Positions 1 to 64,000 of a DNA stretch of 64,000 nt are shown piece after piece (position 1 is the stretch's first letter; each line of letters begins with the position of its first letter). Location: positions 682,001 through 746,000 of the forward strand of contig NZ_CP108487.1 in the NCBI RefSeq assembly GCF_036226525.1, read 5' to 3'. A program made the translations under genes and the position numbers. This DNA comes from Kribbella sp. NBC_01245 (lineage in GTDB: Bacteria; Actinomycetota; Actinomycetes; Propionibacteriales; Kribbellaceae). Under the pieces are notes generated by a model, which worked only from the letters and a program-made list of their open reading frames with translations, was not told the origin of the DNA and made no database searches.

Positions 1-476
1 CGGGTGATCCGGTACGACTTGGCTTCGGGCACCCGCCGCGACCAGCGGAACTTGATCCAGCCGGCTTTCGGCACCCACACCCGACCCCACTTGCGGTTGA
101 TCCGCTCGACCCGCTGGGCCTGTGGCCCGACGATCCGGAACCCCTCGTGCCGGCCGGCGCTGCGCCACGTCGGCCTGGCATGGGTACCACCCCAGAAGTA
201 CCGCCACGCCTGATCAAGATCACGCAACGCCTGCTGTTGCACCGTCTGCGACCCGGCCGCCAGCCACGGCTCCGCGGCGCGGGCTTCGGTCAGTTGCGCC
301 GCCTGGGCCACGTATCCGGGGGTGGGTGGCCGTCCTGGTCGCCACATCAGCCGTTGTTCCAGCCCCAGGTTCCACACGTACCGGGCGTGGCCGCAGTGCC
401 CCAGCAACGCGGTCTCCTGCGCGGGGGTCGGGACAAGCCGGTACCTGGACACACCACCAATGGTGGCGGCCGCCAC
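1..476 (-). CDS. tnpB: TnpB / OrfB of an IS200/IS605-type element, N-terminal part (runs off the left edge)
   Basis: Reading the minus strand from a GTG at 474-476 gives an open frame to base 1, about 158 residues, with the N-terminal pattern of TnpB/OrfB proteins. It starts near RYRLVPTPAQETALLGHCGH, continues HARYVWNLGLEQR, then SQTVQQQALRDLDQAWRYF, and reaches KAGWIKFRWSR, the early helix-turn-helix and beta parts of the family. TnpB proteins are RNA-guided DNA nucleases carried by IS200/IS605 elements, guided by an RNA made from the element's far end. The catalytic RuvC part and zinc finger would lie left of the window, so activity cannot be judged. GTG 474-476 is preferred because an AGGAAA lies about 6 nt upstream; a GTG at 480-482 is possible. 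No tnpA is visible. Confidence 0.85.
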   Translation of the reverse strand, partial: MAAATIGGVSRYRLVPTPAQETALLGHCGHARYVWNLGLEQRLMWRPGRPPTPGYVAQAAQLTEARAAEPWLAAGSQTVQQQALRDLDQAWRYFWGGTHARPTWRSAGRHEGFRIVGPQAQRVERINRKWGRVWVPKAGWIKFRWSRRVPEAKSYRIT

Positions 477-489
477 CGACACTTTCCTG

Positions 490-545
490 AAGGGAGGGAC
501 CGGCGCTACCTCCCCACCCTAAAGGACGGGATTTCCACGCCGGTA
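490..545. other. possible boundary region of the TnpB element
   Basis: Between the tnpB start and allB lies a short hairpin-prone GC stretch with CCCACCCTAAAGGACGGG at its centre. It resembles the structured ends of IS200/IS605 elements. I cannot place the exact cleavage site. Its position means the element was inserted immediately upstream of allB, so allB has only about 70 bp of private upstream DNA. Confidence 0.3.
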
Positions 546-550
546 CGCCG

Positions 551-1885
551 ATGACTGCGTTGGACCTTGTCATCCGGGCTCGCCGTGTGCTGAGTACTGC
601 GGGCGAGGGACCGTTGGTCGTCGGCGTCAAGGACGGCCGGATCGCCGCCATCGAGTCCCACGGCTCCGGGCTCATGGGCGCGGAACTGGTCGAACTGGGC
701 GACGACGTGGTGCTGATGCCGGGCGTCGTGGACTCTCACGTCCACGTCAACGATCCGGGGCGCACCGACTGGGAGGGCTTCACCAGCGCGACCAAGGCGG
801 CCGCGGCCGGTGGCGTCACCACGATCATCGATATGCCGCTCAACAGCATCCCGCCGACCTGCGACGTACCGGCTCTTGAGGTGAAGCGGAAGACCGCTCG
901 CGGTCAGGCGTACGTCGATGTCGGGTTCTGGGGTGGTGCGATTCCTGGCAACGTCGCTTCGCTGGAGCCCCTGCACGACGCAGGTGTGTTCGGGTTCAAG
1001 TGCTTCCTGCTGCACTCGGGCGTGGACGAGTTCCCGCCGTTGGACTCTGCGCAGCTCGAATTGGCGATGCGCGAGATCAGCTCGTTCAACGGGTTGTTGA
1101 TCGTGCACGCCGAAGACGCCCACGGGATCGACGCCGCGCCTGTTGCGGACGGGGATAGCTACCTCGGCTTCTTGCGCTCGCGGCCGCGCGAGGCGGAGAA
1201 CGTCGCGGTTGCGGAGGTGATCGAGCTCGCGCGCCGGACTGGATGCCGGGTGCACATCCTGCACGTGTCCAGCGCCGACGTCCTGCCCTTGCTGGCCGCT
1301 GCTCGCCGCGACGGCGTCCCGATCACCGCCGAGACTTGCCCGCATTACCTGACGTTCTGCGCGGAGGAGATCCCGGATGGCGCGACGCAGTACAAGTGCT
1401 GCCCGCCCATCCGCGAAGCCGAGAACCGCGAGCTGCTCTGGCAGGGTTTGCGGGACGGGCTGATCGACCTGGTGGTCTCGGATCACTCGCCGTCGACGGT
1501 CGACCTCAAACACCTGGACACCGGCGACTTCGGTACGGCCTGGGGCGGTATCGCCTCGTTGCAGCTCGGCCTGCCGGCGGTGTGGACCGAGGCGCGCGAG
1601 CGTGGCTTCAGCCTGGCCGACGTCGCCCGCTGGATGTGCCAGACACCTGGCGCGCTTCTGGTCGGTAAGGGTCGGATCGAGATCGGGTACGACGCGGACT
1701 TCTGCGTCTTCGCGCCCGACGACTCGTTCGTGGTCGACGTCAACGCCCTCCACCACAAGAACGCCATCACGCCGTACGCCGGGCGGACGCTCGCCGGCGT
1801 AGTCCGCAGCACCTGGCTGCGCGGCAAACCCATCGACCTCAACGCCGACCCGGTCGGCCGATTGCTTTCGCGAGGAGACCAATGA
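551..1885 (+). CDS. allB: allantoinase (cyclic amidohydrolase)
   Basis: A 444-residue amidohydrolase that opens the hydantoin ring of allantoin to allantoate, a step of purine/ureide catabolism in the cytoplasm. The binuclear metal site is complete: HVH at 63-65, the lysine expected to be carboxylated at 150 (GFKCFL), His186 in HAEDA, His238 in HILHVSS and Asp311 in VSDHSPS. Length is normal for the family. The next gene, allE, overlaps the stop by four bases (ATGA), so the two are co-translated. No regulator or allantoate amidohydrolase is seen here; a TnpB gene points away immediately upstream. Dihydropyrimidinase is the main alternative, but the motifs and the allE partner favour allantoinase. 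Confidence 0.93.
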   Translation: MTALDLVIRARRVLSTAGEGPLVVGVKDGRIAAIESHGSGLMGAELVELGDDVVLMPGVVDSHVHVNDPGRTDWEGFTSATKAAAAGGVTTIIDMPLNSIPPTCDVPALEVKRKTARGQAYVDVGFWGGAIPGNVASLEPLHDAGVFGFKCFLLHSGVDEFPPLDSAQLELAMREISSFNGLLIVHAEDAHGIDAAPVADGDSYLGFLRSRPREAENVAVAEVIELARRTGCRVHILHVSSADVLPLLAAARRDGVPITAETCPHYLTFCAEEIPDGATQYKCCPPIREAENRELLWQGLRDGLIDLVVSDHSPSTVDLKHLDTGDFGTAWGGIASLQLGLPAVWTEARERGFSLADVARWMCQTPGALLVGKGRIEIGYDADFCVFAPDDSFVVDVNALHHKNAITPYAGRTLAGVVRSTWLRGKPIDLNADPVGRLLSRGDQ

Positions 1886-2715
1886 ACCAGCCGCGCTATT
1901 ACTCACCGACGGGCGGGCATCCCGCGCAGACCGAGCTGACCACCGACCGCGCAGTCTTCACCGAGGCGTACGCCGTACTCCCGCGCGGCACGATGCGCGA
2001 CATCGTCACCAGCCAGTTGCCGTTCTGGGAGAACACGCGGCTTTGGGTGCTCGCGCGGCCGCTGTCGGGGTTCGCCGAGACGTTCTCGCAGTACATCGTC
2101 GAGGTCGGACCCGGCGGCGGCAGCGACAAGCCGGAGACGGATCCTGGCGCCGAGGCGGTCCTGTTCGTTGTCGAGGGCAACCTTGTGCTCACGGTCGCCG
2201 GGGAGAAGCATGACCTCACGCCGGGCGGTTATGCGTTCCTGCCGCCGGCCGCCGACTGGACTCTGCGCAACACCAGTGACCAGGTGGCCCGGTTCCACTT
2301 CGTCCGCAAGGCCTACGAGGCGGTGGAGGGTATCGACGTACCCGACGCTTTTGTCACGAACGAGGTCGATGTCGAGGGTAACGTGATGCCGGGCACCGAA
2401 GGCGTGTGGTCGACGCAGCGGTTCGTCGACCCGCTCGACGTACGGCACGACATGCACGTCAACATCGTCTCGTTCGAACCCGGTGGCGTGATCCCCTTCC
2501 CGGAGACGCACGTGATGGAGCATGGCATCTACGTGCTCGAAGGCAAGGCGGTCTACCTGCTCAACAAGGATTGGGTCGAGGTGCAAGAGGGCGACTTCCT
2601 CTGGCTCCGCGCCTTCTGCCCCCAAGCCTGCTACGCCGGCGGCCCATCTCGCTTCCGCTACCTAATCTACAAAGACGTAAACCGCCACCCGAAACTGCCA
2701 AGCCGACTCCTCTGA
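1882..2715 (+). CDS. allE: (S)-ureidoglycine aminohydrolase, bicupin
   Basis: A 277-residue protein with two cupin domains, matching the family that hydrolyses (S)-ureidoglycine to ureidoglycolate and ammonia after allantoate is opened. The first cupin covers roughly residues 70-140 (EAVLFVVEGNLVLTVAGEKH and GGYAFLPPAADW). The second covers 185-260 (VISFEPGG region, ETHVMEHGIYVLEGKAVYLL), holding the His/Glu metal ligands expected in the C-terminal cupin. The start ATG overlaps the allB stop. Together the two genes convert allantoin toward ureidoglycolate and release nitrogen; the enzyme acting on allantoate must be elsewhere. Confidence 0.92.
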   Translation: MNQPRYYSPTGGHPAQTELTTDRAVFTEAYAVLPRGTMRDIVTSQLPFWENTRLWVLARPLSGFAETFSQYIVEVGPGGGSDKPETDPGAEAVLFVVEGNLVLTVAGEKHDLTPGGYAFLPPAADWTLRNTSDQVARFHFVRKAYEAVEGIDVPDAFVTNEVDVEGNVMPGTEGVWSTQRFVDPLDVRHDMHVNIVSFEPGGVIPFPETHVMEHGIYVLEGKAVYLLNKDWVEVQEGDFLWLRAFCPQACYAGGPSRFRYLIYKDVNRHPKLPSRLL

Positions 2716-3026
2716 CCGCTCACGCCCGGACCGCCAGGTCCACACGACGGCCCGATACAGGGCGAACGAGGACGCATACGGCGACCGCGTGGTGCTGGTC
2801 GTCCGCAAACCGGCACAGCCTTCACGACATCTGGGGACAACTCTCCCGCGAAGTGCCTTGTTGTGCTTGCACACGCGCGACATAACCAGGCACCTCGCGG
2901 AAGGGGGTGTCCACAAGTCGGCCCGCAGGGTTGGGAAAGTGGGAATCCCCGTGTACGGCGTCCCACGGCCGAAGCCCTCCGGCGGCGACCGGCGAGCTCT
3001 ACCACTGAGCCCCAGCGGCCCGCCTC
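2716..3026. other. intergenic, no convincing gene
   Basis: About 310 bp between allE and the palindromic sequence bordering the IS110-type element. No reading frame looks coding. Bases 2988-3015, read on the minus strand, contain GGCTCAGTGGTAGAGCTC, which looks like a tRNA D-arm, but no matching acceptor stem or T-arm is present. Confidence 0.6.
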
Positions 3027-3453
3027 CCTCCTCCCGCGAGTGGTCATCCCTGAAGGGGTGGGGTTGTGCAAGGGGCTGGTGGGTGCGTGTTTTGTGGGGT
3101 TCCGGTCGGGTTTTGGGCAGCGTGGTGTGCGGCCGGGGTCAGGGCCGGCCGGAGGCCGCCCGGAGGGCTTGGTCTTGACGCTGGTCGTAGACCATCGCCA
3201 GCCTTGCTGTGACCGGAATGCCGGTATAGGGGTTGTGGGTCGGTTCTCCATCCCTTGTCTTGTGCAAGGGTCCGGCAGGTCGGGTTGCTCGACTGCCCTG
3301 TCATCCCTTCGCCCCGCAGGTCTTGGGGGCATGGAGTGGTTCGGCCCGCAGCGCGCGAGGTCAATCACGTACAACGACCGTGCCCTGGATCACCGGTTCG
3401 GGATCGGGAGGTCTGACCACTCAACGACCCTGCGTGCGCTGCGGTCGAGCTAC

Positions 3454-4485
3454 TCATACCGGGTCCTGGCAGCGGGCCAGCGCACGGATCTCGTGGTCGC
3501 GCAGCCCGTAATAGACCAGGGTGAGTAGTTTGCGGGCCGCGGCGACCTTGGCGATGTTGGTACCGCGGCGTTGCTCGATGCGGTGCCGGTCGGCAGCGAT
3601 CTTGGCCACGGTGGCGTGCTGCACGGCCTCCACCGCTGCCCACCGCACCAGCCGGGAGCCCTGCTTGCTGATGTGACCGCGGTGAACGGTCGTGTCGGAC
3701 TCACGATGCCGCGGGGTCAACCCTGCCCAGCTGGCCAGCGCGGCGGCGTTGGCGAACCGGTGCACATCACCGATCTCGACCACGAACACGGCCGCGAACG
3801 TCGGCCCGACACCAGGCAACTGCTGAATCACCCGATACCCCTCATCACCGGCCAGCCGGGCCGCAATCAACGCCGCGAACCGGGCCTCTTCCCGATCAAG
3901 ATGATCGATCAGATCCAGCAGCGACCCGACCCGGACCGCATACGCCGCCGGCAACCGGCACCCCGCCAGCCATTCGCGCCCGGCGACACCGAACAGGTCA
4001 CTCACCCTCGCCCCGAGACCATTCTTGGCCAGCACCGCATGAACCTGCGCCTTCAACCCCGACCGGACCTTCACCAGCTTGGCCCGATACCGCACCAGCT
4101 CCCGCACCTCCCGCACCGGCGGCGGCGCGATCCACGCCTGCGGCAACCGCCCCATCCGCAACAAATCCGCCAGATCGAACGCGTCCCGGACATCGTTTTT
4201 CACCCGCCGGTACCTGAACCCTTTCACCCCCAGCGGATGCGCCAAATACACCTCCGCACCCGCCGCCCGCAGCTCGTCCACCGCCCAGTACCAGCCATAC
4301 GTGGCCTCGACCACGACCCGCGGCACCGGACCCGCCAACCCGATCTGCTCGCGCAACACCTCACGGTCATTCACAATCCGGACCCACCCCAACGACTCAC
4401 CAGACTCAGACTGACGAGCAATCACCGAACGCCGCCGATGCAGATCAATACCCACAACCTGCCGACCGTCGTACTCTGCACACAT
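3454..4485 (-). CDS. IS110 family transposase (DEDD, Transposase_20)
   Basis: A 343-residue recombinase with the two-domain IS110 plan. The N-terminal DEDD RuvC-like part has VGIDLHRRRSV (Asp near 13), VVVEATYGWYW (Glu) and KNDVRDAFDLADLLR (two Asp). The C-terminal Tnp_20 domain has LPGVGPTFAAVFVVEIGD, a helix-hairpin-helix-like stretch, and SKQGSRLVRWAAVEA, which holds the predicted catalytic serine. Start ATG 4483-4485 is chosen because GGAAGGAGG lies about 8 nt upstream; an upstream frame extension to 4533 lacks such a site. All key residues are present and there is no frameshift, so the element may be active. Confidence 0.93.
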   Translation of the reverse strand: MCAEYDGRQVVGIDLHRRRSVIARQSESGESLGWVRIVNDREVLREQIGLAGPVPRVVVEATYGWYWAVDELRAAGAEVYLAHPLGVKGFRYRRVKNDVRDAFDLADLLRMGRLPQAWIAPPPVREVRELVRYRAKLVKVRSGLKAQVHAVLAKNGLGARVSDLFGVAGREWLAGCRLPAAYAVRVGSLLDLIDHLDREEARFAALIAARLAGDEGYRVIQQLPGVGPTFAAVFVVEIGDVHRFANAAALASWAGLTPRHRESDTTVHRGHISKQGSRLVRWAAVEAVQHATVAKIAADRHRIEQRRGTNIAKVAAARKLLTLVYYGLRDHEIRALARCQDPV

Positions 4486-4640
4486 AAGGGGCCTCCTTCC
4501 CCACTCGTGCAAAACCTGCACACCGAGCATCACTCGGAAACCACGACGGGCGGGAGGCCCCGCCCCTTCATCGCATCACGTCTGCACCTCCCCAGCATCT
4601 GCACATCTTGCAGCGCGGCCGTCGCCCACCCCGCGACCTT
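4486..4640 (-). ncRNA. candidate bridge RNA region of the IS110 element
   Basis: In IS110-group elements the bridge RNA comes from the non-coding end upstream of the transposase. Read on the minus strand, this 155-base stretch has several small hairpins (CCGAG-tgatg-CTCGG, GTGCA-gg-TTTTGCAC, and GGGCGGG paired with CCCGCCC), ending at the transposase ribosome site. Position and size fit; no target-binding loop is proven. The longer non-coding 3' side (3046-3453) is an alternative location, as in the IS1111 branch. Confidence 0.35.
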
Positions 4641-4676
4641 CCGCGAGTGGTCAGGTTCGGACGCGACCACTCGCGG
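4641..4676. repeat. 12-bp perfect palindrome at the right edge of the IS110 element
   Basis: CCGCGAGTGGTC (4641-4652), a 12-base loop, and GACCACTCGCGG (4665-4676). The same 12-mer also occurs at 3034-3045 on the other side of the element and at 28146-28157 inside the large palindromic element, so it is a recurring local motif and not just an IS end. Confidence 0.7.
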
Positions 4677-4770
4677 GAGGAGGAAGGGAAGGTGGCGGGC
4701 GTTCGATCCGGTACCAGGTTTTCCCGACGTCTAGGCGTGGGAGGGTGCGCGGGTCGGACCGCCAGGTTCC

Positions 4771-4946
4771 TTACGCCGTTGGTAGGCCGAGTGCGGCGCG
4801 CAGTCGGTCGGGGCTCATCGCGCCCGGTGCGGTGGCGGCGGGAAGGAGTCGAGCAGCTTGATCAGGTCGTCGCGTCGGGTGGGATCGCCGGCGGCCTGAC
4901 GCGGTGTGGCTCCCGCAAGCGCCGGAATCGACTCGTCCAACCTCAC
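4771..4946 (-). pseudogene. frameshifted C-terminal fragment of an unidentified protein
   Basis: From 4946 the minus strand reads LDESIPALAGATPRQAAGDP then TRRDDLIKLLDSFPPP before a stop. A shifted frame continues GAMSPDRLRAALGLPTA to a stop at 4771. Joined, these look like the tail of a protein of the type seen at the end of some actinobacterial SEC-C/DUF proteins (an xALxGxTPRQA motif followed by a DRLRAALGL end). The rest of the gene is missing. It is debris next to the IS110 element. Confidence 0.55.
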
Positions 4947-4954
4947 CTGAGGGA

Positions 4955-5206
4955 ATGAAGTTGTTCGTCACGAAACAGGGTGGCCTTCCGGCACTTCCCG
5001 ACACCGGTCACTAGGCCGACCCGTCGTTGGCCGAGCTCTCGACGTACGTCACTGACAACCGGACCGTGCCCTTCATGGACCAGCTCTGGCCGAACCCCAA
5101 GGTGCAACAGACGATGCTCAGCGGTCTGCAAGAAGTCTTCAGCGGCCAGTCCACACCGGACAAGGTCCTCAAGGCGATGGACAGCGACTACAGCGCCGGC
5201 TCCTGA
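4955..5206 (+). pseudogene. remnant of a sugar ABC transporter substrate-binding protein
   Basis: Only the last 80 or so residues remain: KLFVTKQGGLPALPDTG, an in-frame TAG at 5012, then ADPSLAELSTYVTDNRTVPF and WPNPKVQQTMLSGLQEVFSG to the stop at 5204-5206. The pattern (last helix pair with ALPxxxG, a Trp-Pro region and a final helix) is that of family 1 extracellular solute-binding proteins. The internal stop and the missing N-terminus with signal peptide make it non-functional. Confidence 0.7.
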
Positions 5207-5268
5207 CAGGACCAAGTGAGGACTCGCCACGGGTTTTGAGGATCGGATCGCCGAACTAACCTGGAGGT

Positions 5269-7347
5269 ATGCGTGCCGCCAGTGGCGGTTTTGGCAGTGG
5301 GGTTCAGTCGGTGATCAAGTTCCTCGGCTTGAGCATACTGGCGGGCGCGCTGGCAGCCGGGCTGGCCGTTCCGTTCGCCGGCTTCGCGGGAATCGGCACC
5401 GACAAGATCGTGGAGTCGGTTCACGGCCTGCCGGTCGAGCTGGAAACCGAACCGCTGGCCCTCAGGACCAGGATCCTCGCGGCGGACGGCAGCCTGATCG
5501 CCACCCTGTACGAGCAGAACCGCGTCCCGGTGCCGTTGAGCCAGGTCAGCCCGATCATGCGCAGGGCGATCGTGGCGATCGAGGATTCGCGCTTCTATGA
5601 GCACGGCGCCGCCGATTTGAAGGGCACGCTGCGCGCGCTGGTCAACAACCAGGTGGAGGGCACGGTCGAGCAGGGTGGATCCAGCATCACCCAGCAGTAC
5701 GTGAAGCAGAGTCTTCTCGACAAGGCAACGACCGCCGAGGAACGCCGGAAGGCCACGGCCGTGACGTACCAGCGCAAAATGACCGAGTTGCGGTACGCCA
5801 TCGCGGTCGAGAGCCAGTTCTCGAAGGACCAGATCCTCGAGCGGTACTTGAACCTGGTGAACTTCGGCGACGGCGCGTACGGCATCCAGACCGCCGCTCA
5901 GCACTACTTCCGGACCTCGGCCAAGAAGCTCAACCTGCCGCAAGCCGCGCTGCTGGCCGGACTGGTGAAGAACCCGACCGGTTTCGACCCGACGAACAAC
6001 CTGGAGCGCGCCAAGGAACGCCGCGACCTCGTGATCAACCGGATGCTCGAACTGCGCGTCATCTCCCCGCGGCAGGCGATCAACGCACTCAAGACCCCGG
6101 TGATCGACCTCGCCAAGGTGCAGAAGGTCCCTAACGGCTGCGCCAACTCCCGCTATCCCTTCTACTGCGAGTACGTGGTCGCGAAGCTGCTGGATAACCC
6201 AGCGCTCGGCAAGACCGTCGCTGCGCGGGACGACTACCTCAAGACCGGCGGCCTGACCGTCAGGACCTCGCTCGACCCGAGGATCCAGGCCGCCGCGCAG
6301 GCCTCGATCCGGGAGCACAGCAAGACCACCGACAGCGCCATCGCGGCCATCACGGTCGTCGAGCCCGGCAGTGGTCTGGTGAAGGCGATGGTGCAGAGCA
6401 AGCCGTACGGCAAGGGCAAGAACCAGACGTCGTACAACTACAACGTGGAGAAGTCCTACCCCGGTGGTTACGGCGGGTTCCAGAACGGGTCGACGATGAA
6501 GGCGTTCACGCTCGCGGCCGCACTCGAGAAGGGCATCCCGCTCAACTACCGGATCAACTCGCCCGACCAGATCGACCTCAGCGGGAAGAAGTTCACCACC
6601 TGTACGGGCACGACCCGGGATCCGGACTACCGCCCGCGGAACTCGACCAGGAGCGGCAACCTCACGCTGATCGAGGCAACCCGCTACTCGACCAACACCT
6701 ACTTCCTGCAACTCTCCCAGCGAACCGGCCTGTGTGCGCCGGCCACGATCGCCGCCAAACTCGGCATGTACAACGCACAAACGCTCAAGCCACTCGATCA
6801 GGTCGTATCGTTCACGCTCGGCGTCGGCTACGTGACGCCCTTGATGCTGTCGAACGCGTACGCGACCTTCGCGGCCCGCGGCAAGTACTGCCGACCACAC
6901 CTGATCACGTCCTTGCTGAACAAAGATCGTCAGCCGATCAAAACTCCGGGCGTCGATTGCAAACAGGCCATCGCGCCTTCCGTGGCCGACAGCGTCAACC
7001 GCGCGCTCAGCGCCGTCATGGAGCCCGGCGGCACTGGCGGACGCCTGAACTTCGGCAACTGGGACTTGGCCGGCAAGACCGGGACCATCCAGGACAACGA
7101 GGCCGTCTGGTACGCCGGATACGCACCGAATCTCGCGGCGGCCGCGGTGGTGGCCGACGCCAACCTGCCGTACACGAACCTGCAGTACGGCCACACGCTG
7201 GACGGTCAGGACATCTCCGATCCGACCGGCTCCGGCACCGCCGGACCGCTGTGGCGAACCGCGATGGAACGCGCGCTGAAGGGCATGCCGCTCGAGCGCT
7301 TCATCCCGCCGCCCGCGTCAGCCGCAGGCCCTCCCGAGCCCCGCTGA
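5269..7347 (+). CDS. class A penicillin-binding protein (transglycosylase/transpeptidase)
   Basis: A 692-residue bifunctional cell-wall enzyme that polymerises lipid II and cross-links peptidoglycan outside the membrane. One membrane segment is near residues 18-42. The GT51 domain follows with Glu105 in EDSRFYEHG and GGSSITQQYVKQ. The penicillin-binding domain has all three motifs: S408-TMK, S474-TN and K603-TG. There is no long C-terminal PASTA or proline-rich tail beyond a short PPPASAAGPPEP end. The gene stands alone downstream of gene debris and upstream of an acyl-CoA dehydrogenase; no operon partner is evident. Confidence 0.95.
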   Translation: MRAASGGFGSGVQSVIKFLGLSILAGALAAGLAVPFAGFAGIGTDKIVESVHGLPVELETEPLALRTRILAADGSLIATLYEQNRVPVPLSQVSPIMRRAIVAIEDSRFYEHGAADLKGTLRALVNNQVEGTVEQGGSSITQQYVKQSLLDKATTAEERRKATAVTYQRKMTELRYAIAVESQFSKDQILERYLNLVNFGDGAYGIQTAAQHYFRTSAKKLNLPQAALLAGLVKNPTGFDPTNNLERAKERRDLVINRMLELRVISPRQAINALKTPVIDLAKVQKVPNGCANSRYPFYCEYVVAKLLDNPALGKTVAARDDYLKTGGLTVRTSLDPRIQAAAQASIREHSKTTDSAIAAITVVEPGSGLVKAMVQSKPYGKGKNQTSYNYNVEKSYPGGYGGFQNGSTMKAFTLAAALEKGIPLNYRINSPDQIDLSGKKFTTCTGTTRDPDYRPRNSTRSGNLTLIEATRYSTNTYFLQLSQRTGLCAPATIAAKLGMYNAQTLKPLDQVVSFTLGVGYVTPLMLSNAYATFAARGKYCRPHLITSLLNKDRQPIKTPGVDCKQAIAPSVADSVNRALSAVMEPGGTGGRLNFGNWDLAGKTGTIQDNEAVWYAGYAPNLAAAAVVADANLPYTNLQYGHTLDGQDISDPTGSGTAGPLWRTAMERALKGMPLERFIPPPASAAGPPEPR

Positions 7348-7365
7348 GTGGTTCCCACTGGGCTA

Positions 7366-7377
7366 CTTACGAGTAAG
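7366..7377. promoter_or_regulatory. possible operator upstream of the acyl-CoA dehydrogenase
   Basis: CTTAC-GA-GTAAG is a short dyad 34 bp before the GTG start of the acyl-CoA dehydrogenase. It resembles operators of TetR-type regulators of fatty-acid genes, but the regulator is not identified here. Confidence 0.35.
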
Positions 7378-7410
7378 ACTGGTGAGTAGTCAAGCGAGGA
7401 GGGATACGGC

Positions 7411-9384
7411 GTGACCACGGAGCGGATACGTACGGATCAGACCACCGAGGATGAGACCACCGAGGGTACGGCGCGGGATGTCGGCGAGCGCGAGGCCCGG
7501 GAAGTCGCGGAAGCGGCACGCGAGACGGGCTGGAGCCGGCCGAGTTTCGCCAAAGGCCTGTATCTCGGCAACTTCGACCTGTCGCTCATTCACCCGCATC
7601 CACGGCCCGCCGCGGACGACGTCGCGCGTGGCGAGGCGTTCCTCGCCAGACTCAGAGCCTATTGCGAGACGCTTGACGGCCTGCTGATCGAGCGCGAGGC
7701 CAAGATCCCGGACGAGTACATCCAGGGTTTCGCCGAGCTGGGCGTGTTCGGCATCAAGATCCCGACGAAGTACGGCGGCCTGGGCCTGCCGATGTCGTAC
7801 TACGGCGCGGCGCTGATGCTGGTCGGATCGGTTCATCCCAGCGTCGGCGCACTCGTCTCCGCGCACCAGTCAATCGGCGTACCGGAGCCGGTGAAGCTGT
7901 TCGGCACCGAGGAGCAGAAGCAGAACTTCCTGCCACGCTGCGCGGCCGGTGCGGTGACGGCGTTCCTGCTCACCGAGCCCGATGTCGGCTCTGACCCCGC
8001 TCGGATGGCGTCGACCGCGACGCCGACCGAAGACGGCAAGGCCTACCTGCTCGACGGCGTGAAGCTCTGGACCACGAACGGCGTGATCGCCGAGCTGGTC
8101 GTCGTGATGGCACGGGTGCCGGAGCACGAGGGCGGGCGGGGCGGTATCAGCGCGTTCGTCGTGGAGGCCGACTCGGTTGGCATCACGGTCGAGAACCGCA
8201 ACTCCTTCATGGGGCTGCGAGGTATCGAGAACGGCGTCACGCGGTTCCACCAGGTCCGCGTGCCGGTCGAGAACCGCCTTGGCCGCGAGGGCGACGGCCT
8301 GCGGATCGCGCTGACCACCCTCAACACCGGACGACTTTCCATTCCGGCACTGTGTACGGCGGCCTCGAAGTGGTGCCTCAAGATCGCGCGAGAGTGGTCG
8401 GCGGAACGAGTCCAATGGGGCCGGCCGGTCGGCAAGCACGCCGCGGTGGCGGAGAAGATCTCGTTCATCGCGGCCACCACGTTCGCGCTCGAGGCGGTGC
8501 TCGACTTGTCGGCGCAGCTGGCGGATGCGGGCAGCAAGGACATCCGGATCGAGGCCGCGCTCGCCAAGCTCTGGTCCAGCGAGATGGCCTGGCTGATCGC
8601 CGACGAGCTCGTCCAGATCCGCGGTGGACGCGGCTACGAGACCGCCGACTCCCTCGCGGCACGGGGTGAGCGCGCCGTACCGGCCGAGCAGGTTCTGCGG
8701 GATCTGCGGATCAACCGGATCTTCGAGGGCTCCACGGAGATCATGCACCTGCTGATCGCCCGCGAGGCGGTTGACGCGCACCTGGCCGCGGCCGGCGACC
8801 TTGCGTCAAAGGACGCCGACCTGCCGGCCAAGGCGAGGGCCGCGGTGAAGGCGAGCGGCTTCTACGCGAAATGGTTGCCGCAGCTCGCCGTCGGCAGGGG
8901 AGCGGTGCCCACGTCGTACGCCGAGTTCGGGCCGCTCGCCAAACATCTCCGGTACGTCGAACGGGCGTCGCGCAAGCTCGCGCGGCAGACGTTCTACGGG
9001 ATGGGCCGGTGGCAGGCGAAGCTCGAATACCGGCAGGGTTTTCTGGCCCGGATCGTGGATATCGGCGCGGAGTTGTTCGCGATGTCGGCCGCGTGTTCGC
9101 GCGCCGAGATGCTGCGTAACGACGATCCGGAACGGGGTGCGAAGGCGTACGAGTTGGCGGGCGTCTTCTGCGAGCAGGCGCGGCTGCGGGTGGACCACCT
9201 GTTCGAGAAGTTGTGGAGCAATACCGACGACGATGACCGGCGGCTGGCGAACGACGTACTCGATGGCGCGCACACCTGGTTGGAGGACGGCATCGTCGAC
9301 CTGTCCGAGGGGACCGGGCCGTGGATCGCGCGGTGGGAGCCTGGCGAATCCAAGGCCGACAACGTGTCTCGCCGGTACCGCTGA
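7411..9384 (+). CDS. acyl-CoA dehydrogenase, long (VLCAD/ACAD9-like) form
   Basis: A 657-residue FAD enzyme catalysing the first oxidation of acyl-CoA in beta-oxidation. After a polar N-terminus (about 45 residues) come the usual parts: the N-terminal helical domain (GELGVFGIKIPTKYGGLGLP-like region), the middle beta domain (AFLLTEPDVGSDPARM, LWTTNGVIAELVVVMARV) and the C-terminal helical domain (IRGGRGYETADS, RDLRINRIFEGSTEIM). A further 180-residue helical extension follows, as in the membrane-associated very-long-chain type. GTG start with AGCGAGGAGGG upstream. It is transcribed alone and toward the SMR operon on the opposite strand. Confidence 0.9.
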   Translation: MTTERIRTDQTTEDETTEGTARDVGEREAREVAEAARETGWSRPSFAKGLYLGNFDLSLIHPHPRPAADDVARGEAFLARLRAYCETLDGLLIEREAKIPDEYIQGFAELGVFGIKIPTKYGGLGLPMSYYGAALMLVGSVHPSVGALVSAHQSIGVPEPVKLFGTEEQKQNFLPRCAAGAVTAFLLTEPDVGSDPARMASTATPTEDGKAYLLDGVKLWTTNGVIAELVVVMARVPEHEGGRGGISAFVVEADSVGITVENRNSFMGLRGIENGVTRFHQVRVPVENRLGREGDGLRIALTTLNTGRLSIPALCTAASKWCLKIAREWSAERVQWGRPVGKHAAVAEKISFIAATTFALEAVLDLSAQLADAGSKDIRIEAALAKLWSSEMAWLIADELVQIRGGRGYETADSLAARGERAVPAEQVLRDLRINRIFEGSTEIMHLLIAREAVDAHLAAAGDLASKDADLPAKARAAVKASGFYAKWLPQLAVGRGAVPTSYAEFGPLAKHLRYVERASRKLARQTFYGMGRWQAKLEYRQGFLARIVDIGAELFAMSAACSRAEMLRNDDPERGAKAYELAGVFCEQARLRVDHLFEKLWSNTDDDDRRLANDVLDGAHTWLEDGIVDLSEGTGPWIARWEPGESKADNVSRRYR

Positions 9385-9390
9385 GACGGG

Positions 9391-9717
9391 TCAGTGCGCG
9401 CTGGCGCCGAGCTCGACGAGGAGCACGCCGGGGGCGATGAGGAGGATGCCGGCACTCATGAGAGCGGTGAGGGGCTCGCGGAAGATGACGCGGGCCAGGA
9501 GCGCGGTGAGGGCGACGCCGGTGGCTGCCCAGATTCCGTAGGCGACTCCCAGCGCCATACCTCGATCGAGGGAAAGGCTGATGAAGACGAATGCGAGCAC
9601 GTAGCCGGCTGCGATCGCGCCGATCCAGCTCTTCTTCCGCATGCCGTCGGAGGCGCGCAGGGACATGGTCGCGCCGACCTCGGCGATGATGGCGGCGATG
9701 AGGAACAGCCACTTCAT
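9391..9717 (-). CDS. small multidrug resistance (SMR) efflux protein, second of a pair
   Basis: A 108-residue protein with four membrane helices and the SMR membrane-embedded glutamate in helix 1 (AAIIAEVGATMSLRA). The helix 3 motif (GVAYGIWAATGVALTALLA) and helix 4 (LMSAGILLIAPGVLLVELG) are typical. The ATG overlaps the stop of the preceding SMR gene by four bases. Paired SMR genes usually encode an obligate heterodimer inserted in opposite topologies that exports cationic compounds by proton antiport. Confidence 0.9.
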   Translation of the reverse strand: MKWLFLIAAIIAEVGATMSLRASDGMRKKSWIGAIAAGYVLAFVFISLSLDRGMALGVAYGIWAATGVALTALLARVIFREPLTALMSAGILLIAPGVLLVELGASAH

Positions 9718-10088
9718 GCCGCCATCTCCTGGTTCTCGTGGTTCTGCCGGTTCTGTTCGTGCTGCTGGGCCTTCTGGGAGCCGAGCTCGACGGTGAGCAC
9801 GCCCGCGATGATGAGCATGATGCCGAGGCCCATCAGTGCGGTGAGCGGCTCGTCGTACAGGACGGCTGAGAGCAGTGCCGTGACGGTGACGCCGCCGGCT
9901 CCCCAGATGCCATAGGCGACGCCGATCTTCATTCCTTGCCGTAGGCAACCAGCCACGAAGATGAACGAAGCGACGTAGCCCGCTATCACCACGACATACC
10001 AGGCGGGCTGGTCGAGTGCGGCCTTGAGGGACAGGGTTGCCGCGACCTCGGAGCTGATCGCGGCTGCCAAGGTGAGCCACTTCTTCAC
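9714..10088 (-). CDS. small multidrug resistance (SMR) efflux protein, first of a pair
   Basis: A 124-residue four-helix SMR protein with the conserved glutamate (AAAISSEVAATLSLKA), GVAYGIWGAGGVTVTALLS in helix 3 and a hydrophilic Gln/Asn/His-rich tail (QKAQQHEQNRQNHENQ) not found in its partner. The GTG start overlaps the TetR stop, so tetR and both SMR genes form one translationally coupled operon. Substrate is not predictable from sequence. Confidence 0.9.
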   Translation of the reverse strand: MKKWLTLAAAISSEVAATLSLKAALDQPAWYVVVIAGYVASFIFVAGCLRQGMKIGVAYGIWGAGGVTVTALLSAVLYDEPLTALMGLGIMLIIAGVLTVELGSQKAQQHEQNRQNHENQEMAA

Positions 10089-10645
10089 AGGGCCGCCTTT
10101 CCGTTGAATGCGGGGTTGATCAGGGAGTGGAGTTGAGCGATGAGTGCATCTCGATCCGGGCCTGGCACGAGGACGCCGGTCGCCTCGGCAATCCACAGTC
10201 CGTCCGCTGCCAACCGGGCGCTGAGGAGCCGGACGCGGAGGTCTTGATCGACCACGTCGTCGACCTTCAGCCAGCGGCCCATGACCGCTTCCCAAGGAGC
10301 GCCGAGATCAGGGTTGGCTAGCGACTCGACGAAGACCGCAAGGTCGGCCCGGCTGATCCGACCGGCTGCGACCACGGCGATATAGGCGTGGATGCGCTCC
10401 TGCGCGGTCGTCTCCTCGAAGGGCTTGCCCAGCCAGGTGACCATCGCCTCCTCGACACGCTCGGCGACGTACTCACAGACCGCCAAGACGAGCTCATCCC
10501 GGGTGTGGAAGTGGTACTGAACGCCACCTTTGGTGACGCCGGCCTCCTGCGCGGTCGCGTCGAACGTGATGTCGACCGACCCTCCCTCACGCCCCGCCAA
10601 TCTGAACGCCGCATCAAGAATCTTGGTTCGCGAACTCGGCCTCAT
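10085..10645 (-). CDS. TetR family regulator of the SMR operon
   Basis: A 186-residue one-component repressor. The N-terminal helix-turn-helix is clear (RTKILDAAFRLAGREGG, AQEAGVTKGGVQYHFHTRDEL); the rest is the helical ligand-binding and dimer domain. It is the first gene of the operon with the two SMR genes. Its ATG begins immediately after a strong inverted repeat, and little or no leader is left, so I infer that it represses its own operon and is released by a substrate of the pump. Confidence 0.92.
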   Translation of the reverse strand: MRPSSRTKILDAAFRLAGREGGSVDITFDATAQEAGVTKGGVQYHFHTRDELVLAVCEYVAERVEEAMVTWLGKPFEETTAQERIHAYIAVVAAGRISRADLAVFVESLANPDLGAPWEAVMGRWLKVDDVVDQDLRVRLLSARLAADGLWIAEATGVLVPGPDRDALIAQLHSLINPAFNGKAAL

Positions 10646-10683
10646 AGCCGTAACTATACCATACGGCTGGTGTAGTTACGGCT
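10646..10683. promoter_or_regulatory. operator of the TetR/SMR operon
   Basis: AGCCGTAACTA (10646-10656) and its exact complement TAGTTACGGCT (10673-10683), separated by 16 bp that hold further half sites (CATACGGC). The left arm touches the tetR start codon, so bound repressor would cover both the promoter and the start of translation. Confidence 0.75.
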
Positions 10684-10706
10684 GCAGGCTCAGGCTCGGG
10701 TGCTCG

Positions 10707-11231
10707 TTAGCCGAACTGGCCGGGCTGGTAGTCGCCGCCGTGTTGGCGGGTGATGACGCCTATCCGGTTGGTGGCGTTGATGAGGGCGATGAACAGCGTC
10801 AGGGCGGCGAGTTGCTCTTCGTCGTAGTACTTGGCGGCGTTCGCCCAAGCGTCGTCCGTGACACCGCCGGCCGCGTCGGCGATGCGGGTGCCCTGTTCCG
10901 ACAGTTCCAGCGCGGCGCGCTCGGCGTCGGTGAAGACGTTGGACTCACGCCAGGCCGCGACCAGGTTGATGCGCGTCGGGGTCTCGCCGGCGTGCGCGGC
11001 GTCTTTGGTGTGGACGTCGGTGCAGAAGCCGCAGCCGTTGATCTGGCTCGCGCGGAGCATCACCAGGTCCTGGGTCGCGGTCGGGATGGTGGAGTCGGCG
11101 ATGATCACCCGGCTCGCCGATGCGATGTACTTCAGGGACTTGGCCGCGATCGGGCTGTCGGTGAGGTTCAAGCGGGTCGGAGTGAAAGTCGATTGACCGT
11201 TGGCGGGGTGGGTGTGAAACTCCGTTGCCAT
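10707..11231 (-). CDS. AhpD-like / carboxymuconolactone decarboxylase family protein
   Basis: A 174-residue all-helical protein with the peroxidase-type CxxC motif and downstream His (NGCGFCTDVHTKDA, residues about 60-70), followed by RINLVAAWRES and a C-terminal helix with LTLFIALINATNRIGVITRQ. Family members reduce hydroperoxides using the CxxC cysteines. The ATG at 11229-11231 overlaps the ATG of the divergent kinase-like gene by two bases, so one of the two annotated starts may be slightly off. Confidence 0.85.
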   Translation of the reverse strand: MATEFHTHPANGQSTFTPTRLNLTDSPIAAKSLKYIASASRVIIADSTIPTATQDLVMLRASQINGCGFCTDVHTKDAAHAGETPTRINLVAAWRESNVFTDAERAALELSEQGTRIADAAGGVTDDAWANAAKYYDEEQLAALTLFIALINATNRIGVITRQHGGDYQPGQFG

Positions 11232-12147
11232 GTCCAAGGTCGCGAAGCTGCACGATGACGAGGTGGACATTGACGCGTCGTTGGTGGCGCGTCTGTTGGC
11301 CGAGCAGTTCCCGCAATGGGCCGGTGCTCCGGTTGAGGTCGTCGCGTCGTCGGGCACGGACAACGTGACGTTTCGGGTGGGCACCGACCTGGCAGTCCGG
11401 CTGCCTCGTACCGAGCGGACGCAGGGGCAGGTGGAGAAGGATCTGACTTGGATGCCGCGTCTGTCCCCTCAGCTTCCGCTTGCCGTGCCCGAGCCGCTGG
11501 CTCTCGGGGCGCCGGGCGCGGGCTATCCGTTCAACTGGGGCGTGTACCGGTGGCTGGAGGGCGAGCCCTTCCGGTGGGATCGGCTTGCCGACCCGATGGC
11601 CGCGGCGCGCGAGCTGGCCGAATTCGTTCGCTGCCTGCAGGCGGTCGACACGGCCGGGGCTCCGGTTCCGCCGGACGACCCGTTCAGTCGGGGTACGCCG
11701 CTGGCGCCGCGTGACGCGCTCTTCCGCGAGGCGCTGGATGAGTTGCGCGACGAGTTCGATACCGGACTCGTGCTTGCCGCGTGGGAGGCGTCGCTGGCAG
11801 CCGACACCTGGGACGGTTCGCGCAGCTGGATCCACGGCGACCTCATGCCGGGCAACGTACTGGTTGCCGACGGCAAGCTTGCCGCGGTCATCGACTTCGG
11901 TACGGCGTGGGCCGCCGACCCAGCAGGCGATCTTCTGGCCGCCTGGTACTTGTTCGAGGGCGATTCACGACGGGCCTTCCGTGACGCGATGGACGTCGAC
12001 CAGGACACCTGGATCCGCGCCCGCGGCTGGGTCCTGTCCCTGGAGATGATCGCGATCCCGTACTACCGGACCCGCAACCCCGCCGCGGTGAGCGACGCCC
12101 ACCCCTTCGTCGCCGACCTCCTCGCCGACTTCACCGCCGACCACTGA
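11230..12147 (+). CDS. aminoglycoside phosphotransferase family protein (APH fold)
   Basis: A 305-residue kinase-like protein. The catalytic loop is HGDLMPGNVL (about 201-210), the metal-binding motif IDFGTAWAADPAGDL follows, and the N-terminal lobe has VEVVASSGTDNVTFRVG. Many chromosomal members have unknown small-molecule substrates and no resistance role, so I do not call it a resistance gene. The ATG at 11230 overlaps the opposite gene's ATG. A GTG a few codons in (at VDIDASLVARLL) would avoid the overlap and is a real alternative. Confidence 0.85.
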   Translation: MSKVAKLHDDEVDIDASLVARLLAEQFPQWAGAPVEVVASSGTDNVTFRVGTDLAVRLPRTERTQGQVEKDLTWMPRLSPQLPLAVPEPLALGAPGAGYPFNWGVYRWLEGEPFRWDRLADPMAAARELAEFVRCLQAVDTAGAPVPPDDPFSRGTPLAPRDALFREALDELRDEFDTGLVLAAWEASLAADTWDGSRSWIHGDLMPGNVLVADGKLAAVIDFGTAWAADPAGDLLAAWYLFEGDSRRAFRDAMDVDQDTWIRARGWVLSLEMIAIPYYRTRNPAAVSDAHPFVADLLADFTADH

Positions 12148-12193
12148 CCCGAGCTGCCGCGGAGTTCCGGAACCGGGGGTGGGGGATGAGGCG

Positions 12194-12222
12194 TTGACAG
12201 CGTGGGACAGGGGACCTACCTT
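12194..12222 (+). promoter_or_regulatory. sigma70-like promoter of the GH97 gene
   Basis: TTGACA (12194-12199) and TACCTT (12217-12222) with a 17-bp spacer, about 115 bp upstream of the GH97 start. Confidence 0.45.
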
Positions 12223-12338
12223 CCTGCGTGGGTGAGCGCTTGATCGCTCAGGGACACGGCGGTTCGCCCGGTACTGATCCGCCCATCAGTCGAGCCGCCG
12301 CGCGCCCCCTCATCGTGGTGGCCAGAGGAAGTGTCCCT

Positions 12339-14639
12339 ATGTCCTTTGTCATGCCCGAAAACGTCAACATTCCCGAAAGCCCCAAGCGTCGGTCGCGACG
12401 TCGCGCGGCTGTGGTCGCGGCCGTGGTGATCGCCGGCGCCTTGCAGGGGGTGTCGTCAGCGAATGCTGCTCCCGGCTCGTGGTCTACGGCGCAGCCGGGT
12501 GCCTCGAGCGGTGGGTGCGATGGCGTCCGCGCGACCATCGCGCTCGACGCCGTCGGCAAGGCCCGGCTGAGTGCGACCGTCAACTGCCAGGACGCGCTCG
12601 CCCCGGCGCAACTTGGGCTGACGACGTCCACCGGTGATTATCGCGACGGCCTCGAGTTCGTCAGCCGCAGCGACGCCACCATCACCGACAACTACACGAC
12701 CGTCACCGGCAAAGAGCGAGTCCGCAATCGGACGGCGACGCTGACCACTTTCGAATTCCGCAAAGCCGGCAATACCTTCTCGGTCATCCTCCGTACGTCG
12801 TCCGCGGGTATCGCCTTCCGCTACCAGCTCGGCACCGCCGGCACCGTGACCGACGACGCGACCGAGTTCGCCGTACCTGCTGACACCTCGGTCACGGCCG
12901 CGCCGTACTGGCCGGCGCACGAGGCACTCTGGTCGACCGCCACCATCGGTTCGCTCGCGTCCGGGCTCTACGACTACGCGCCTTTGCTGCGCCGGACCAA
13001 CGGCGTGAGCGTGTTGCTGGCCGAATCCGATCCGTCCGGGGCGTTCGCCGGCGCCGGTCTTCGCAAGTTCGGGAACGGCTTCGAGGTGGAGGTGCAGACG
13101 CCGTCGCTCCAGGTGCCGGCGGGATTCCGGACACCCTGGCGTACGGCGACGATCGGTTCGCCTGCCACCGTGTTCGAGTCGACGTTGGTCGATGACGTGG
13201 CCAGGCCGTCGCAGATCGCGGACACCTCGTGGATCAAACCGGGTATCAGTTCCTGGAGCTGGATGGACGGCGGCCATGCGACCCAGCGCGACCTCAACCG
13301 GCAGAAGGCGTGGGTCGACTACGCGGCCTCGCAGGGGTGGCCTTACGTGCTGGTCGACGACGGCTGGAAGGACATCACCTGGATGCCGGAGCTGACCCAG
13401 TACGCCGCGCAGCGCGGTATCGGCATCTTCCTCTGGTACCACTGGACGGACCTCGACACGCCTGCCGAACGGGATCAGCAGTTCGGCCGGATCACCGGCT
13501 GGGGTGTGAAAGGTGTCAAGCTCGACTTCATGGACAGCGACGGCCAGGCGCGGTACCAGTGGTACGACGCCGCCCTCGCCGACGCCGCGCGGTACCGGTT
13601 GATGGTCAACTTCCATGGCGCGCGTCTGCCGCAAGGGGTTTCGCGAACCTGGCCGAATCTCCTTACCCAGGAGGGAATTCGTGGTGGTGAGTTCCTCGAT
13701 GGTTCGCGAACGATCGGGCATGTCGCGGCCGCGCCGTTCGGCCGGGGCGCGGTCGGTGGTGCCGACTACACGCCGATGGGCTTTCAGCATGCCCAGCCGA
13801 ACAGCGGTGCGGTCGAACTCGCGCTCGGCGTTCTGTATGACTCGGGTCTCTTGCTTCCGGCCGGCTCCCGTTCGTCGTACGCCGCTCGTCCGGCCGCGCA
13901 ATGGTGGCTGAGGCAACTACCGACCGTGTGGGACGAGACCCGGCTGCTGGCGGGTACGCCGACGACCGGTGCGGTTGTTGCCAGACGCAACAATGGCAGG
14001 TGGTACGTCGGAGCGATGCGCGTTGGCGGGCCGACGAGCATTGGCTACTCGACCGCATTCCTGGGTAGCGGGACGTGGCAGGCGGAGATCGTGAACGACA
14101 CGGCGGGCGGCGGGTTCAGCCGTACCAGCCAGACGATCCAGGCCGGTCAGGCGCTCACGGTGCCGACGACGGTGACCAACGGCGGGCACGTCGTACGGTT
14201 CACCAAGGCCGCGACGTTGCCCGTCGAGCCCTCGCGGGTGCTGGTCGAGAGCACTGGGCAGTCGGTCAACGTCGCCTTCGCCGAGCAGACCAATGGCGCG
14301 GCCGTGATGCAGTGGCCGGCCAACGACGATCCGAACAGCCGGTTCCGGTTCGAGTCGGTCGGTGATGGGCATGTCCGGATGATCGCGCAGCACAGCAGCA
14401 AGGCCGTCGTCACGCTCAACGCCAGTACGTCGGCCGGCGCGCCGATCATCCAGTACAGCTGGGAATCCGGCCCGACCCAGAACGACGAGTGGCTCGCCGA
14501 GGACGCCGGCGGCGGCCGCTTCCGCCTCCTCAACCGCGGCAGCGGCCTCTACCTGACCATGCCGAGCACCACCGCTGGAGCCCAGTTCACCCAATCCCCG
14601 TTCGACGCATCACCTCGCCAACTCTTCCGCATCGGCTGA
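12339..14639 (+). CDS. secreted GH97 alpha-glycosidase with C-terminal ricin-like domain
   Basis: A 766-residue exported enzyme. A basic N-terminus and hydrophobic segment (RRRAAVVAAVVIAGALQG, cut near ANAAPG) form the signal peptide. The GH97 N-terminal beta domain (to about 270) leads into the barrel with SSWSWMDGGHATQRD, VLVDDGWK and GVKGVKLDFMDSDGQ. Asp396 in the last motif marks the retaining branch, which includes alpha-galactosidases; the inverting SusB type uses Glu. A beta domain ends near 620. The last 140 residues (SKAVVTLNASTSAGAPIIQY, RFRLLNRGSGLYLTM) look like a ricin-B type carbohydrate-binding domain. ATG 12339 is chosen for AGAGGAAG upstream and because it gives a sensible signal peptide. 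Its end is 4 bp from the convergent GH2 gene. Confidence 0.88.
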   Translation: MSFVMPENVNIPESPKRRSRRRAAVVAAVVIAGALQGVSSANAAPGSWSTAQPGASSGGCDGVRATIALDAVGKARLSATVNCQDALAPAQLGLTTSTGDYRDGLEFVSRSDATITDNYTTVTGKERVRNRTATLTTFEFRKAGNTFSVILRTSSAGIAFRYQLGTAGTVTDDATEFAVPADTSVTAAPYWPAHEALWSTATIGSLASGLYDYAPLLRRTNGVSVLLAESDPSGAFAGAGLRKFGNGFEVEVQTPSLQVPAGFRTPWRTATIGSPATVFESTLVDDVARPSQIADTSWIKPGISSWSWMDGGHATQRDLNRQKAWVDYAASQGWPYVLVDDGWKDITWMPELTQYAAQRGIGIFLWYHWTDLDTPAERDQQFGRITGWGVKGVKLDFMDSDGQARYQWYDAALADAARYRLMVNFHGARLPQGVSRTWPNLLTQEGIRGGEFLDGSRTIGHVAAAPFGRGAVGGADYTPMGFQHAQPNSGAVELALGVLYDSGLLLPAGSRSSYAARPAAQWWLRQLPTVWDETRLLAGTPTTGAVVARRNNGRWYVGAMRVGGPTSIGYSTAFLGSGTWQAEIVNDTAGGGFSRTSQTIQAGQALTVPTTVTNGGHVVRFTKAATLPVEPSRVLVESTGQSVNVAFAEQTNGAAVMQWPANDDPNSRFRFESVGDGHVRMIAQHSSKAVVTLNASTSAGAPIIQYSWESGPTQNDEWLAEDAGGGRFRLLNRGSGLYLTMPSTTAGAQFTQSPFDASPRQLFRIG

Positions 14640-14643
14640 CTGG

Positions 14644-17600
14644 TCAGGGTGTGCAGGTGAGGGTGGGCAGGGCCCAGTCTGCGTGGTCATTGCCATTGCC
14701 GTCGGCGGCGTCGGTGACGCGAAGCTTGAGCACCTTCGCGGCGCTGACGTCGACCGAAACCGCCAACGGGTCGGGCGTGGAACCTCGCATGACCGGACTC
14801 GTCCAGCGCAACTGGTCGTCGGCGTACACCTCGAAGATCACGCTGCCGCCGTCGCCGTTCTCGTCGTCTACGCCCACTTGCGCGGTGAAGTCCGTGCAAC
14901 GTTTGCCAAGGTAGACCTCGACGATCGATTCGGCGTGTGCGCCGAGCCCCTTGTCGTAGGCCCGGCCGCCGATCCGCATCGGCCGGCCGTCTCCACCGGC
15001 GGCTTCGCCATTGCTGGTATCACGTTCGACCGGACCCCAGCCGTTCTGGGACGACAAGAAGTCCAGCGAGCTGACGGCCACCACTCCACGCGGTGGCGGC
15101 GGGTCGCCGATCAGAATGAGCGAGGCCGAGGTGAAGACCTCGACACCGCCGGGGGACACGGCCGTCACCTCGGCAGTGAGAGGACGTCGCCCAGCCGCCG
15201 AGTCGGCTGCCCGGGTTACCCGGACGGAGAGCTGGTGGGACGCGCCCGCCGCCAGCTGCGGCACCTCGACGGCAGTGGGCGCAACCGACCAACCTGCCGG
15301 TGCGTTGAAGGTAGCTGAGACCCTGGAAATCCCAACGGAGCAGGGATTCTTGACCGTTACCGTTACGTCGGTCGACGCGCCAGGCTCGAGGTGCTCGTCT
15401 GCCGCACCCAGGTCCACCTCGGGCGTACAGGCCGTCGGTCCACCCGGCTCACCAGTGGTCACCTCCGAACCACTCAACGGCCGAAGCAACAGGCTGTACG
15501 CGTACTCCCGATCGGCTCGCGTCTGATACTGCGGCAGTACCGGATGGAAGGTCTCGCTCACGCCACTGACGGAGTGGCTGACGTGGAACGAATTCCACCC
15601 GGCGTTGCGCTGCAAGGCGAACGGATAAGCGGCCCGGTCCGAGTCGTCGTACTTGCCGAGGGCAACTTCGAGATCGCCTGCCACCAAAAGCCCACCGGAC
15701 CGGCCGTCGCTCACCGTGGCCCACCGGACGTCATCGTGGTTGCCGTAGTCCTGCGGCGACGTGTACTCGACGTACTCCTGGTCCACGCTCGACCGATAGA
15801 CGCCGATGTTCGAGCCGTCCACGCGGTCGTTGTAGTTCTCCCGCGGCCCACGGCCGTACCAGCTGAGCCGGTCCATCGAGTCCGGTACGTCGAGCCGGAC
15901 GCCGATTCGCGGAAGGTAGGGCAACGCCCGCATCCGCCCCCGCGGATCGACCCGATGCGTGAGCCGAACCTCACCCGTCCCGGTCACCGTGTAGCGCAAG
16001 GTCTGCTCGAACGACGCATCGGTCACGCCGGCTGCCGCGACCGTGCCCAGCGCCTCGAGCGTCGCGGAGCCGTCCCGCTGCTTGGTGACGGAGAGCGTGC
16101 GGGTGGTCGTGGCGAGCCGGTCGAGCCCGACCGCACGCCAGTCGTGACCCTCTCCCCAGATCTCGTTGCTCACCGGCGGGCGCCACGCGTCGAGCCGCAC
16201 GCCGTTCTTCAGCAACTCCACGCCTCGAACCCGCATCGACACCAGTGCGCCGGTGGCTCGATCAAAGCGGTACTGGAAGTTGCTACCGGCAACCACAACC
16301 GCGGCCGGCGACTCCGTGATCGTCAACGGTCCGGGCCTACTCGCGGAGGTGAGTCCGGCGATCTGGTGACCACCGGCGGAGAACTGGCCGGACGAAACCA
16401 CGTATCCAGCCGGCGCCCAGGCGGTTTGCCGCTTCAGCACCGCCGTCACGGTCAGCCACCGCTCGGCCCCACCAGCAGGCCTCGGCAAGTCGAACGTCCG
16501 GGTCTCGCCGGCTCCGATCACCACTGGCACGACGCCCGAGCGAACCACCCGCCGGCCTTCCGTCAGCCGCCAGCGCAGTTCCAGGTCAGCCGTACTCGCG
16601 AAGGCCCGTTCGTTGTGCACGGCAACGGAGCCGTTCCGGCCGGCGCCGATCCGGATGGGGGAGTGCACCGCCGACATCGCGACGGCCTCCGGCTGCGGCA
16701 CCCGATCCGGGTTGACCACACCGTCGACGCCGCCCTGCCCAGCGCCGTACGACAGGTAGTTGCCTCGGGCATCCAGTCGCTCGAAGTCCAGCGCGAGTGC
16801 GGCGTCGCTGACCGGATCGCCGGCCTGCTGATCCGGGGTCAGCGCGCGATGGTAGATCCGGACGGAGTCCACTGCACCATGGGCCATCCGGGTCTGGACG
16901 TTCTCCATCATCGTCTCGGCATTGCGCCCGATACTGACCGGTTGGGCGGTCGCCTTGATCGTCCCACTCGCGTCGATCGACCCGAGTTGTACGCCGTCCA
17001 CCAGCACCCGGACCGTCGTACCGTCGTAGATCCCGGTCACCCGGTGCCAGGTGTCGTACCAGTTGGCCGGCACCTTGGCCCGCACGGCACGCCAGTTGCC
17101 CTCGGTGTAGACGAAGAACTCCAGCGTGTCGGCATCCGGCATCTTCAGGGCGTACTCGTGATCGCCCTTCGAGAGCACGGTGAAGTCGCCGGTCCAGGGC
17201 TTGGCCGGTTTGACCCAGGCGTCGACGGTGAGCGCCGTACGGTCGACATCCAGCCGGCGGTCCCGGTACACCTCGACGAAGTCGTCCAGCCCGGATAGCG
17301 CCAGCGCTTTACCGGCCGGCCCGTCGACGTGCTCGGGCATACCGTTGATCCAGGCAAGGATGTTGTTGCCGGAGGCATCGGGTGTGGTTCGGAGTGGCAA
17401 CCGGATCTGCTGTTCGATGAAGTCCCAGATGAAGCCGCCTTGAACTTGCGGATACTTTCGCGCCACGTCCCAGAATTCCCGGAAGTTGCCCAGACTGTTG
17501 CCCTGGGCATGCGCGTACTCGCCCATCACGATCGGCTTGGCCGTCGTCTTCGCCATGCCCTCCAGGTCCGACGGCGATGGGTAGCGCGGGCCCCAGACGT

Positions 17601-19143
17601 CGGCGTATGGAGCGTCACCGTTCGGCCCGTTGGGCTGGTGGTAGAGCGGCCGGGACGGTTCGTTCGCGTCGGCCCAGGCGGCCATCGCGTAGTGCGCCTT
17701 GCCCAGGCCGGCCTCGTTCCCGGTATCCCAGAACAGCACGCTCGGGTGGTTCTTGTCGCGTTCGACCATCGCCACGAAACGGTCCAGGAAGGCGCGCTGC
17801 CACTCCGGTCGTTCGGCCAGGCAGTTGTTCGGGCAATTGTCGTGGTGGTGGGTCTCGATCTCCATCTCGTCGTCGACCCACAGGCCGTACTTGTCCGCCA
17901 GCTCGTAGAAGTACGGATCGCTGGGGTAGTGCGAGGTTCGGACGGCGTTCACGTTGTGCTGCTTCAACAGCTTGACGTCGCTGAGGTGGCGAGCCCGCGG
18001 CACGTGCCGGCCGTGGTCGGGATCGGTATCGGCGCGGTTCACACCTTTGATCAGGATGCGCTTTCCGTTCACCAGCAGCTGGCGGTCGCGGATCTCGATC
18101 TTGCGGAAGCCGACTGGTTGGCGGGTGACGTGGGTGACCCGCTCTCCGTCCAGCAGTTCGACCACAAGCGTGTACAGGTTCGGGGTTTCGTCGGTCCACT
18201 TCAGTGGGTTGGCGACCGCAGTGGTCAGGTCCACCTTGGCGGCAGCCGGGGCGGTCGCGGTGGCGACCACCTTGCCCGTCGCGTCATGGACACTCGCGCG
18301 CACGGTGCCGCGCGGGTTGACGAGCTCGACGTTCGCACGCAAGGTCGCGTCCCGGTACGTCGAGTCCAGGTCGGTCTGGATGCCGACATCCTGGACGTAC
18401 GAGTTCGGCGTGGAGTACAGCCAGCTCGACCGGAAGATGCCGGCGAATCGCCACTGGTCGTAGTCCTCGAGGTGTGACCCAGCCGACCAGCGATGCACCT
18501 GTACGGCGATCTTGTTCCGCCCGGGCCGGACCACGTCGGTCAGGTCGAACTCGGCCGGCGTGTACCCGCCTTGGTCGTAGCCGACGTACTTGCCGTTGAT
18601 CCAGACGAAGTACGCGCTGGTGACGCCCTCGAACCGGAGGAACGTCCGGCGGCCGTTCCAGGTCGACGGCACCTCGAAGTCGCGAACGTACGCGCCAGTC
18701 GGGTTGACGTCCCGCGGCACCCGGGGCGGATCGTCCGGGTACATCTCGGTCGGGATATTGCGGAACATTGGGTGATCGAGCCCATCGGTCTGCCAGGTAT
18801 GCGGAACCGTGACGGCAGGCCAGGACGAGACGTCGTACCCCTCGGCCTCGAAGCCACGCGCTACGTCGGCCGGCCGGGGTGCCAGCTTGAGCCGCCATTG
18901 CCCGTCGAGCGAGCTGGTCCACGGTGTCTGCGGACTGCCCTGGAGCGCACTGGCGACGTTCGCATAGGGCCGGAGTTCGGCATGCGGCGGCTGCTGGCCC
19001 TCGGCCACCACTTCGGGGTTGTCGAGGTAGGTGTAGACGTCGTCCGGTGGTGCTAGGGCCGGCGTTGGGGATGGTGCCGCGACGGCCGGTGAAAGCCCGG
19101 CGGCCAACGTCAGGACAAGACCGATCAAGAGACCACGGGGCAT
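14644..19143 (-). CDS. secreted multidomain GH2 beta-galactosidase with LamG-like and NPCBM domains
   Basis: A very large exported glycosidase, 1499 residues from ATG 19141-19143, which has a ribosome site and a signal peptide (LLIGLVLTLAAGLSPAVAA). In order: GH2 sugar-binding domain, immunoglobulin-like domain, catalytic barrel with acid/base Glu477 (DTGNEAGLG) and nucleophile Glu542 (VMGEYAHAQGN), then a LamG/concanavalin-like domain at about 640-790 (LTVDAWVKPAKPW, YDGTTVRVLVDG). DUF4981 and the beta-galactosidase small-chain domain follow (RLSWYGRGPRENYNDR), then a NEW3-type Ig domain and a C-terminal NPCBM domain (DKGLGAHAESIVEVYLG). The LamG-like insertion between barrel and small-chain domain is unusual. 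Plant or microbial galactosides are likely substrates. Confidence 0.92.
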   Translation of the reverse strand: MPRGLLIGLVLTLAAGLSPAVAAPSPTPALAPPDDVYTYLDNPEVVAEGQQPPHAELRPYANVASALQGSPQTPWTSSLDGQWRLKLAPRPADVARGFEAEGYDVSSWPAVTVPHTWQTDGLDHPMFRNIPTEMYPDDPPRVPRDVNPTGAYVRDFEVPSTWNGRRTFLRFEGVTSAYFVWINGKYVGYDQGGYTPAEFDLTDVVRPGRNKIAVQVHRWSAGSHLEDYDQWRFAGIFRSSWLYSTPNSYVQDVGIQTDLDSTYRDATLRANVELVNPRGTVRASVHDATGKVVATATAPAAAKVDLTTAVANPLKWTDETPNLYTLVVELLDGERVTHVTRQPVGFRKIEIRDRQLLVNGKRILIKGVNRADTDPDHGRHVPRARHLSDVKLLKQHNVNAVRTSHYPSDPYFYELADKYGLWVDDEMEIETHHHDNCPNNCLAERPEWQRAFLDRFVAMVERDKNHPSVLFWDTGNEAGLGKAHYAMAAWADANEPSRPLYHQPNGPNGDAPYADVWGPRYPSPSDLEGMAKTTAKPIVMGEYAHAQGNSLGNFREFWDVARKYPQVQGGFIWDFIEQQIRLPLRTTPDASGNNILAWINGMPEHVDGPAGKALALSGLDDFVEVYRDRRLDVDRTALTVDAWVKPAKPWTGDFTVLSKGDHEYALKMPDADTLEFFVYTEGNWRAVRAKVPANWYDTWHRVTGIYDGTTVRVLVDGVQLGSIDASGTIKATAQPVSIGRNAETMMENVQTRMAHGAVDSVRIYHRALTPDQQAGDPVSDAALALDFERLDARGNYLSYGAGQGGVDGVVNPDRVPQPEAVAMSAVHSPIRIGAGRNGSVAVHNERAFASTADLELRWRLTEGRRVVRSGVVPVVIGAGETRTFDLPRPAGGAERWLTVTAVLKRQTAWAPAGYVVSSGQFSAGGHQIAGLTSASRPGPLTITESPAAVVVAGSNFQYRFDRATGALVSMRVRGVELLKNGVRLDAWRPPVSNEIWGEGHDWRAVGLDRLATTTRTLSVTKQRDGSATLEALGTVAAAGVTDASFEQTLRYTVTGTGEVRLTHRVDPRGRMRALPYLPRIGVRLDVPDSMDRLSWYGRGPRENYNDRVDGSNIGVYRSSVDQEYVEYTSPQDYGNHDDVRWATVSDGRSGGLLVAGDLEVALGKYDDSDRAAYPFALQRNAGWNSFHVSHSVSGVSETFHPVLPQYQTRADREYAYSLLLRPLSGSEVTTGEPGGPTACTPEVDLGAADEHLEPGASTDVTVTVKNPCSVGISRVSATFNAPAGWSVAPTAVEVPQLAAGASHQLSVRVTRAADSAAGRRPLTAEVTAVSPGGVEVFTSASLILIGDPPPPRGVVAVSSLDFLSSQNGWGPVERDTSNGEAAGGDGRPMRIGGRAYDKGLGAHAESIVEVYLGKRCTDFTAQVGVDDENGDGGSVIFEVYADDQLRWTSPVMRGSTPDPLAVSVDVSAAKVLKLRVTDAADGNGNDHADWALPTLTCTP

Positions 19144-19177
19144 GGCGGTGCCCTTTCTGTCCGCGCAACCTGAAACC

Positions 19178-19197
19178 TGTTCGCACGCTATCGAACA
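19178..19197. promoter_or_regulatory. inverted repeat upstream of the GH2 gene
   Basis: TGTTCG and CGAACA separated by 8 bp, about 35 bp upstream of the GH2 start codon, in the 111-bp gap after the GH9 gene. A possible operator for a carbohydrate-responsive repressor; no cognate regulator is adjacent. Confidence 0.35.
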
Positions 19198-19254
19198 CAA
19201 TTCGACAACGCACGGTATTGGCCTGGCCACAATCGGTCAATGGGCGCGCGAGGA

Positions 19255-20973
19255 TCAGCCTGCGGTTGCGACCGCGAGGAGGAACCAGCCTGTGTGGGGG
19301 ATCCACTGTTCGGCCCAGCGCCAGGCGTCACCTTCGGGGGCGTCGGGTGGGAGGAAGGCGAGGTCGTTCTCGTCGGTCCAGCCGGACGTGATGCCGTTGA
19401 CGATTCCGCCCGGCAGGTTGGGGAAGTCCGAGGAGTAGTCGGCGTTGTTGCGGCCGCGCCCTTGCAGCATGGAGCTGTCGAAGGGGTTGCGGCCGACGAT
19501 CCAGGACAGCTGATCGGCGGCGAACGTGGTCAGCCGGGCGCGGAGGTCTTCGGCGAGTCCGTCCAGCCGTGCGCAGGCGCTGGCGGCGGCCGAGAGGGAG
19601 GCGATCGCGGCGTTCTCGCCCTGCCACCAGTACCCGGTCTCGTTGGCGTGGGGGAAGAAGAACGCCTCGCGCGGGGATTCGTCGTACGGCTGGACGAGTC
19701 CGCGCGGATAGCCGAAGGGGTTCGGGACGGACGCCGTACGGTCGAGGATGTCGAGCATCGCCTGCACTGCCGTCGCGCGCGCGACCTGCACCTCGGGGGC
19801 ATCGGGCAGGACGTCGGCGAATCTCAGGAGGGCGAGCATCGGCAGTCCGGGCTCGGCGGCGTGGAAGAACGGCCGGCCTTGTTCGTCGGCGCGGAACCAG
19901 CCTGGTACTCCGGCGCCCGGGCGGACGTACCGCTCGGTCAACGACGCGGCTCGCCGGCAGGCGGCCTCGCGCGCTGCTTGGTGGGACCCGTCGGCGGCCG
20001 CGAGTTCGGTGGCGGCGAGTAGCGCGGTGTAGTCGTCGATGATCGACTCGGTGCCGTCGAAGAGGTACGCGAGGTTGTGCTTCTCCAGATGAGCGAAGCC
20101 GTCGCGAGCCGCGGCGAGGTAGTCGGCGCGGGTGTGGTCACCGTCATCGTCGACGGTCGAGGCGCGAGCCAGAGCGGCGATCGCCAGCCCGCCACCATGC
20201 CGATAGGCGGCCTGATAGCGACTGGTTCGGACGCTGTTCTGAAGCGGCGCGGTGATCACGCGCTCCTCCAGCCGCTTGGTCAGAGCGTCGAAGATGCCCG
20301 TGTAGAAGTAGCCCTCGGGCGAGCGGAAGCGGGTCAGGAAGTCCGCACCCCACAGCGCCTCGTCGCGTAGGCGCGCGGACAGAACTGGCGCGAGGGCTGG
20401 ATGTTGGGCGACGAGGTCGTCGCGCGCGGCGAGCATCGCCCAAGCACACAAGGGAATCTGCTGCGGGCTCATGGTCGACGTGTAGGTGAGGTGGGAGAGG
20501 AACTTGCTGGTATCACCGCTCGCGTCCAGCCACCCACCGCGCGCATCGACGGTCGCGCCGGAATCGTCATCCCAGCAGCGCGCCGCCCGGTCCTTGCGGT
20601 CGATCTCGCCGCTGGACCGCATGGCCTTGAAGTACGCCAGTACGTCGGACATCGTCTGCCGCTGAAGTCGCTCCGGCCCGACCACGAACGGCTCAGACCG
20701 CAGCTCGACCCCATCCACGACCACCCGGACCGCGTACGTCCCAGTAGCGAGGTTGTCCGGTAGCGGGATCCGGGAGTACGGCCCGCCAGTCCAGCCGGGC
20801 ACACGCTCGACCGGGCCCGGCTCCAGCGCAACCGTTCCACCGGGCGCGAGTAGTTCGGCGGTGAGCGGCCGATCGGGCACGACCGCGATCACGGCCTGGC
20901 CGGCCCCGATCCCGTAGCCGAGATGGGGGACCAGAATCCCCGGCGTCTTCTCATCCCGCAAGCGCACAACCAC
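19255..20973 (-). CDS. GH9 family glycosidase (endoglucanase/exoglucosaminidase type)
   Basis: About 572 residues. An N-terminal CelD-type Ig domain (GYGIGAGQAVIAVVPDRPL to FVVGPERL) precedes the alpha/alpha barrel. The catalytic Asp region is GGWLDASGDTSKFLSH, the later His motif is RNPFDSSMLQGRGRNN, and the C-terminal acid lies in WAEQWIPHTGW. No signal peptide is seen, so it may act inside the cell on imported oligosaccharides; some GH9 members cleave cello- or chito-oligosaccharides. The GTG at 20971-20973 is chosen for GGAAAGG upstream; the longer frame to 21111 lacks coding character. It precedes the GH2 gene on the same strand with a 111-bp gap. Confidence 0.85.
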   Translation of the reverse strand: MVVRLRDEKTPGILVPHLGYGIGAGQAVIAVVPDRPLTAELLAPGGTVALEPGPVERVPGWTGGPYSRIPLPDNLATGTYAVRVVVDGVELRSEPFVVGPERLQRQTMSDVLAYFKAMRSSGEIDRKDRAARCWDDDSGATVDARGGWLDASGDTSKFLSHLTYTSTMSPQQIPLCAWAMLAARDDLVAQHPALAPVLSARLRDEALWGADFLTRFRSPEGYFYTGIFDALTKRLEERVITAPLQNSVRTSRYQAAYRHGGGLAIAALARASTVDDDGDHTRADYLAAARDGFAHLEKHNLAYLFDGTESIIDDYTALLAATELAAADGSHQAAREAACRRAASLTERYVRPGAGVPGWFRADEQGRPFFHAAEPGLPMLALLRFADVLPDAPEVQVARATAVQAMLDILDRTASVPNPFGYPRGLVQPYDESPREAFFFPHANETGYWWQGENAAIASLSAAASACARLDGLAEDLRARLTTFAADQLSWIVGRNPFDSSMLQGRGRNNADYSSDFPNLPGGIVNGITSGWTDENDLAFLPPDAPEGDAWRWAEQWIPHTGWFLLAVATAG

Positions 20974-21176
20974 ACCAGCCTTTCCACTCTGTCCGCGAAC
21001 GGCCCATCCAACAGCACGACGCCCGAATCCCTTCGGCCGCGAGGCAAACCTGTTGCAAGTTGCTGCAGTTTTCTGGCTATCGCGGTCGGTGCGCGCGACA
21101 GTAGCGACCAAGGTCCTGGCGCGCCCGCCATCACAGGTTGCATTTTCCTTCAGTAATGCTGAAAAGGGAGTGAAAG

Positions 21177-22475
21177 GTGAAGCGAAGCCTGCTCAAGAGA
21201 TCCCTGGTGGGGTTGGGGATCGTCCTACTCTCGGCCGTCGGAACCGTGGTCGCCGCACCGGCGACGCCCGCCCAGATCACGGCGCGGCCCGATTTCGAAA
21301 TGCCGTTCCCGTGCGGCGAAATCTGGAATGGTGCCACGTATTCGAACCACGGCGGCGCCGGGAATTACTACCCTCTCGATTTCAACTGGGGTTCGGGTGA
21401 CGATGATCGCGGCAGACCAGTCCACGCCAGCGCGGCCGGTGTCGCACGCCTCGGATCGGCCGCCGCCGGCGAAATCCTCATCGACCACGGGGGCGGCTGG
21501 ACGTCGCAGTACCGGCACCTCGAACGCCGGGTGATCGCGAGCGGCACCCAGGTTGCCCAAGGCCAGCTGATCGGAAATGTCGGCGACATCGGAAACTCGA
21601 GTGGCCCACACCTGCACTATGCGCAGTTGTACAACGGCACGCCGGTGCACATCGAGCTGCACGGCCAGCTGGTCACGTACAGCTTCAACTACAACGGACC
21701 GCCCTTCGAGAGCTTCAACACCTGCAGCGGTAGGGAGAGTGTGAATGGCGACCAGTACGACGACGTGCTCGCCGTTGATCCCGGCAACGTCATGCGGGTG
21801 TTCCCGGGGAACGCCAGTGGTGGGTTCGGCACTTCGACGGCGCTCGGAGGCGGGTGGTCGTCGGCGTACAACCGCATCGCGGTAGGGGACACCAACGCCG
21901 ACGGCCATGCCGACATTCTTGCGACCTCGACCGACGGGAGGCTGCACTACTGGCACAACTCGGGCAGTGGTGCGTTCTCGAAGCTGACCAACTCGGGTGT
22001 CGGCTGGACCTCGATCGAATGGTTCGCGATGGTCGACGTGAACCGTGACAAGCGGGCCGACATCGTCGCGCGTGATGGTGGCATCCTCTATTGGTATCCC
22101 GGTAGGGGCGCCGGCGCGTTCGATCAGCGGATCAGGATCGGTGAGGGCTGGGCGACGTATCCGGAGTTCGCCGGTGCGGACGCCGATGGTGATGGTGACG
22201 GCGACTTGTGGGCGACCGATGCCGCCGGCAACTTGTCCTTCTGGAGGGGCAGCGGCGCCGGCACCTTCTCGACCCGGCAGCCGGTGGGCTCGGGCTGGAA
22301 CGGCTTCGGCCCGTTCAACGCGCTGGACGTCAACGGGGACAACAAGGCCGACCTCGTTGCCGTCCGCACCAGTGACGGCAAGCTCTTCCGATGGACCGGA
22401 AAGGGCGACGGCACCTTCAACCAAGGCGCCGAAGTCGGCCACGGCTGGACCGGATACCGCATGGCGTCGTACTAA
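21177..22475 (+). CDS. secreted M23 (LytM-like) metallopeptidase with FG-GAP/VCBS-like repeats
   Basis: A 432-residue exported protein. Signal peptide MKRSLLKRSLVGLGIVLLSA, cut near APATPAQ. The M23 domain (about 35-165) holds NYYPLDFNWG, ILIDHGGGWTSQYRHL and SSGPHLHYAQ, matching the zinc-binding Asp and His residues of peptidoglycan endopeptidases. The rest is a beta-propeller of about five repeats (VNGDQYDDVLAVDPG, GDTNADGHADILAT, VDVNRDKRADIVAR, ADADGDGDGDLWAT, DVNGDNKADLVAV), each with an Asp-rich calcium-type loop, probably for binding wall or polysaccharide. GTG start with GTGAAAGG just upstream. Confidence 0.88.
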   Translation: MKRSLLKRSLVGLGIVLLSAVGTVVAAPATPAQITARPDFEMPFPCGEIWNGATYSNHGGAGNYYPLDFNWGSGDDDRGRPVHASAAGVARLGSAAAGEILIDHGGGWTSQYRHLERRVIASGTQVAQGQLIGNVGDIGNSSGPHLHYAQLYNGTPVHIELHGQLVTYSFNYNGPPFESFNTCSGRESVNGDQYDDVLAVDPGNVMRVFPGNASGGFGTSTALGGGWSSAYNRIAVGDTNADGHADILATSTDGRLHYWHNSGSGAFSKLTNSGVGWTSIEWFAMVDVNRDKRADIVARDGGILYWYPGRGAGAFDQRIRIGEGWATYPEFAGADADGDGDGDLWATDAAGNLSFWRGSGAGTFSTRQPVGSGWNGFGPFNALDVNGDNKADLVAVRTSDGKLFRWTGKGDGTFNQGAEVGHGWTGYRMASY

Positions 22476-22510
22476 CTAGTCGTACCAACTTGTCGTACTA
22501 ACTGAACAGG

Positions 22511-22540
22511 CTGACGGCGCCAGGTTCCAGGCGCCGTCAG
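22511..22540. terminator. hairpin terminator after the M23 peptidase gene
   Basis: Stem CTGACGGCGCC / GGCGCCGTCAG (11 bp) with an 8-nt loop, 36 bp after the stop. No long T run follows on the plus strand. Confidence 0.6.
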
Positions 22541-22603
22541 TCGGCGTTTGGGGTGGACTGCCACAGATCGGGTACCGGCGCGGTGCGAGGAAGGGGTGAA
22601 TCG

Positions 22604-23266
22604 ATGTGCCCTGCGCCGGCTGATCGTGAGGCGGAGCGTGCGCGGCTGGTGGACTATATGGCCCGCCGCGGCATTCACGACGACGCTGTGCTCGCGGCGA
22701 TGCAGTTGGTGCCGCGGGAGCTGTTCGTGCCGCCGGAGCTGGCCGAGTTCGCCTACCGCGATACCGCGCTGCCGATCGAGGCGGGTCAGACGATTTCCCA
22801 GCCGTATGTCGTCGCGTTGATGATCCAGGCGCTGGAGTTGCGTACGGCGGACCGGGTGCTGGAGATCGGTACCGGCTCGGGCTATGCCGCGGCGGTGCTC
22901 GGCCGGGTCGCGGGCGAGGTCTACACCGTCGAGCGGCTCGCCGAACTGGCCGGCATGGCCCGCGAGCGGCTGGCGGAGCTGGGCTACGACAACATCGAGG
23001 TCCGGCACGGTGACGGCCATGCCGGTTGGCCCGAGCACGCGCCGTACGACGGGATCGTGGTCGCCGCCGCGGCTGGTGAGGTCCCTGAGCAACTGCGCCT
23101 CCAGCTGGCCGTGGGGGGCCGGCTGGTGATCCCGGTGGGGGCCGCGTTCGCCCCGCACGAGCTGCTCCGGATCCGCCGTACCAGACCTGACGAGTTCCGA
23201 GTAGAAAAGCTCGGCGAAGTCAGATTCGTCCCCCTCCTCCCCGGCCACACCGACACGACAGACTGA
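22604..23266 (+). CDS. pcm: protein-L-isoaspartate O-methyltransferase
   Basis: A 220-residue SAM-dependent repair enzyme that methylates L-isoaspartyl residues in aged proteins. ISQPYVVALMIQALEL is the family hallmark; motif I is VLEIGTGSGYAAAVLG, motif II VYTVERL, and the later strand is YDGIVVAAAAGEVPEQLRLQL with GGRLVIPVG. ATG 22604 is chosen for GGAAGGGG upstream; the frame open to 22553 adds atypical sequence. Single gene between two terminator hairpins. Confidence 0.93.
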   Translation: MCPAPADREAERARLVDYMARRGIHDDAVLAAMQLVPRELFVPPELAEFAYRDTALPIEAGQTISQPYVVALMIQALELRTADRVLEIGTGSGYAAAVLGRVAGEVYTVERLAELAGMARERLAELGYDNIEVRHGDGHAGWPEHAPYDGIVVAAAAGEVPEQLRLQLAVGGRLVIPVGAAFAPHELLRIRRTRPDEFRVEKLGEVRFVPLLPGHTDTTD

Positions 23267-23449
23267 GCCCGCTCGCAGTCGGTAGGGTGCTCGCGTTCTG
23301 CGTGCGGCTCGCGCGAGAGGCGTGAGCGGGCGGACCAGCTGCTGTCAGGGCGTCATTGCGTTGCGGACCAGCGCGGTGTCGACGAATTGCTCGAAGCGGA
23401 CGGTGAGTCACTCGGCGCGCGACGCGTTGCCGCGCCTGCGCTGACGAAA

Positions 23450-23483
23450 GCGCCCGGTGACCAGACAGCTGGTCACCGGGCGC
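23450..23483 (-). terminator. strong terminator of the isocitrate dehydrogenase gene
   Basis: Perfect 15-bp stem GCGCCCGGTGACCAG / CTGGTCACCGGGCGC with a 4-nt loop, followed on the minus strand by TTTCGT. It starts 10 bp after the gene's stop codon. Confidence 0.85.
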
Positions 23484-23493
23484 CTCAAAGCAG

Positions 23494-25713
23494 TCAGCTA
23501 AGCGAAGCCAGCGCGTCGTTCCAGGTCTTCGACGGGCGCATCGCCGCCTCGGCCTTGGCCGGGTCGGGCTGGTAGTAACCGCCGAGGTCGACCGGGTTGC
23601 CCTGTACGGCGAGCAGCTCGCCGACGATGGTCTCCTCGTTGCCCGCAAGCGTCTCGGCCAGCGGCGTGAACGCCTTGGCCAGCTCGGCGTCGTCGGTCTG
23701 CTTGGCCAGCTCCTGCGCCCAGTACAGGGACAGGAAGAAGTGGCTGCCGCGGTTGTCAATACCGCCGACGCGACGGGTGGGCGACTTGTCCTCGTTGAGG
23801 AACGTCGCGGTGGCGCGGTCCAGGGTGTCCGCGAGGACCTGGGCCCGGGCGTTACCGGTCGTCTGGGCGAGGTGCTCGAAGCTCGCGGCCAGGGCGAAGA
23901 ACTCGCCGAGGCTGTCCCAGCGCAGGTAGTTCTCCTTCACCAACTGCTGGACGTGCTTCGGCGCCGAGCCGCCCGCGCCGGTCTCGAATAGACCACCACC
24001 GGCCATCAGCGGTACGACGGACAGCATCTTCGCGCTGGTGCCCAGTTCCAGAATCGGGAACAGGTCGGTCAGGTAGTCGCGCAGCACGTTGCCGGTGACG
24101 GAGATGGTGTTCTCGCCGCGCCGGATCCGGTCCAGTGAGAACTGGATCGCGTCCACCGGCGCCAGGACCTTCAGCTCCAGGCCGTCGGTGTCGTGCTCGG
24201 TCAGGTACTGCTCGACCTTCGCGATCAGGTTCGCGTCGTGGGCGCGGGTCGCGTCCAGCCAGAACACGGCCGGGTCGCCGGTGGCCCGGGCGCGGGTGAC
24301 GGCCAGCTTGACCCAGTCCCGGATCGGGGCGTCCTTGGTCTGGCAGGCGCGGAAGATATCGCCGGCCTCGACGTCCTGCTCCAGTACGACGTTGCCGTTC
24401 GCGTCGACCAGGCGGACCTTGCCCGCTTGTGCGAGCTCGAACGTCTTGTCGTGGCTGCCGTACTCCTCGGCCTTTTGCGCCATCAGGCCGACGTTCGGGA
24501 CGGAGCCCATCGTCGCGGGGTCGAACGCGCCGTTCGCCCGGCAGTCGTCGAGAACGACCTGGTAGATCCCGGCGTAGCTGCTGTCCGGCAGTACGGCGAG
24601 GGTGTCGTGCTCCTGGCCGTCCGCACCCCACATGTGGCCGGAGGAACGGATCATGGCCGGCATCGAGGCGTCGACGATCACGTCGGACGGCACGTGCAGG
24701 TTGGTGATGCCCTTGTCGGAGTCGACCATCGCCAGCGCCGGGCCCGAGGCCAGCTCCGCGTCGAACGAAGCCTTGATCGCCTCGCCCTCCGGCAGCGCGG
24801 CCAGCCCGGCGTAGATCCCGCCGAGCCCGTCGTTCGGGGACAGCCCGGCGGCGGCCAGCGTCTCGCCGTACTGCTCGAAGGTCTTCGGGAAGAACGCGCG
24901 GACCACGTGCCCGAAGACGATCGGGTCGGACACCTTCATCATGGTGGCCTTCAGGTGGACCGAGAACAGCACGTCGTCGGCCTTGGCCCGGGCCACCTGG
25001 TCCTTGAGGAACTCGCTCAGCGCGCCAACGTGCATGACCGAGGCGTCGACGACCTCACCGGCCAGCACGGGGACCGACTCGCGCAGCACGGCGGTGGTGC
25101 CGTCCGCGGCGGCCAGCTCGATGCGGAGCTCGCCGTCTGCCTCGATCACGGCCGACTTCTCGGTGGAGCGGAAGTCGTTCTCGCCCATGGTGGCGACGTT
25201 CGTCTTCGATTCCGGCGTCCAGGCGCCCATCCGGTGCGGGTGGGTCTTGACGTAGTTCTTCACCGAGGCGGGTGCGCGGCGGTCGGAGTTGCCCTCACGC
25301 AGGACCGGGTTCACGGCGGAGCCCTTGGTGCTGTCGTACCGGGTGCGGATCTCCCGCTCGGCGTCGGTCTTCGGCTCGTCCGGGTACTCCGGGAGCGCGT
25401 AACCCTGGCTCTGCAGCTCCGCGATGGCGGCCTTGAGCTGGGGGATCGACGCGGAGACGTTCGGCAGCTTGATGATGTTCGCTGCGGGCGTCTTGGCCAG
25501 GGCGCCGAGCTCGGCGAGCGCGTCCGGGATCCGCTGGTCCTCGGTCAGGTGGTCGCCGAAGACGGCGATGATCCGTCCGGCCAGCGAGATGTCCCGGCTC
25601 TCCACGCCAACGCCCGCCTGCGCGGCGTACGCCTGGATCACCGGCAGGAACGAGTAGGTGGCCAGGGCCGGGGCCTCGTCCGTGTGCGTGTAGATGATGG
25701 TCGACTCAGTCAC
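23494..25713 (-). CDS. icd: isocitrate dehydrogenase, NADP-dependent, monomeric type
   Basis: A 739-residue single-chain enzyme converting isocitrate to 2-oxoglutarate and CO2 in the TCA cycle. It matches the large monomeric family along its full length: [20 protein letters not shown] at the start, [14 protein letters not shown] (the substrate Ser/Asn loop), [46 protein letters not shown] and [19 protein letters not shown]. Length is normal. The gene is transcribed alone and ends at a strong hairpin. High confidence. Confidence 0.96.
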
Positions 25714-25859
25714 CGCGTACTCCGCTTCCTCTGCTCCGGCTATGTCACTCCCGGGTCACCCCGACAGGCATGCCCACCCTAATAGGCGCACCGGCCGCGT
25801 CCGGCGCCGAGTGGCGATGGTCACCGCTCGGCGGCTGTGGGTCCACGTAGGGTGGCGGG

Positions 25860-26285
25860 GTGGATGACGAGCCGAGTTGGCGCGAGAAGCGGCGTGAGGC
25901 GGCCGCTTCCCATGCTGCCGCTCTTTCGCATCGTCGGGCTGCGGAGACCGCGCAGGCCCGGGCGCAACTGGCCGAATTCGTCGAGAAGATGAAGGCGGCG
26001 GGCGTCGAACCTCGGCCGCTGCGGGCACCGGTGGTGGGGTCAGGGTCGAGCTATCGGACTGGTCTCACCGGGTGGTACCTCCGGCGTAACCGGTCGCTCG
26101 GCGTGGACACTGACGCCAACTTCTACATCCTGGGCACGCCCGCCAGCCTCAAGGCCCGGCTTTTCGGCGTGCACGTATTGGCGTCCGACCCACCGCTGAT
26201 CATCGGCCTCGGCGCCCGCGACGGCGAGTCCTTGCCGCTCTCTCAGCTCCTCCAGCATCGTCTCGACGAGGCGCAGATCCAATAG
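25860..26285 (+). CDS. conserved actinobacterial hypothetical protein
   Basis: A 141-residue protein, GTG start. The first 50 residues are a charged, Ala/Arg-rich helix likely to form a coiled coil (REKRREAAASHAAALSHRRA, AQLAEFVEKMKAAG). The second half is a compact alpha/beta stretch with TGWYLRRNRSLGVDTDANFY and PLIIGLGARDGESLPL. No membrane helix or signal peptide. I do not recognise a named family. It faces the FGE-like gene tail to tail with a 10-bp gap. Confidence 0.7.
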   Translation: MDDEPSWREKRREAAASHAAALSHRRAAETAQARAQLAEFVEKMKAAGVEPRPLRAPVVGSGSSYRTGLTGWYLRRNRSLGVDTDANFYILGTPASLKARLFGVHVLASDPPLIIGLGARDGESLPLSQLLQHRLDEAQIQ

Positions 26286-26295
26286 CGCGGTGACC

Positions 26296-26937
26296 TTAAG
26301 GCGCGCGGTGGTGGCCGGAGCGGGCCAGGCGGAAGCCGAGGTCGTCGATGTGGAACGTCGGATGACTCTTCCGCCGGCAGGACGCGCGGCAACTCCACGG
26401 CTGGTCGTACGCTCCGCCGCCACGGAACACCCGGTACGGGCCGTAGACCGCTGGGTCGAAGCGATCCCAGCACCACTCCCAGACGTTGCCGATCATGTCG
26501 TACAGACCCCAGGCGTTCGGGGCCTTCGTCCCGACCGGCCTGAGTTGTTCGCCCGAATTGCCGTGGTACCAGCCGATCTCGTCAAGCTCTCCATACCGTA
26601 CGGCGGTGCTCCCGGCGCGGCACGCGTACTCCCACTCGGCCTCACTCGGCAGCCGATACCCATCAGCCTCCCAGTCGCACTCGGCCTCTAGCCCGTCCGG
26701 GTCGTCGCCTATGACGTAGCAGGCGTCCAACCCCTCGGCTTCCGACAGCCGATTGCAGATCAGCAGCGCCTCCAGCCAGGAGATATCGGTCAGGGGTAAC
26801 TGGTCATCGCTCCGGGTCAGCGGGTACGCCGCCAGTCGGAACGGCTCGACCTTCACCGGCCAGGTCACCCGCGAACCTTCGTCCCGCAGTGCGATCTCGC
26901 CGGCGGGTATCTCGATGAGCTCCACGAGCCTGATCAT
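26296..26937 (-). CDS. formylglycine-generating-enzyme (FGE/SUMF1) family protein
   Basis: A 213-residue protein with the FGE-sulfatase fold: IPAGEIALRDE at the start, LPLTDISWLEALLICNRLS, the hallmark RLPSEAEWEYACRAGS, LRPVGTKAPNAWGLYDMIGNVWEW, and the C-terminal VFRGGGAYDQPWSCRASCRR with GFRLAR. Two cysteines near the C-terminus sit where FGE holds its copper/active-site pair, but the protein is shorter than typical FGEs (about 300 residues) and no sulfatase is nearby. It could be a formylglycine enzyme or a non-catalytic relative. ATG 26935-26937 (MIRLVELIEIPAGE) gives the natural N-terminus. Confidence 0.8.
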   Translation of the reverse strand: MIRLVELIEIPAGEIALRDEGSRVTWPVKVEPFRLAAYPLTRSDDQLPLTDISWLEALLICNRLSEAEGLDACYVIGDDPDGLEAECDWEADGYRLPSEAEWEYACRAGSTAVRYGELDEIGWYHGNSGEQLRPVGTKAPNAWGLYDMIGNVWEWCWDRFDPAVYGPYRVFRGGGAYDQPWSCRASCRRKSHPTFHIDDLGFRLARSGHHRAP

Positions 26938-27041
26938 CCCGCGCCCGCTGTCCCAGGCCGTGCGTCGTCCATCTGCGCGGCACGGAGTTTCGCGTTCTGC
27001 CAGACGTGATACCTGCGCGGTCATTGCGGCGTATTCGGTGG

Positions 27042-27180
27042 CACCCGTCCCCCTGAGTTCTTCCGAATTGTCAGGTGGACCCGGGCCGCGTCAAGGGCTT
27101 CATCACCTAACGGTGACGCTAACGCGCCCTTGACCCGACCCGGCTCCACCAAATGCAGCGGGCTATCAGGGGGACGGGTG
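27042..27180 (+). repeat. 139-bp structured end, copy 1
   Basis: Outer stem CACCCGTCCCCCTGA pairs perfectly with the last 15 bases. A second stem is GGTGGA with TCCACC, a third GTCAAGGGC with GCCCTTGAC, and a terminal hairpin CACC-TAAC-GGTG. An unpaired AGTTCTTCCGAATTGTCA is kept in all copies, apart from a small change in copy 2. Confidence 0.85.
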
Positions 27181-27204
27181 AGGTCTGCCCGTTTGCATCA
27201 CCTG

Positions 27205-27396
27205 GTGCCGTTCACGACTGGCCAGGTCATGCCGTTCACGAATGGCCGGGTCATGCCGTTCACGGATGGCCGGGTCATGCCGTTCGCGGATGGCCGGGTG
27301 ATGCCGTTCACGACTGGCCAGCTGATGGCATTCACGACTGGCCGACTGGTGCCGATCTCGGATGGCCGAGTGGTGCCGTACTCGGCCGGCGGGTTG
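27205..27396 (+). repeat. 24-bp tandem array, eight units
   Basis: Eight exact-length 24-base units, consensus ATGCCGTTCACGGATGGCCG followed by GGTC, starting at 27205, 27229, 27253 and so on. Units vary by a few bases. The period is a multiple of three, so one frame reads an octapeptide repeat (MPFTDGRV), but I do not regard it as coding. Confidence 0.85.
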
Positions 27397-27480
27397 TCGC
27401 GGAATGCTCTTGCCTGGCCGTGGTCAAGAGCCCGATCGCCGCGAGGCCGACGAATCGCGAGGGATAGCCACCGTGCGAGC

Positions 27481-27513
27481 GGGTTACCACCTCGGATTCC
27501 GAGGTGGTAACCC
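27481..27513. repeat. perfect palindrome, 15-bp stem
   Basis: GGGTTACCACCTCGG, ATT, then CCGAGGTGGTAACCC. A version with a shorter, imperfect stem is at 62781-62813 in element 2, and both are followed by ATGGCCAGCCAC. Confidence 0.85.
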
Positions 27514-27578
27514 ACCTCGCGAATGGCCAGCCACCCCCAACCCCCACTGCTCGCGCCGACGCCACCGGCCGTCGCCCT

Positions 27579-27664
27579 ATTCCGAGGGTCGACTCTCGGA
27601 ATGGGGGGTGGACTCGCCAAATTTGCCGGGTCGACTCCCTATTCCGAGAGTCGACCCTCGGAAT
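27579..27664. repeat. inverted pair of near-palindromes centred on GTCGAC
   Basis: A 24-base near-palindrome beginning ATTCCGAGGGTCGAC (27579-27602) and its exact reverse complement at 27641-27664, separated by 38 bp. Confidence 0.75.
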
Positions 27665-27770
27665 AGGGCGGGCGCTTGCCGCTGTGGAGCTGCGCTTCCC
27701 GATCTGAGGGGGTAACCGCCGAGGTGATGGCTTCACCCTCGAGATCGGAGGGGCTAACTCGGCATCTTGG

Positions 27771-27845
27771 GGGTTAACGTCTGAGATTCTGGGTTCCGGG
27801 CCGGTTATTTCGTACCGGAACCCAGCAGATCAAGGGATAACGGCC
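27771..27845. repeat. hairpin module X (TGGGTTCCGG type)
   Basis: CTGGGTTCCGG (27789-27799) pairs with CCGGAACCCAG (27815-27825), with longer imperfect arms outside. Element 2 carries this module at 62868-62940; alignment is better when that copy is reverse-complemented. Confidence 0.65.
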
Positions 27846-27891
27846 GACTTGCTGGCGGAAAACCACGGCGAGGGCCCGCGTGGCCGTCTTT

Positions 27892-28056
27892 GTGAGTCCA
27901 CTGGACGTTTCCGGGGCCGGGAAATGTCCAGCCTGCTCACTAGGACGACGATCAGACCTATTACCCGACGACTCGGCGCATCGACGGCTGCGGGTGCATC
28001 TTCCTGAGCGGACTGGACGTTTTTGCGGCCGGAAAACGTCCAGTCCGGTCGGGAAG
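27892..28056. repeat. module Y: 165 bp bounded by two GGACGTTT hairpins
   Basis: Left hairpin CTGGACGTTTCC...GGAAATGTCCAG (27901-27931) is framed by GTGAG and CTCAC. Right hairpin GGACTGGACGTTTT / AAAACGTCCAGTCC (28010-28046) is framed by CTTCC and GGGAAG. Element 2 has a module of the same length (62952-63116) in the opposite orientation. Confidence 0.75.
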
Positions 28057-28102
28057 ATGCCGCCCGGGCGCGGGATCACTCGGCAGGCGTGTTCGAGGAC
28101 GG

Positions 28103-28205
28103 ACTCGCCCGCCGTGCACGGCACCACCCCGCCATCCGTGCACGGGACCACTCGCGGTCCGTGGGCGGACCACTCGCCGTCGTGGATGGCACGACCCGGG
28201 CATCG
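28103..28205 (-). repeat. inverted tandem array, 22-24 bp units
   Basis: About four diverged units, seen on the minus strand as GATGGCGGGGTGGTGCCG and relatives. They match the 24-bp units of the left array (GATGGCCGAGTGGTGCCG), so the arrays face each other in inverted orientation, like the ends of the element. Confidence 0.65.
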
Positions 28206-28239
28206 GTGAGCGGGAGGCGTGATGCAAATGGGCAGACCT

Positions 28240-28378
28240 CACCCGTCCCCCTGATAGCCCGCTGCCTTTGGTGGACCCGGGACGGGTCAAGGGCGCGTCA
28301 GCGTCACCGTTAGGTGATGAAGCCCTTGACGCGGCCCGGGTCCACCTGACAATTCGGAAGAGTTCGGGGGGACGGGTG
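28240..28378 (-). repeat. 139-bp structured end, copy 2 (inverted)
   Basis: Reverse complement of copy 1 with scattered changes. The second stem is a perfect 12 bp here: GGTGGACCCGGG with CCCGGGTCCACC. The terminal hairpin CACC-TAAC-GGTG is kept. Confidence 0.85.
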
Positions 28379-28416
28379 CCACCAAAAGCCCCGGCCCAAA
28401 TACCGGGCAGGCGGCG

Positions 28417-28502
28417 GCGTTGATTCGTCCGAATCCGCCCGCCTACGTTGCCGTACATCTGACCGCCGCGGAAAGGGCGAGCGGATGCGGACGAATCAAC
28501 GC
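28417..28502. repeat. 86-bp palindrome right of element 1
   Basis: Arms GCGTTGATTCGTCCGAATCC and GGATGCGGACGAATCAACGC enclose a variable middle. The related sequence at 63577-63664 has TCTGAATCC and GGATGCAGA, a C-G to T-A paired change. The first in-frame ATG before the amidase lies inside this palindrome. Confidence 0.8.
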
Positions 28503-28614
28503 AGGGGGCGGGAGCGGATTGGGCGAGCGGGGCGGCGGGCGCGACCTCCGTGGTGAGGGGAGCGGCCACGACCTCTGTGGTGAGCGGGGTGGTGGGGAGT
28601 GGTGTGATGGGTGG

Positions 28615-30000
28615 GTGGAGGCGTTGGAGGAGGTTGCGGCGGGGGTGCGGGCGGGGTGGGTGGATCCTGTGGTGTTGGTGGAGGAGGCGTTGGGGCGGGC
28701 GGGGGAGTGGGCGCGGCTTAATGCTGTGGTTCATCTGGATGTTGAGGGGGCGCGTAGAGCGGCGGCTGAGCACTCGCGGGAGGGGGCGCTGGCGGGAGTG
28801 CCGGTGCTGGTGAAGGAGATCGTTGAGGTTGAGGGGTTGCCGTTTCGGTGCGGGTCGGCGGCGATGGATGTGATCGGGCGGCGGGATGCTGAGGTGGTTG
28901 CGCGGTTTCGGGCGGCTGGGGCGATCGTCATTGGGTTGAGTCACTCGCATGAGTTCGCTTACGGCTGCACTGGTACGTCGAATCGCGTCGGGCCATGCCG
29001 GAATCCGCATGACCTGACACGGATGACCGGTGGTTCGAGTTCTGGGGCTGCGGCGGCGGTTGCGGCGGGCATCGTTCCGTTGGCGATTGGGACGGATACC
29101 GCCGGGTCGGTGCGGATTCCGGCCGCGTTGTGTGGGGTGGTGGGGTTCAAGCCCGAGTACGGCACGTTGCCCGTTGATGGGGTCTTTCCGCTCGCTCAGA
29201 GCCTCGACCACGTCGGCGTACTCACCACCACTGTCGCCGACGCGGCATACGCCCTCGCGGCCGTATCCGACACCGTCCGCGCGCCCGCCGGAAATGCTGC
29301 GGAATGGCGAGGGGTGGTCGCGGACGACACTGGGCGCGCGCCCGCTCGCGACACAGCTGGGCGGCTAGGGATGGGCGCGAGTGATAGCGGTCAGGGGCAG
29401 CGACCGGGCCTGCGGTTGGGGAGGGTGGTGAATGAGGAGTATCTGGATTTCACGGCCGAGGTTGGGGCCGTTTGGGAGGACGCCATCAGGCGGATTGAGG
29501 GGGCGGGGGCGGTTGTTAGCGACGTACGGTTGCCGGATTGGGGCGAGAGCTCCCGAGTGGCCGCGGATATCCAGGGGCCGGAGGCGGCGGCGAACCACGC
29601 TGGGCTGAGCACCGAGCTCTACCAGGCTGACGTTCAGGAGCGGTTGCGGGAGGCAGCAGGAGTCTCTGAAGAGAGGTATGACGCGGCGCGGGCGAGGGCG
29701 GTCGAGATATCCAAGGCGATGGGCGATCTCCTGCGCGAGGTGGATGCCGTTATTACGCCGACCGTTCTCACCACGGCGCCGCCGATCGACGCTGTGGGTA
29801 CGGCGGCGGGCGCTCTCGCCGTACGGGCGCAGCTGTTGAAGAACACGCGTCTCGCCAATCTGACCGGGCATCCCGCGATCACCATCCCGCTGCCGACCAA
29901 GGGCCTCCCGGTCGGGCTGCAGGTGATTGCTGAAGGCAACGATCAGGCGATCGCTGTCGCCCAATGGATCGAAGGGCTAGGCCTTCATGAGGTCGGCTAG
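28615..30000 (+). CDS. amidase signature family hydrolase
   Basis: About 461 residues. Ser-cisSer-Lys catalytic parts are present: Lys in VPVLVKEIVEVEG, the Gly/Ser-rich core MTGGSSSGAAAAVAAG and the nucleophile region GTDTAGSVRIPAALCG, then GFKPEYGTLPVDGVFPLAQSLDHVG. The C-terminus has the usual NLTGHPAITIPL and GLPVGLQVI. Such enzymes cleave amide bonds of varied small molecules; substrate unknown. The start is uncertain: GTG 28615 begins just before normal sequence (WVEALEEVAAGVRAGWVDPV), while the frame is open further left through Gly/Arg-rich sequence overlapping the palindrome. Its end overlaps the convergent LAL regulator by 24 bp. Confidence 0.85.
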   Translation: MEALEEVAAGVRAGWVDPVVLVEEALGRAGEWARLNAVVHLDVEGARRAAAEHSREGALAGVPVLVKEIVEVEGLPFRCGSAAMDVIGRRDAEVVARFRAAGAIVIGLSHSHEFAYGCTGTSNRVGPCRNPHDLTRMTGGSSSGAAAAVAAGIVPLAIGTDTAGSVRIPAALCGVVGFKPEYGTLPVDGVFPLAQSLDHVGVLTTTVADAAYALAAVSDTVRAPAGNAAEWRGVVADDTGRAPARDTAGRLGMGASDSGQGQRPGLRLGRVVNEEYLDFTAEVGAVWEDAIRRIEGAGAVVSDVRLPDWGESSRVAADIQGPEAAANHAGLSTELYQADVQERLREAAGVSEERYDAARARAVEISKAMGDLLREVDAVITPTVLTTAPPIDAVGTAAGALAVRAQLLKNTRLANLTGHPAITIPLPTKGLPVGLQVIAEGNDQAIAVAQWIEGLGLHEVG

Positions 30001-32703
30001 TTCGACGCGCGAGTGGATTCCCAGCTTCGCGTAGACCTTGCGCAAGTGGTACTCGACCGTCTTGGGGCTGAGGAACATCGCCGCCGCGGCCTCCCGGGTG
30101 CTGTGCCCGGCGGCCAGCAGCAGCGCGATCTGCCGTTCCTGCGGAGTGAGCGCGGCCGCGGTCGCCGGCTCACGACGACGTGCGGTCTCGCCGGTCGCCT
30201 TGAGCTCGGCCGCGGCCGCGTCTGCCCAGCCGGCGGCGCCCAGGTCTTCGAAGGCGGCCAACGCCTGGCGCAGTTGGGCGCGTGCATCGATCCGCCGGCG
30301 CGCTCGCCGCAACCGGGCGCCGTACGCGAGCCGGGTGCGGGCAGTCTCGAAAACGTCCGGTGTACGCACGTGCAGTGCGAGCGCAGCCCCGAAATGCTCG
30401 TCCAACTGCTCGTCGGTCCCGACCAACCCAGCGCAACGGGAAGCCCGAGCGAGCGCCCACGGTTGCCCTTTGGCAGCCGCCCGCTTGGCGAACTCCAAAG
30501 CCACCGGCATCGCGTCATCGGCACGTCCGAGGCGCACGTAGCTGTCGACGAGCTCGGCCGCGGGAGACAGATCGGCGTCGAGGGCGCCCGCCACCGACAA
30601 AACGGAGAGCAGCCGCTCCAGATGTACGAGCGCATCGGCCGGCGCTCCCCTTCCAAGCTCCAGATCGCCGAGTGCGAACAACGCCCAGGCCTCGCCGAGA
30701 TGGATCTGGTGTTCCGTACAGATTTCCAGCGCCTCCGCCGCCCGGACCCGGCAGTCGGTCTCACGGCCCTGATGCGCGTGCAGCCAGGCAAGCCCGGCGA
30801 GGCAGATTCCGAGTGATGTCGTCTGACCGGTCTCGCGGGACAACCGGATGGCCTCGTCGTACGCCGTCTCCGCGTCGGCCCACCGGTCGGTAGTCGCGTA
30901 GTCCCGGGCCAGGTGGAAGAGCAAGGTGGGCATCATCCCGACGGCCACCTGGTCGCGACTTTCCTGCATGGCTTGCTGAATCACCGATCGCGCGGTGCCG
31001 GACTCGCGCAGGAAGAGCGGTCCCAGGATCATCCAGACCAACCGTCGCCGGTCGTTCTCGAGTTCACCGGAGGTCGCCAGCAGCTCAACGGCGTACCTGA
31101 TCTGGTCGGTTCCGTCCTGGCCGGCGATCACCAGGGCCATGCCTTGTGACAGCGATCCGAGGATCCGGATGCCGGGTTTGGTCGCCCGGTCCAGCAGCTT
31201 CGCGATCTCGGCGGCGGCCCGCAGCAACGAGGTGGCATCGCCGATCCAGAAGCTCGCGTTGGTGGCGTCCGCGAGCAGACCGATCGCCGCATCCGGTTCG
31301 GATTCCGCGCACTCCGCGGCAGCGGCGAACAGCAGATCGCGCGCTGCCACAGGTGAACCGCACTTCACCGCGATGTCGCCACGCAACTCGTACGCCCGCG
31401 CCTTGAACGGTGGCGGCGGATCAAGCGCGAGGGCATCGGCGAAGAGTGCGTCGGCGCGCTCCGGCAGCCCCGCAAGCCAAGCGGCCGCGCCGGCGTCCAC
31501 CAATCGCCGGGCGCGATCAAGCCCAGACGGCGATAGGCGCGCGGCTCGCTCGAATGCCGTGGCCGCGACCGCGTGGGCACCACGTTGGCCTGCGTGATTC
31601 GCCGCGAGGTCGAGCGCGGCGGCGGCGTTCGCATCGGTACCGATCACGGTCTCCGAGACATGCCACGCTCGCCGGTCGGCTTGTGCCACAGGCAACGCAG
31701 CGGCAAGGGCCTGATGTACGACGCGGCGCTCAGCCGGCTCGGCGCTGGTGTAGACGGCCGACCGCACCAGTGGATGCCGGAACTCGACGCGGCCATCCAC
31801 GATGGTCACGAGTGCGGCCTGCTCCGCCTCGGCGAGCACGGTGACGTCCACGTCCAGCGTCGCGCAGGCCCGCGCCACGACACCGAGGTCACCGTCCTCG
31901 GCCGCCGCGACCAGCAGGGCAGTACGGGCGGGCGGAGTGAGCTGTTCGGCCCGTGCGGCGAAAGCCTGCGCTAGCACTGCTGAAACCGGTGCGGGCGCGC
32001 CGGGTGCGGCCCGATCGAAGCGGTCGAGATCGCCCGCCAGTTCGAGTAGTGCCAGCGGATTGCCGGCGACCCGGTGGTGCAACCGGGCAACAAGATCGAC
32101 CGGTACGCGGCGTACGGACCGGTCCCGGACGATCTGCTGAGCCGCCTCCAGCCCAACGCCCTGGAGCAGCAGCTGCGGCAGATCGGCCTCGGCCAGCGGA
32201 TTCGGCTCACCCGGACGGCCCGTTGCCAGCAACACGATCGGGTCTGCCAGTAGCCGCCGCGCAGCGAACGCCAGCGCCTCTGCCGACGGCCGATCGAGTA
32301 GATGGGCGTCATCGATGAGTACGGCGACCGGAGCGGATTCGGCGTACCGGCAAAGGATGCTGAGCGTCGCGGCACCGATCACGAAGCGGTCTCCCGCAAC
32401 CCCCTCCCGAAGTGCCAGTGCCGCCGCGAGCGCTCCGCGTTGTGGCGGGGGTATCCACTCGAGCTCACCAAGGGCCGGTCGCAGCAACTGAAGCAGGCCG
32501 CCGAAGGGGATCTCGCGTTCGGCGCTGGTGCCCCGGGCACGGAGCACGCGCATACCCGTGGCCAGAGTCGCCGCCTCGTCGATGAGCGAGGTCTTCCCGA
32601 TGCCCGGCTCGCCGGTGATCACGAGCACACCGCTGGCGCCCACCCGCGCTGCGGCGAGTAAGCGCTCGACCACCCCCAGCTCGTTGTATCTCCCCCTGAG
32701 CAT
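29977..32703 (-). CDS. LAL-type LuxR family transcriptional regulator (ATPase domain)
   Basis: A 908-residue regulator. N-terminal AAA/STAND ATPase with Walker A GEPGIGKTSLIDEA (about 32-45) and Walker B VAVLIDDAHLLD, a long helical TPR-like middle, and a C-terminal LuxR helix-turn-helix (ALTPQERQIALLLAAGHSTR, MFLSPKTVEYHLRKVYAKLG). ATG 32701-32703 gives the typical LRGRYNELGVVERLL start. It is divergent from the methyltransferase/glycosyltransferase pair with a 98-bp gap, so it may control it. The inducer is unknown. Confidence 0.92.
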   Translation of the reverse strand: MLRGRYNELGVVERLLAAARVGASGVLVITGEPGIGKTSLIDEAATLATGMRVLRARGTSAEREIPFGGLLQLLRPALGELEWIPPPQRGALAAALALREGVAGDRFVIGAATLSILCRYAESAPVAVLIDDAHLLDRPSAEALAFAARRLLADPIVLLATGRPGEPNPLAEADLPQLLLQGVGLEAAQQIVRDRSVRRVPVDLVARLHHRVAGNPLALLELAGDLDRFDRAAPGAPAPVSAVLAQAFAARAEQLTPPARTALLVAAAEDGDLGVVARACATLDVDVTVLAEAEQAALVTIVDGRVEFRHPLVRSAVYTSAEPAERRVVHQALAAALPVAQADRRAWHVSETVIGTDANAAAALDLAANHAGQRGAHAVAATAFERAARLSPSGLDRARRLVDAGAAAWLAGLPERADALFADALALDPPPPFKARAYELRGDIAVKCGSPVAARDLLFAAAAECAESEPDAAIGLLADATNASFWIGDATSLLRAAAEIAKLLDRATKPGIRILGSLSQGMALVIAGQDGTDQIRYAVELLATSGELENDRRRLVWMILGPLFLRESGTARSVIQQAMQESRDQVAVGMMPTLLFHLARDYATTDRWADAETAYDEAIRLSRETGQTTSLGICLAGLAWLHAHQGRETDCRVRAAEALEICTEHQIHLGEAWALFALGDLELGRGAPADALVHLERLLSVLSVAGALDADLSPAAELVDSYVRLGRADDAMPVALEFAKRAAAKGQPWALARASRCAGLVGTDEQLDEHFGAALALHVRTPDVFETARTRLAYGARLRRARRRIDARAQLRQALAAFEDLGAAGWADAAAAELKATGETARRREPATAAALTPQERQIALLLAAGHSTREAAAAMFLSPKTVEYHLRKVYAKLGIHSRVELADLMKA

Positions 32704-32801
32704 GCTCGAGTCTAAGACCAGGTGGGGCACCTGATGCGATGGTGGAGAGCACGGACCTACGGTCGGCCAAAAGCCACTGGACCCACCGAAAGGACCTTGA
32801 G

Positions 32802-33881
32802 ATGACCACGACCGAACTGCCGCAGCAGATCGACGGCGACAAGCTGATGGCCTTCGTCTTCCGCGCCGTCGAGGAGGTCGGCGCGACGTTGAACGCCGGG
32901 CTGGTCGTGATGGGCGACCGGCTCGGCTACTACCGCTGCCTTCGGGACCACGGCCCCCTTGCGGCGGCGGAGCTGGCCGATCGGACCGAGACCAGCGAGC
33001 ACTACGCACGCGAGTGGCTGAACGCTCAGGCGGCTGGCGCTTTTGTGGAGTACGACGCTGAGTCCGGGCGGTATTCGCTGCCCTCGGAGCACGCCGTCGC
33101 GCTCACGGACGAGACCAGTCCCGCGTTCCTGCCCGGGATGTTCCAGATCGCCGTGGGGACGCTGCACCACACCCCGGAGACGATCGAGGCGGCCCGGAGC
33201 GGCGCGGGTATCGGCTGGCACGAGCACAACTCCGACGTACATCTGGGGTGCGAGCGCTTCTTCCGCCCGGGGTACAACGCGAGCCTCGTCCCGGAGTGGC
33301 TGCCGGCCCTCGAAGGCGTGGTGGAGAAGCTGGAACGCGGGGCCAAGGTGGCGGACGTCGGCTGTGGACACGGTTCGTCGACCATCTTGATGGCACAGGC
33401 GTTTCCGCGGTCCACGTTCACCGGTTCGGACTACCACCCGGCGTCGATCGAGATCGCCCGCGCCCGGGCGGTGGAAGCGGGTGTCGCCGATCGCGTCCGG
33501 TTCGAGGTCGCGCCGGCGTCGTCGTACAGCGGCGAAGGGTATGACCTGGTGACGACGTTCGACGCGCTGCACGACATGGGTGATCCGGTCGGAGCCGCGC
33601 GGCACGTTCGGGAGACGCTGGCGCCTGATGGCACCTGGATGGTCGTCGAGCCGATGGCCGGGGACCGGGTCGAGGACAACCTGAACCCCGTCGGACGCAC
33701 GTACTACGGGTTCTCGACGCTGCTCTGCACGCCGGGCTCGTTGTCCCAGGACGTCGGGCTCGCGCTTGGTACGCAGGCCGGGCCGGCGCGAATCCACGAC
33801 GTCACCACGGCCGGCGGATTCACGCGATTCCGCAAGGCCGCCGAGACGCCGTTCAACATGGTGCTGGAAGTGAGGCCGTAA
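32802..33881 (+). CDS. SAM-dependent methyltransferase with N-terminal winged helix
   Basis: A 359-residue protein. The first 100 residues form a winged-helix dimer domain (RAVEEVGATLNAGLVVMGDR, ELADRTETSEHYAREWLNAQ). The class I fold follows: motif I VADVGCGHGSSTILMAQAFP, acidic strand TFTGSDYHPASIEIAR, DLVTTFDALHDMGDP and APDGTWMVVEP. ATG 32802 is chosen for AAAGGA upstream. Its stop codon is directly followed by the GTG of the next gene, so the two are a tight operon. The methyl acceptor is unknown. Confidence 0.88.
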   Translation: MTTTELPQQIDGDKLMAFVFRAVEEVGATLNAGLVVMGDRLGYYRCLRDHGPLAAAELADRTETSEHYAREWLNAQAAGAFVEYDAESGRYSLPSEHAVALTDETSPAFLPGMFQIAVGTLHHTPETIEAARSGAGIGWHEHNSDVHLGCERFFRPGYNASLVPEWLPALEGVVEKLERGAKVADVGCGHGSSTILMAQAFPRSTFTGSDYHPASIEIARARAVEAGVADRVRFEVAPASSYSGEGYDLVTTFDALHDMGDPVGAARHVRETLAPDGTWMVVEPMAGDRVEDNLNPVGRTYYGFSTLLCTPGSLSQDVGLALGTQAGPARIHDVTTAGGFTRFRKAAETPFNMVLEVRP

Positions 33882-35996
33882 GTGGAGCGACCCGCGGTTC
33901 CTGCCGATGTGGAGGGAGTGGTCGAGCGCGACGGGGTGGCGCTCGCCTACAAGGTGTTCGAGCGGGACCGGCCGACCGTGCTGATGATGCCGACCTGGTC
34001 GATCGTGCCGTCCCGGTTCTGGAAGGCGCAGGTGCCGTATCTGGCCCGGCACTTCCGGGTGGTCACGTTCGACGGCCGGGGAACAGGGGAGTCCGGCGTA
34101 CCGGTGGGGGAGGCGGCGTACCGCGATGAGGAGTACGTCGCCGACACCCTCGCCGTACTCGACGCCACCGGCACCGAGCGGGCGGTCCTGGTCTCGGAGT
34201 CTCGCGGCGTTGGATGGGCGTTGACGGTCGCGTTGGACGAGCCGGCGCGGGTGAGCGGAGTGGTCGCGATCGGTTCGGCGACCCACCTGCAGCAGGACGC
34301 CGAGAAGCGGAACCGCCGGCTCTGGAATGAGCGGCATGACGGGGACGAGGAGTGGATGAAGTACAACCGGCATCGCTGGTTGGAGGGCGGGTATGACGAA
34401 TTCCTGGCCTACTTCTTCGCGCAGATGTTCCCCGAACCGCATTCGACGAAGCAGATCGAGGACGGCATCGGCTGGGGCGGTCAGATCTCCGGGGAGCGGC
34501 TGGTCGATACGCAAGACGGGTTCCTGGCATCCGACGGGACGGAATTCGCCCGTCGGCTTCAGGAGGTGCGATGTCCGGTCCTGGTGATCCATGGCGACCA
34601 GGACACGATCCGCCCACACGCGGAAAGCGTGGCGGTCGCCGAGCTGACCGGCGGTTCGATGATCACCGTCACCGGCGGCGGTCACGGCCCTTCCGGGCGC
34701 GATCCGGTGATGGTGAACCACCTGATTAAGGACTTCGTGGACCGGCTTCATCCGGCGTCGGTCAAGCGGACCTGGGTGCGAGCCCTCAATCGACCGAAGC
34801 GGGCGCTTTACATCTCGTCACCGATCGGGCTGGGGCATGCCAAGCGGGACCTCGCGATCGCGACCGAGCTGCGCAAACGGCATCCGGAGCTGCGGATCGA
34901 CTGGCTGGCTCAGCATCCCGTGACCCGGGTGCTGGAAGACGCGCGGGAACAGGTGCACCCGGCGTCGAAGTGGCTCGTCAGCGAGTCCGCGCATATCGAG
35001 TTCGAGGCGGACGAGCATGACCTGCACGCCTTCCAGGCGATCCGCCGGATGGACGAGATCCTGGTGAACAACTTCATGGTCTTCAACGATCTCGTGACCG
35101 ATGAGCATTACGACCTCGTGATCGGCGACGAGGCCTGGGACATCGACTACTTCCTGCACGAGAATCCCGAGCTCAAGCACTTCGCCTTCGCGTGGATGAC
35201 GGACTTCGTGGGTTGGCTGCCGATGCCGTCCGGCGGTGCGGCCGAGGCGGCGCTGACGGCCGACTACAACGCGGAGATGATCGAACAGCGCGCGCGGTTC
35301 CGCCGATTGCGCGACCGGTCGATCTTCGTGGGGGAGCCGGCGGACGTGGTCCCGCAGTCGTTCGGGCCGGGGCTGCCCGGCATCCGGGAGTGGACGTCGC
35401 GGAACTTCGATTTCGCCGGCTACGTGACCGGGTTCGACCCGGCCGAGGTCGAGGACCGCGACGCGCTGCGCGACGAGCTCGGTTATCCGCGCGATGCCCT
35501 GCTCTGCGTCGTGACGGTTGGCGGGTCAGGGGTCGGTACGTCGTTGCTACGCCGTGTGCTTGACGCGGCGCCACTGGCACGGCGGCTCGTTCCGGATCTG
35601 CGGTTTGTCGTGGTCGCGGGGCCGCGAATCGACCCGGCGTCCTTGCCGCAACAGGCGGGCGTGGATGTCCGTGGCTACTTGCCGAACTTGTACAAGCACC
35701 TCGCCGCCGCGGACCTGGCCGTCGTACAGGGGGGATTGACCACCTGCATGGAGTTGACGGCAAGTCGTACGCCGTTCATCTACGTGCCGTTGCGCAACCA
35801 CTTCGAGCAGAACTTCCATGTACGTCAACGCCTCGACCGGTACGCCGCGGGAAGGCACCTGCCGTACGACGAGGCGTCGGATCCGCACGCGCTGGCCGAG
35901 GCGATCGCCAAGGAAATCGGTCGCGAGGTCCACTACCACCCAGTCGAATCCAACGGCGCCGCCCGCGCCGCCGCCCTCCTAGCGGACCTGCTCTAA
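33882..35996 (+). CDS. alpha/beta hydrolase - glycosyltransferase fusion protein
   Basis: A 704-residue two-enzyme protein. Residues 1-290 are an alpha/beta hydrolase: TFDGRGTGESG, nucleophile elbow VLVSESRGVGWA (Ser in SESRG), acid VLVIHGDQDTI and His in GGGHGPSGRDP. From about 305 (KRALYISSPIGLGHAKRDLA) to the end it is a GT-B glycosyltransferase of the MurG/GT1 kind, with the donor motif VQGGLTTCMELTASRTPFIY and VPLRNHFEQNFHVRQRL. The GTG start abuts the methyltransferase stop. The combination suggests one activity acts on the product of the other, possibly a small metabolite, but this is inference. Confidence 0.88.
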   Translation: MERPAVPADVEGVVERDGVALAYKVFERDRPTVLMMPTWSIVPSRFWKAQVPYLARHFRVVTFDGRGTGESGVPVGEAAYRDEEYVADTLAVLDATGTERAVLVSESRGVGWALTVALDEPARVSGVVAIGSATHLQQDAEKRNRRLWNERHDGDEEWMKYNRHRWLEGGYDEFLAYFFAQMFPEPHSTKQIEDGIGWGGQISGERLVDTQDGFLASDGTEFARRLQEVRCPVLVIHGDQDTIRPHAESVAVAELTGGSMITVTGGGHGPSGRDPVMVNHLIKDFVDRLHPASVKRTWVRALNRPKRALYISSPIGLGHAKRDLAIATELRKRHPELRIDWLAQHPVTRVLEDAREQVHPASKWLVSESAHIEFEADEHDLHAFQAIRRMDEILVNNFMVFNDLVTDEHYDLVIGDEAWDIDYFLHENPELKHFAFAWMTDFVGWLPMPSGGAAEAALTADYNAEMIEQRARFRRLRDRSIFVGEPADVVPQSFGPGLPGIREWTSRNFDFAGYVTGFDPAEVEDRDALRDELGYPRDALLCVVTVGGSGVGTSLLRRVLDAAPLARRLVPDLRFVVVAGPRIDPASLPQQAGVDVRGYLPNLYKHLAAADLAVVQGGLTTCMELTASRTPFIYVPLRNHFEQNFHVRQRLDRYAAGRHLPYDEASDPHALAEAIAKEIGREVHYHPVESNGAARAAALLADLL

Positions 35997-36000
35997 ACGC

Positions 36001-36032
36001 GGGTCACCAGCCGCCGTCGCGGCTGGTGACCC
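36001..36032. terminator. bidirectional hairpin terminator
   Basis: Perfect 14-bp stem GGGTCACCAGCCGC / GCGGCTGGTGACCC with loop CGTC, set between the fusion gene (plus) and ybdD (minus), which converge here. Confidence 0.8.
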
Positions 36033-36043
36033 CTGGCCCGGCT

Positions 36044-36241
36044 TTAGCAGCAGCGTTGTTGGGGGCGTTGGTTCTCGAGGTCCTGGCGGCGTCGTTCGAA
36101 GGCGCGCCGATCCAGGGGCGCCTCGTCGGGATGCTTGCGGCACGCCGTTTCGACGTAGCGGTCGTAGGCGGACTCGCCGCTGACCTCGCGCAGGTACCAG
36201 CGGAGCCCGCGCCAGGCCCGTACGACGACGGAGGCCGTCAC
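36044..36241 (-). CDS. YbdD/YjiX-like small protein, CstA partner
   Basis: A 65-residue protein (YLREVSGESAYDRYVETACR, ACRKHPDEAPLDRRAFERRR) matching the small cytosolic subunit encoded with CstA-type pyruvate/peptide transporters. GTG start at 36241; its first base overlaps the last base of the cstA stop. It ends in a Cys-Cys tail (QQRCC). Too short to carry a catalytic domain; known partners are needed for transport. Confidence 0.85.
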   Translation of the reverse strand: MTASVVVRAWRGLRWYLREVSGESAYDRYVETACRKHPDEAPLDRRAFERRRQDLENQRPQQRCC

Positions 36242-38427
36242 TATCGCTCCTCTGGGCCAGACCCGCCACCGGGCGACGTACCCACAGCAGCCATGGCAGC
36301 CTTCTCCTCCTTGGTGGCGATGAGGCCGGAGGGTGCCACCAGGGTGGAGCGGACGTACGGCGCCTCCGAGTCCGTCACCGTCTCCGGAGATCGCAGGGCG
36401 CGGATGCAGACCCGAGCGGCATCGACGATGACGACCACGACGATGAGCGCGAAGAACGCGGCGAGGATGCCGTCGACCGTGGTGTTGGTGACGATCTTCC
36501 CCATCTCGTCCAGGCTCTTCGCGGGCGGCAGCACCGTGCCGGCGTCGAGTGCATCGGAGAACTTCGCCTGCTGGGCGAAGAAGCCGAGCTTGGGATCGTC
36601 GGAGAAGACCTTCTGGTAGCTCGCGGTCAGTGTGACGGTGGCGTCCCAGAGGAGGGGGATACCGGTCACCCAGGCCCACTTCAGCTTGCCGCGTTTGATA
36701 AGGATCGTGGTCGCGACGGTGAGGGCGATGGCGGCGAGCAACTGGTTGGCGATACCGAACAGCGGGAACAACTGGTTGATGCCGCCGAGCGGGTCGGTGA
36801 CACCGGCGTACAGGAAGTATCCCCAGCCGCCGACCACGATCGCACTGGCGACGATGAGGCCCGGCTTCCAGGACACGTCGCGCATGGGCTTGTAGACGTT
36901 GCCCAGCGTGTCCTGCAGCATGAACCGGCCCACCCGGGTGCCGGCGTCGACCGTGGTGAGGATGAACAGCGCCTCGAACATGATCGCGAAGTGGTACCAG
37001 AAGGCCTGCATCCCGCCGCCGAACGCCGCGGAGAAGATCTGCGACATGCCCACCGCGAGCGTCGGTGCGCCACCGGTTCGGGCCACCAGCGTCTGCTCTT
37101 CGACCGCGGCAGCGGCCGCCGCCAGTTGTTCAGGCGAGATCGTGAAGCCCAGCGCGGCCACTGCTTCCGAGGCGGACTGCAAGGAGGTGCCCAACAGCGC
37201 CGCGGGCGAGTTCATCGCGTAGTACAGGCCGGGGTCGATGATCGACGCGGCGATGATCGCGCTAACCGCGACGAAGCTCTCGGCGAGCATGCCGCCGTAC
37301 CCGATCGTCCGGACCTGCGATTCCTTCTCGATCATCTTCGGAGTGGTGCCCGACGCGACCAGCGCGTGGAACCCGGACAGCGCACCGCAGGCGATGGTGA
37401 TGAAGACGAACGGGAACAGCGAGCCCGCGAAGACCGGACCGTTGCCGTTGAGGGCGAAATCGGTGACCGCCTCGTTCTTCATCATCGGCCGGGCGACCAC
37501 GATGCCAACGGCCAGCAGCGCGATCGTGCCGATCTTCATGAACGTCGACAGGTAGTCACGTGGCGTGAGCAGCATCCAGACCGGCAGCACCGAGGCCACG
37601 AAGCCGTAGATGATCAGGCAGAAGACGAGGGTTTCCTTCGACAACGTGAACGTGTCGCCCAGCGCCGAGCCCTCGATCCAGCCGCCGGCGATCAGCGCGA
37701 GCAGCAGCAGGCCGACACCGATCACGGTCGTCTCCATCACGCGACCGGGCCGGACCACTCTGAGGTAGAAGCCCATGAACAGCGCGATCGGGATCGTCAT
37801 CGCGATCGAGAACGTCGCCCACGGTGACACCGCCATCGCGTTGACCACCACCATCGCGAGCACCGCGAGCAGGATGATCATGATCGCGAACACGCCGATC
37901 AACGCGGCGACCCCACCGACCGGGCCGATCTCCTCACGCGCCATCTGCCCGAGGCTCTTGCCGTCGCGCCGCATCGAGAAGAACAGGATGACCATGTCCT
38001 GGACGGCGCCGGCCAGGATGACGCCGACGATGATCCAGATTGTGCCCGGCAGATACCCCATCTGCGCGGCGAGCACCGGTCCGACCAGTGGTCCGGCGCC
38101 GGCGATCGCGGCGAAGTGGTGACCGAAGAGCACCCGCCGGTCGGTCGGCTCGAAGTCGACACCGTTGTTCTTGCGCTCGGCGGGGGTGGCGCGGGTGTCG
38201 TCCACCTCGAGCACCCGCTTCGCGATGAACTTCGAGTAGAACCGATAGCCGATCGCGTACGAGCCGAGGGCCGCGCCGAGCAGCCAGATCGCCGAGATCT
38301 CCTCGTCCCGCGCCAAGGCGATGACGCCCCAGCAGATCGCGCCGGCGACCGAGATGGCCGTCCAGATGGCGACTTGGCGCGGATCGCGGCTCCGTCGCTG
38401 CGGGGGCTGGGTTGCGGTTGTCGTCAC
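36241..38427 (-). CDS. cstA: carbon starvation protein CstA, pyruvate/peptide transporter
   Basis: A 728-residue membrane protein with about 16-18 helices. Family motifs: RRVLFGHHFAAIAGAGPLVG, PGTIWIIVGVILAGAVQDM, FITIACGALSGFHALVASGT, SQIFSAAFGGGMQAFWYHFA and QLFPLFGIANQLLAAIAL. CstA/BtsT proteins import pyruvate (and in some cases peptides) under carbon limitation. GTG 38425-38427 has GGAGG 7 nt upstream. It is translationally coupled to a DUF3311 gene before it and ybdD after it. Confidence 0.93.
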   Translation of the reverse strand: MTTTATQPPQRRSRDPRQVAIWTAISVAGAICWGVIALARDEEISAIWLLGAALGSYAIGYRFYSKFIAKRVLEVDDTRATPAERKNNGVDFEPTDRRVLFGHHFAAIAGAGPLVGPVLAAQMGYLPGTIWIIVGVILAGAVQDMVILFFSMRRDGKSLGQMAREEIGPVGGVAALIGVFAIMIILLAVLAMVVVNAMAVSPWATFSIAMTIPIALFMGFYLRVVRPGRVMETTVIGVGLLLLALIAGGWIEGSALGDTFTLSKETLVFCLIIYGFVASVLPVWMLLTPRDYLSTFMKIGTIALLAVGIVVARPMMKNEAVTDFALNGNGPVFAGSLFPFVFITIACGALSGFHALVASGTTPKMIEKESQVRTIGYGGMLAESFVAVSAIIAASIIDPGLYYAMNSPAALLGTSLQSASEAVAALGFTISPEQLAAAAAAVEEQTLVARTGGAPTLAVGMSQIFSAAFGGGMQAFWYHFAIMFEALFILTTVDAGTRVGRFMLQDTLGNVYKPMRDVSWKPGLIVASAIVVGGWGYFLYAGVTDPLGGINQLFPLFGIANQLLAAIALTVATTILIKRGKLKWAWVTGIPLLWDATVTLTASYQKVFSDDPKLGFFAQQAKFSDALDAGTVLPPAKSLDEMGKIVTNTTVDGILAAFFALIVVVVIVDAARVCIRALRSPETVTDSEAPYVRSTLVAPSGLIATKEEKAAMAAVGTSPGGGSGPEER

Positions 38428-38675
38428 GTTGATCCTCCAGGGGCAGGTGATCGGAGCAGAAGAGCGGCGCCGGCCATGCAGGCGATGCACAGGCCGACCC
38501 AGGCGAGCTGGTACCAGTAGAAGAACGGCACGCCGAACAGCCGCGGCTCGTCGCGGGCGTACAGCGGGACCCAGACGAGCCCTGCCACCGGAAGCAGGAG
38601 CAGCAAGACACCTGCCCGGCGCCGAGCGCGCCCAGCGCCGGTGCGCGTCAGCGGCATGGTTTCCGGCAAGGCCAT
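38424..38675 (-). CDS. DUF3311-type small membrane protein
   Basis: An 83-residue protein with two membrane helices (RAGVLLLLLPVAGLVWVPLY, YQLAWVGLCIACMAGAALLL) separated by YARDEPRLFGVPFFYWYQ, the pattern of DUF3311. In other bacteria such genes sit directly before a sodium:solute symporter as its small subunit. Here it leads the cstA operon, and the symporter is on the opposite strand. ATG 38673-38675 is preceded by AGGAGG. Confidence 0.8.
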   Translation of the reverse strand: MALPETMPLTRTGAGRARRRAGVLLLLLPVAGLVWVPLYARDEPRLFGVPFFYWYQLAWVGLCIACMAGAALLLRSPAPGGST

Positions 38676-38766
38676 CCACCTCCTCTGCCGCGGATCGATC
38701 GGGAAAAATGAGCCGTTCCACAAGATGAGTTGCCGATGGCCTCGTTTCGGTTGACACCGGAATCCG

Positions 38767-38780
38767 GATCACTTGTGATC
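38767..38780. promoter_or_regulatory. palindrome in the divergent cstA / symporter promoter region
   Basis: GATCAC-TT-GTGATC, a perfect dyad 16 bp after a TTGACA at 38751-38756, in the 216-bp region between the two operons. A candidate operator for a shared carbon-source regulator; the binding protein is unknown. Confidence 0.4.
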
Positions 38781-38891
38781 TCTTCGTAAACCGTCGGACC
38801 TATTGACGCAACTTATGGGGGAGTGTGACTCTGCGTCTGATTCCAGGAGCCGGGTCACGGGGAAAGTCCCAGTGTCGACTGTCAGGGTGGT

Positions 38892-40433
38892 GTGGATGTG
38901 GACGTCACCCTGTTCGGCTTCGTGGCGGTCCTGGGCAGCGCCTCAGTGCTCGCGTTCGCGGCAGGCCGCTCGCGGAGCGCTGGTGTCCCGCCGCTCGAGG
39001 CGTGGGCGCTGGCCGACCGGCGGTACGGCGCGGTGGCGGTCTGGCTGTTGCTGGGCGGCACGATCTATACGGCGTACACCTTCGCGGCGGTGCCCGGACT
39101 GGTCTACGGGGCCGGCGCGATCGGCTTCTTCGCCCTGCCGTACACCATCGTCGTCTACCCGCTCGCGTTCTGGATGTTGCCCAAGCTGTGGTCGATCTCG
39201 GCCGAACACGGGTTCCTGACCGTCGCCGACTACGCGCGTGGACGCTGGGGCTCGCATCAGCTCGCGCTCGCGATCGCCCTGACCGGGCTGCTGGCGACGA
39301 TGCCGTACGTCGCGCTGCAGCTGCTCGGGATCCGTGCGGTGCTGGAGGTCGGCGGCGTCTATCCGGACGGGGTCGCCGGCGACGCCCTGCTTGCCCTGGT
39401 GTTCGGGGTACTGGCCGTGGCTACTTACCGCAGTGGGCTGCGTGCACCCGCGCTCATCGCCGTCGTCAAGGGCGTCGTCGTGGTCTCGGTCGCCATCGGT
39501 TTGAGCGTTGCCGCACTGGATCGGCTGGGAGGTCCCGGTGGCGTTTTCGAGGTGAGCCGGCTGGACTCCACGGTGGGCTTCTCAGCGTCGCTGGACCCCT
39601 CGTTGCACGCGGCCTACGCGACGCTGGCGCTCGGGTCGGCGATGGCGTTGCTCTGCTATCCGCATGTGCTCACTGCCGCGTTCAGCGCGAACTCGGCGGC
39701 AGCGTTGCGTCGTGCCGTGGTCGCCATGCCGCTTTGGACCGCGATCCTGGCGGTGTTCGGGCTGCTCGGGCTGGCCGCGCGCAGTGCCGGTATCGAGGCA
39801 CCGCTGGGCAATGCCGAGGCAGCGCTGCCGATGTTCGTCGCCGACCTGCTGCCGGCGTTGCTCACCGGACTCGTCTTCGGCGCTCTCGCCGTCGGGGCGC
39901 TCGTGCCGGCGGCGGTGATGTCGGTCGCCGCGGGGACCCTTTTCACCCGGAACATCTACAGCGAGTACCTCCACCCCGAGGCCACACCGCGCACCCAGAC
40001 CCGAGTCGCCCGGGTGACGTCGCTGGTGGTGAAGGTCGGCGCACTGGTGTTCGTGTTCGGGCTCCGCGGGCAGGACGCCATCAACCTGCAGCTGCTGGGC
40101 GGGGTCTGGATCCTGCAGACCTTCCCGGCCATCGCCCTGGGCCTGTGCACCCGCTGGCTGCACCGCGGCGGGGTGCTGGCCGGTTGGGCCACGGGGATGA
40201 TCGTCGGCACCTACCTGGTCGCCGAGGGCGGGTTCTCCGCCGTGGTCGACGTGGGCGACGGAACTCAGATGTACGCCGCAGTGGTCGCCCTGATCGCCAA
40301 CCTGGCGGTCGCGGTGGCGCTCACTCCGCTGCTGGACCGGCTCAGGATCTCCCGAGGTGTGGATGCCACCGCCTCGCGTGGATCTCGTGCGACGACCCGT
40401 CCCGATCCGGGTCGGCAAGGGAGGACGGCATGA
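38892..40433 (+). CDS. sodium:solute symporter (SSS family)
   Basis: A 513-residue transporter with about 13 helices (starting VDVTLFGFVAVLGSASVLAF). SSS-type features include TIYTAYTFAAVPGLVYG in helix 2, FLTVADYARGRWG and ALGSAMALLCYPHVLTAAFS. It belongs to the branch that usually imports monocarboxylates or proline-like solutes with sodium. GTG start at 38892; a GTG two codons later is possible. The stop overlaps the start of a sigma factor gene (ATGA). Confidence 0.88.
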   Translation: MDVDVTLFGFVAVLGSASVLAFAAGRSRSAGVPPLEAWALADRRYGAVAVWLLLGGTIYTAYTFAAVPGLVYGAGAIGFFALPYTIVVYPLAFWMLPKLWSISAEHGFLTVADYARGRWGSHQLALAIALTGLLATMPYVALQLLGIRAVLEVGGVYPDGVAGDALLALVFGVLAVATYRSGLRAPALIAVVKGVVVVSVAIGLSVAALDRLGGPGGVFEVSRLDSTVGFSASLDPSLHAAYATLALGSAMALLCYPHVLTAAFSANSAAALRRAVVAMPLWTAILAVFGLLGLAARSAGIEAPLGNAEAALPMFVADLLPALLTGLVFGALAVGALVPAAVMSVAAGTLFTRNIYSEYLHPEATPRTQTRVARVTSLVVKVGALVFVFGLRGQDAINLQLLGGVWILQTFPAIALGLCTRWLHRGGVLAGWATGMIVGTYLVAEGGFSAVVDVGDGTQMYAAVVALIANLAVAVALTPLLDRLRISRGVDATASRGSRATTRPDPGRQGRTA

Positions 40434-41047
40434 CCGACATCGGGCAGTGGACCGCACGGATCGGCGGCCCCGCCGTGGCCATGCCCCGGGTCGGCAGCGA
40501 GGCGGCGGACAATCCGGTCCGCGACCTGGCACCGACCCTCGATCTGCGGGAAGCCGAACGTGAAGCCGCAATCGCCCGCGTCTTCGATCAGTCTCATCCG
40601 CAGATGGTCCGGCTCGCCGTACTGCTCGGGGCCGGGCCGGACGCCGAGGACGTCGTGGCTGAGGCGTTCTGCCAGCTCTACCGGCGATGGCCCAAGCTGC
40701 GCTCACCCGACGCGGCGCTGGGCTACGTTCGAGGCGCAGTCGTGAACCTGGTGCGGATGCGGTGGCGGCACCTGCAGGTGGTCCGGCGGCACCACGACCG
40801 CGTGGTGCGGCCGAGCGACGACGTGTCGGCGGAGAACGTGGCCCTGGCGCGGGAGGACCAGCGAGCTGTGGTCGCCGCGCTGGAGGAATTGCCCCCGCGT
40901 CAGCGCGAGGCCATCGTGCTGCGTTACTGGATGGACCTCAAGGAGGCTGAGATCGCCGCTGCGATGGGAATATCGTGCGGGGCCGTGAAGTCGCATACGG
41001 CGCGTGCGATGTCCGCGCTCACCCGGGCGATGGGAGAGATCAGATGA
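40430..41047 (+). CDS. ECF-type RNA polymerase sigma factor
   Basis: A 205-residue sigma factor. Region 2 is FDQSHPQMVRLAVLLGAGPD with AEDVVAEAFCQLYRRWPKL. Region 4 is LEELPPRQREAIVLRYWMDL with KEAEIAAAMGISCGAVKSHT. A 50-residue Pro/Ala-rich leader precedes region 2. The gene is translationally coupled to the symporter before it and to a small membrane protein after it, an unusual partner set for an ECF sigma factor. Confidence 0.92.
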   Translation: MTDIGQWTARIGGPAVAMPRVGSEAADNPVRDLAPTLDLREAEREAAIARVFDQSHPQMVRLAVLLGAGPDAEDVVAEAFCQLYRRWPKLRSPDAALGYVRGAVVNLVRMRWRHLQVVRRHHDRVVRPSDDVSAENVALAREDQRAVVAALEELPPRQREAIVLRYWMDLKEAEIAAAMGISCGAVKSHTARAMSALTRAMGEIR

Positions 41048-41334
41048 CAGAGTCCCCGCGCTCCGACGAGTTGCTGCGAGATGTCCTGGAATCGCTGGCG
41101 GCACAGGTCACGGTGTCCCCGGATGCCTATCACGAGGTCCGTGCCGAATGGGTGCGCCGGCAGCGCCGCCGCAAGCGGCTCGGCGTACTGATCGCGATCG
41201 TGGTCATCGCCCTCGCCGATCTGATCGGGCTGTGGGCACTGAACCGTGCGGACACCGGTGACTCGGTGATTTTCGACGACCGCGCTCCGGCCCAGCGCCA
41301 AGAGCAGCCTGTGCCTCGACTCGGACAGCCCTGA
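41044..41334 (+). CDS. small single-pass membrane protein, candidate anti-sigma factor
   Basis: A 96-residue protein: cytoplasmic part of about 45 residues (DELLRDVLESLAAQVTVSPD, EVRAEWVRRQRRRKR), one helix (LGVLIAIVVIALADLIGLWA) and a short outer tail. Its coupling to the sigma factor (ATGA) and topology fit an anti-sigma factor, but it has no zinc-finger motif and no recognised sigma-binding domain. Confidence 0.65.
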   Translation: MTESPRSDELLRDVLESLAAQVTVSPDAYHEVRAEWVRRQRRRKRLGVLIAIVVIALADLIGLWALNRADTGDSVIFDDRAPAQRQEQPVPRLGQP

Positions 41335-41354
41335 GCGGCGGCTGGCGGTGGGAG

Positions 41355-41368
41355 TTAGACGAGGCTAA
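41355..41368. promoter_or_regulatory. DtxR-like box
   Basis: TTAG-ACGAGG-CTAA lies 10 bp before the GTG of the DtxR gene and resembles iron/manganese boxes bound by DtxR/MntR proteins. Its place suggests autoregulation of the dtxR-oxidase-ZIP operon. Confidence 0.5.
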
Positions 41369-41377
41369 TGTTCAGGT

Positions 41378-42073
41378 GTGAGTAGTCAAATTCGTCGGGC
41401 CGAGCAGTGTTGCGAGATCGCCCATACCGAGGCGGTCGAGGACTATCTGCGGACGATCTTCAAGCTGGCCGGCCGGAGTCTGCCGGTGACGACGTCGGCG
41501 CTGGCCGAGCAGCTGGGCGTGGCACCGCCAACGGTGTCGGCGATGTTGAAGCGGCTGGAGGCGGGCGCGCTGGTCGACCGTTCGGCCGCGCACGAGATCA
41601 GGCTGACGGCACATGGTGAGCGGCACGCCGAGGGAGTGACTCGCCGGCACCGTTTGGTGGAGACGTTCCTGGTGCAGGTGCTCGGGCTGACCTGGGATGA
41701 GGTCCATGCCGAGGCCGATGCGCTGGAGCACGCGATCAGCGAGCGGCTCGAGGACCGGATCGACAGTGTGCTTGGGTATCCGACCCATGATCCGCACGGT
41801 GATCCCATCCCGCCGCGGACCGGCCGGCACGTCGAGTCGTGGGCCGCGCCGCTGGGTAGCGCGGCCGAGGGCAGTCGCTTTCGGGTGCAGCGGGTTGCCG
41901 ATGACGACAGCGACGCGCTGCGTTATCTCGCCGAGCGCGGTATCCGGCCAGGGGCGGTGGTCGAGGTGGTGAGCCGCGAGCCTTTCGGTGGACCGATGTG
42001 GGTGAAGGTCGGCCGGCAGCGTCATGCGCTCGGGCCGGTGCTCGCCGACGTCGTGCACGGGGAGATCGCCTGA
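41378..42073 (+). CDS. DtxR/MntR family metal-dependent regulator
   Basis: A 231-residue regulator. Winged helix at about 15-75 (HTEAVEDYLRTIFKLAG, SALAEQLGVAPPTVSAMLKR), the metal-binding/dimer domain with GVTRRHRLVETFLVQVLGL, EVHAEADALEHAISERLEDR and HDPHGDPIPPR, and a C-terminal SH3-like FeoA domain (GIRPGAVVEVVSREPFGG). It is first in an operon with a multicopper oxidase and a ZIP transporter (TGATG overlap). A role in Mn, Fe or Zn control follows from this context. Confidence 0.92.
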   Translation: MSSQIRRAEQCCEIAHTEAVEDYLRTIFKLAGRSLPVTTSALAEQLGVAPPTVSAMLKRLEAGALVDRSAAHEIRLTAHGERHAEGVTRRHRLVETFLVQVLGLTWDEVHAEADALEHAISERLEDRIDSVLGYPTHDPHGDPIPPRTGRHVESWAAPLGSAAEGSRFRVQRVADDDSDALRYLAERGIRPGAVVEVVSREPFGGPMWVKVGRQRHALGPVLADVVHGEIA

Positions 42074-43125
42074 TGTCCGGGGCGTCTCGTCGAGGATTCA
42101 TTCTCGGTGGTGCGGGCGTGGCGCTGGGCGCGCTACCCGGGAGCGCGCGGGCGGCGGATGGCGACCCGAGCCCCTCCGCGCACGCCGGTCACGGCGACCC
42201 GAGCCCACACGCCGGCCACGGCGTACACGGTGGTGGAATCAACGGGCCGATGTTCCGCGGTGGCGCGGTCGATCACGCGACCAATGGGTTCAACCCGAGT
42301 GACGTTCTCCGCGACTTCGACTATGGCAAGGTGTCGAAGCTGCCCAATGGCCGGACGCTGCGTGAGTGGGAGATCTTTGCCGCAGACAAGGAGATCGAGG
42401 TCGCGCCGGGCGTGCGATTCCCGGCCTGGACGTTCAACGGACGGGTGCCAGGCCCGACGCTGCGCTGCACGGCCGGCGACCGGTTGCGGGTGCGGTTCGT
42501 GAACGCGTCCGAACATCCGCACACGATGCACTTCCACGGCATCCACCCGGCCGAGATGGACGGCGTCCCCGGTATCGGCCGTGGCGTGATCGAGCCCGGC
42601 GGCGATTTCGTTTACGAGTTCGACGCCGAGCCGTTCGGGCTGCACCTGTATCACTGCCATGTCGGGCCATTGGCCGAGCACATCGCCCGCGGGATGTACG
42701 GCACCTTCATCATCGATCCACCAAAGCCGCGGCCCAAGGCCGACGAGCTGGTGATGATGATGCACGGCTACAACACCACGTTCGATGCCCAGGGCAACCA
42801 GCTCTACGCGGTCAACGGCATCCCGTTCCACTACATGCACGAACCGGTGCGGGTGAAGCGCGGCGAGTTGGTGCGCATCTACCTGGTCAACATCCTGGAG
42901 TACGACCCGATCAACAGCTTCCACCTGCACGGGAACTTCTTCGACTACTTCCCGACCGGCACCCGGCTGGAGCCCTCCGAATACACCGACACGGTCGTCC
43001 AGGCCCAAGGTCAGCGGGGGATCTGCGAGCTGCGATTCCCGCATGTCGGCAAGTTCATGTTCCATGCGCACAAGAGCGAGTTCGCCGACCTTGGCTGGAT
43101 GGGCTTCTTCGAGGTGACCGAGTGA
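42073..43125 (+). CDS. two-domain multicopper oxidase
   Basis: A 350-residue exported cupredoxin enzyme. A Tat-type leader (SRRGFILGGAGVALGALPGS) is followed by a His-rich linker (AHAGHGDPSPHAGHGVHGGG). Domain 1 holds HTMHFHGIHPAEMDG and LYHCHVGPLAEHIARGM, with type 1 and type 2/3 copper ligands. Domain 2 holds NSFHLHGNFFDYFPTG and FMFHAHKSEFADLG. The layout is that of two-domain laccase/nitrite-reductase-like oxidases, with the type 1 site in domain 1. It is encoded between a DtxR regulator and a ZIP transporter with overlapping starts, so oxidation of a metal ion before uptake or storage is likely but not proven. Confidence 0.88.
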   Translation: MSGASRRGFILGGAGVALGALPGSARAADGDPSPSAHAGHGDPSPHAGHGVHGGGINGPMFRGGAVDHATNGFNPSDVLRDFDYGKVSKLPNGRTLREWEIFAADKEIEVAPGVRFPAWTFNGRVPGPTLRCTAGDRLRVRFVNASEHPHTMHFHGIHPAEMDGVPGIGRGVIEPGGDFVYEFDAEPFGLHLYHCHVGPLAEHIARGMYGTFIIDPPKPRPKADELVMMMHGYNTTFDAQGNQLYAVNGIPFHYMHEPVRVKRGELVRIYLVNILEYDPINSFHLHGNFFDYFPTGTRLEPSEYTDTVVQAQGQRGICELRFPHVGKFMFHAHKSEFADLGWMGFFEVTE

Positions 43126-44333
43126 GCACCCCGCGGCTCCGAGGCAAACCTCCGGTGTGGGTCTTCGTGGCCGCCACCATCGCGGCCGTCGCCGTCGCCC
43201 TGACCGCGCTCGCCGTGCTCGGCAGTCGCAGCCTTCCGGCGCGGACGGGCCCGCCGGTCGAACAGCTCGCGGTCGAGCGAACCGTGCTGACGCCAAGCGT
43301 CATCGAACTCACCGTACGCAACACCGGCCCCGATCCGGTCCAGATCGCCCAGATCTCCGTCAATGACGCGTACGTCGCCTTCACCGGATCCACCGAACCG
43401 CTCAACCGGCTAGGCAAGGACGTCCTGCGTCTGGACTATCCCTGGCAAGAGGGACAGCCGTACGCCGTATCGATCCTGACGTCATCCGGCGCCGTCATCG
43501 AACACGAGATCGCGGCCGCGGTGGAGACCCCCGCGACTGGTGGAAATCTACTCGGGTTGATGGTGTTGCTCGGGACGTATGTCGGCGTCATCCCGGTCGC
43601 TCTCGGCATGGTCTTCCTGCCCGTGCTGCGTCGAGCCGCTCGCTCGGTGGTGCGGGTGCTGCTGGCGTTGACCGTCGGCCTATTGGCCTTCCTCGCCGGC
43701 GATGCGGCGCTCGAAGGGCTCGAACTGGCCGAGAGGTCTGGCGGAGCCTTCGGCGGTCCGCTGTTGGTCTTCCTCGGTGCCGGGATGGCGTTCCTGGCCC
43801 TCACCGCGGTCGATCGTTTCCTGACGAACCGGTCGCGCGAGCAAGCCGACAGCCCAGCCAGCTTGGATAGCGCAGACGGCACGAATGGCCGGCGGTTGGC
43901 GTTCATGATCGCCATCGGGATCGGCTTGCACAATCTCGGTGAAGGGCTTGCCATCGGTTCGGCGTACGCCGTTGGTGAACTTGCCCTCGGTACGGCGCTG
44001 GTGGTCGGGTTCGCCCTGCACAACACCACCGAGGGCCTCGCCGTGGTCGCGCCGCTGACCCGCCAACGGCCTTCGCTACTCCGCCTTCTCGCCCTTGGCC
44101 TGCTGGCGGGCGCTCCCGCGATCGTCGGCGCGGTGATCGGCGCGGCAGTCGACAACGCGGCCCTGGCCTCCCTGCTCCTCGGCGTCGGCGTAGGCGCCAT
44201 CGTGCAAGTCATCATCCAAATCGCCCCCGCCCTCCGAAACCAGACCGGCCGCTACCTAGACCCCGCCACCACCGGAGGCGTGGCAGCCGGCCTCCTGATC
44301 ATGTACGCCACCGGCCTCCTCGTCGCCGCCTGA
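43122..44333 (+). CDS. ZIP family metal transporter with extracytoplasmic N-terminal domain
   Basis: A 403-residue transporter. An N-terminal helix (VFVAATIAAVAVALTALAVL) and a beta-rich domain of about 100 residues (VIELTVRNTGPDPVQIAQIS) precede the ZIP core. The core has the two metal-binding helices HNLGEGLAIGSAYAVG and HNTTEGLAVVAPL, both with intact HNxxEG. The GTG start overlaps the oxidase stop (GTGA). The outer N-terminal domain is longer than in most bacterial ZIPs and may contact the oxidase. Confidence 0.9.
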   Translation: MSTPRLRGKPPVWVFVAATIAAVAVALTALAVLGSRSLPARTGPPVEQLAVERTVLTPSVIELTVRNTGPDPVQIAQISVNDAYVAFTGSTEPLNRLGKDVLRLDYPWQEGQPYAVSILTSSGAVIEHEIAAAVETPATGGNLLGLMVLLGTYVGVIPVALGMVFLPVLRRAARSVVRVLLALTVGLLAFLAGDAALEGLELAERSGGAFGGPLLVFLGAGMAFLALTAVDRFLTNRSREQADSPASLDSADGTNGRRLAFMIAIGIGLHNLGEGLAIGSAYAVGELALGTALVVGFALHNTTEGLAVVAPLTRQRPSLLRLLALGLLAGAPAIVGAVIGAAVDNAALASLLLGVGVGAIVQVIIQIAPALRNQTGRYLDPATTGGVAAGLLIMYATGLLVAA

Positions 44334-44338
44334 GTCGA

Positions 44339-45478
44339 TCAGGTCCGGGTTGCTTCCGCGACGGATTGACGAAGGCCTGCAACGGCGAGGCAGCCGGCGC
44401 CGACGGCGCCCAGTACGAACGCAGCCTCGGGTCCTGGCACGGGGGCTACCAGCAGAGGTCCGCTGGTTTGTCCGAGCCGGGTACAGCTCACGAACACGGC
44501 GACCGTGGTGCCACGGTTCGCTTCGGTTCCCACGCCGGCCGCCGCGGTCTGGATGGTTGGGATGAGGAGGCCCTCGCCCAGGCCGTAGCAGAGGAGGGCC
44601 AGTCCGACCACCGGCAGCGACGGCGCGACGGCGAGGGCCGCGAACGCGATGGCGACGATCGCGAAGCCGGCCGTCAAGACGACGTCGGCACCCCACCGGT
44701 TGGTGACTCGTCCGAGGAGCAGCGCCGCCAAAGTGGAGGTCGACGCGGGCAATGCAAGGACCAGTCCCCGTTGCCACGCCTGGAGCTCGAACTCGGTGTC
44801 GAGGTGCTCCGGCAACGCGGTCAGCAGGAGCCCGAAGAGGAGCAGGAACACGACGGCTCCAGCGACCAGCCACCTACGCAACCGGGGATCGCGCACCGCG
44901 TCGTACGCCGCGCGCAGTTGCCCGGACAGCGGGATCGTGGATCGCGACGACGGTGGCATGGAACGCCGGATCGCTTCAGCTGCCAACAGCCCTCCGGCCG
45001 CGGGCAGGCACGCCAGTCGCCAACCTCCCGTACTGGTCAGGAGGCCGCCCAGGGCCGGCCAGGCGATGACGGCGACGCCGATGGCCGCCGCATTACGGCC
45101 CATGACGGTGGTGCAGGCCGCGCCTTGCCAGCGGCTGCCGATCTCGGCCATGACAAGCCCGATGAGCCCGGCGCCGCCGACACCCTGGACCAGCCGGCAC
45201 GCGATGACCGCGGCGAAGGTGGGTGCGAACGCTGTCGCGCAGCCTCCCACCGCAAAGGCGAGCAGACACCCGATCAACAGCTCACGACGGCCGTAGCGGT
45301 CGGCTAGCACGCCAAGTAGCGGAGCCAGCACGATTCCAGGCAGGGTCGCCGCCACGGTGACGAGACCCGCTTTGCCAGTAGTGACAGCGAATTCGGCGGC
45401 GATCTCAGGTAGGGCCGGCGGCAGCAGCGTGTACGCGCTGACCGCCAGCATTGACACCGACGCGAGAAGAGTCCTCAT
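44339..45478 (-). CDS. MFS transporter
   Basis: A 12-helix major facilitator, 379 residues from ATG 45478 (a TTG at 45508 is possible). The helix 2-3 loop has GVLADRYGRRELLIG, and helix 4-5 has CRLVQGVGGAGLIGL. It belongs to the drug/metabolite efflux type. A palindrome CCAGACGG/CCGTCTGG (45483-45503) lies at its start, just inside the gap to the LAL regulator on the same strand. Confidence 0.85.
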   Translation of the reverse strand: MRTLLASVSMLAVSAYTLLPPALPEIAAEFAVTTGKAGLVTVAATLPGIVLAPLLGVLADRYGRRELLIGCLLAFAVGGCATAFAPTFAAVIACRLVQGVGGAGLIGLVMAEIGSRWQGAACTTVMGRNAAAIGVAVIAWPALGGLLTSTGGWRLACLPAAGGLLAAEAIRRSMPPSSRSTIPLSGQLRAAYDAVRDPRLRRWLVAGAVVFLLLFGLLLTALPEHLDTEFELQAWQRGLVLALPASTSTLAALLLGRVTNRWGADVVLTAGFAIVAIAFAALAVAPSLPVVGLALLCYGLGEGLLIPTIQTAAAGVGTEANRGTTVAVFVSCTRLGQTSGPLLVAPVPGPEAAFVLGAVGAGCLAVAGLRQSVAEATRT

Positions 45479-45514
45479 ACGTCCAGACGGTGCCGCCGTC
45501 TGGCGCAACGGACA

Positions 45515-48304
45515 CTACGGTGCGGACCGAAGACTCTGGCCCGATAGCGATGCCAGTGAAGCCCGCAGCTCATCCCGCGAGGAGATGCCGAGCTTCTGGT
45601 ACGTGTGGGTGAGATGCAGTTCGACATTGCGCAGGGTCACGAAGAGGGCCTGCGCGATCTCGGGGTTCTTCAGACCGGACGCCGCCATCCGCGCGACGCG
45701 CAGCTCGGAAGGCGTCAGCGCCGGAAGCCCGTGCGTACGGTCACGCTGGGGACGCGCACCCGCCGCGACCAACTCGTCGCGCGCCCGAGCAGCCAGGGCT
45801 GTCGCACCGAGAAGGCTGGCCTGGTCCAACCCCTTGGCCAGCCAAAGGCGAGCGTCCGTACGGCGTCCGGCGCGGCGCAGGGCGCTACCCAATTCGACGG
45901 CCGATCGCGCGTGCTCCAAGCGTGCGGGGGAGTCGGCGAGAGTCCTCTCGGCATCGGCGAGCAGGTCCAGACCGAGGTCGCCCCCGGCGGTTAGCCCGGC
46001 TGCGCGCAAGGAAATGCCGATGGCCGACCGGGTGCCCCAGCGCCGTGCCAGTGGGACTTCTTCCGCGGCGAGCCGCCGAGCTTCGTCGCGATCACCCAAC
46101 GCGAGCAGGCCGAGGGCGGCTTGCGAGCGATAGGCGAAGACCGCAGGGCATCGTCCCGGCCATACCGACTCGCGCCTGCCCAGCTCCAGGAGATCGTCGA
46201 CCGCTTCCTGGGTACGGCGTTGCGCCAGGCGTAGCCGACCTCGCGCGGCCAGCAGGAAGTCCATCATGAATGTGTGCGGGATGTCGTCGTGTCCGCCCCA
46301 CAGCTCCAACTGCGTCTCGGCGTCGTCATACCGGCCCCGCTCGACCAGTACGTCGAGAAGCGCCGACAGCGCGATGAACCCGATCGGCCACCGTCGCTCC
46401 GCAGCCGCGTCGAGCGCGAGAAGGGCGTCAGACTCCGCCTCATCGAGATCGCCCAAGCTGAACCGGAACTGCGCCCTGAAACTCGACGCCCGGGCGAACG
46501 CCAGCACCGAGCCGCGACGCCTGGCGTCCGCCACCGCTTCGCCCAACGCCTCGGCGGTAGCGTTCACCGACTCGGTCGGCCACAGCGCGCCCAGTGCGTC
46601 GTACACGACGTGGTAGTCGGACGTCTGCTCGGCGATCAGCCCGCCGCGAACGGCCCGCGTCGCCAGCTCGGCCACCCGTCCAGCGGGCCCGCCGTCCACG
46701 AGGGTCTGCATCGCCAAGGACGCAAGCGCGACGCGCTCGCCGGGGGAGTCGCCCGGGAGCGGTCCCTGAAGGGCACGGAGGTGCCGGTCCGTCGTCTCGC
46801 GTGCATCAGGCACCAGCCGGGACACGGTGACGATCTCCGCTGACAGCTGGAGGGCAAGATCCGCATCGGTTACGTGGTCAAGAGCCGTCTCCAGCGCGTC
46901 GATCGCTTCGGCATACCGGCCGGGGAGGACGAGCCCGAGCGCGAGTTCGCGAGCGATGCCGACTCGCTCCGCCGGCTCTTCGGTAACCCGCAGGGCCTCC
47001 TTCAGGTGGATGACCCCTTCGGGCTGCCCGGAACTCACCTCCGCTCGCCCCAATTCGCGAAGTACAGCGACGCGGTGCTGTGGCGGCTCGGCCAGCGCAC
47101 GTCGCAGGTACGCCGCGGCCGCGTCCGGCGCGCCCACCGAGGTCTGCCGCGCCGCCTCCCGAAGTGTCTCGACGACGACCTGGTCACCGGCGGGCTCGGA
47201 TGCCATGAGATGCGTCGCCACCGACCCGGCACCGAGGCCCTCACGCAAGAGCATCGCCGCGGCCGCCCGATGCGCGAGCGCCCTCGCTCCAGACGGCATG
47301 CCTTCGTACACGGCACGACGGACGATCGGGTGAACGAAATCGAGGGGTACGCCGGGGCGGAAGACCTGGATCCGTACCAGGGCATCGGCACCGAGTGCGG
47401 CGTCGGCCGGGCTGATTCCGGCGAGCTCGGCCGCGTGACGCAGCGCCGCATCCTGGCCAAGTACGGCCACCGACTGGGCGAGGCGCCGCGGGCCCGATCC
47501 CAGCAGCTCGAGCCGCCGCAGGACGGCCGCCGATACGGACTGCGGACCGAGCTGACGTACCTGCTCTGCTCCGGCCGGGTGTGCCGCCAGCCCGCGTTCG
47601 GCGATCACGACCGAAAGCTCGCGCACCAGGAACGGGTTGCCGCCGGTCACCTCATGGCAGGCCTTGACGAACTCGTCATCGGTCTCAGTGACCTCGATCA
47701 GGCCCTGTACGCCGCGCACCGTCAACGGCGCCGGCGCGATCCGGGTCCCCGACTGGTCGCGGATCGCTGCCAGTACTTCGGTATCGGTGGCCGCCTCCCC
47801 GGTTCGGTTCGCGAGCGCGAGCAGGATCGGCATGCCGTGGAGACGGCGGGCCACGTAGAGGAGGAATCGCAGCGATGCCGGATCCACCCAGTGCACATCG
47901 TCGACCACGATCGCCAACGGGCCCGACGCGGCGAGGTTGGAGGTCAACCAGTAGAGCCCGTGCAGGATCGACTGCTCGTCGCCGGAGGCCGGCCCACCGA
48001 CGCCGAACATCGGTCCCGCCAAAGCCGCCGACCCCGCGAAGAGCTCGTCCCGCCCAGCGACCAGTCGCTCGAAAAGCTGGCGGACGACGCCGTGGCCGAA
48101 CTCGCGCTCCCACTCCCCACCACGCGCGGACAGAACCGAGAACCCACTCTCGTGCGCGGCCGCGACAGCGGCATCGAGAAGCGCGGACTTGCCGATACCG
48201 GCCGCGCCCTCGAGCCAGAGCAGCTGGCCCTGCCCTTGGGCAACAGCTGCCAGCCTCGCGGCGATCGTCGCGAGTTCCCCTTCCCGCTCGACCAAAGAAC
48301 TCAC
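45515..48304 (-). CDS. LAL-type LuxR family regulator, second copy
   Basis: About 929 residues. N-terminal ATPase with VEREGELATIAARLAAVAQG, Walker A LEGAAGIGKSALLDAA and Walker B LAIVVDDVHWVDP; a TPR-like middle; and a C-terminal LuxR domain (ALTPSELRVARMAASGLKNP, VELHLTHTYQKLGISSRDEL). The natural start is GTG 48302-48304; a GTG at 48328 is also in frame. A dyad CACGCT-AATC-AGCGTG overlaps the start. It lies upstream of an MFS gene on the same strand (36-bp gap) and diverges from another MFS gene, so efflux control is plausible. Confidence 0.92.
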   Translation of the reverse strand: MSSLVEREGELATIAARLAAVAQGQGQLLWLEGAAGIGKSALLDAAVAAAHESGFSVLSARGGEWEREFGHGVVRQLFERLVAGRDELFAGSAALAGPMFGVGGPASGDEQSILHGLYWLTSNLAASGPLAIVVDDVHWVDPASLRFLLYVARRLHGMPILLALANRTGEAATDTEVLAAIRDQSGTRIAPAPLTVRGVQGLIEVTETDDEFVKACHEVTGGNPFLVRELSVVIAERGLAAHPAGAEQVRQLGPQSVSAAVLRRLELLGSGPRRLAQSVAVLGQDAALRHAAELAGISPADAALGADALVRIQVFRPGVPLDFVHPIVRRAVYEGMPSGARALAHRAAAAMLLREGLGAGSVATHLMASEPAGDQVVVETLREAARQTSVGAPDAAAAYLRRALAEPPQHRVAVLRELGRAEVSSGQPEGVIHLKEALRVTEEPAERVGIARELALGLVLPGRYAEAIDALETALDHVTDADLALQLSAEIVTVSRLVPDARETTDRHLRALQGPLPGDSPGERVALASLAMQTLVDGGPAGRVAELATRAVRGGLIAEQTSDYHVVYDALGALWPTESVNATAEALGEAVADARRRGSVLAFARASSFRAQFRFSLGDLDEAESDALLALDAAAERRWPIGFIALSALLDVLVERGRYDDAETQLELWGGHDDIPHTFMMDFLLAARGRLRLAQRRTQEAVDDLLELGRRESVWPGRCPAVFAYRSQAALGLLALGDRDEARRLAAEEVPLARRWGTRSAIGISLRAAGLTAGGDLGLDLLADAERTLADSPARLEHARSAVELGSALRRAGRRTDARLWLAKGLDQASLLGATALAARARDELVAAGARPQRDRTHGLPALTPSELRVARMAASGLKNPEIAQALFVTLRNVELHLTHTYQKLGISSRDELRASLASLSGQSLRSAP

Positions 48305-48601
48305 GCTAATCAGCGTGGCACACAGCACCCGACTGCCCGGGTAACTCGCCTGGGCAGTCGGGTGACGACCGTCAGGACTTGGTTAGTTGCCGGGACGGTG
48401 CTTTTCGTCGGCTGGTGGGTTCGCAAGTTAGGATGTGCGGGCTAACCAATTCTCGATGTACTGCCCGTTGACATAGCCGGTAGGCGGCGTGCGTTCCCGC
48501 TTCCTGCCAAACATGGACGGTTGTCGGTGGCATGACGGACCGGTGAAGTCGAACGCCCACGGTCAGATCACCACCCCGACGAGGCAGCGGAAGGTACCAC
48601 C
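48305..48601. other. divergent promoter region, no gene
   Basis: Holds the promoters of the LAL regulator and the MFS gene. TTGGTTAG (48379-48386) and CTAACCAA further right are an inverted pair with a long spacer. No reading frame looks coding. Confidence 0.5.
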
Positions 48602-49816
48602 GTGCCGGCACTTACCGGACGGATCCGCACGCCCGAACACCAGCAGAGCGGCTACGGCTTCGCCCTGCGCACTCCCGGAGCGTGGAAGTTCTTCTTAGCC
48701 GGCGTACCGGCCCGGATCGGCATCGCGATGACCGGTTTGGGCATCGTCTGGCTGGTGCACGGTTCGACCGGCTCGTACGCCGCGGCCGGCACCGTGACGG
48801 GTGGCTTCGCCGTCGCCGAGGCGGTCGGTGGTCCACAGGTCGCGCGGCTGATCGACCGGTTCGGTCAGACCCGCATGCTGCCCGTCACGTTGCTGGTCCA
48901 CGCGGCCGCTGTGGCACTGCTGATCGGGTTGACGGTCACCTCGTCCGAGCTCTGGCTGCTCGTCGTCGCCGGAATGCTGGCCGGCGGTTCGCTTCCGCAG
49001 GTCGGCGCTCAGACGTCTGCCCGCTGGTCGTACCTCCTGGCCGGCAGCCCGGCCCTTTCGTCGGCCTTTGCGCTGGAATCACTGCTCACCGGCCTGGCCT
49101 TTCTGGTCGGCCCGGCGTTGGTTGGGACCGTCAGCGCCCTGGTCGATCCGGTTGCGGGTTCTGCGCTGGCGACGGGCCTGCTGCTGGTTGGTGGGTTCTC
49201 GCTCGCGCTGCAACGCCGTACGGCGCCTCCGCCCAGGGCACGGGCGCACCAGGAGAGGTCGGCCCGGCTGATGCGGCCAGAGTTCCTCGCGCTCGTCGGT
49301 ACGAGCATCGGCGTGGGGCTGTACTTCGGGGCCATGCAGGTGTCTGTCACGGCGTTCGCTGTGGGCGGCGGGATGGCCTCGCTGGCTGGGCCGCTCTACA
49401 GCGTGACCAGCCTGGTCAGCGTTGTCGTGGGACTCGTCTACGGCGCGCGCACCTGGCGGATGCCTGCTCCGACGCAAATGGTGCTCGCCCTTGGCTCGCT
49501 GGGTCTCCTCAGCCTGCCATTGCTTGTGGCGGACGGACCGGGCGCGCTGGCGATAGCGCTCGCGTTCCCCGGGGCGGCGCTCGCGCCGTACATGGTGTTG
49601 TCGGCGGTGATCGCCGAGTCGCGAGTCGAGCCCGCCGTACTCACCCAGGCCTTCACCTGGTTGAACTCCGGCAGCGCGGCAGGGATCGCGGCAGGTGCGT
49701 CGATCGCCGGCCGAGTGGTCGATCACTACGGCCCCCACTCGGGTTTCGCCCTGGCCGTAGCGGCTGCCGTCGTTGCGACCACGCTGGCGGTCGTGGTGAG
49801 GCGAGGTGTCAGCTAG
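48602..49816 (+). CDS. MFS transporter
   Basis: A 404-residue, roughly 12-helix carrier. Helices include PARIGIAMTGLGIVWLV and VTGGFAVAEAVGGPQVARLI with a helix 2-3 basic loop (DRFGQTRMLPV). GTG start with GGAAGG about 8 nt upstream. The stop overlaps the convergent DinB-like gene by four bases. Resembles actinobacterial efflux carriers of unknown substrate. Confidence 0.85.
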   Translation: MPALTGRIRTPEHQQSGYGFALRTPGAWKFFLAGVPARIGIAMTGLGIVWLVHGSTGSYAAAGTVTGGFAVAEAVGGPQVARLIDRFGQTRMLPVTLLVHAAAVALLIGLTVTSSELWLLVVAGMLAGGSLPQVGAQTSARWSYLLAGSPALSSAFALESLLTGLAFLVGPALVGTVSALVDPVAGSALATGLLLVGGFSLALQRRTAPPPRARAHQERSARLMRPEFLALVGTSIGVGLYFGAMQVSVTAFAVGGGMASLAGPLYSVTSLVSVVVGLVYGARTWRMPAPTQMVLALGSLGLLSLPLLVADGPGALAIALAFPGAALAPYMVLSAVIAESRVEPAVLTQAFTWLNSGSAAGIAAGASIAGRVVDHYGPHSGFALAVAAAVVATTLAVVVRRGVS

Positions 49817-50271
49817 GGCTGTTTGCTGAGGTCGCCGACTTGCTGGGCGTACCACTCCGACTCGACGAGGTGTTCCGCGATCTGCCGGAGGGGCCAGTCG
49901 TCGCCGCGATCCTTGTCCCACTCGGCCGGGTCGACGGCGGCGTAGCGGAGGGCGAACGTGCGGCCGAGTCGCCTTAGTCGCTGCTGGGCTTCCCGCAGAT
50001 CGTCGGCGGTGAACGGAGCCAGGTCGGCCTCGGACGTCAGTGTGCTGGCCAGCCACTCGTCCGGCTGCGTTGGTACGCCCGCGAGCAGTGCCTCGACCTG
50101 GGCCAGATGGTCGACGATGTGGTCCGCGATCCGCCGTACCGCCTTGTGTGGTGTGTAGATCCGGCCGTCCTCTGCCGTGATCGGCTGGCCGTCCCAGGCC
50201 GGCCAGGTCTCGATCAGCAGGAGCGAACGCTCGACCGCCTGCTCCACGAGTGCTCCAGGGTTGTCTGTCAT
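49813..50271 (-). CDS. DinB / mycothiol-dependent-type four-helix protein
   Basis: A 152-residue helical-bundle protein. Candidate metal histidines are in HKAVRRIADHIVDHLAQVEA and near the C-terminus in IAEHLVESEWYAQQ, with GDDWPLRQIAEHL the usual DinB end. DinB-type proteins in actinobacteria often transfer thiols such as mycothiol. Substrate unknown; ATG 50269-50271. Confidence 0.75.
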   Translation of the reverse strand: MTDNPGALVEQAVERSLLLIETWPAWDGQPITAEDGRIYTPHKAVRRIADHIVDHLAQVEALLAGVPTQPDEWLASTLTSEADLAPFTADDLREAQQRLRRLGRTFALRYAAVDPAEWDKDRGDDWPLRQIAEHLVESEWYAQQVGDLSKQP

Positions 50272-50422
50272 GCGCACCACGCTAAGGCCGTGACAGTTCG
50301 GCGGTGGTCGAAGTGAATCGGTTGGTTGGGGATCGCGCTTAGACGTGCGTGGAAAGGATCGCGCGTCTGTCGGCTCCGCATGAGGATGTGACGGGTCGAT
50401 CGGCCTATTGCGAGGAGCACCG

Positions 50423-52552
50423 ATGCGTGCGCGCCTGCACCGAATCCTGTTGTGTGCTGCGATTCTGACCTGCCAGTTGCTGTTACCGACGCAGGCGGCC
50501 GGGGACGAGACCTGGAACCCTCTGACTGCTACTCCCGCGGGGATCCCGACTCCTGCCGGGAGTGGGCCGTACTACCAGTACGCGCCGTCCGTCGTACAGC
50601 TGTCGCCGACAGAGCGCATGGTCTACTACTGCGCCAACCGCGTCCCAGGGCAGGTCTGGGATCACATAGGCGCCAACAAGGGCACGAAGCAGGCTGACGG
50701 CAGCTACGCGTGGAGTCCGACGTACTTCGCCCTCGACCCGCAGGGCGCCGGTACTCCCAGGTGGGCTTCACGGCACCTCTGCGACCCTGAGGTCGTACGG
50801 GGCTCGTTCCGGCTTGCAGGCCACACGTACGGCTGGGCGATGTTCTTCCTCGGTTATCCCGACACTGACCGCTTCCCCGGGGAGGACCCGATCAACGTGA
50901 TCGGGGTCGCGTACGCCGATGCGCCGGAGGGGCCCTGGCGGATCGCGCCTGCCGCGCTGCTGGACCGGCGTACGGAGGGATCCGTGAGCGACTGGGGTAT
51001 CGGCCAGCCCAGTGCCACCTCGATCGATGGCGCCGGCCGGGTGCTCTTGTTCTACAGCGGTTTGGGCAGTGTCGTACGCCGTGAGGTCGACCTGAGTAAC
51101 GCCGACAGCCCGCAGCTTGGCTCACGCATCTGGCTGCCGACGGACGGCCTCACACCCGAGCCGGGCGGTGGTGCGTGGTTGCACAACGCCTCGTTCGTGT
51201 ACGACCCGGCGCGTGACGAGTTCTTCGTATCCCGCGACACCGGGCCTGGCAACGACCGGGTTCAGCAGCACACGGAGATCGACCGGATCGCTGGTGCCGC
51301 CATCTGGAGTGGTACGGGCACGTGGTCCGTGGTCGGGCAGGTGACGAGTTGCCTCAGCGGGTATCCGTACAACCACAACTCCGGCATCGTCAGGAACGCG
51401 TACGGCATGCTCGGCGACGAGCTCGACGTATACTTCGCCACTGAGCCGACCGGCGGCGGCTTCTGGTCGTACCGGTTGTGGCAGGCGCGGTCCCCACTGA
51501 GCTTCGTGAGCGGGAGTAGGCCGGAGGTCATCGCCCAGCAGGACGGCAAGCTGTCCGTGTTCGGGCACACGGCGAACCGGTGTGAGGCGAACGTCTGGAG
51601 TTCAACCCAGGCGACCACGGAGTACGGAGCATGGCAGCGCTTTGGCGCGAGCCCCGCGGGTCGGCCGGTGGCATCTCGCCAGCCGGACGGGCGGGTCGTG
51701 TTGTTCGCTCGGGCAGCGGATGGGTCGATCTGGTTCAACCTGCAGTCTGCGCCGAACGGTGGGTTTCCTGGCTGGTCGCAGATGGCCGGCTCGGGTCAGC
51801 TGCCGGCGGTCGGGGAACCGGTGGTCGGCCGGATGCAGGACGGGCGGCTCGTGGTCGCGATTCGGCGGAACGATGCGCCGGGGTCCCGGGTCTACGTGAA
51901 CGTCCAGCAGGCGGCGAATGGGTCCTTTGGTAGTTCGTGGCAGGACCTTGGCGCGAGTCCGGCGGGCCAACCGGTCTTCGGGACGAACGAGGACGGTTCG
52001 CTGGTGTTGTTCGCCCATGCGGCGAAGGAAAGTGGCGGGCAGATCTGGTTCAACCCACAGCTCACGCCGAACGGTTCGGCGTGGGGTGGTTGGCGAGCTG
52101 TTGAGGGAATGGCGTTTGACGGCGAGCCGACGATCGCCAGGCAGGCTGACGGTCGGCTAGTGGTCGCCGCGCGTCGCTGGGAGGGCTCGTTGTCGGTCGT
52201 GTACGTCAACACCCAGGTGGCTGCGAATAGCGCCGGCTTCTCGTCCAGCTGGACCAGCCTCGGCGCCAGTCCGGCGTACGACCCTGTGCTGGTCGAGCAG
52301 TCCGGCGGCCGGCTCGCGATGCTGGCACGTGCGGCCGACGGCAGTGTGTGGTGGTCGCATCAGGACGAGGGGAACGGTCGTTTCAGTGGATGGTCGAGTC
52401 TGGGCGGATCCGCGGGCAGCGATCCGGTGGCAGCTCTCCGCTCCGACCAACGCCTGGATGTCGTACTCCGTCAACCCGACGGCCGCCTCTTCCACCGCCT
52501 CCAGACCGCTCCAGGCAGCCCCACCTTCACCGACTGGCAACCCATCCGCTGA
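50423..52552 (+). CDS. secreted protein: GH43-like propeller plus PLL-type lectin propeller
   Basis: A 709-residue exported protein. Signal peptide LHRILLCAAILTCQLLLPTQ. Residues 30-390 resemble a five-bladed GH43/GH32-like propeller (YYQYAPSVVQLSPTERMVYY, NVIGVAYADAPEGPW, WLHNASFVYDPARDEFFVSR), though its catalytic acids are not certain. The rest is a second propeller of about six repeats, each close to DGRVVLFARAADGSIWFN, as in PLL-type lectins. Likely binds and possibly cleaves surface glycans. ATG 50423 has GAGGAG upstream. Confidence 0.75.
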   Translation: MRARLHRILLCAAILTCQLLLPTQAAGDETWNPLTATPAGIPTPAGSGPYYQYAPSVVQLSPTERMVYYCANRVPGQVWDHIGANKGTKQADGSYAWSPTYFALDPQGAGTPRWASRHLCDPEVVRGSFRLAGHTYGWAMFFLGYPDTDRFPGEDPINVIGVAYADAPEGPWRIAPAALLDRRTEGSVSDWGIGQPSATSIDGAGRVLLFYSGLGSVVRREVDLSNADSPQLGSRIWLPTDGLTPEPGGGAWLHNASFVYDPARDEFFVSRDTGPGNDRVQQHTEIDRIAGAAIWSGTGTWSVVGQVTSCLSGYPYNHNSGIVRNAYGMLGDELDVYFATEPTGGGFWSYRLWQARSPLSFVSGSRPEVIAQQDGKLSVFGHTANRCEANVWSSTQATTEYGAWQRFGASPAGRPVASRQPDGRVVLFARAADGSIWFNLQSAPNGGFPGWSQMAGSGQLPAVGEPVVGRMQDGRLVVAIRRNDAPGSRVYVNVQQAANGSFGSSWQDLGASPAGQPVFGTNEDGSLVLFAHAAKESGGQIWFNPQLTPNGSAWGGWRAVEGMAFDGEPTIARQADGRLVVAARRWEGSLSVVYVNTQVAANSAGFSSSWTSLGASPAYDPVLVEQSGGRLAMLARAADGSVWWSHQDEGNGRFSGWSSLGGSAGSDPVAALRSDQRLDVVLRQPDGRLFHRLQTAPGSPTFTDWQPIR

Positions 52553-52563
52553 ACACCTAAGGC

Positions 52564-52619
52564 CGTCACAAGGGTCCGATGAACGGCGACACGCCGCGTC
52601 ACAAGGGTCCGATGAACGG
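52564..52619 (+). repeat. 23-bp direct repeat, two copies
   Basis: CGTCACAAGGGTCCGATGAA followed by CGG at 52564-52586 and again at 52597-52619 (period 33), just after the propeller gene stop. Confidence 0.8.
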
Positions 52620-52713
52620 GGTGGGGTGTCACGGGTGAGGCGTGAGAAGTGCAGGGGTGGGGCATGACGGGGCGTGGGTGCCCTTTGCGCAGGGGTGGCC
52701 GAAGGCTGTTGGT

Positions 52714-53490
52714 ATGAGTGAAACGACTTGTGTGGCACCGAGTGAGGCGCGGCCCGTCGGTGCTGGTTGGCGAAACTGGCTGCGGCATTTCCTGGAGATG
52801 GTCGCGGCAATGGTCGTGGGGATGGCCCTCCTCGATCCCTTGTGGAGTGGAATCGTGGGCGACCGGGCGGACGCGCGGGTTTCGGCGATGGCGGTGGATA
52901 TGGCCATCGGGATGTCCGTGTGGATGGCGTATCGCGGTCATGGCAGGCGGCAGATCGTTGAGATGGCTGCGGCGATGGTGGTGCCGTACGCCGTGCTGCT
53001 GGTTCCGTACTGGTTCGGCTGGGTGTCGGGCGAGGGCCTGGAGATGGGCGGGCATTCGGCGATCATGCTGGCGATGGTCGTGGTGATGCTGGTCCGGCGG
53101 CGCGAGTACTCCGCCCACCATCACGCGTCGGCTCATCCGGCGATCGTCGCGGTCGGCCGGAGGTGGCCCACCTGGATCGCGCTGGCGGTGACGGCCGAGA
53201 ACTGGGCGAATCCGTGGGTGCCCAATCCCTGGGTGATGCTCGGCCTGCCCATTGCGTTTGTGCTGGTCGGTGCGATCCGCGGCCGGCTGCGGAATCCGCG
53301 CGTCCTCGCGATCCAGCTGGCATCAGGTAGGTTTGCAGTGCTGGCCAGCGATAACCAAGCGACCAGCACTAGCACCACGGTTATACCCTGCAGTGACTGC
53401 GGCCGGACGGGCCGTGGCAGCGCGGTGAGCCTTCTTGCGCAGTCGGGCACGGCGATGATCCGCGAACCTCATCTCGCTACCTCCGGGTAG
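52714..53490 (+). CDS. membrane protein with a probably foreign C-terminus
   Basis: A 258-residue frame. Residues 1-205 look like a real membrane protein with five or six helices (EMVAAMVVGMALLDPLW, AVDMAIGMSVWMAYRG, IVEMAAAMVVPYAVLLV, PWVMLGLPIAFVLVGAI). It ends normally at about RGRLRNPRVLAIQLA, near base 53325. The remaining 55 residues (SGRFAVLASDNQATSTSTT onward) are Ser/Thr-rich and unlike the rest, and lie over a minus-strand frame with its own ribosome site. The gene was probably cut at about 53325 and reads into foreign sequence. Family not recognised. Confidence 0.6.
   Translation: MSETTCVAPSEARPVGAGWRNWLRHFLEMVAAMVVGMALLDPLWSGIVGDRADARVSAMAVDMAIGMSVWMAYRGHGRRQIVEMAAAMVVPYAVLLVPYWFGWVSGEGLEMGGHSAIMLAMVVVMLVRRREYSAHHHASAHPAIVAVGRRWPTWIALAVTAENWANPWVPNPWVMLGLPIAFVLVGAIRGRLRNPRVLAIQLASGRFAVLASDNQATSTSTTVIPCSDCGRTGRGSAVSLLAQSGTAMIREPHLATSG
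53323..53472 (-). pseudogene. truncated, frameshifted start of an exported protein
   Basis: ATG 53470-53472 follows GGAGGTAGCGAG, a good ribosome site. It reads MRFADHRRARLRKKAHRAAT, a strongly basic N-terminus. A one-base shift would continue GITVVLVLVAWLSLASTANL, a perfect export helix. The rest is missing at the junction with the plus-strand membrane protein. I read it as the stub of a signal peptide gene. Confidence 0.4.
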
Positions 53491-53638
53491 TGGGTGGAAC
53501 CTCCCGCCTTCAGGCGGGTGGGGGACGTCAAGGTCCGCATGACGTCGCTTGTGTGCCGCCATCGGCCGAGGATCCGGGGCCCCTGGTGCGCCGCGTGATC
53601 CTCGGCCTGACCTGCACACCTGGGCCTGATCGCTTCTC
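53473..53638. other. junction with an IS-end-like hairpin
   Basis: Contains CCCGCC-TTCA-GGCGGG followed by TGGGGGACG (53502-53525), similar to hairpins at the ends of IS200/IS605-type elements and to the 490-545 sequence near tnpB. No gene fits here, and truncated genes lie on both sides. Confidence 0.45.
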
Positions 53639-54334
53639 GTGCACGGGGTCATCGCCGCGTCCATCGGGCTGACCATTCTCGCGACGGCGGTGCTGCCGCT
53701 CCGGCTGTGGACGTTGCTCGTGCAAGCGCGCGCCGGACGCGAGGCGCGGGCCCGGTTGGCCGTGAGCGAGGAGCGTCTGCGGTTCGCCCGCGACGTACAT
53801 GATCTGCTCGGGCACCAGTTGACCGTCATCGCGCTGAAGGCCGAACTCGCCGCACGACTGGCGGGCGTGGATGCCGAGCGGTCTGCGCGGGAGGCGTCCG
53901 ATGCGCAACACCTCGCGGCGTCGGCGCTGACGGATGTACGGCGAGCCGTGGAGGGGTATCGCGCCGTCGACCTCGGCGACCAACTCGACGCCACCGCCAG
54001 CGTGCTGCGCGAGGCGGGCATCCGGCCGGAGATCGGTGGCGATGCGCTGGACGGTCTTTCCGGCGAGGCGGCGACCCAGTTGGCGCTGGTGCTGCGGGAA
54101 GCGTGTACGAATGTGATGCGGCACAGCTCCGCGACATGGTGCAAGATCGACGTCAGCCGGAACGCGACGGAGGTGCGGATGACGATCACGAACGACGGCG
54201 CTCGCGCGGGTTCGTCCAAGCCCGGGTACGGCCTGCGCGGAGCCACCGAGCGGTTGGCTGCCGTAGGTGGAACGCTGGACGTCGAGTCGCGCGACGGCCT
54301 CTTCAAGCTGGATGTTGGGATTCCCGTCAGGTGA
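53639..54334 (+). CDS. histidine kinase, N-terminally shortened
   Basis: A 231-residue sensor kinase of the NarL-linked (HisKA_3) type. H-box FARDVHDLLGHQLTVIALKA (His near 54), HATPase with LREACTNVMRHSSATWC (N box) and GYGLRGATERLAAVGGTL. Only one membrane helix (GLTILATAVLPLRLW) remains; relatives have four to six before the H-box. A stop lies just upstream in frame and neighbouring DNA looks like debris, so the sensor part has been lost. The catalytic core is intact and coupled to a response regulator, so it may still work but without signal input. Confidence 0.75.
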   Translation: MHGVIAASIGLTILATAVLPLRLWTLLVQARAGREARARLAVSEERLRFARDVHDLLGHQLTVIALKAELAARLAGVDAERSAREASDAQHLAASALTDVRRAVEGYRAVDLGDQLDATASVLREAGIRPEIGGDALDGLSGEAATQLALVLREACTNVMRHSSATWCKIDVSRNATEVRMTITNDGARAGSSKPGYGLRGATERLAAVGGTLDVESRDGLFKLDVGIPVR

Positions 54335-54936
54335 TCCGCGTACTGCTGGCCGACGACGAGGAGCTGATCCGGCAGGCCCTCGCGGCACTGCTCGATCTCG
54401 AGGATGACCTCGACGTGGTCGCCCAGGCCGCCGATGGACGGGCCGCGGTCGAGGCCGCGCGAGCCCATCGTCCCGATGTGGCGGTGGTCGACCTGCAGAT
54501 GCCGGAGCTCGACGGCCTGGAGGTGACGGCAGAACTCGCCCGTGCGCTCCCGTCCTGCAAGGTCATCATCCTTACGGGCCGAGGTCGCCCGCCGCATCTC
54601 GCGCAGGCGCTGCACGCGGGTGCCAGGGGTTTCCTGCCGAAGGGTTCGCCTGGCGGTGCTCTCGCCGATGTCATCCGCCGCGTGTACGACGGCAGCAGGT
54701 ACGTCGATCCGGCGCTGGCGGCCGACGCCTTGACCGCGCCGCCTTGCCCGTTGACGCCGCGCGAGTTGGAAGTGCTTCGCCTGGCGCAGTACGACACGCC
54801 CGCGACGACCATTGCCCGTCGTACCGGATTGTCGGCGGGAACGGTCCGCAACCATCTCTCGGCGGTAATGACCAAGCTCGGCGTCAACAGCCGAGCCGAC
54901 GCCTACCGCATGGCCGAGTCAAACGGCTGGCTCTGA
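54331..54936 (+). CDS. NarL/LuxR-type response regulator
   Basis: A 201-residue regulator partnered with the kinase before it (GTGA overlap). Receiver domain: acidic pair ADDEEL, phosphorylation Asp in VAVVDLQMPELDG and the lysine in GFLPKGSPGG. LuxR helix-turn-helix at the end (LTPRELEVLRLAQYDTPATT, RTGLSAGTVRNHLSAVMTKL). GTG start. Its 3' end overlaps the next gene on the other strand by 18 bp. Targets are unknown. Confidence 0.92.
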   Translation: MIRVLLADDEELIRQALAALLDLEDDLDVVAQAADGRAAVEAARAHRPDVAVVDLQMPELDGLEVTAELARALPSCKVIILTGRGRPPHLAQALHAGARGFLPKGSPGGALADVIRRVYDGSRYVDPALAADALTAPPCPLTPRELEVLRLAQYDTPATTIARRTGLSAGTVRNHLSAVMTKLGVNSRADAYRMAESNGWL

Positions 54937-55494
54937 TCCTCGGCCGACCCACCAGCGACCCAGCAGGCCGCCGGCCGCACAACCGACTGCCATCCCTCCG
55001 AAGAGAAGCACGGGCCAGGCGCCGCTCAGGTGCCCGATGACGGCGACGACGGCGCCGCCGACAAGGGCGCCGGTGTGTCCCCAGAGGTAACGAAAGGTGG
55101 GTGGGATACGCCGGGACATCGCGCCGATCGTGTAGAACACCGCACCGGAGAGCGCGAGCAGGCCGACCCCGATGTCACGCCAACGGGTGTCGCCTACGGC
55201 GATCCCGTAGACCAACGCTCCGAAGCCGGCGACGAAGATGACGCCGAACGGCGCGACCTTCCAGCCACCCATGATGTACAGGCCGCCGCACGCTCCGAGC
55301 AGAAGCGCCAGCCCGATCGGAGCGACCATGGCCGCGATCGAGACGGTCATGGCGTACTCGTACGGGTAGACCTCGGCCGCACCCAGCGCGGCCGCGACTA
55401 TCCCCAGCACCGGGCCGGCGATGACGAGTCCGACCGCTACCCGGGTCGCCGATTTCTCGAAGTGTGCAAGGCGTTCTGTGTTGCGGGACTTCAT
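54919..55494 (-). CDS. membrane protein of unknown family
   Basis: A 191-residue protein with about five or six helices (VAVGLVIAGPVLGIVAAALG, AMTVSIAAMVAPIGLALLLG, APFGVIFVAGFGALVYGI, DIGVGLLALSGAVFYTIGAM, GALVGGAVVAVIGHLSG). ATG 55492-55494 has GAGGAG upstream. No motif pins a function. It converges with the response regulator. Confidence 0.7.
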   Translation of the reverse strand: MKSRNTERLAHFEKSATRVAVGLVIAGPVLGIVAAALGAAEVYPYEYAMTVSIAAMVAPIGLALLLGACGGLYIMGGWKVAPFGVIFVAGFGALVYGIAVGDTRWRDIGVGLLALSGAVFYTIGAMSRRIPPTFRYLWGHTGALVGGAVVAVIGHLSGAWPVLLFGGMAVGCAAGGLLGRWWVGRGSEPAV

Positions 55495-55513
55495 CGTGCT
55501 CCTCTAGCTGGAA

Positions 55514-55541
55514 GGGCGCGAACCCCCGTGGATTCGCGCCC
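55514..55541 (-). terminator. hairpin after the secreted protein gene
   Basis: GGGCGCGAA / TTCGCGCCC with a 10-nt loop, 8 bp after the stop of the secreted protein gene on the minus strand. Confidence 0.6.
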
Positions 55542-55548
55542 TGTTCAG

Positions 55549-56445
55549 TTACTGGCCGTAGGCGCGGGCGGTCCAGCCAAGTAGACCGAGGGAGCCGCCC
55601 TTGATGTCGGCGCCGCTCCGGTCCGTCTTGTTCGCGTCGAAGTGCACGGAGGCGGAGCCGGTCGCGGTGATCGCGAGCAGCGGCCGGCCGTTGGGGTGGT
55701 TCTGGCAGTAGCCGGTGCTGAGGCTGGTGAAGGCGCCCCAGCCGACGGACCGCAGCACTGTCGAGGCGATGCTGCTCGTCGGGGTGGCCCGCTTGATCCG
55801 CCACTCCTTGAGCTCACCGTTGGACTTGCTACCGATCAGCACGTCGACGGCCGCGGTACCCGTGCCCTCGGTGCGCTCGAAGACCAGCGTCTTGACCGTG
55901 TTCCACGCCGTACCAGGCAGCTTCACCGGCGCGGAGATCGTCAGCACGCCGTTCGGGTAGGTCACAGTGTGGCGGTAGAGCGCGGTGCCCGCGACCCGGT
56001 AGAGGTAGGGGTATCCCCACGCCAGGATCGTGGTCCCGCCGAAGCCGGCCTTGACCCGGGTGGCGGTGTTCTTGGTCATCTTCCAGACACCGTCGGTCCG
56101 CGTGGCCGACCGCTGCTGGAGGTAGACGTAGCCGTCGGTCGGGTGCGTGGCGAGCTCGCTGCTGTTGAACGTGTCGGTGTCACCGGACCCGCCGAGTTGC
56201 TGGTGCGCGGTCGGCACCCAGGCCAGCTTGTCACCGGCGTACGACGTGACGCTGGTCTTCGAACCGGAGTAGCCGTATGAGACACGTTGCCCGTCGGCGC
56301 GGTAGGCCGCGGTGAAGACCGAGCAGTCGGCGGGCACGTCGCCAACAGCCGCTAGGGACGCTTCGGACGACGAGGTGATGAGGACGATCCCGGTCGCGGC
56401 GACGGCCAAGGCCGAGGCGGCGGACAGGATGGACTTTTGACGCAT
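55549..56445 (-). CDS. secreted beta-rich protein of unknown function
   Basis: A 298-residue exported protein (signal peptide RQKSILSAASALAVAATGIV, cut near SEASLAA). The body is beta-rich with many Trp and Tyr (YGYSGSKTSVTSYAGDKLAW, ATHPTDGYVYLQQ, WGYPYLYRVAGTALYRHTV, GWGAFTSLSTGYCQNHPNGR), suggesting a propeller-like or lectin-like fold. Two or three cysteines. No catalytic motif is obvious. It is divergent from the AfsR-type regulator; the gap contains both promoters. Confidence 0.7.
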   Translation of the reverse strand: MRQKSILSAASALAVAATGIVLITSSSEASLAAVGDVPADCSVFTAAYRADGQRVSYGYSGSKTSVTSYAGDKLAWVPTAHQQLGGSGDTDTFNSSELATHPTDGYVYLQQRSATRTDGVWKMTKNTATRVKAGFGGTTILAWGYPYLYRVAGTALYRHTVTYPNGVLTISAPVKLPGTAWNTVKTLVFERTEGTGTAAVDVLIGSKSNGELKEWRIKRATPTSSIASTVLRSVGWGAFTSLSTGYCQNHPNGRPLLAITATGSASVHFDANKTDRSGADIKGGSLGLLGWTARAYGQ

Positions 56446-56602
56446 GAAGCGCAGTTTCCTCTCTAGATGTGGCGTGGCACTGAGGTTAGAAGGGGCCGCT
56501 GGCGGCGTGCTGTCCGTACTTCGCCCGTACCCCTGGGTGGCCGCAAGTTTCCCGGCGGTAAGATCGCCGGGTGCCTCGACCACCGCAGGCCTGCGGGTGC
56601 GA

Positions 56603-59600
56603 ATGACGGAGACGAGTTTCGGCGGCCTGCTTCGCGCCCATCGGCGGCGGATCGGGATGACCCAGCGGGAGTTGGCCGACCGGGCCGGCGTGAGCCCGGG
56701 CGCGATCCGCGATCTGGAGCAGGGCAGGACGAGAAGCCCGAAGAAGGGCTCGGTCCAGGCCATCGCCACCGCCCTCGGGTTGACGGAGCCCGACGTCGCC
56801 TCGCTGCGCGCTGCCGCCGCCGAGGCCCAGCCCGCACAGCGCGCCAAGGCTGGTTCGGCCAGTGGTGGACCGCTGCGGATCCGGGTGCTCGGCCCGATCG
56901 AGGTCTGGCACGGCGACGTACAGGCCGCTTTCGGCTCCGACCTGCAACGCACGCTGCTCGCGCGACTCGCGCTCGCGGCAGGCGCGGTGGTCGGCCAGGA
57001 CGAACTCATCGACCTGCTGTGGGGGCCCGGCGAAGCCCCGCAAGCGGTGAGCCTGCTGCACACCCACGTCGCGCGGTTACGGCGGCTGCTCGACTCCGGC
57101 GCGCGCGGCGCCAGTGTGCTCGTCGGCGGTCAGAACGGATACCGGCTCGCGGTCGGCGCCGATCACCTCGACCTGCTGGCGTTCCGCGACCTCACCACGC
57201 GAGCGGCGTACGACGCACCGGAAGAGGCGTTGACCCGGCTCACGGACGCCGTCGCGTTGTGGCGTGGTGAGATCGACGTGGACCGGGTGGCGTTGAGCCC
57301 GCTCTACACCGCGACAGTCTCGGAGTACGTCGCTGCCGTCCAGGCGTACGCCGAGCTGGCCCGCGATCTCGGCGAGCCGGAGCAGGCGCTGATACCCCTG
57401 CGGGAGCTCGCGCATCAGCACGAGCTGGACGAGCCGCTGCACGTCGAGCTGATCCTCACCCTCGCCGCGAGTGGCCGGCAGGCGGAGGCGCTTGCGACGT
57501 ACGACCGGATCCGGGACGCGCTCGCCGACCAGCTCGGGATCGACCCGGGGGAGTCGCTGCGGTCGGTCCAGCTCGCCGTACTCCGGCAGCAGGACCGGCT
57601 GGCAACCGGGCGAACCGCGATCCAGCAGGCGCCGGCCGCGCCGCCGGACTTCGTCGGCCGGGCGGGCGAACTGGCCACGATCGAGGCCGCACTGGCCGGG
57701 CCGGACGGGCCGGCGTCATCCCGGATCGTCCTGATCCACGGCATCGCCGGGGTCGGCAAAACCGCGCTCGCGTTGGTCGCCGCGCACCGGGTGCGCGGGC
57801 GGTACCCAGACGGTCAGCTGTACGCCGATCTGCGCGGCACCACCTCGACCGCGCCGGAGCCGATGCAGGTACTCGGCCGGTTCCTGCGCGCCCTCGGCGT
57901 ACCGAGCAGGCAGATCGGGACCGACGAGGCCGAGGCCGCCGCGTTGTTGCGCAGCGAGCTCGCCGACCGGCGGATGCTGGTGCTGCTGGACAACGCTCAT
58001 AGCGCGGACCAGCTCCGGCCGCTGCTGCCAGGTGCGGGCGGCAGCGACGTGATCGTGACCAGCCGGCGGCGGATGCATGGCCTGGCCGGTGTGAGCGTCG
58101 GCCTCGAACCGCTCGATCCGGCGGAATCGATCGCGCTCATCGCCGCTACCGCGGGATCGCAGCGGGTCGACGCCGATCCCGGCGCCGCGAGCGCGCTCGC
58201 CGAGGCGTGTGCCCGGCTGCCGCTGGCGTTGCGCATCGCGAGCGCGCGGCTGGCCACCCGGCAGGCGTGGACGATCGACGACCTGACCAGCAGACTGCAC
58301 GACGAGAACCACCGACTCACCGAACTGTCGGCCGGCGAGTCGAGCGTGCTCAACAGTTTCCAGCTCAGCTACGCCGATTTGAGCGCTCCGGCCCAACGCG
58401 CGTTCCGGCTGTGCAGCCTCCACCCCGCGGACGACTTCGGGGCCGACGGCACGGGCGTTCTGCTGGCGGTGCCGACGGCTGAGGCCGATCGACTGCTGGA
58501 GGACCTGCTCGAGGCGAACATGCTGATGCAGTACGCGCCGGATCGCTACCGATTCCACGACCTGCTCGGCCTGTACGCGCGCAGACTGCTGAACGACGAT
58601 CCCGAGCAGGACGCCGCGCGGTCGCGCCTGTACGACTGGTACGCCGACGCGGTGACGGCCGCGATGGAGTGGACGTACCCCCACCTCGTGCGGCTCGGTG
58701 GATGTTCGCAGCGGGAAGCGTTCTTCGCCGCCAAGTCCGACGCGCTCGCCTGGCTGGATGTCGAGCTGCCGGCGTTGGTTGCCGTCGTCAACGACGCGGC
58801 CGGGTCGGCCGATCCCACGCTGTCCTGGCGGATCACCGACCAGCTCCGCGGCTACTTCCTGGTCCGTCGGCACGTCGACGGCTGGCTGGAGATGGCGGAG
58901 ATCGGGCTGGAAGCCGCCACCAAGGCCGGCGATGACATCGCACGGACCGCGATGCTGATCAACCGTGGCCAGGCGCTCTGGTGTGTCGGCCGCGACGAGG
59001 AGTCGCTGTCCGACTGTCTCGCCGGCGAACAGCTCGCGGCCGCCACGGGATGGGCAACGGCCGTGGCGTACCTCTCTCACCACATCGGTTGGCACTACCT
59101 CGAGCAAGGCAAACTCGACGACGCGAACAGGTGGCTCCATCGGGCGCTGGAGCTGACCGAGGACGACCAATCGGGTCACGTACGAGCGGTCGCGCTCAAC
59201 GGGCTCGGGGTGATGCGGCTCTGCCAGGGCGAACTGGGTGAGGCCGCCGACCTGCTCAAGGCGGCGCTGGAGATCAACAAGGCGACCGGCCGGGAGACTT
59301 CGGCGCTGGCCATCCGGGGCAACCTGGCGAGTGCGCTTCGTCAGCTTGGTGCGGAGTCGCAAGCCGCCGAACTACTCACCGAGGTGCTCGCGGGCTATCG
59401 AGAGGGATCGAACCTTCGCGGCGAGCTGTCGACGCTGGACGAATGGAGCCGACTGCACCGGCAGCGCGGGGATACCGTCATCGCGCTGGAGGTTGCGAGG
59501 CGCGCGCACGAGCTGGCGATCGTAGTTCGCGACCGGAAGGCGACCGCCCAGACCGCGGCCACCGTGGCGTACGCCCATCTCGCGCTCGGCGACACGCCCG

Positions 59601-59833
59601 CGGCTGCCAGGTGGTTCGAGGACAGCCTGACGATTGCCCACGACACCTACCCGTTCGTCGAGGCACGCGCGCTGGTCGGCCTCGCCGCCGCCCGCCTCGC
59701 CGCCGGTGACCCGACCTCGGCGAGCCAGGCCGCCAACCAGGCCCACTCGATTGCCGTCTCCTGCGGCTTCCACCTCCTCGAACAGAAGGCGTCCGCCGCT
59801 CTGCAAGCGTCGCTCAGCTCACCGCCTTCTTGA
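56603..59833 (+). CDS. AfsR/SARP-type regulator: XRE, BTAD, NB-ARC and TPR domains
   Basis: A 1076-residue regulator. Residues 1-65 are an XRE helix-turn-helix ([36 protein letters not shown]). An OmpR-like winged helix follows ([20 protein letters not shown]), then the BTAD helical domain ([34 protein letters not shown]). The ATPase part has P-loop [15 protein letters not shown] and [12 protein letters not shown]. The last 350 residues are TPR repeats ([20 protein letters not shown]). SARP/AfsR proteins activate secondary-metabolite or carbohydrate genes. ATG 56603 ([16 protein letters not shown]) is the natural start; the XRE addition is less usual. Confidence 0.93.
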
Positions 59834-60287
59834 TGAGTTCGATGATCGTCTTCTCGTTGGCGGCGGTCAGCTTCGTGACGGCGAAGGAGGTTGGCCACAA
59901 GCTGCCATCGTCGAGGTTCGCGGCGTCGTCGAAGCCGAGCGTCGCATAGCGCGACTTGAATTTGTCGGCGGCTTGGAAGAAGCAGACGTTCTTGCCGTTC
60001 TTGGTGTACGTCGGCATCCCGTACCAGAGCTTCGGTGCGAGCTCCGGCGCGTTGGCTTTGACGAGGGCGTGGATTCGCTCGGCGAGGACGCGATCCGCGT
60101 CCGGCAGCTCGGCGATCTTCTCGAGCACCTTGGCTTCCGCGTCCGCCTTGCCGCGGCGCGGTGCCGCCTTGAGTTCTTCCGCATGTTCCTTCATCGCCGC
60201 ACGTTCCTCGGCGCTGAAGCCCTCGTACCCCTTGCCCTTCGCGCTCGCCTTACCCTTCGTGCTCGGGGCTGACTTCTTCGTGGCCAT
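59814..60287 (-). CDS. DUF1801 (YdhG-like) protein
   Basis: A 157-residue protein. A Lys/Ala/Ser-rich tail at the N-terminus ([20 protein letters not shown]) precedes the DUF1801 domain: [40 protein letters not shown] and the end [15 protein letters not shown]. Iron-chaperone-like and YdhG proteins share the fold, but the actual ligand is unknown. It overlaps the AfsR-type gene tail by 20 bp. ATG with GAGAGGAACC upstream. Confidence 0.85.
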
Positions 60288-60400
60288 GGTGGTTCCTCTC
60301 TGCGCGGTCGCTTTCATGCTAGGGAGCCGCCGCGTCGGACACTTCTTCAAAACTGATCGATTCCGTTCCATCCAGGCCCGGCCGTGGCATCGTGTTAGCC

Positions 60401-60985
60401 ATGAGCATCGAGGTGCGCCCGGCTTCGGTCTTCGAGGACGTCCGCGCCGTGCTCGGGCCGAAGTCGCCCGACGCCAACGTCTGCTGGTGCCTGAGCTACC
60501 GGATCCCGTCCAAGCTCAACAACGAGCTCCGCGGTCCGGCCCGGGGCGAGTACGTCGCGGAGCTATGCCGTGCGGAGCCGTCGCCGGGTGTGCTGGCGTA
60601 CGACGGCGACGAGCCGGTCGGCTGGGCCGGGGTGGCACCGCGCTCGGAGACCGCATTCGCGCGCAACCGGAAGATTCCGCAGCTCGACGATCTGCCGGTC
60701 TGGTCGCTGTGGTGCATCCGGGTACGCCCGGGTCACCGGAAGGCGGGAATCTCGCACGCCCTGATCGCCGGTGCGGTCGAGTTCGCCCGCGATCACGGGG
60801 CACCGGTGGTGGAGGCGTATCCCCTCGACAACGGCGACGCCAGGGTCGACCTCACGATGGCGTACGCCGGAATCCGGAAGAATTTTGAGCGTGCAGGTTT
60901 TACCAAAGCCGCCGACACTTCGTCCGTGCTGGCAGGCCATCCCCGCGTCCTGATGCGTCTCGACCTGCGATCACTCAGCCGGTGA
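60401..60985 (+). CDS. GNAT family N-acetyltransferase
   Basis: A 194-residue protein with the GNAT acetyl-CoA site [20 protein letters not shown] and the later [30 protein letters not shown] and RVLMRLDL. The N-terminus has [18 protein letters not shown], seen in a Cys-rich-start subfamily that lacks a known substrate. ATG at 60401 is close to an alternative GTG at 60392. It is not clearly linked to the ABC ATPase behind it. Confidence 0.85.
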
Positions 60986-60991
60986 GCTATG

Positions 60992-61015
60992 GACAGCTCC
61001 TTACGGAAAGCTGTC
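60992..61015. promoter_or_regulatory. inverted repeat before the ABC ATPase gene
   Basis: GACAGCT (60992-60998) and AGCTGTC (61009-61015) separated by 10 bp, ahead of the GTG at 61028. A possible operator; if translation began at ATG 60989 it would fall inside the gene. Confidence 0.4.
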
Positions 61016-61027
61016 TACTCAGCGATT

Positions 61028-62347
61028 GTGACTGGAATTAGGTTGGACTCTGTGTCCAAGGTGTACAGCGGGGGTTACTTGGCCGTTAACGAGCTGTCCT
61101 TGGAGGTCGGGGACGGCGAGTTCATGGTGCTGCTGGGGCCTTCGGGCTGCGGCAAGACGACTGTTCTCCGGATGATCGCGGGCCTGGAGGAGGTCACGGC
61201 CGGTGAGGTGTGGTTCGGCCGCACGGAAGGCACGTGGCTCACTCCGCAGGACCGTGGCGTCGCGATGGTCTTCCAGAGTGGCGCCTTGTACCCGAACCGC
61301 ACGGCCCGCGAGAACATCATGTTCCCGCTGCGGATGGCCGGCGAGGACCCGGTCGAGGCCAGCGCCAAGGCCGCCGGGCTGGCCAAGATCCTGGGCATCG
61401 ACGCCGCACTCGACCGGCTGCCCTGGACGCTGTCGGGCGGCCAGCGACAGCGGGTCGCCATCGGCCGGGCGGTCATCCGGCAGCCCAAGGTCTTCCTGAT
61501 GGACGAGCCGTTGTCGAACCTCGACGCCACGATGCGGACCGAACTCCGCCAGGAAATCGGCTCCATGACGCGGGACATGAACATCACGACGGTCTACGTC
61601 ACCCACGACCAGGTCGAGGCGCTCACGCTGGCCGACCGGATCGCCATCATGCGTGACGGCAAGATCGAGGATGTCGGCACGCCCGGGCAGGTGTACGACG
61701 ATCCCGCCACGGCTTTCACGGCCGGGTTCCTCGGTACGCCGAGGATCAACCTGATGTCCGCGACCGTCCGAGTGATTGCCCGTCAGAGCGTCAGCCTGGA
61801 CTTCGGCACCCAGGCGATCGCGCTGCCACCGACCGACCGCAGGTCCGCGATCCTGAGTCACCACGACGGCGAGCAGATCATCGTCGGCGCCCGCTCGGAC
61901 GCCTTCGCGCTGACGACGGATCCCGCGGCCGTCAACCAGGTGAGCGGGACGCTGCGGGCACTCGAATTCCATGGCAATCAGTGGATCGCGTTCGTCGACA
62001 GTGGTATCGACCTCCTGAGCCCAGACCTTGTCGGGCTCTCCCGGCAGCGCCGGACCAGAGCGAATACCGACGGCCGGCCGACCTCCCATAGCGCCGGCTC
62101 GCGGGTCCATCGGACCGCCGGGCAGCTGTCAGCTCTGGGAGCCAAGGCCAAAACCCTCATCGTCCGGCCTACCCCGATCACGCTGGAACCACTCACCTCG
62201 CCAACGCACCGGCGATCCGACCTGGTCCTCGAGATCGACAACGCCGGCGGCCTGAACGTCCGCGACCAGGTCCGCCTCGCCATCGACGTCTCCCGCGTCC
62301 ACATCTTCGACCGCCACGGCCAACGAGTCGACCGCGTCCAGCGCTAA
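61028..62347 (+). CDS. ABC transporter ATPase, multiple-sugar (MsmK/UgpC) type
   Basis: A 439-residue nucleotide-binding subunit from GTG 61028. Walker A GPSGCGKTTVLRMI, Q-loop VFQSGALYPNRTARENI, signature LSGGQRQRVAIGRAVI, Walker B VFLMDEPLSNLDA and H-loop YVTHDQVEAL. After the ATPase domain comes the regulatory TOBE-like region, enlarged with an Arg/Ser/Gly-rich insert (GLSRQRRTRANTDGRPTSHS). Such ATPases serve several sugar importers encoded elsewhere, which fits the absence of permease genes nearby. Confidence 0.92.
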   Translation: MTGIRLDSVSKVYSGGYLAVNELSLEVGDGEFMVLLGPSGCGKTTVLRMIAGLEEVTAGEVWFGRTEGTWLTPQDRGVAMVFQSGALYPNRTARENIMFPLRMAGEDPVEASAKAAGLAKILGIDAALDRLPWTLSGGQRQRVAIGRAVIRQPKVFLMDEPLSNLDATMRTELRQEIGSMTRDMNITTVYVTHDQVEALTLADRIAIMRDGKIEDVGTPGQVYDDPATAFTAGFLGTPRINLMSATVRVIARQSVSLDFGTQAIALPPTDRRSAILSHHDGEQIIVGARSDAFALTTDPAAVNQVSGTLRALEFHGNQWIAFVDSGIDLLSPDLVGLSRQRRTRANTDGRPTSHSAGSRVHRTAGQLSALGAKAKTLIVRPTPITLEPLTSPTHRRSDLVLEIDNAGGLNVRDQVRLAIDVSRVHIFDRHGQRVDRVQR

Positions 62348-62460
62348 CCCCTGCGCTCCTGCCTTTGCGGCGGGTCGGACCGCTTGTTGGCAAGCCAGCC
62401 GAGCGGTACGACCGCGATGACGTAGACGACGAGCTGGATGAGGGTGGGCACGCAGCTCAT
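62344..62460 (-). CDS. possible 38-residue membrane peptide
   Basis: MSCVPTLIQLVVYVIAVVPL then GWLANKRSDPPQRQERRG. One hydrophobic helix followed by a polar tail. No good ribosome site is visible; it could also be a fragment cut by the adjacent repeat element. Confidence 0.3.
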   Translation of the reverse strand: MSCVPTLIQLVVYVIAVVPLGWLANKRSDPPQRQERRG

Positions 62461-62481
62461 CGTCGCGGGGCTCTTGGTGGG

Positions 62482-62620
62482 CACCCGGCCCCCTGAGTTC
62501 TTCCGAATTGTCAGGCCGGTCCGGGCCGCGTCAAGGGCTTCATCACCTAACGGTGACGCTAACGCGCCCTTGACCCGACCCGAACCGGCCAAGGGCGGCT
62601 GGCTATCAGGGGGCCGGGTG
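62482..62620 (+). repeat. 139-bp structured end, copy 3
   Basis: As copy 1, but the outer stem is CACCCGGCCCCCTGA with TCAGGGGGCCGGGTG: T-A became G-C on both arms. The second stem is GGCCGGT with ACCGGCC, where element 1 has GGTGGA with TCCACC. Confidence 0.85.
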
Positions 62621-62639
62621 AGGTCTGACCGGTTGCCTC

Positions 62640-62775
62640 GCGCCGTCCCGTTCGCTGAGGTCTGCGCGTGCATAGGTCTTCGTATGTCGCAGAGGTCCCC
62701 TCGTGCATAGGTCCTCGGGTGCCGCATGGTCGTCGCACGCCGCCTAGGTCGTCGCTTGCGAGGGGGACCATTGCG
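62640..62775 (+). repeat. tandem array of 16-19 bp units
   Basis: Diverged units around GCATAGGTCCTCGGGTGCC and GCATGGTCGTCGCACGCC, in the position held by the 24-bp array in element 1 but unrelated in sequence. Confidence 0.5.
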
Positions 62776-62780
62776 AGAGT

Positions 62781-62813
62781 GGGTTACCACCTCGGATTCT
62801 GAGGTGGTCACCC
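62781..62813. repeat. GGGTTACC palindrome, element 2 copy
   Basis: GGGTTACCACCTC with GAGGTGGTCACCC. One base pair is broken compared with the perfect copy at 27481-27513; the right flank (ATGGCCAGCCAC) is shared. Confidence 0.75.
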
Positions 62814-62867
62814 TCCTCCGGCATGGCCAGCCACTGCCCGGGCGGCCCATTTGGCCCGAAATCGTGC

Positions 62868-62940
62868 GTTATCCCCTGAAGTCCTGGGTTCCGGTGCCAG
62901 ATAAGTGGCCCGGAATCCACAACTCGAGGGGATTACGCAC
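62868..62940. repeat. module X, element 2 copy (inverted)
   Basis: CTGGGTTCCGG (62884-62894) with CCGGAATCCAC (62910-62920). Its reverse complement aligns with 27771-27845 from the hairpin through GGGATAACG. Confidence 0.6.
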
Positions 62941-62951
62941 GAATTCGGGCG

Positions 62952-63116
62952 CTTCCTGAGTGGACTGGACGTTTTCCGGGCCGAAAAACGTCCAGTTCGG
63001 TGGGGAAGCTGCGAGTGCGGCCGTCGATTGGCGTCGGGTCGTCGGTTTTGGGGTGATCGTCGTCGTTGTGAGCGGGCCGGACGTTTTTCGGGCCGGAAAC
63101 GTCCAGTGGGCTCACA
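62952..63116. repeat. module Y, element 2 copy (inverted)
   Basis: 165 bp, same length as in element 1. The CTTCC/GGGGAAG hairpin is on the left and the GTGAG/CTCAC hairpin on the right. Read as the reverse complement it follows element 1 through the unique centre (GACGACGATCA, ATCGACGG). Confidence 0.75.
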
Positions 63117-63137
63117 AAGCTGGGTCGGCGGGCCGCC

Positions 63138-63292
63138 ACGCAGCCACAACGTGAGAGTGAAGCGCTTCAACCCGGCGGAAGCTGGACTTGTGGCTGCGTA
63201 GCGGTCCGCGGCGGACGTGCACCCCCACGCGAGGCACCGAAAAGGCCCGTTTCTGCAGAAAACTGGCCGTCGTGTGGTCGTGCACGTCCGCC
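63138..63292. repeat. two nested palindromes specific to element 2
   Basis: ACGCAGCCACAA (63138-63149) pairs with TTGTGGCTGCGT (63188-63199), and its loop contains GAAGCGCTTC. GGCGGACGTGCAC (63210-63222) pairs with GTGCACGTCCGCC (63280-63292), and its loop contains GTTTCTGCAGAAAAC. Confidence 0.7.
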
Positions 63293-63378
63293 CAATCCGA
63301 CGCGCCAATCCGACGCGCCAACTCGACGCGGCAGCGCCCGGCCCCACACTCGACGCGGCAGCGCCCGGCACTGCCAAA
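63293..63378. repeat. tandem array, 13-bp and 21-bp units
   Basis: CCAATCCGACGCG units followed by two copies of CTCGACGCGGCAGCGCCCGG plus C, placed just before the inverted end as the tandem array is in element 1. Confidence 0.6.
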
Positions 63379-63391
63379 CCCGGTCAGACTC

Positions 63392-63530
63392 CACCCGTCC
63401 CCCTGATAGCCCGCTGCCTTTGGCCGGTTCGGGTCGGGTCAAGGGCGCGTCAGCGTCGGCGCTAGCCGATGAAGCCCTTGACGCGGCCCGGACCGGCCTG
63501 ACAATTCGGAAGAACTCAGGGGGACGGGTG
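63392..63530 (-). repeat. 139-bp structured end, copy 4 (inverted)
   Basis: Inverted relative of copy 3. The terminal hairpin is CGGC-TAGC-GCCG where the other three copies have CACC-TAAC-GGTG, a three-base change on both sides that keeps pairing. Confidence 0.85.
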
Positions 63531-63576
63531 CCCACCAAAGACCCCGGCCCGAAGGCTGATGCCGGGCAGGCCTTTA

Positions 63577-63664
63577 GCGTTGATTCGTCTGAATCCGCCC
63601 GCCCACGCTGCTGGCCAATCGACCCGCCGCGGGAAGGGGCGAGCGGATGCAGACGAATCAACGC
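63577..63664. repeat. 88-bp palindrome right of element 2
   Basis: Same kind as 28417-28502: GCGTTGATTCGTCTGAATCC with GGATGCAGACGAATCAACGC, lying about 35-45 bp outside the right 139-bp end in both elements. Confidence 0.8.
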
Positions 63665-64000
63665 AAGGAAATGGGCGGCGCCGTGGCCGGAACGGGTGAG
63701 GCCGTGGCGCGGGGTGGCGGGCAGGATGGCGGGCGGGCGTCAGCACTTCACGCGTCGGGTGCACAGGTCCCCGCAGGCCTACCGCCGCGCCTTCCAATCA
63801 CGCTGAAGTTCTTCGATGCCTACGGCCACATCATGATCCGTGCGGCGATGAACGCAGGTCCGGTGCCCGACAGGTTCAACATGAACGACGCGCCTGGGTC
63901 TCCGCCTCACGGCCTCGGCGTCTCGCCGCATCCGGGAGGCGCGTGAGTCGCTGAGTTGCGCCATGGCGAGGTGGTGCGGGCATCCGGCGGGCAGGGGCGC
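63665..64000. other. right edge, no supported gene
   Basis: About 335 bp. A minus-strand frame at 63779-63964 (ending GIEELQRDWKARR) and a plus-strand frame (PITLKFFDAYGHIMIRAA) both look weak, and I support neither. The window ends before a clear gene begins. Confidence 0.4.

Follow-up and report, generated by a model that had tools for sequence, protein, structure and literature searches.

Eukaryotic foldback elements carry long inverted ends with tandem arrays, placed around a centre that is either non-coding or occupied. In bacteria, several described systems resemble parts of the locus reported here. The BrickBuilt MITE of Porphyromonas gingivalis, of which there are about 20 copies, has small inverted ends that enclose a 23-nt tandem array and, like the family described below, it is species-restricted, intergenic and non-coding (PMC4596501). 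REP, BIME and REPIN sequences are likewise repeated extragenic palindromes that occur in inverted pairs and receive specific IS insertions (PMC1525189, PMC3116915). IS30 elements insert into nearly palindromic hot spots and duplicate 2 bp of their target (PMC9333248). Last, some integrative and mobilizable elements reside at tRNA genes (PMC5704250).

The window considered here is the whole stretch that was analysed, 64,000 nucleotides at positions 682001-746000 of the single-contig, 8.68-Mb genome of Kribbella sp. NBC_01245. It contains two elements which span approximately 27027-28502 (element 1) and 62466-63664 (element 2) when their outer hairpin is counted in. The inverted arms of element 1 (27027-27201 and 28219-28393) are 175 nt long and 93% complementary, those of element 2 (62466-62632 and 63380-63546) are 167 nt long and 90% complementary, and in both elements each arm contains a self-complementary 139-nt core, which we call END. 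A further hairpin, HP, lies directly outside the right END. The features of the two elements are the following.

Element 1:
27042-27180, + strand: left END hairpin (139-nt folded core; from the fold and the covariance model)
27206-27379, + strand: tandem array inside the left END, 24-nt unit, 7.2 copies
27481-27513, no strand: module m1, palindrome GGGTTACCACCTCGGATTCCGAGGTGGTAACCC, with an IS30-family element at its centre in 10 sister elements
27573-27670, no strand: module m2, double palindrome, also standalone at at least 12 other places
27696-27765, + strand: module m3
27767-27880, + strand: module m4, hairpin CTGGGTTCCGG..CCGGAACCCAG
27886-27945, + strand: module m5, hairpin
27991-28066, + strand: module m6, hairpin
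28106-28185, - strand: short arrays inside the right END, an inverted and diverged relative of the left array
28240-28378, - strand: right END hairpin
28417-28502, + strand: outer hairpin HP, at a fixed spacing from END

Element 2:
62482-62620, + strand: left END hairpin
62652-62721, + strand: degenerate array inside the left END
62781-62813, no strand: m1 palindrome
62859-62922, - strand: module m4, inverted
62952-63012, + strand: module m6
63068-63119, - strand: module m5, inverted
63128-63209, + strand: hairpin module n1
63210-63292, + strand: hairpin module n2
63292-63369, + strand: arrays inside the right END
63392-63530, - strand: right END hairpin
63577-63664, + strand: outer hairpin HP

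The original prediction, made from the sequence of the window, had described two elements with long, folded, inverted ends, an interior made of separate hairpins and, immediately within the ends, tandem arrays whose sequence is not the same in the two elements. All of this is borne out. Folded as DNA, the END cores have z scores of -5.9 to -6.7 (0 of 200 shuffled sequences were equally stable), and the interior hairpins also depart from their shuffled counterparts (z of -12.6 for m2, -9.9 for m6 and -5.8 for m1). The left array of element 1 consists of 7.2 copies of a 24-nt unit, the arrays of element 2 have other periods. Beyond the inverted ends, at which the limits of the elements had been placed, both elements also have the hairpin HP. 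The modules were also said to be in the same order in the two elements, and this does not hold: the order is m1 m2 m3 m4 m5 m6, all in the + orientation, in element 1, and m1+ m4- m6+ m5- n1 n2 in element 2, so that the modules common to both are not collinear. No open frame across elements 1 and 2 gives a Pfam match over the cut-off and none is a plausible gene, in agreement with the claim that the elements carry no transposase or other gene; this claim is true of the two copies in the window, but many of their sister copies hold IS elements.

Nor are these elements a pair. A covariance model built from 44 ends finds 65 ENDs above 80 bits in the chromosome, at a total of about 41 loci. Both ENDs exceed this threshold in 24 complete pairs, and all 24 are arranged left (+) to right (-); for the remaining 17 ENDs the partner is truncated or none was found. 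The ENDs of a pair are 0.7-1.5 kb apart unless an IS has inserted, and the elements together make up about 0.5% of the genome. Of the 53 ENDs examined, 23 have an HP at a constant spacing; in a given element, HP may flank the left side, the right side or both. The general anatomy of the family is thus (HP)-END-array-[shuffled palindromes]-array-END-(HP). The ends could have turned out to be unpaired single copies, or the interior to encode a conserved protein; with 24 inverted pairs and no conserved protein in the interior, neither is the case, and a non-autonomous repeat family resembling a mobile element, as had been suggested, is the best reading.

We give a probability of about 0.62 to the following explanation: the elements form a species-specific, non-autonomous, foldback or MITE-like family, 0.7-1.5 kb long without inserts, whose ends derive from a hairpin of tRNA-site islands and which now serves as a landing pad for IS elements. 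The element works like a MITE or a foldback element: it has terminal inverted repeats, no coding capacity and many copies. On the other hand, no target-site duplication is consistent among the 22 pairs considered, although the outer boundary is uncertain and a variable duplication could be missed. Since the duplication is not found and the transposases examined include no autonomous partner, we do not claim membership of a named family. The movement of the elements is something we infer: no duplication is consistent, none of the transposases examined shares the END, and 17 ENDs have no full partner. The genes that flank elements 1 and 2 were found in a search of 38 genomes, but in the relatives they are not syntenic within 1.5 kb, so that no empty site could be shown.

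The original prediction remarked that no known MITE has this layout, which is largely correct, yet BrickBuilt is a bacterial MITE whose interior does hold a tandem array. Unlike BrickBuilt, the present family has ends that are covarying hairpins of 150 nt, supplemented by an outer hairpin, its arrays are at both ends, and separate palindromes fill its interior. It differs from the eukaryotic foldback elements in that it is bacterial, that each end is one self-complementary hairpin, and that no shared transposase is evident. A literature search for palindromic repeats in Kribbella gave nothing relevant.

The END hairpin is conserved as a structure. When covariation is scored on a hand-named structure over the alignment of 44 ends, 95.9% of the cells are paired, a share that falls to 30-51% if the partner is shifted by 1-3 columns. 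Changes on both sides of a pair are seen in 97 cells, against 36.6 +/- 4.9 in shuffled alignments, a figure to which the inheritance of a few haplotypes contributes (the tool itself cautions about related sequences). Only 17 cells show a one-side (wobble) change or fewer. This strict Watson-Crick covariation fits selection at the level of DNA, or templated correction, better than it fits RNA. It weakens the proposal that the locus is transcribed and that its hairpins act as RNA, which we consider very improbable: a secondary structure with compensatory changes and a long non-coding unit kept across the genus are what one would expect of a structured RNA, but wobble intermediates are few, the palindromes are nearly symmetric on both strands, the modules occur freely in either orientation, and many copies have an IS in their middle. 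In addition, Rfam gives no match above the gathering score for the element, and in the relatives discussed below only tRNAs matched.

The stem and loop alleles of END occur in different combinations, and the identity between the ENDs of one element is 86.6%, against 84.8% between elements (p=0.027). Because the alleles are mixed and the likeness within an element is only slightly higher, the END copies have probably exchanged sequence.

Such exchange bears on the possibility that the family consists of static host repeats, that is, palindromes for chromosome structure, termination or supercoiling which have spread by gene conversion or duplication only. The shuffling of alleles between copies favors it, as does the location of the elements, which lie between unrelated genes wherever genes are callable. 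The fact that END is missing from a stretch of 1.96 Mb (G000:C1 4665207-6625423, about 4.67-6.63 Mb; simulated p of about 0.0017) and the presence of standalone m2 copies between genes point the same way. However, none of 37 other genomes of the genus has an END of the focal type, the interior is freely inverted, and the elements are heavily broken by IS with no evident harm. There is no fixed orientation of the flanking genes either (++ in 4 cases, -- in 4, convergent in 5, divergent in 2, the rest unresolved). All in all, we find this explanation rather unlikely.

Fourteen IS copies belonging to two families are found, in this genome, only within the elements. The first is an IS30-family element of 1611 bp (transposase NF033563, 295 bits), which is present in exactly 10 copies that are 100% identical over the 601 bases compared. 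All 10 are inside elements, where they split palindrome m1 at its centre in either orientation; the IS has inverted ends and 9 of the 10 copies are flanked by a 3-bp duplication, features by which it belongs to the IS30 family. A near-palindromic target is usual for IS30, but the duplication is of 3 bp instead of 2 bp, and here every genomic copy sits in one repeat family (PMC9333248). The second is an IS110-family element, also assigned by the features of its family, of 1504 bp (DEDD transposase NF033542, 162 bits), whose 4 copies, identical over 601 bases, are all inside END. All four use one fixed target, GGCAGCTATCAG^/TTAGGGGG. The IS110 family is now known to be RNA-guided. Besides these, one more END is interrupted by an IS1380-family copy, with CTGAG duplicated, and members of the IS3 and IS4 families are present in two others. 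We also observed a single IS30 copy (L054) whose flanks are mismatched (ATT/AAT), which suggests a recombination between elements through the IS30 copy.

Since the elements represent only about 0.5% of the genome, the exclusive residence of the IS30 and IS110 copies in them is not due to chance. Insertion of IS into REPs is known (PMC1525189); two IS families that are exclusive to one repeat family are the unusual part. These IS are recent guests and not founders of the family, since their copies are identical to one another and those of END diverge by about 15%; the ends of the IS found inside the elements are also unlike END. The residence of 10 of its 10 copies might suggest that the IS30-family element is the driver, and the elements its vehicles or by-products, but the inverted repeats of this IS bear no relation to END and most elements have no IS30. 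Its copies are 100% identical over 601 bases, against a difference of about 15% among ENDs, and they sit at m1, 9 of the 10 being flanked by 3-bp duplications, as a recent guest would; we reject this explanation. The suggestion that the locus is a recombination platform finds partial and unexpected support, since the elements are the only, base-exact targets of the IS30- and IS110-family elements and the relatives of END sit in tRNA-site integrative islands.

Regarding the enzyme that may have moved the family, a REP or REPIN-type population mobilized by a Y1 transposase (RAYT/TnpA-REP) would also have its hairpins in inverted pairs and be targeted by IS as REPs are (PMC1525189), and m2 resembles a two-hairpin unit. 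However, the END, of about 150 nt, is far larger than the 20-40 bp of REPs (PMC3733652), and the focal unit is not made of two short inverted REPs, since its ENDs are 0.7-1.5 kb apart and its interior is composite. No RAYT is seen: the genome contains a single weak Y1_Tnp fragment, and there is no END, HP or m2 within the 1.4 kb read beside it. A Y1 transposase linked to the repeat was thus not found, the mobilization by RAYT is largely refuted, and we consider it extremely unlikely.

The preferred explanation, a foldback or MITE-like family with ends from a tRNA-island hairpin, relies on the relatives of END in the genus. A BLAST search with END gives nothing in 36 genomes of the same genus and 22 of the same order. 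In a genome collection from which focal or near-focal records may be left out, the exact END pattern has 4 isolated matches in unrelated taxa, which we judge to be due to chance. A covariance model based on the focal ENDs only has weak matches elsewhere in the genus, the best at 7e-11, and in these the sequence agrees as well: the boxes CCGTCCCCCTGATAGC, GGGTCAAG-G, CTTGACGCG, ACAAT and CAGGGGGACGGG are common to the focal END and its relatives, in the same order. A joint model has matches in 32 of the 38 genomes of the genus (31 besides the focal one), 1-28 in each relative genome with any match and 74 in the focal genome. In the relatives, the diverged hairpin is embedded in a unit of about 320-450 nt that is non-coding and conserved. 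We found no DNA match in plasmids and phages to this unit, nor in plasmids to element 1.

A tRNA gene is nearby at 15 of the 34 diverged-hairpin loci examined, 33 of which are in other genomes. In 14 of these 15 cases the tRNA gene is downstream, on the opposite strand, at 0.4-5.4 kb, and its 3' end points towards the hairpin. At 10 of these loci, a 34-45-bp copy of the 3' end of the tRNA is found upstream (mostly at 0.6-1.9 kb), as expected for the attachment sites of an integrated island, and a phage-integrase remnant (PF00589) was detected in the tRNA island of one relative. By its sequence, END is akin to the hairpin unit of small tRNA-site islands in sister species. The relatives' islands resemble known tRNA-site integrative or mobilizable elements in being bounded by tRNA 3' ends, some with phage-integrase remnants; the focal elements differ from these in having two inverted ENDs and in not being located at tRNA genes (PMC5704250). 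Indeed, no tRNA gene that could supply 3'-end duplications was found at the 16 focal loci scanned, and no integrase gene was found in the focal elements.

The islands of the relatives deserve a comment of their own. Six of them (L090, L091, L176, L188, L192 and L194) are small, have copies of the tRNA 3' end at their borders, and contain one or two possible cargo genes and the hairpin unit, which is sometimes in tandem. L090 and L091 have more than one hairpin unit and several tRNA 3'-end copies each, and look like tandem insertions. It may be that such compact tRNA-site islands are an undescribed class.

The following mechanism would account for the foldback or MITE-like family. END would once have been a cis-acting site of a tRNA-site island, recognised, either double-stranded or as a folded single strand, by the recombination or replication enzyme of the island. 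An inverted pair of ENDs, with the filler DNA between them, may then have been amplified in this species by an enzyme acting in trans, and later shuffled through recombination between copies. At present the elements would be neutral landing pads which absorb IS away from genes, and the family would persist since IS and recombination within the elements are harmless. We are far more doubtful about a precise version of this origin, in which END is a folded-DNA recombination site for a tyrosine recombinase of tiny, genus-wide tRNA-site islands, and escaped, was doubled in inverted orientation and founded the transposon-like family here. By analogy, such a site would be attC-like in principle, with no relation in sequence, its islands consisting of one or two cargo genes and the hairpin unit, sometimes in tandem; we regard the analogy, like the version it belongs to, as distinctly unlikely.

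The family joins three things that are usually apart, namely islands at tRNA sites, palindromic repeats between genes and their targeting by IS. A hairpin of tRNA islands that is present across the genus appears to have founded, in one species, an amplified non-coding repeat family, in which two IS elements then settled exclusively. This offers a tangible example of the way such repeat families may arise, and a possible cause of their tolerance, in that IS aimed at repeats miss genes. For one IS110 and one IS30 element, moreover, it yields natural targets that are known to the exact base.

Last, we note that parts of the family also occur on their own. Hairpins of the diverged, relative type are present in the focal genome at three places (G000:C1 3195553, 3842683 and 3843998; L093 and L094), two of which lie in a 1.3-kb direct duplication. 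HP is standalone in a few places, and at one locus (L139, 813-1044) two HP copies stand back to back and no END separates them; this could be a decayed form of the element or a minimal one. Module m2, which consists of two palindromes around a palindromic spacer and whose hairpins show compensatory changes, has at least 12 intergenic copies outside the elements (L157-L168), and m2 copies are present inside the 1.96-Mb stretch that is free of END. Three of the standalone copies (L160, L163 and L165) share some flanking sequence and are therefore part of a larger repeat.
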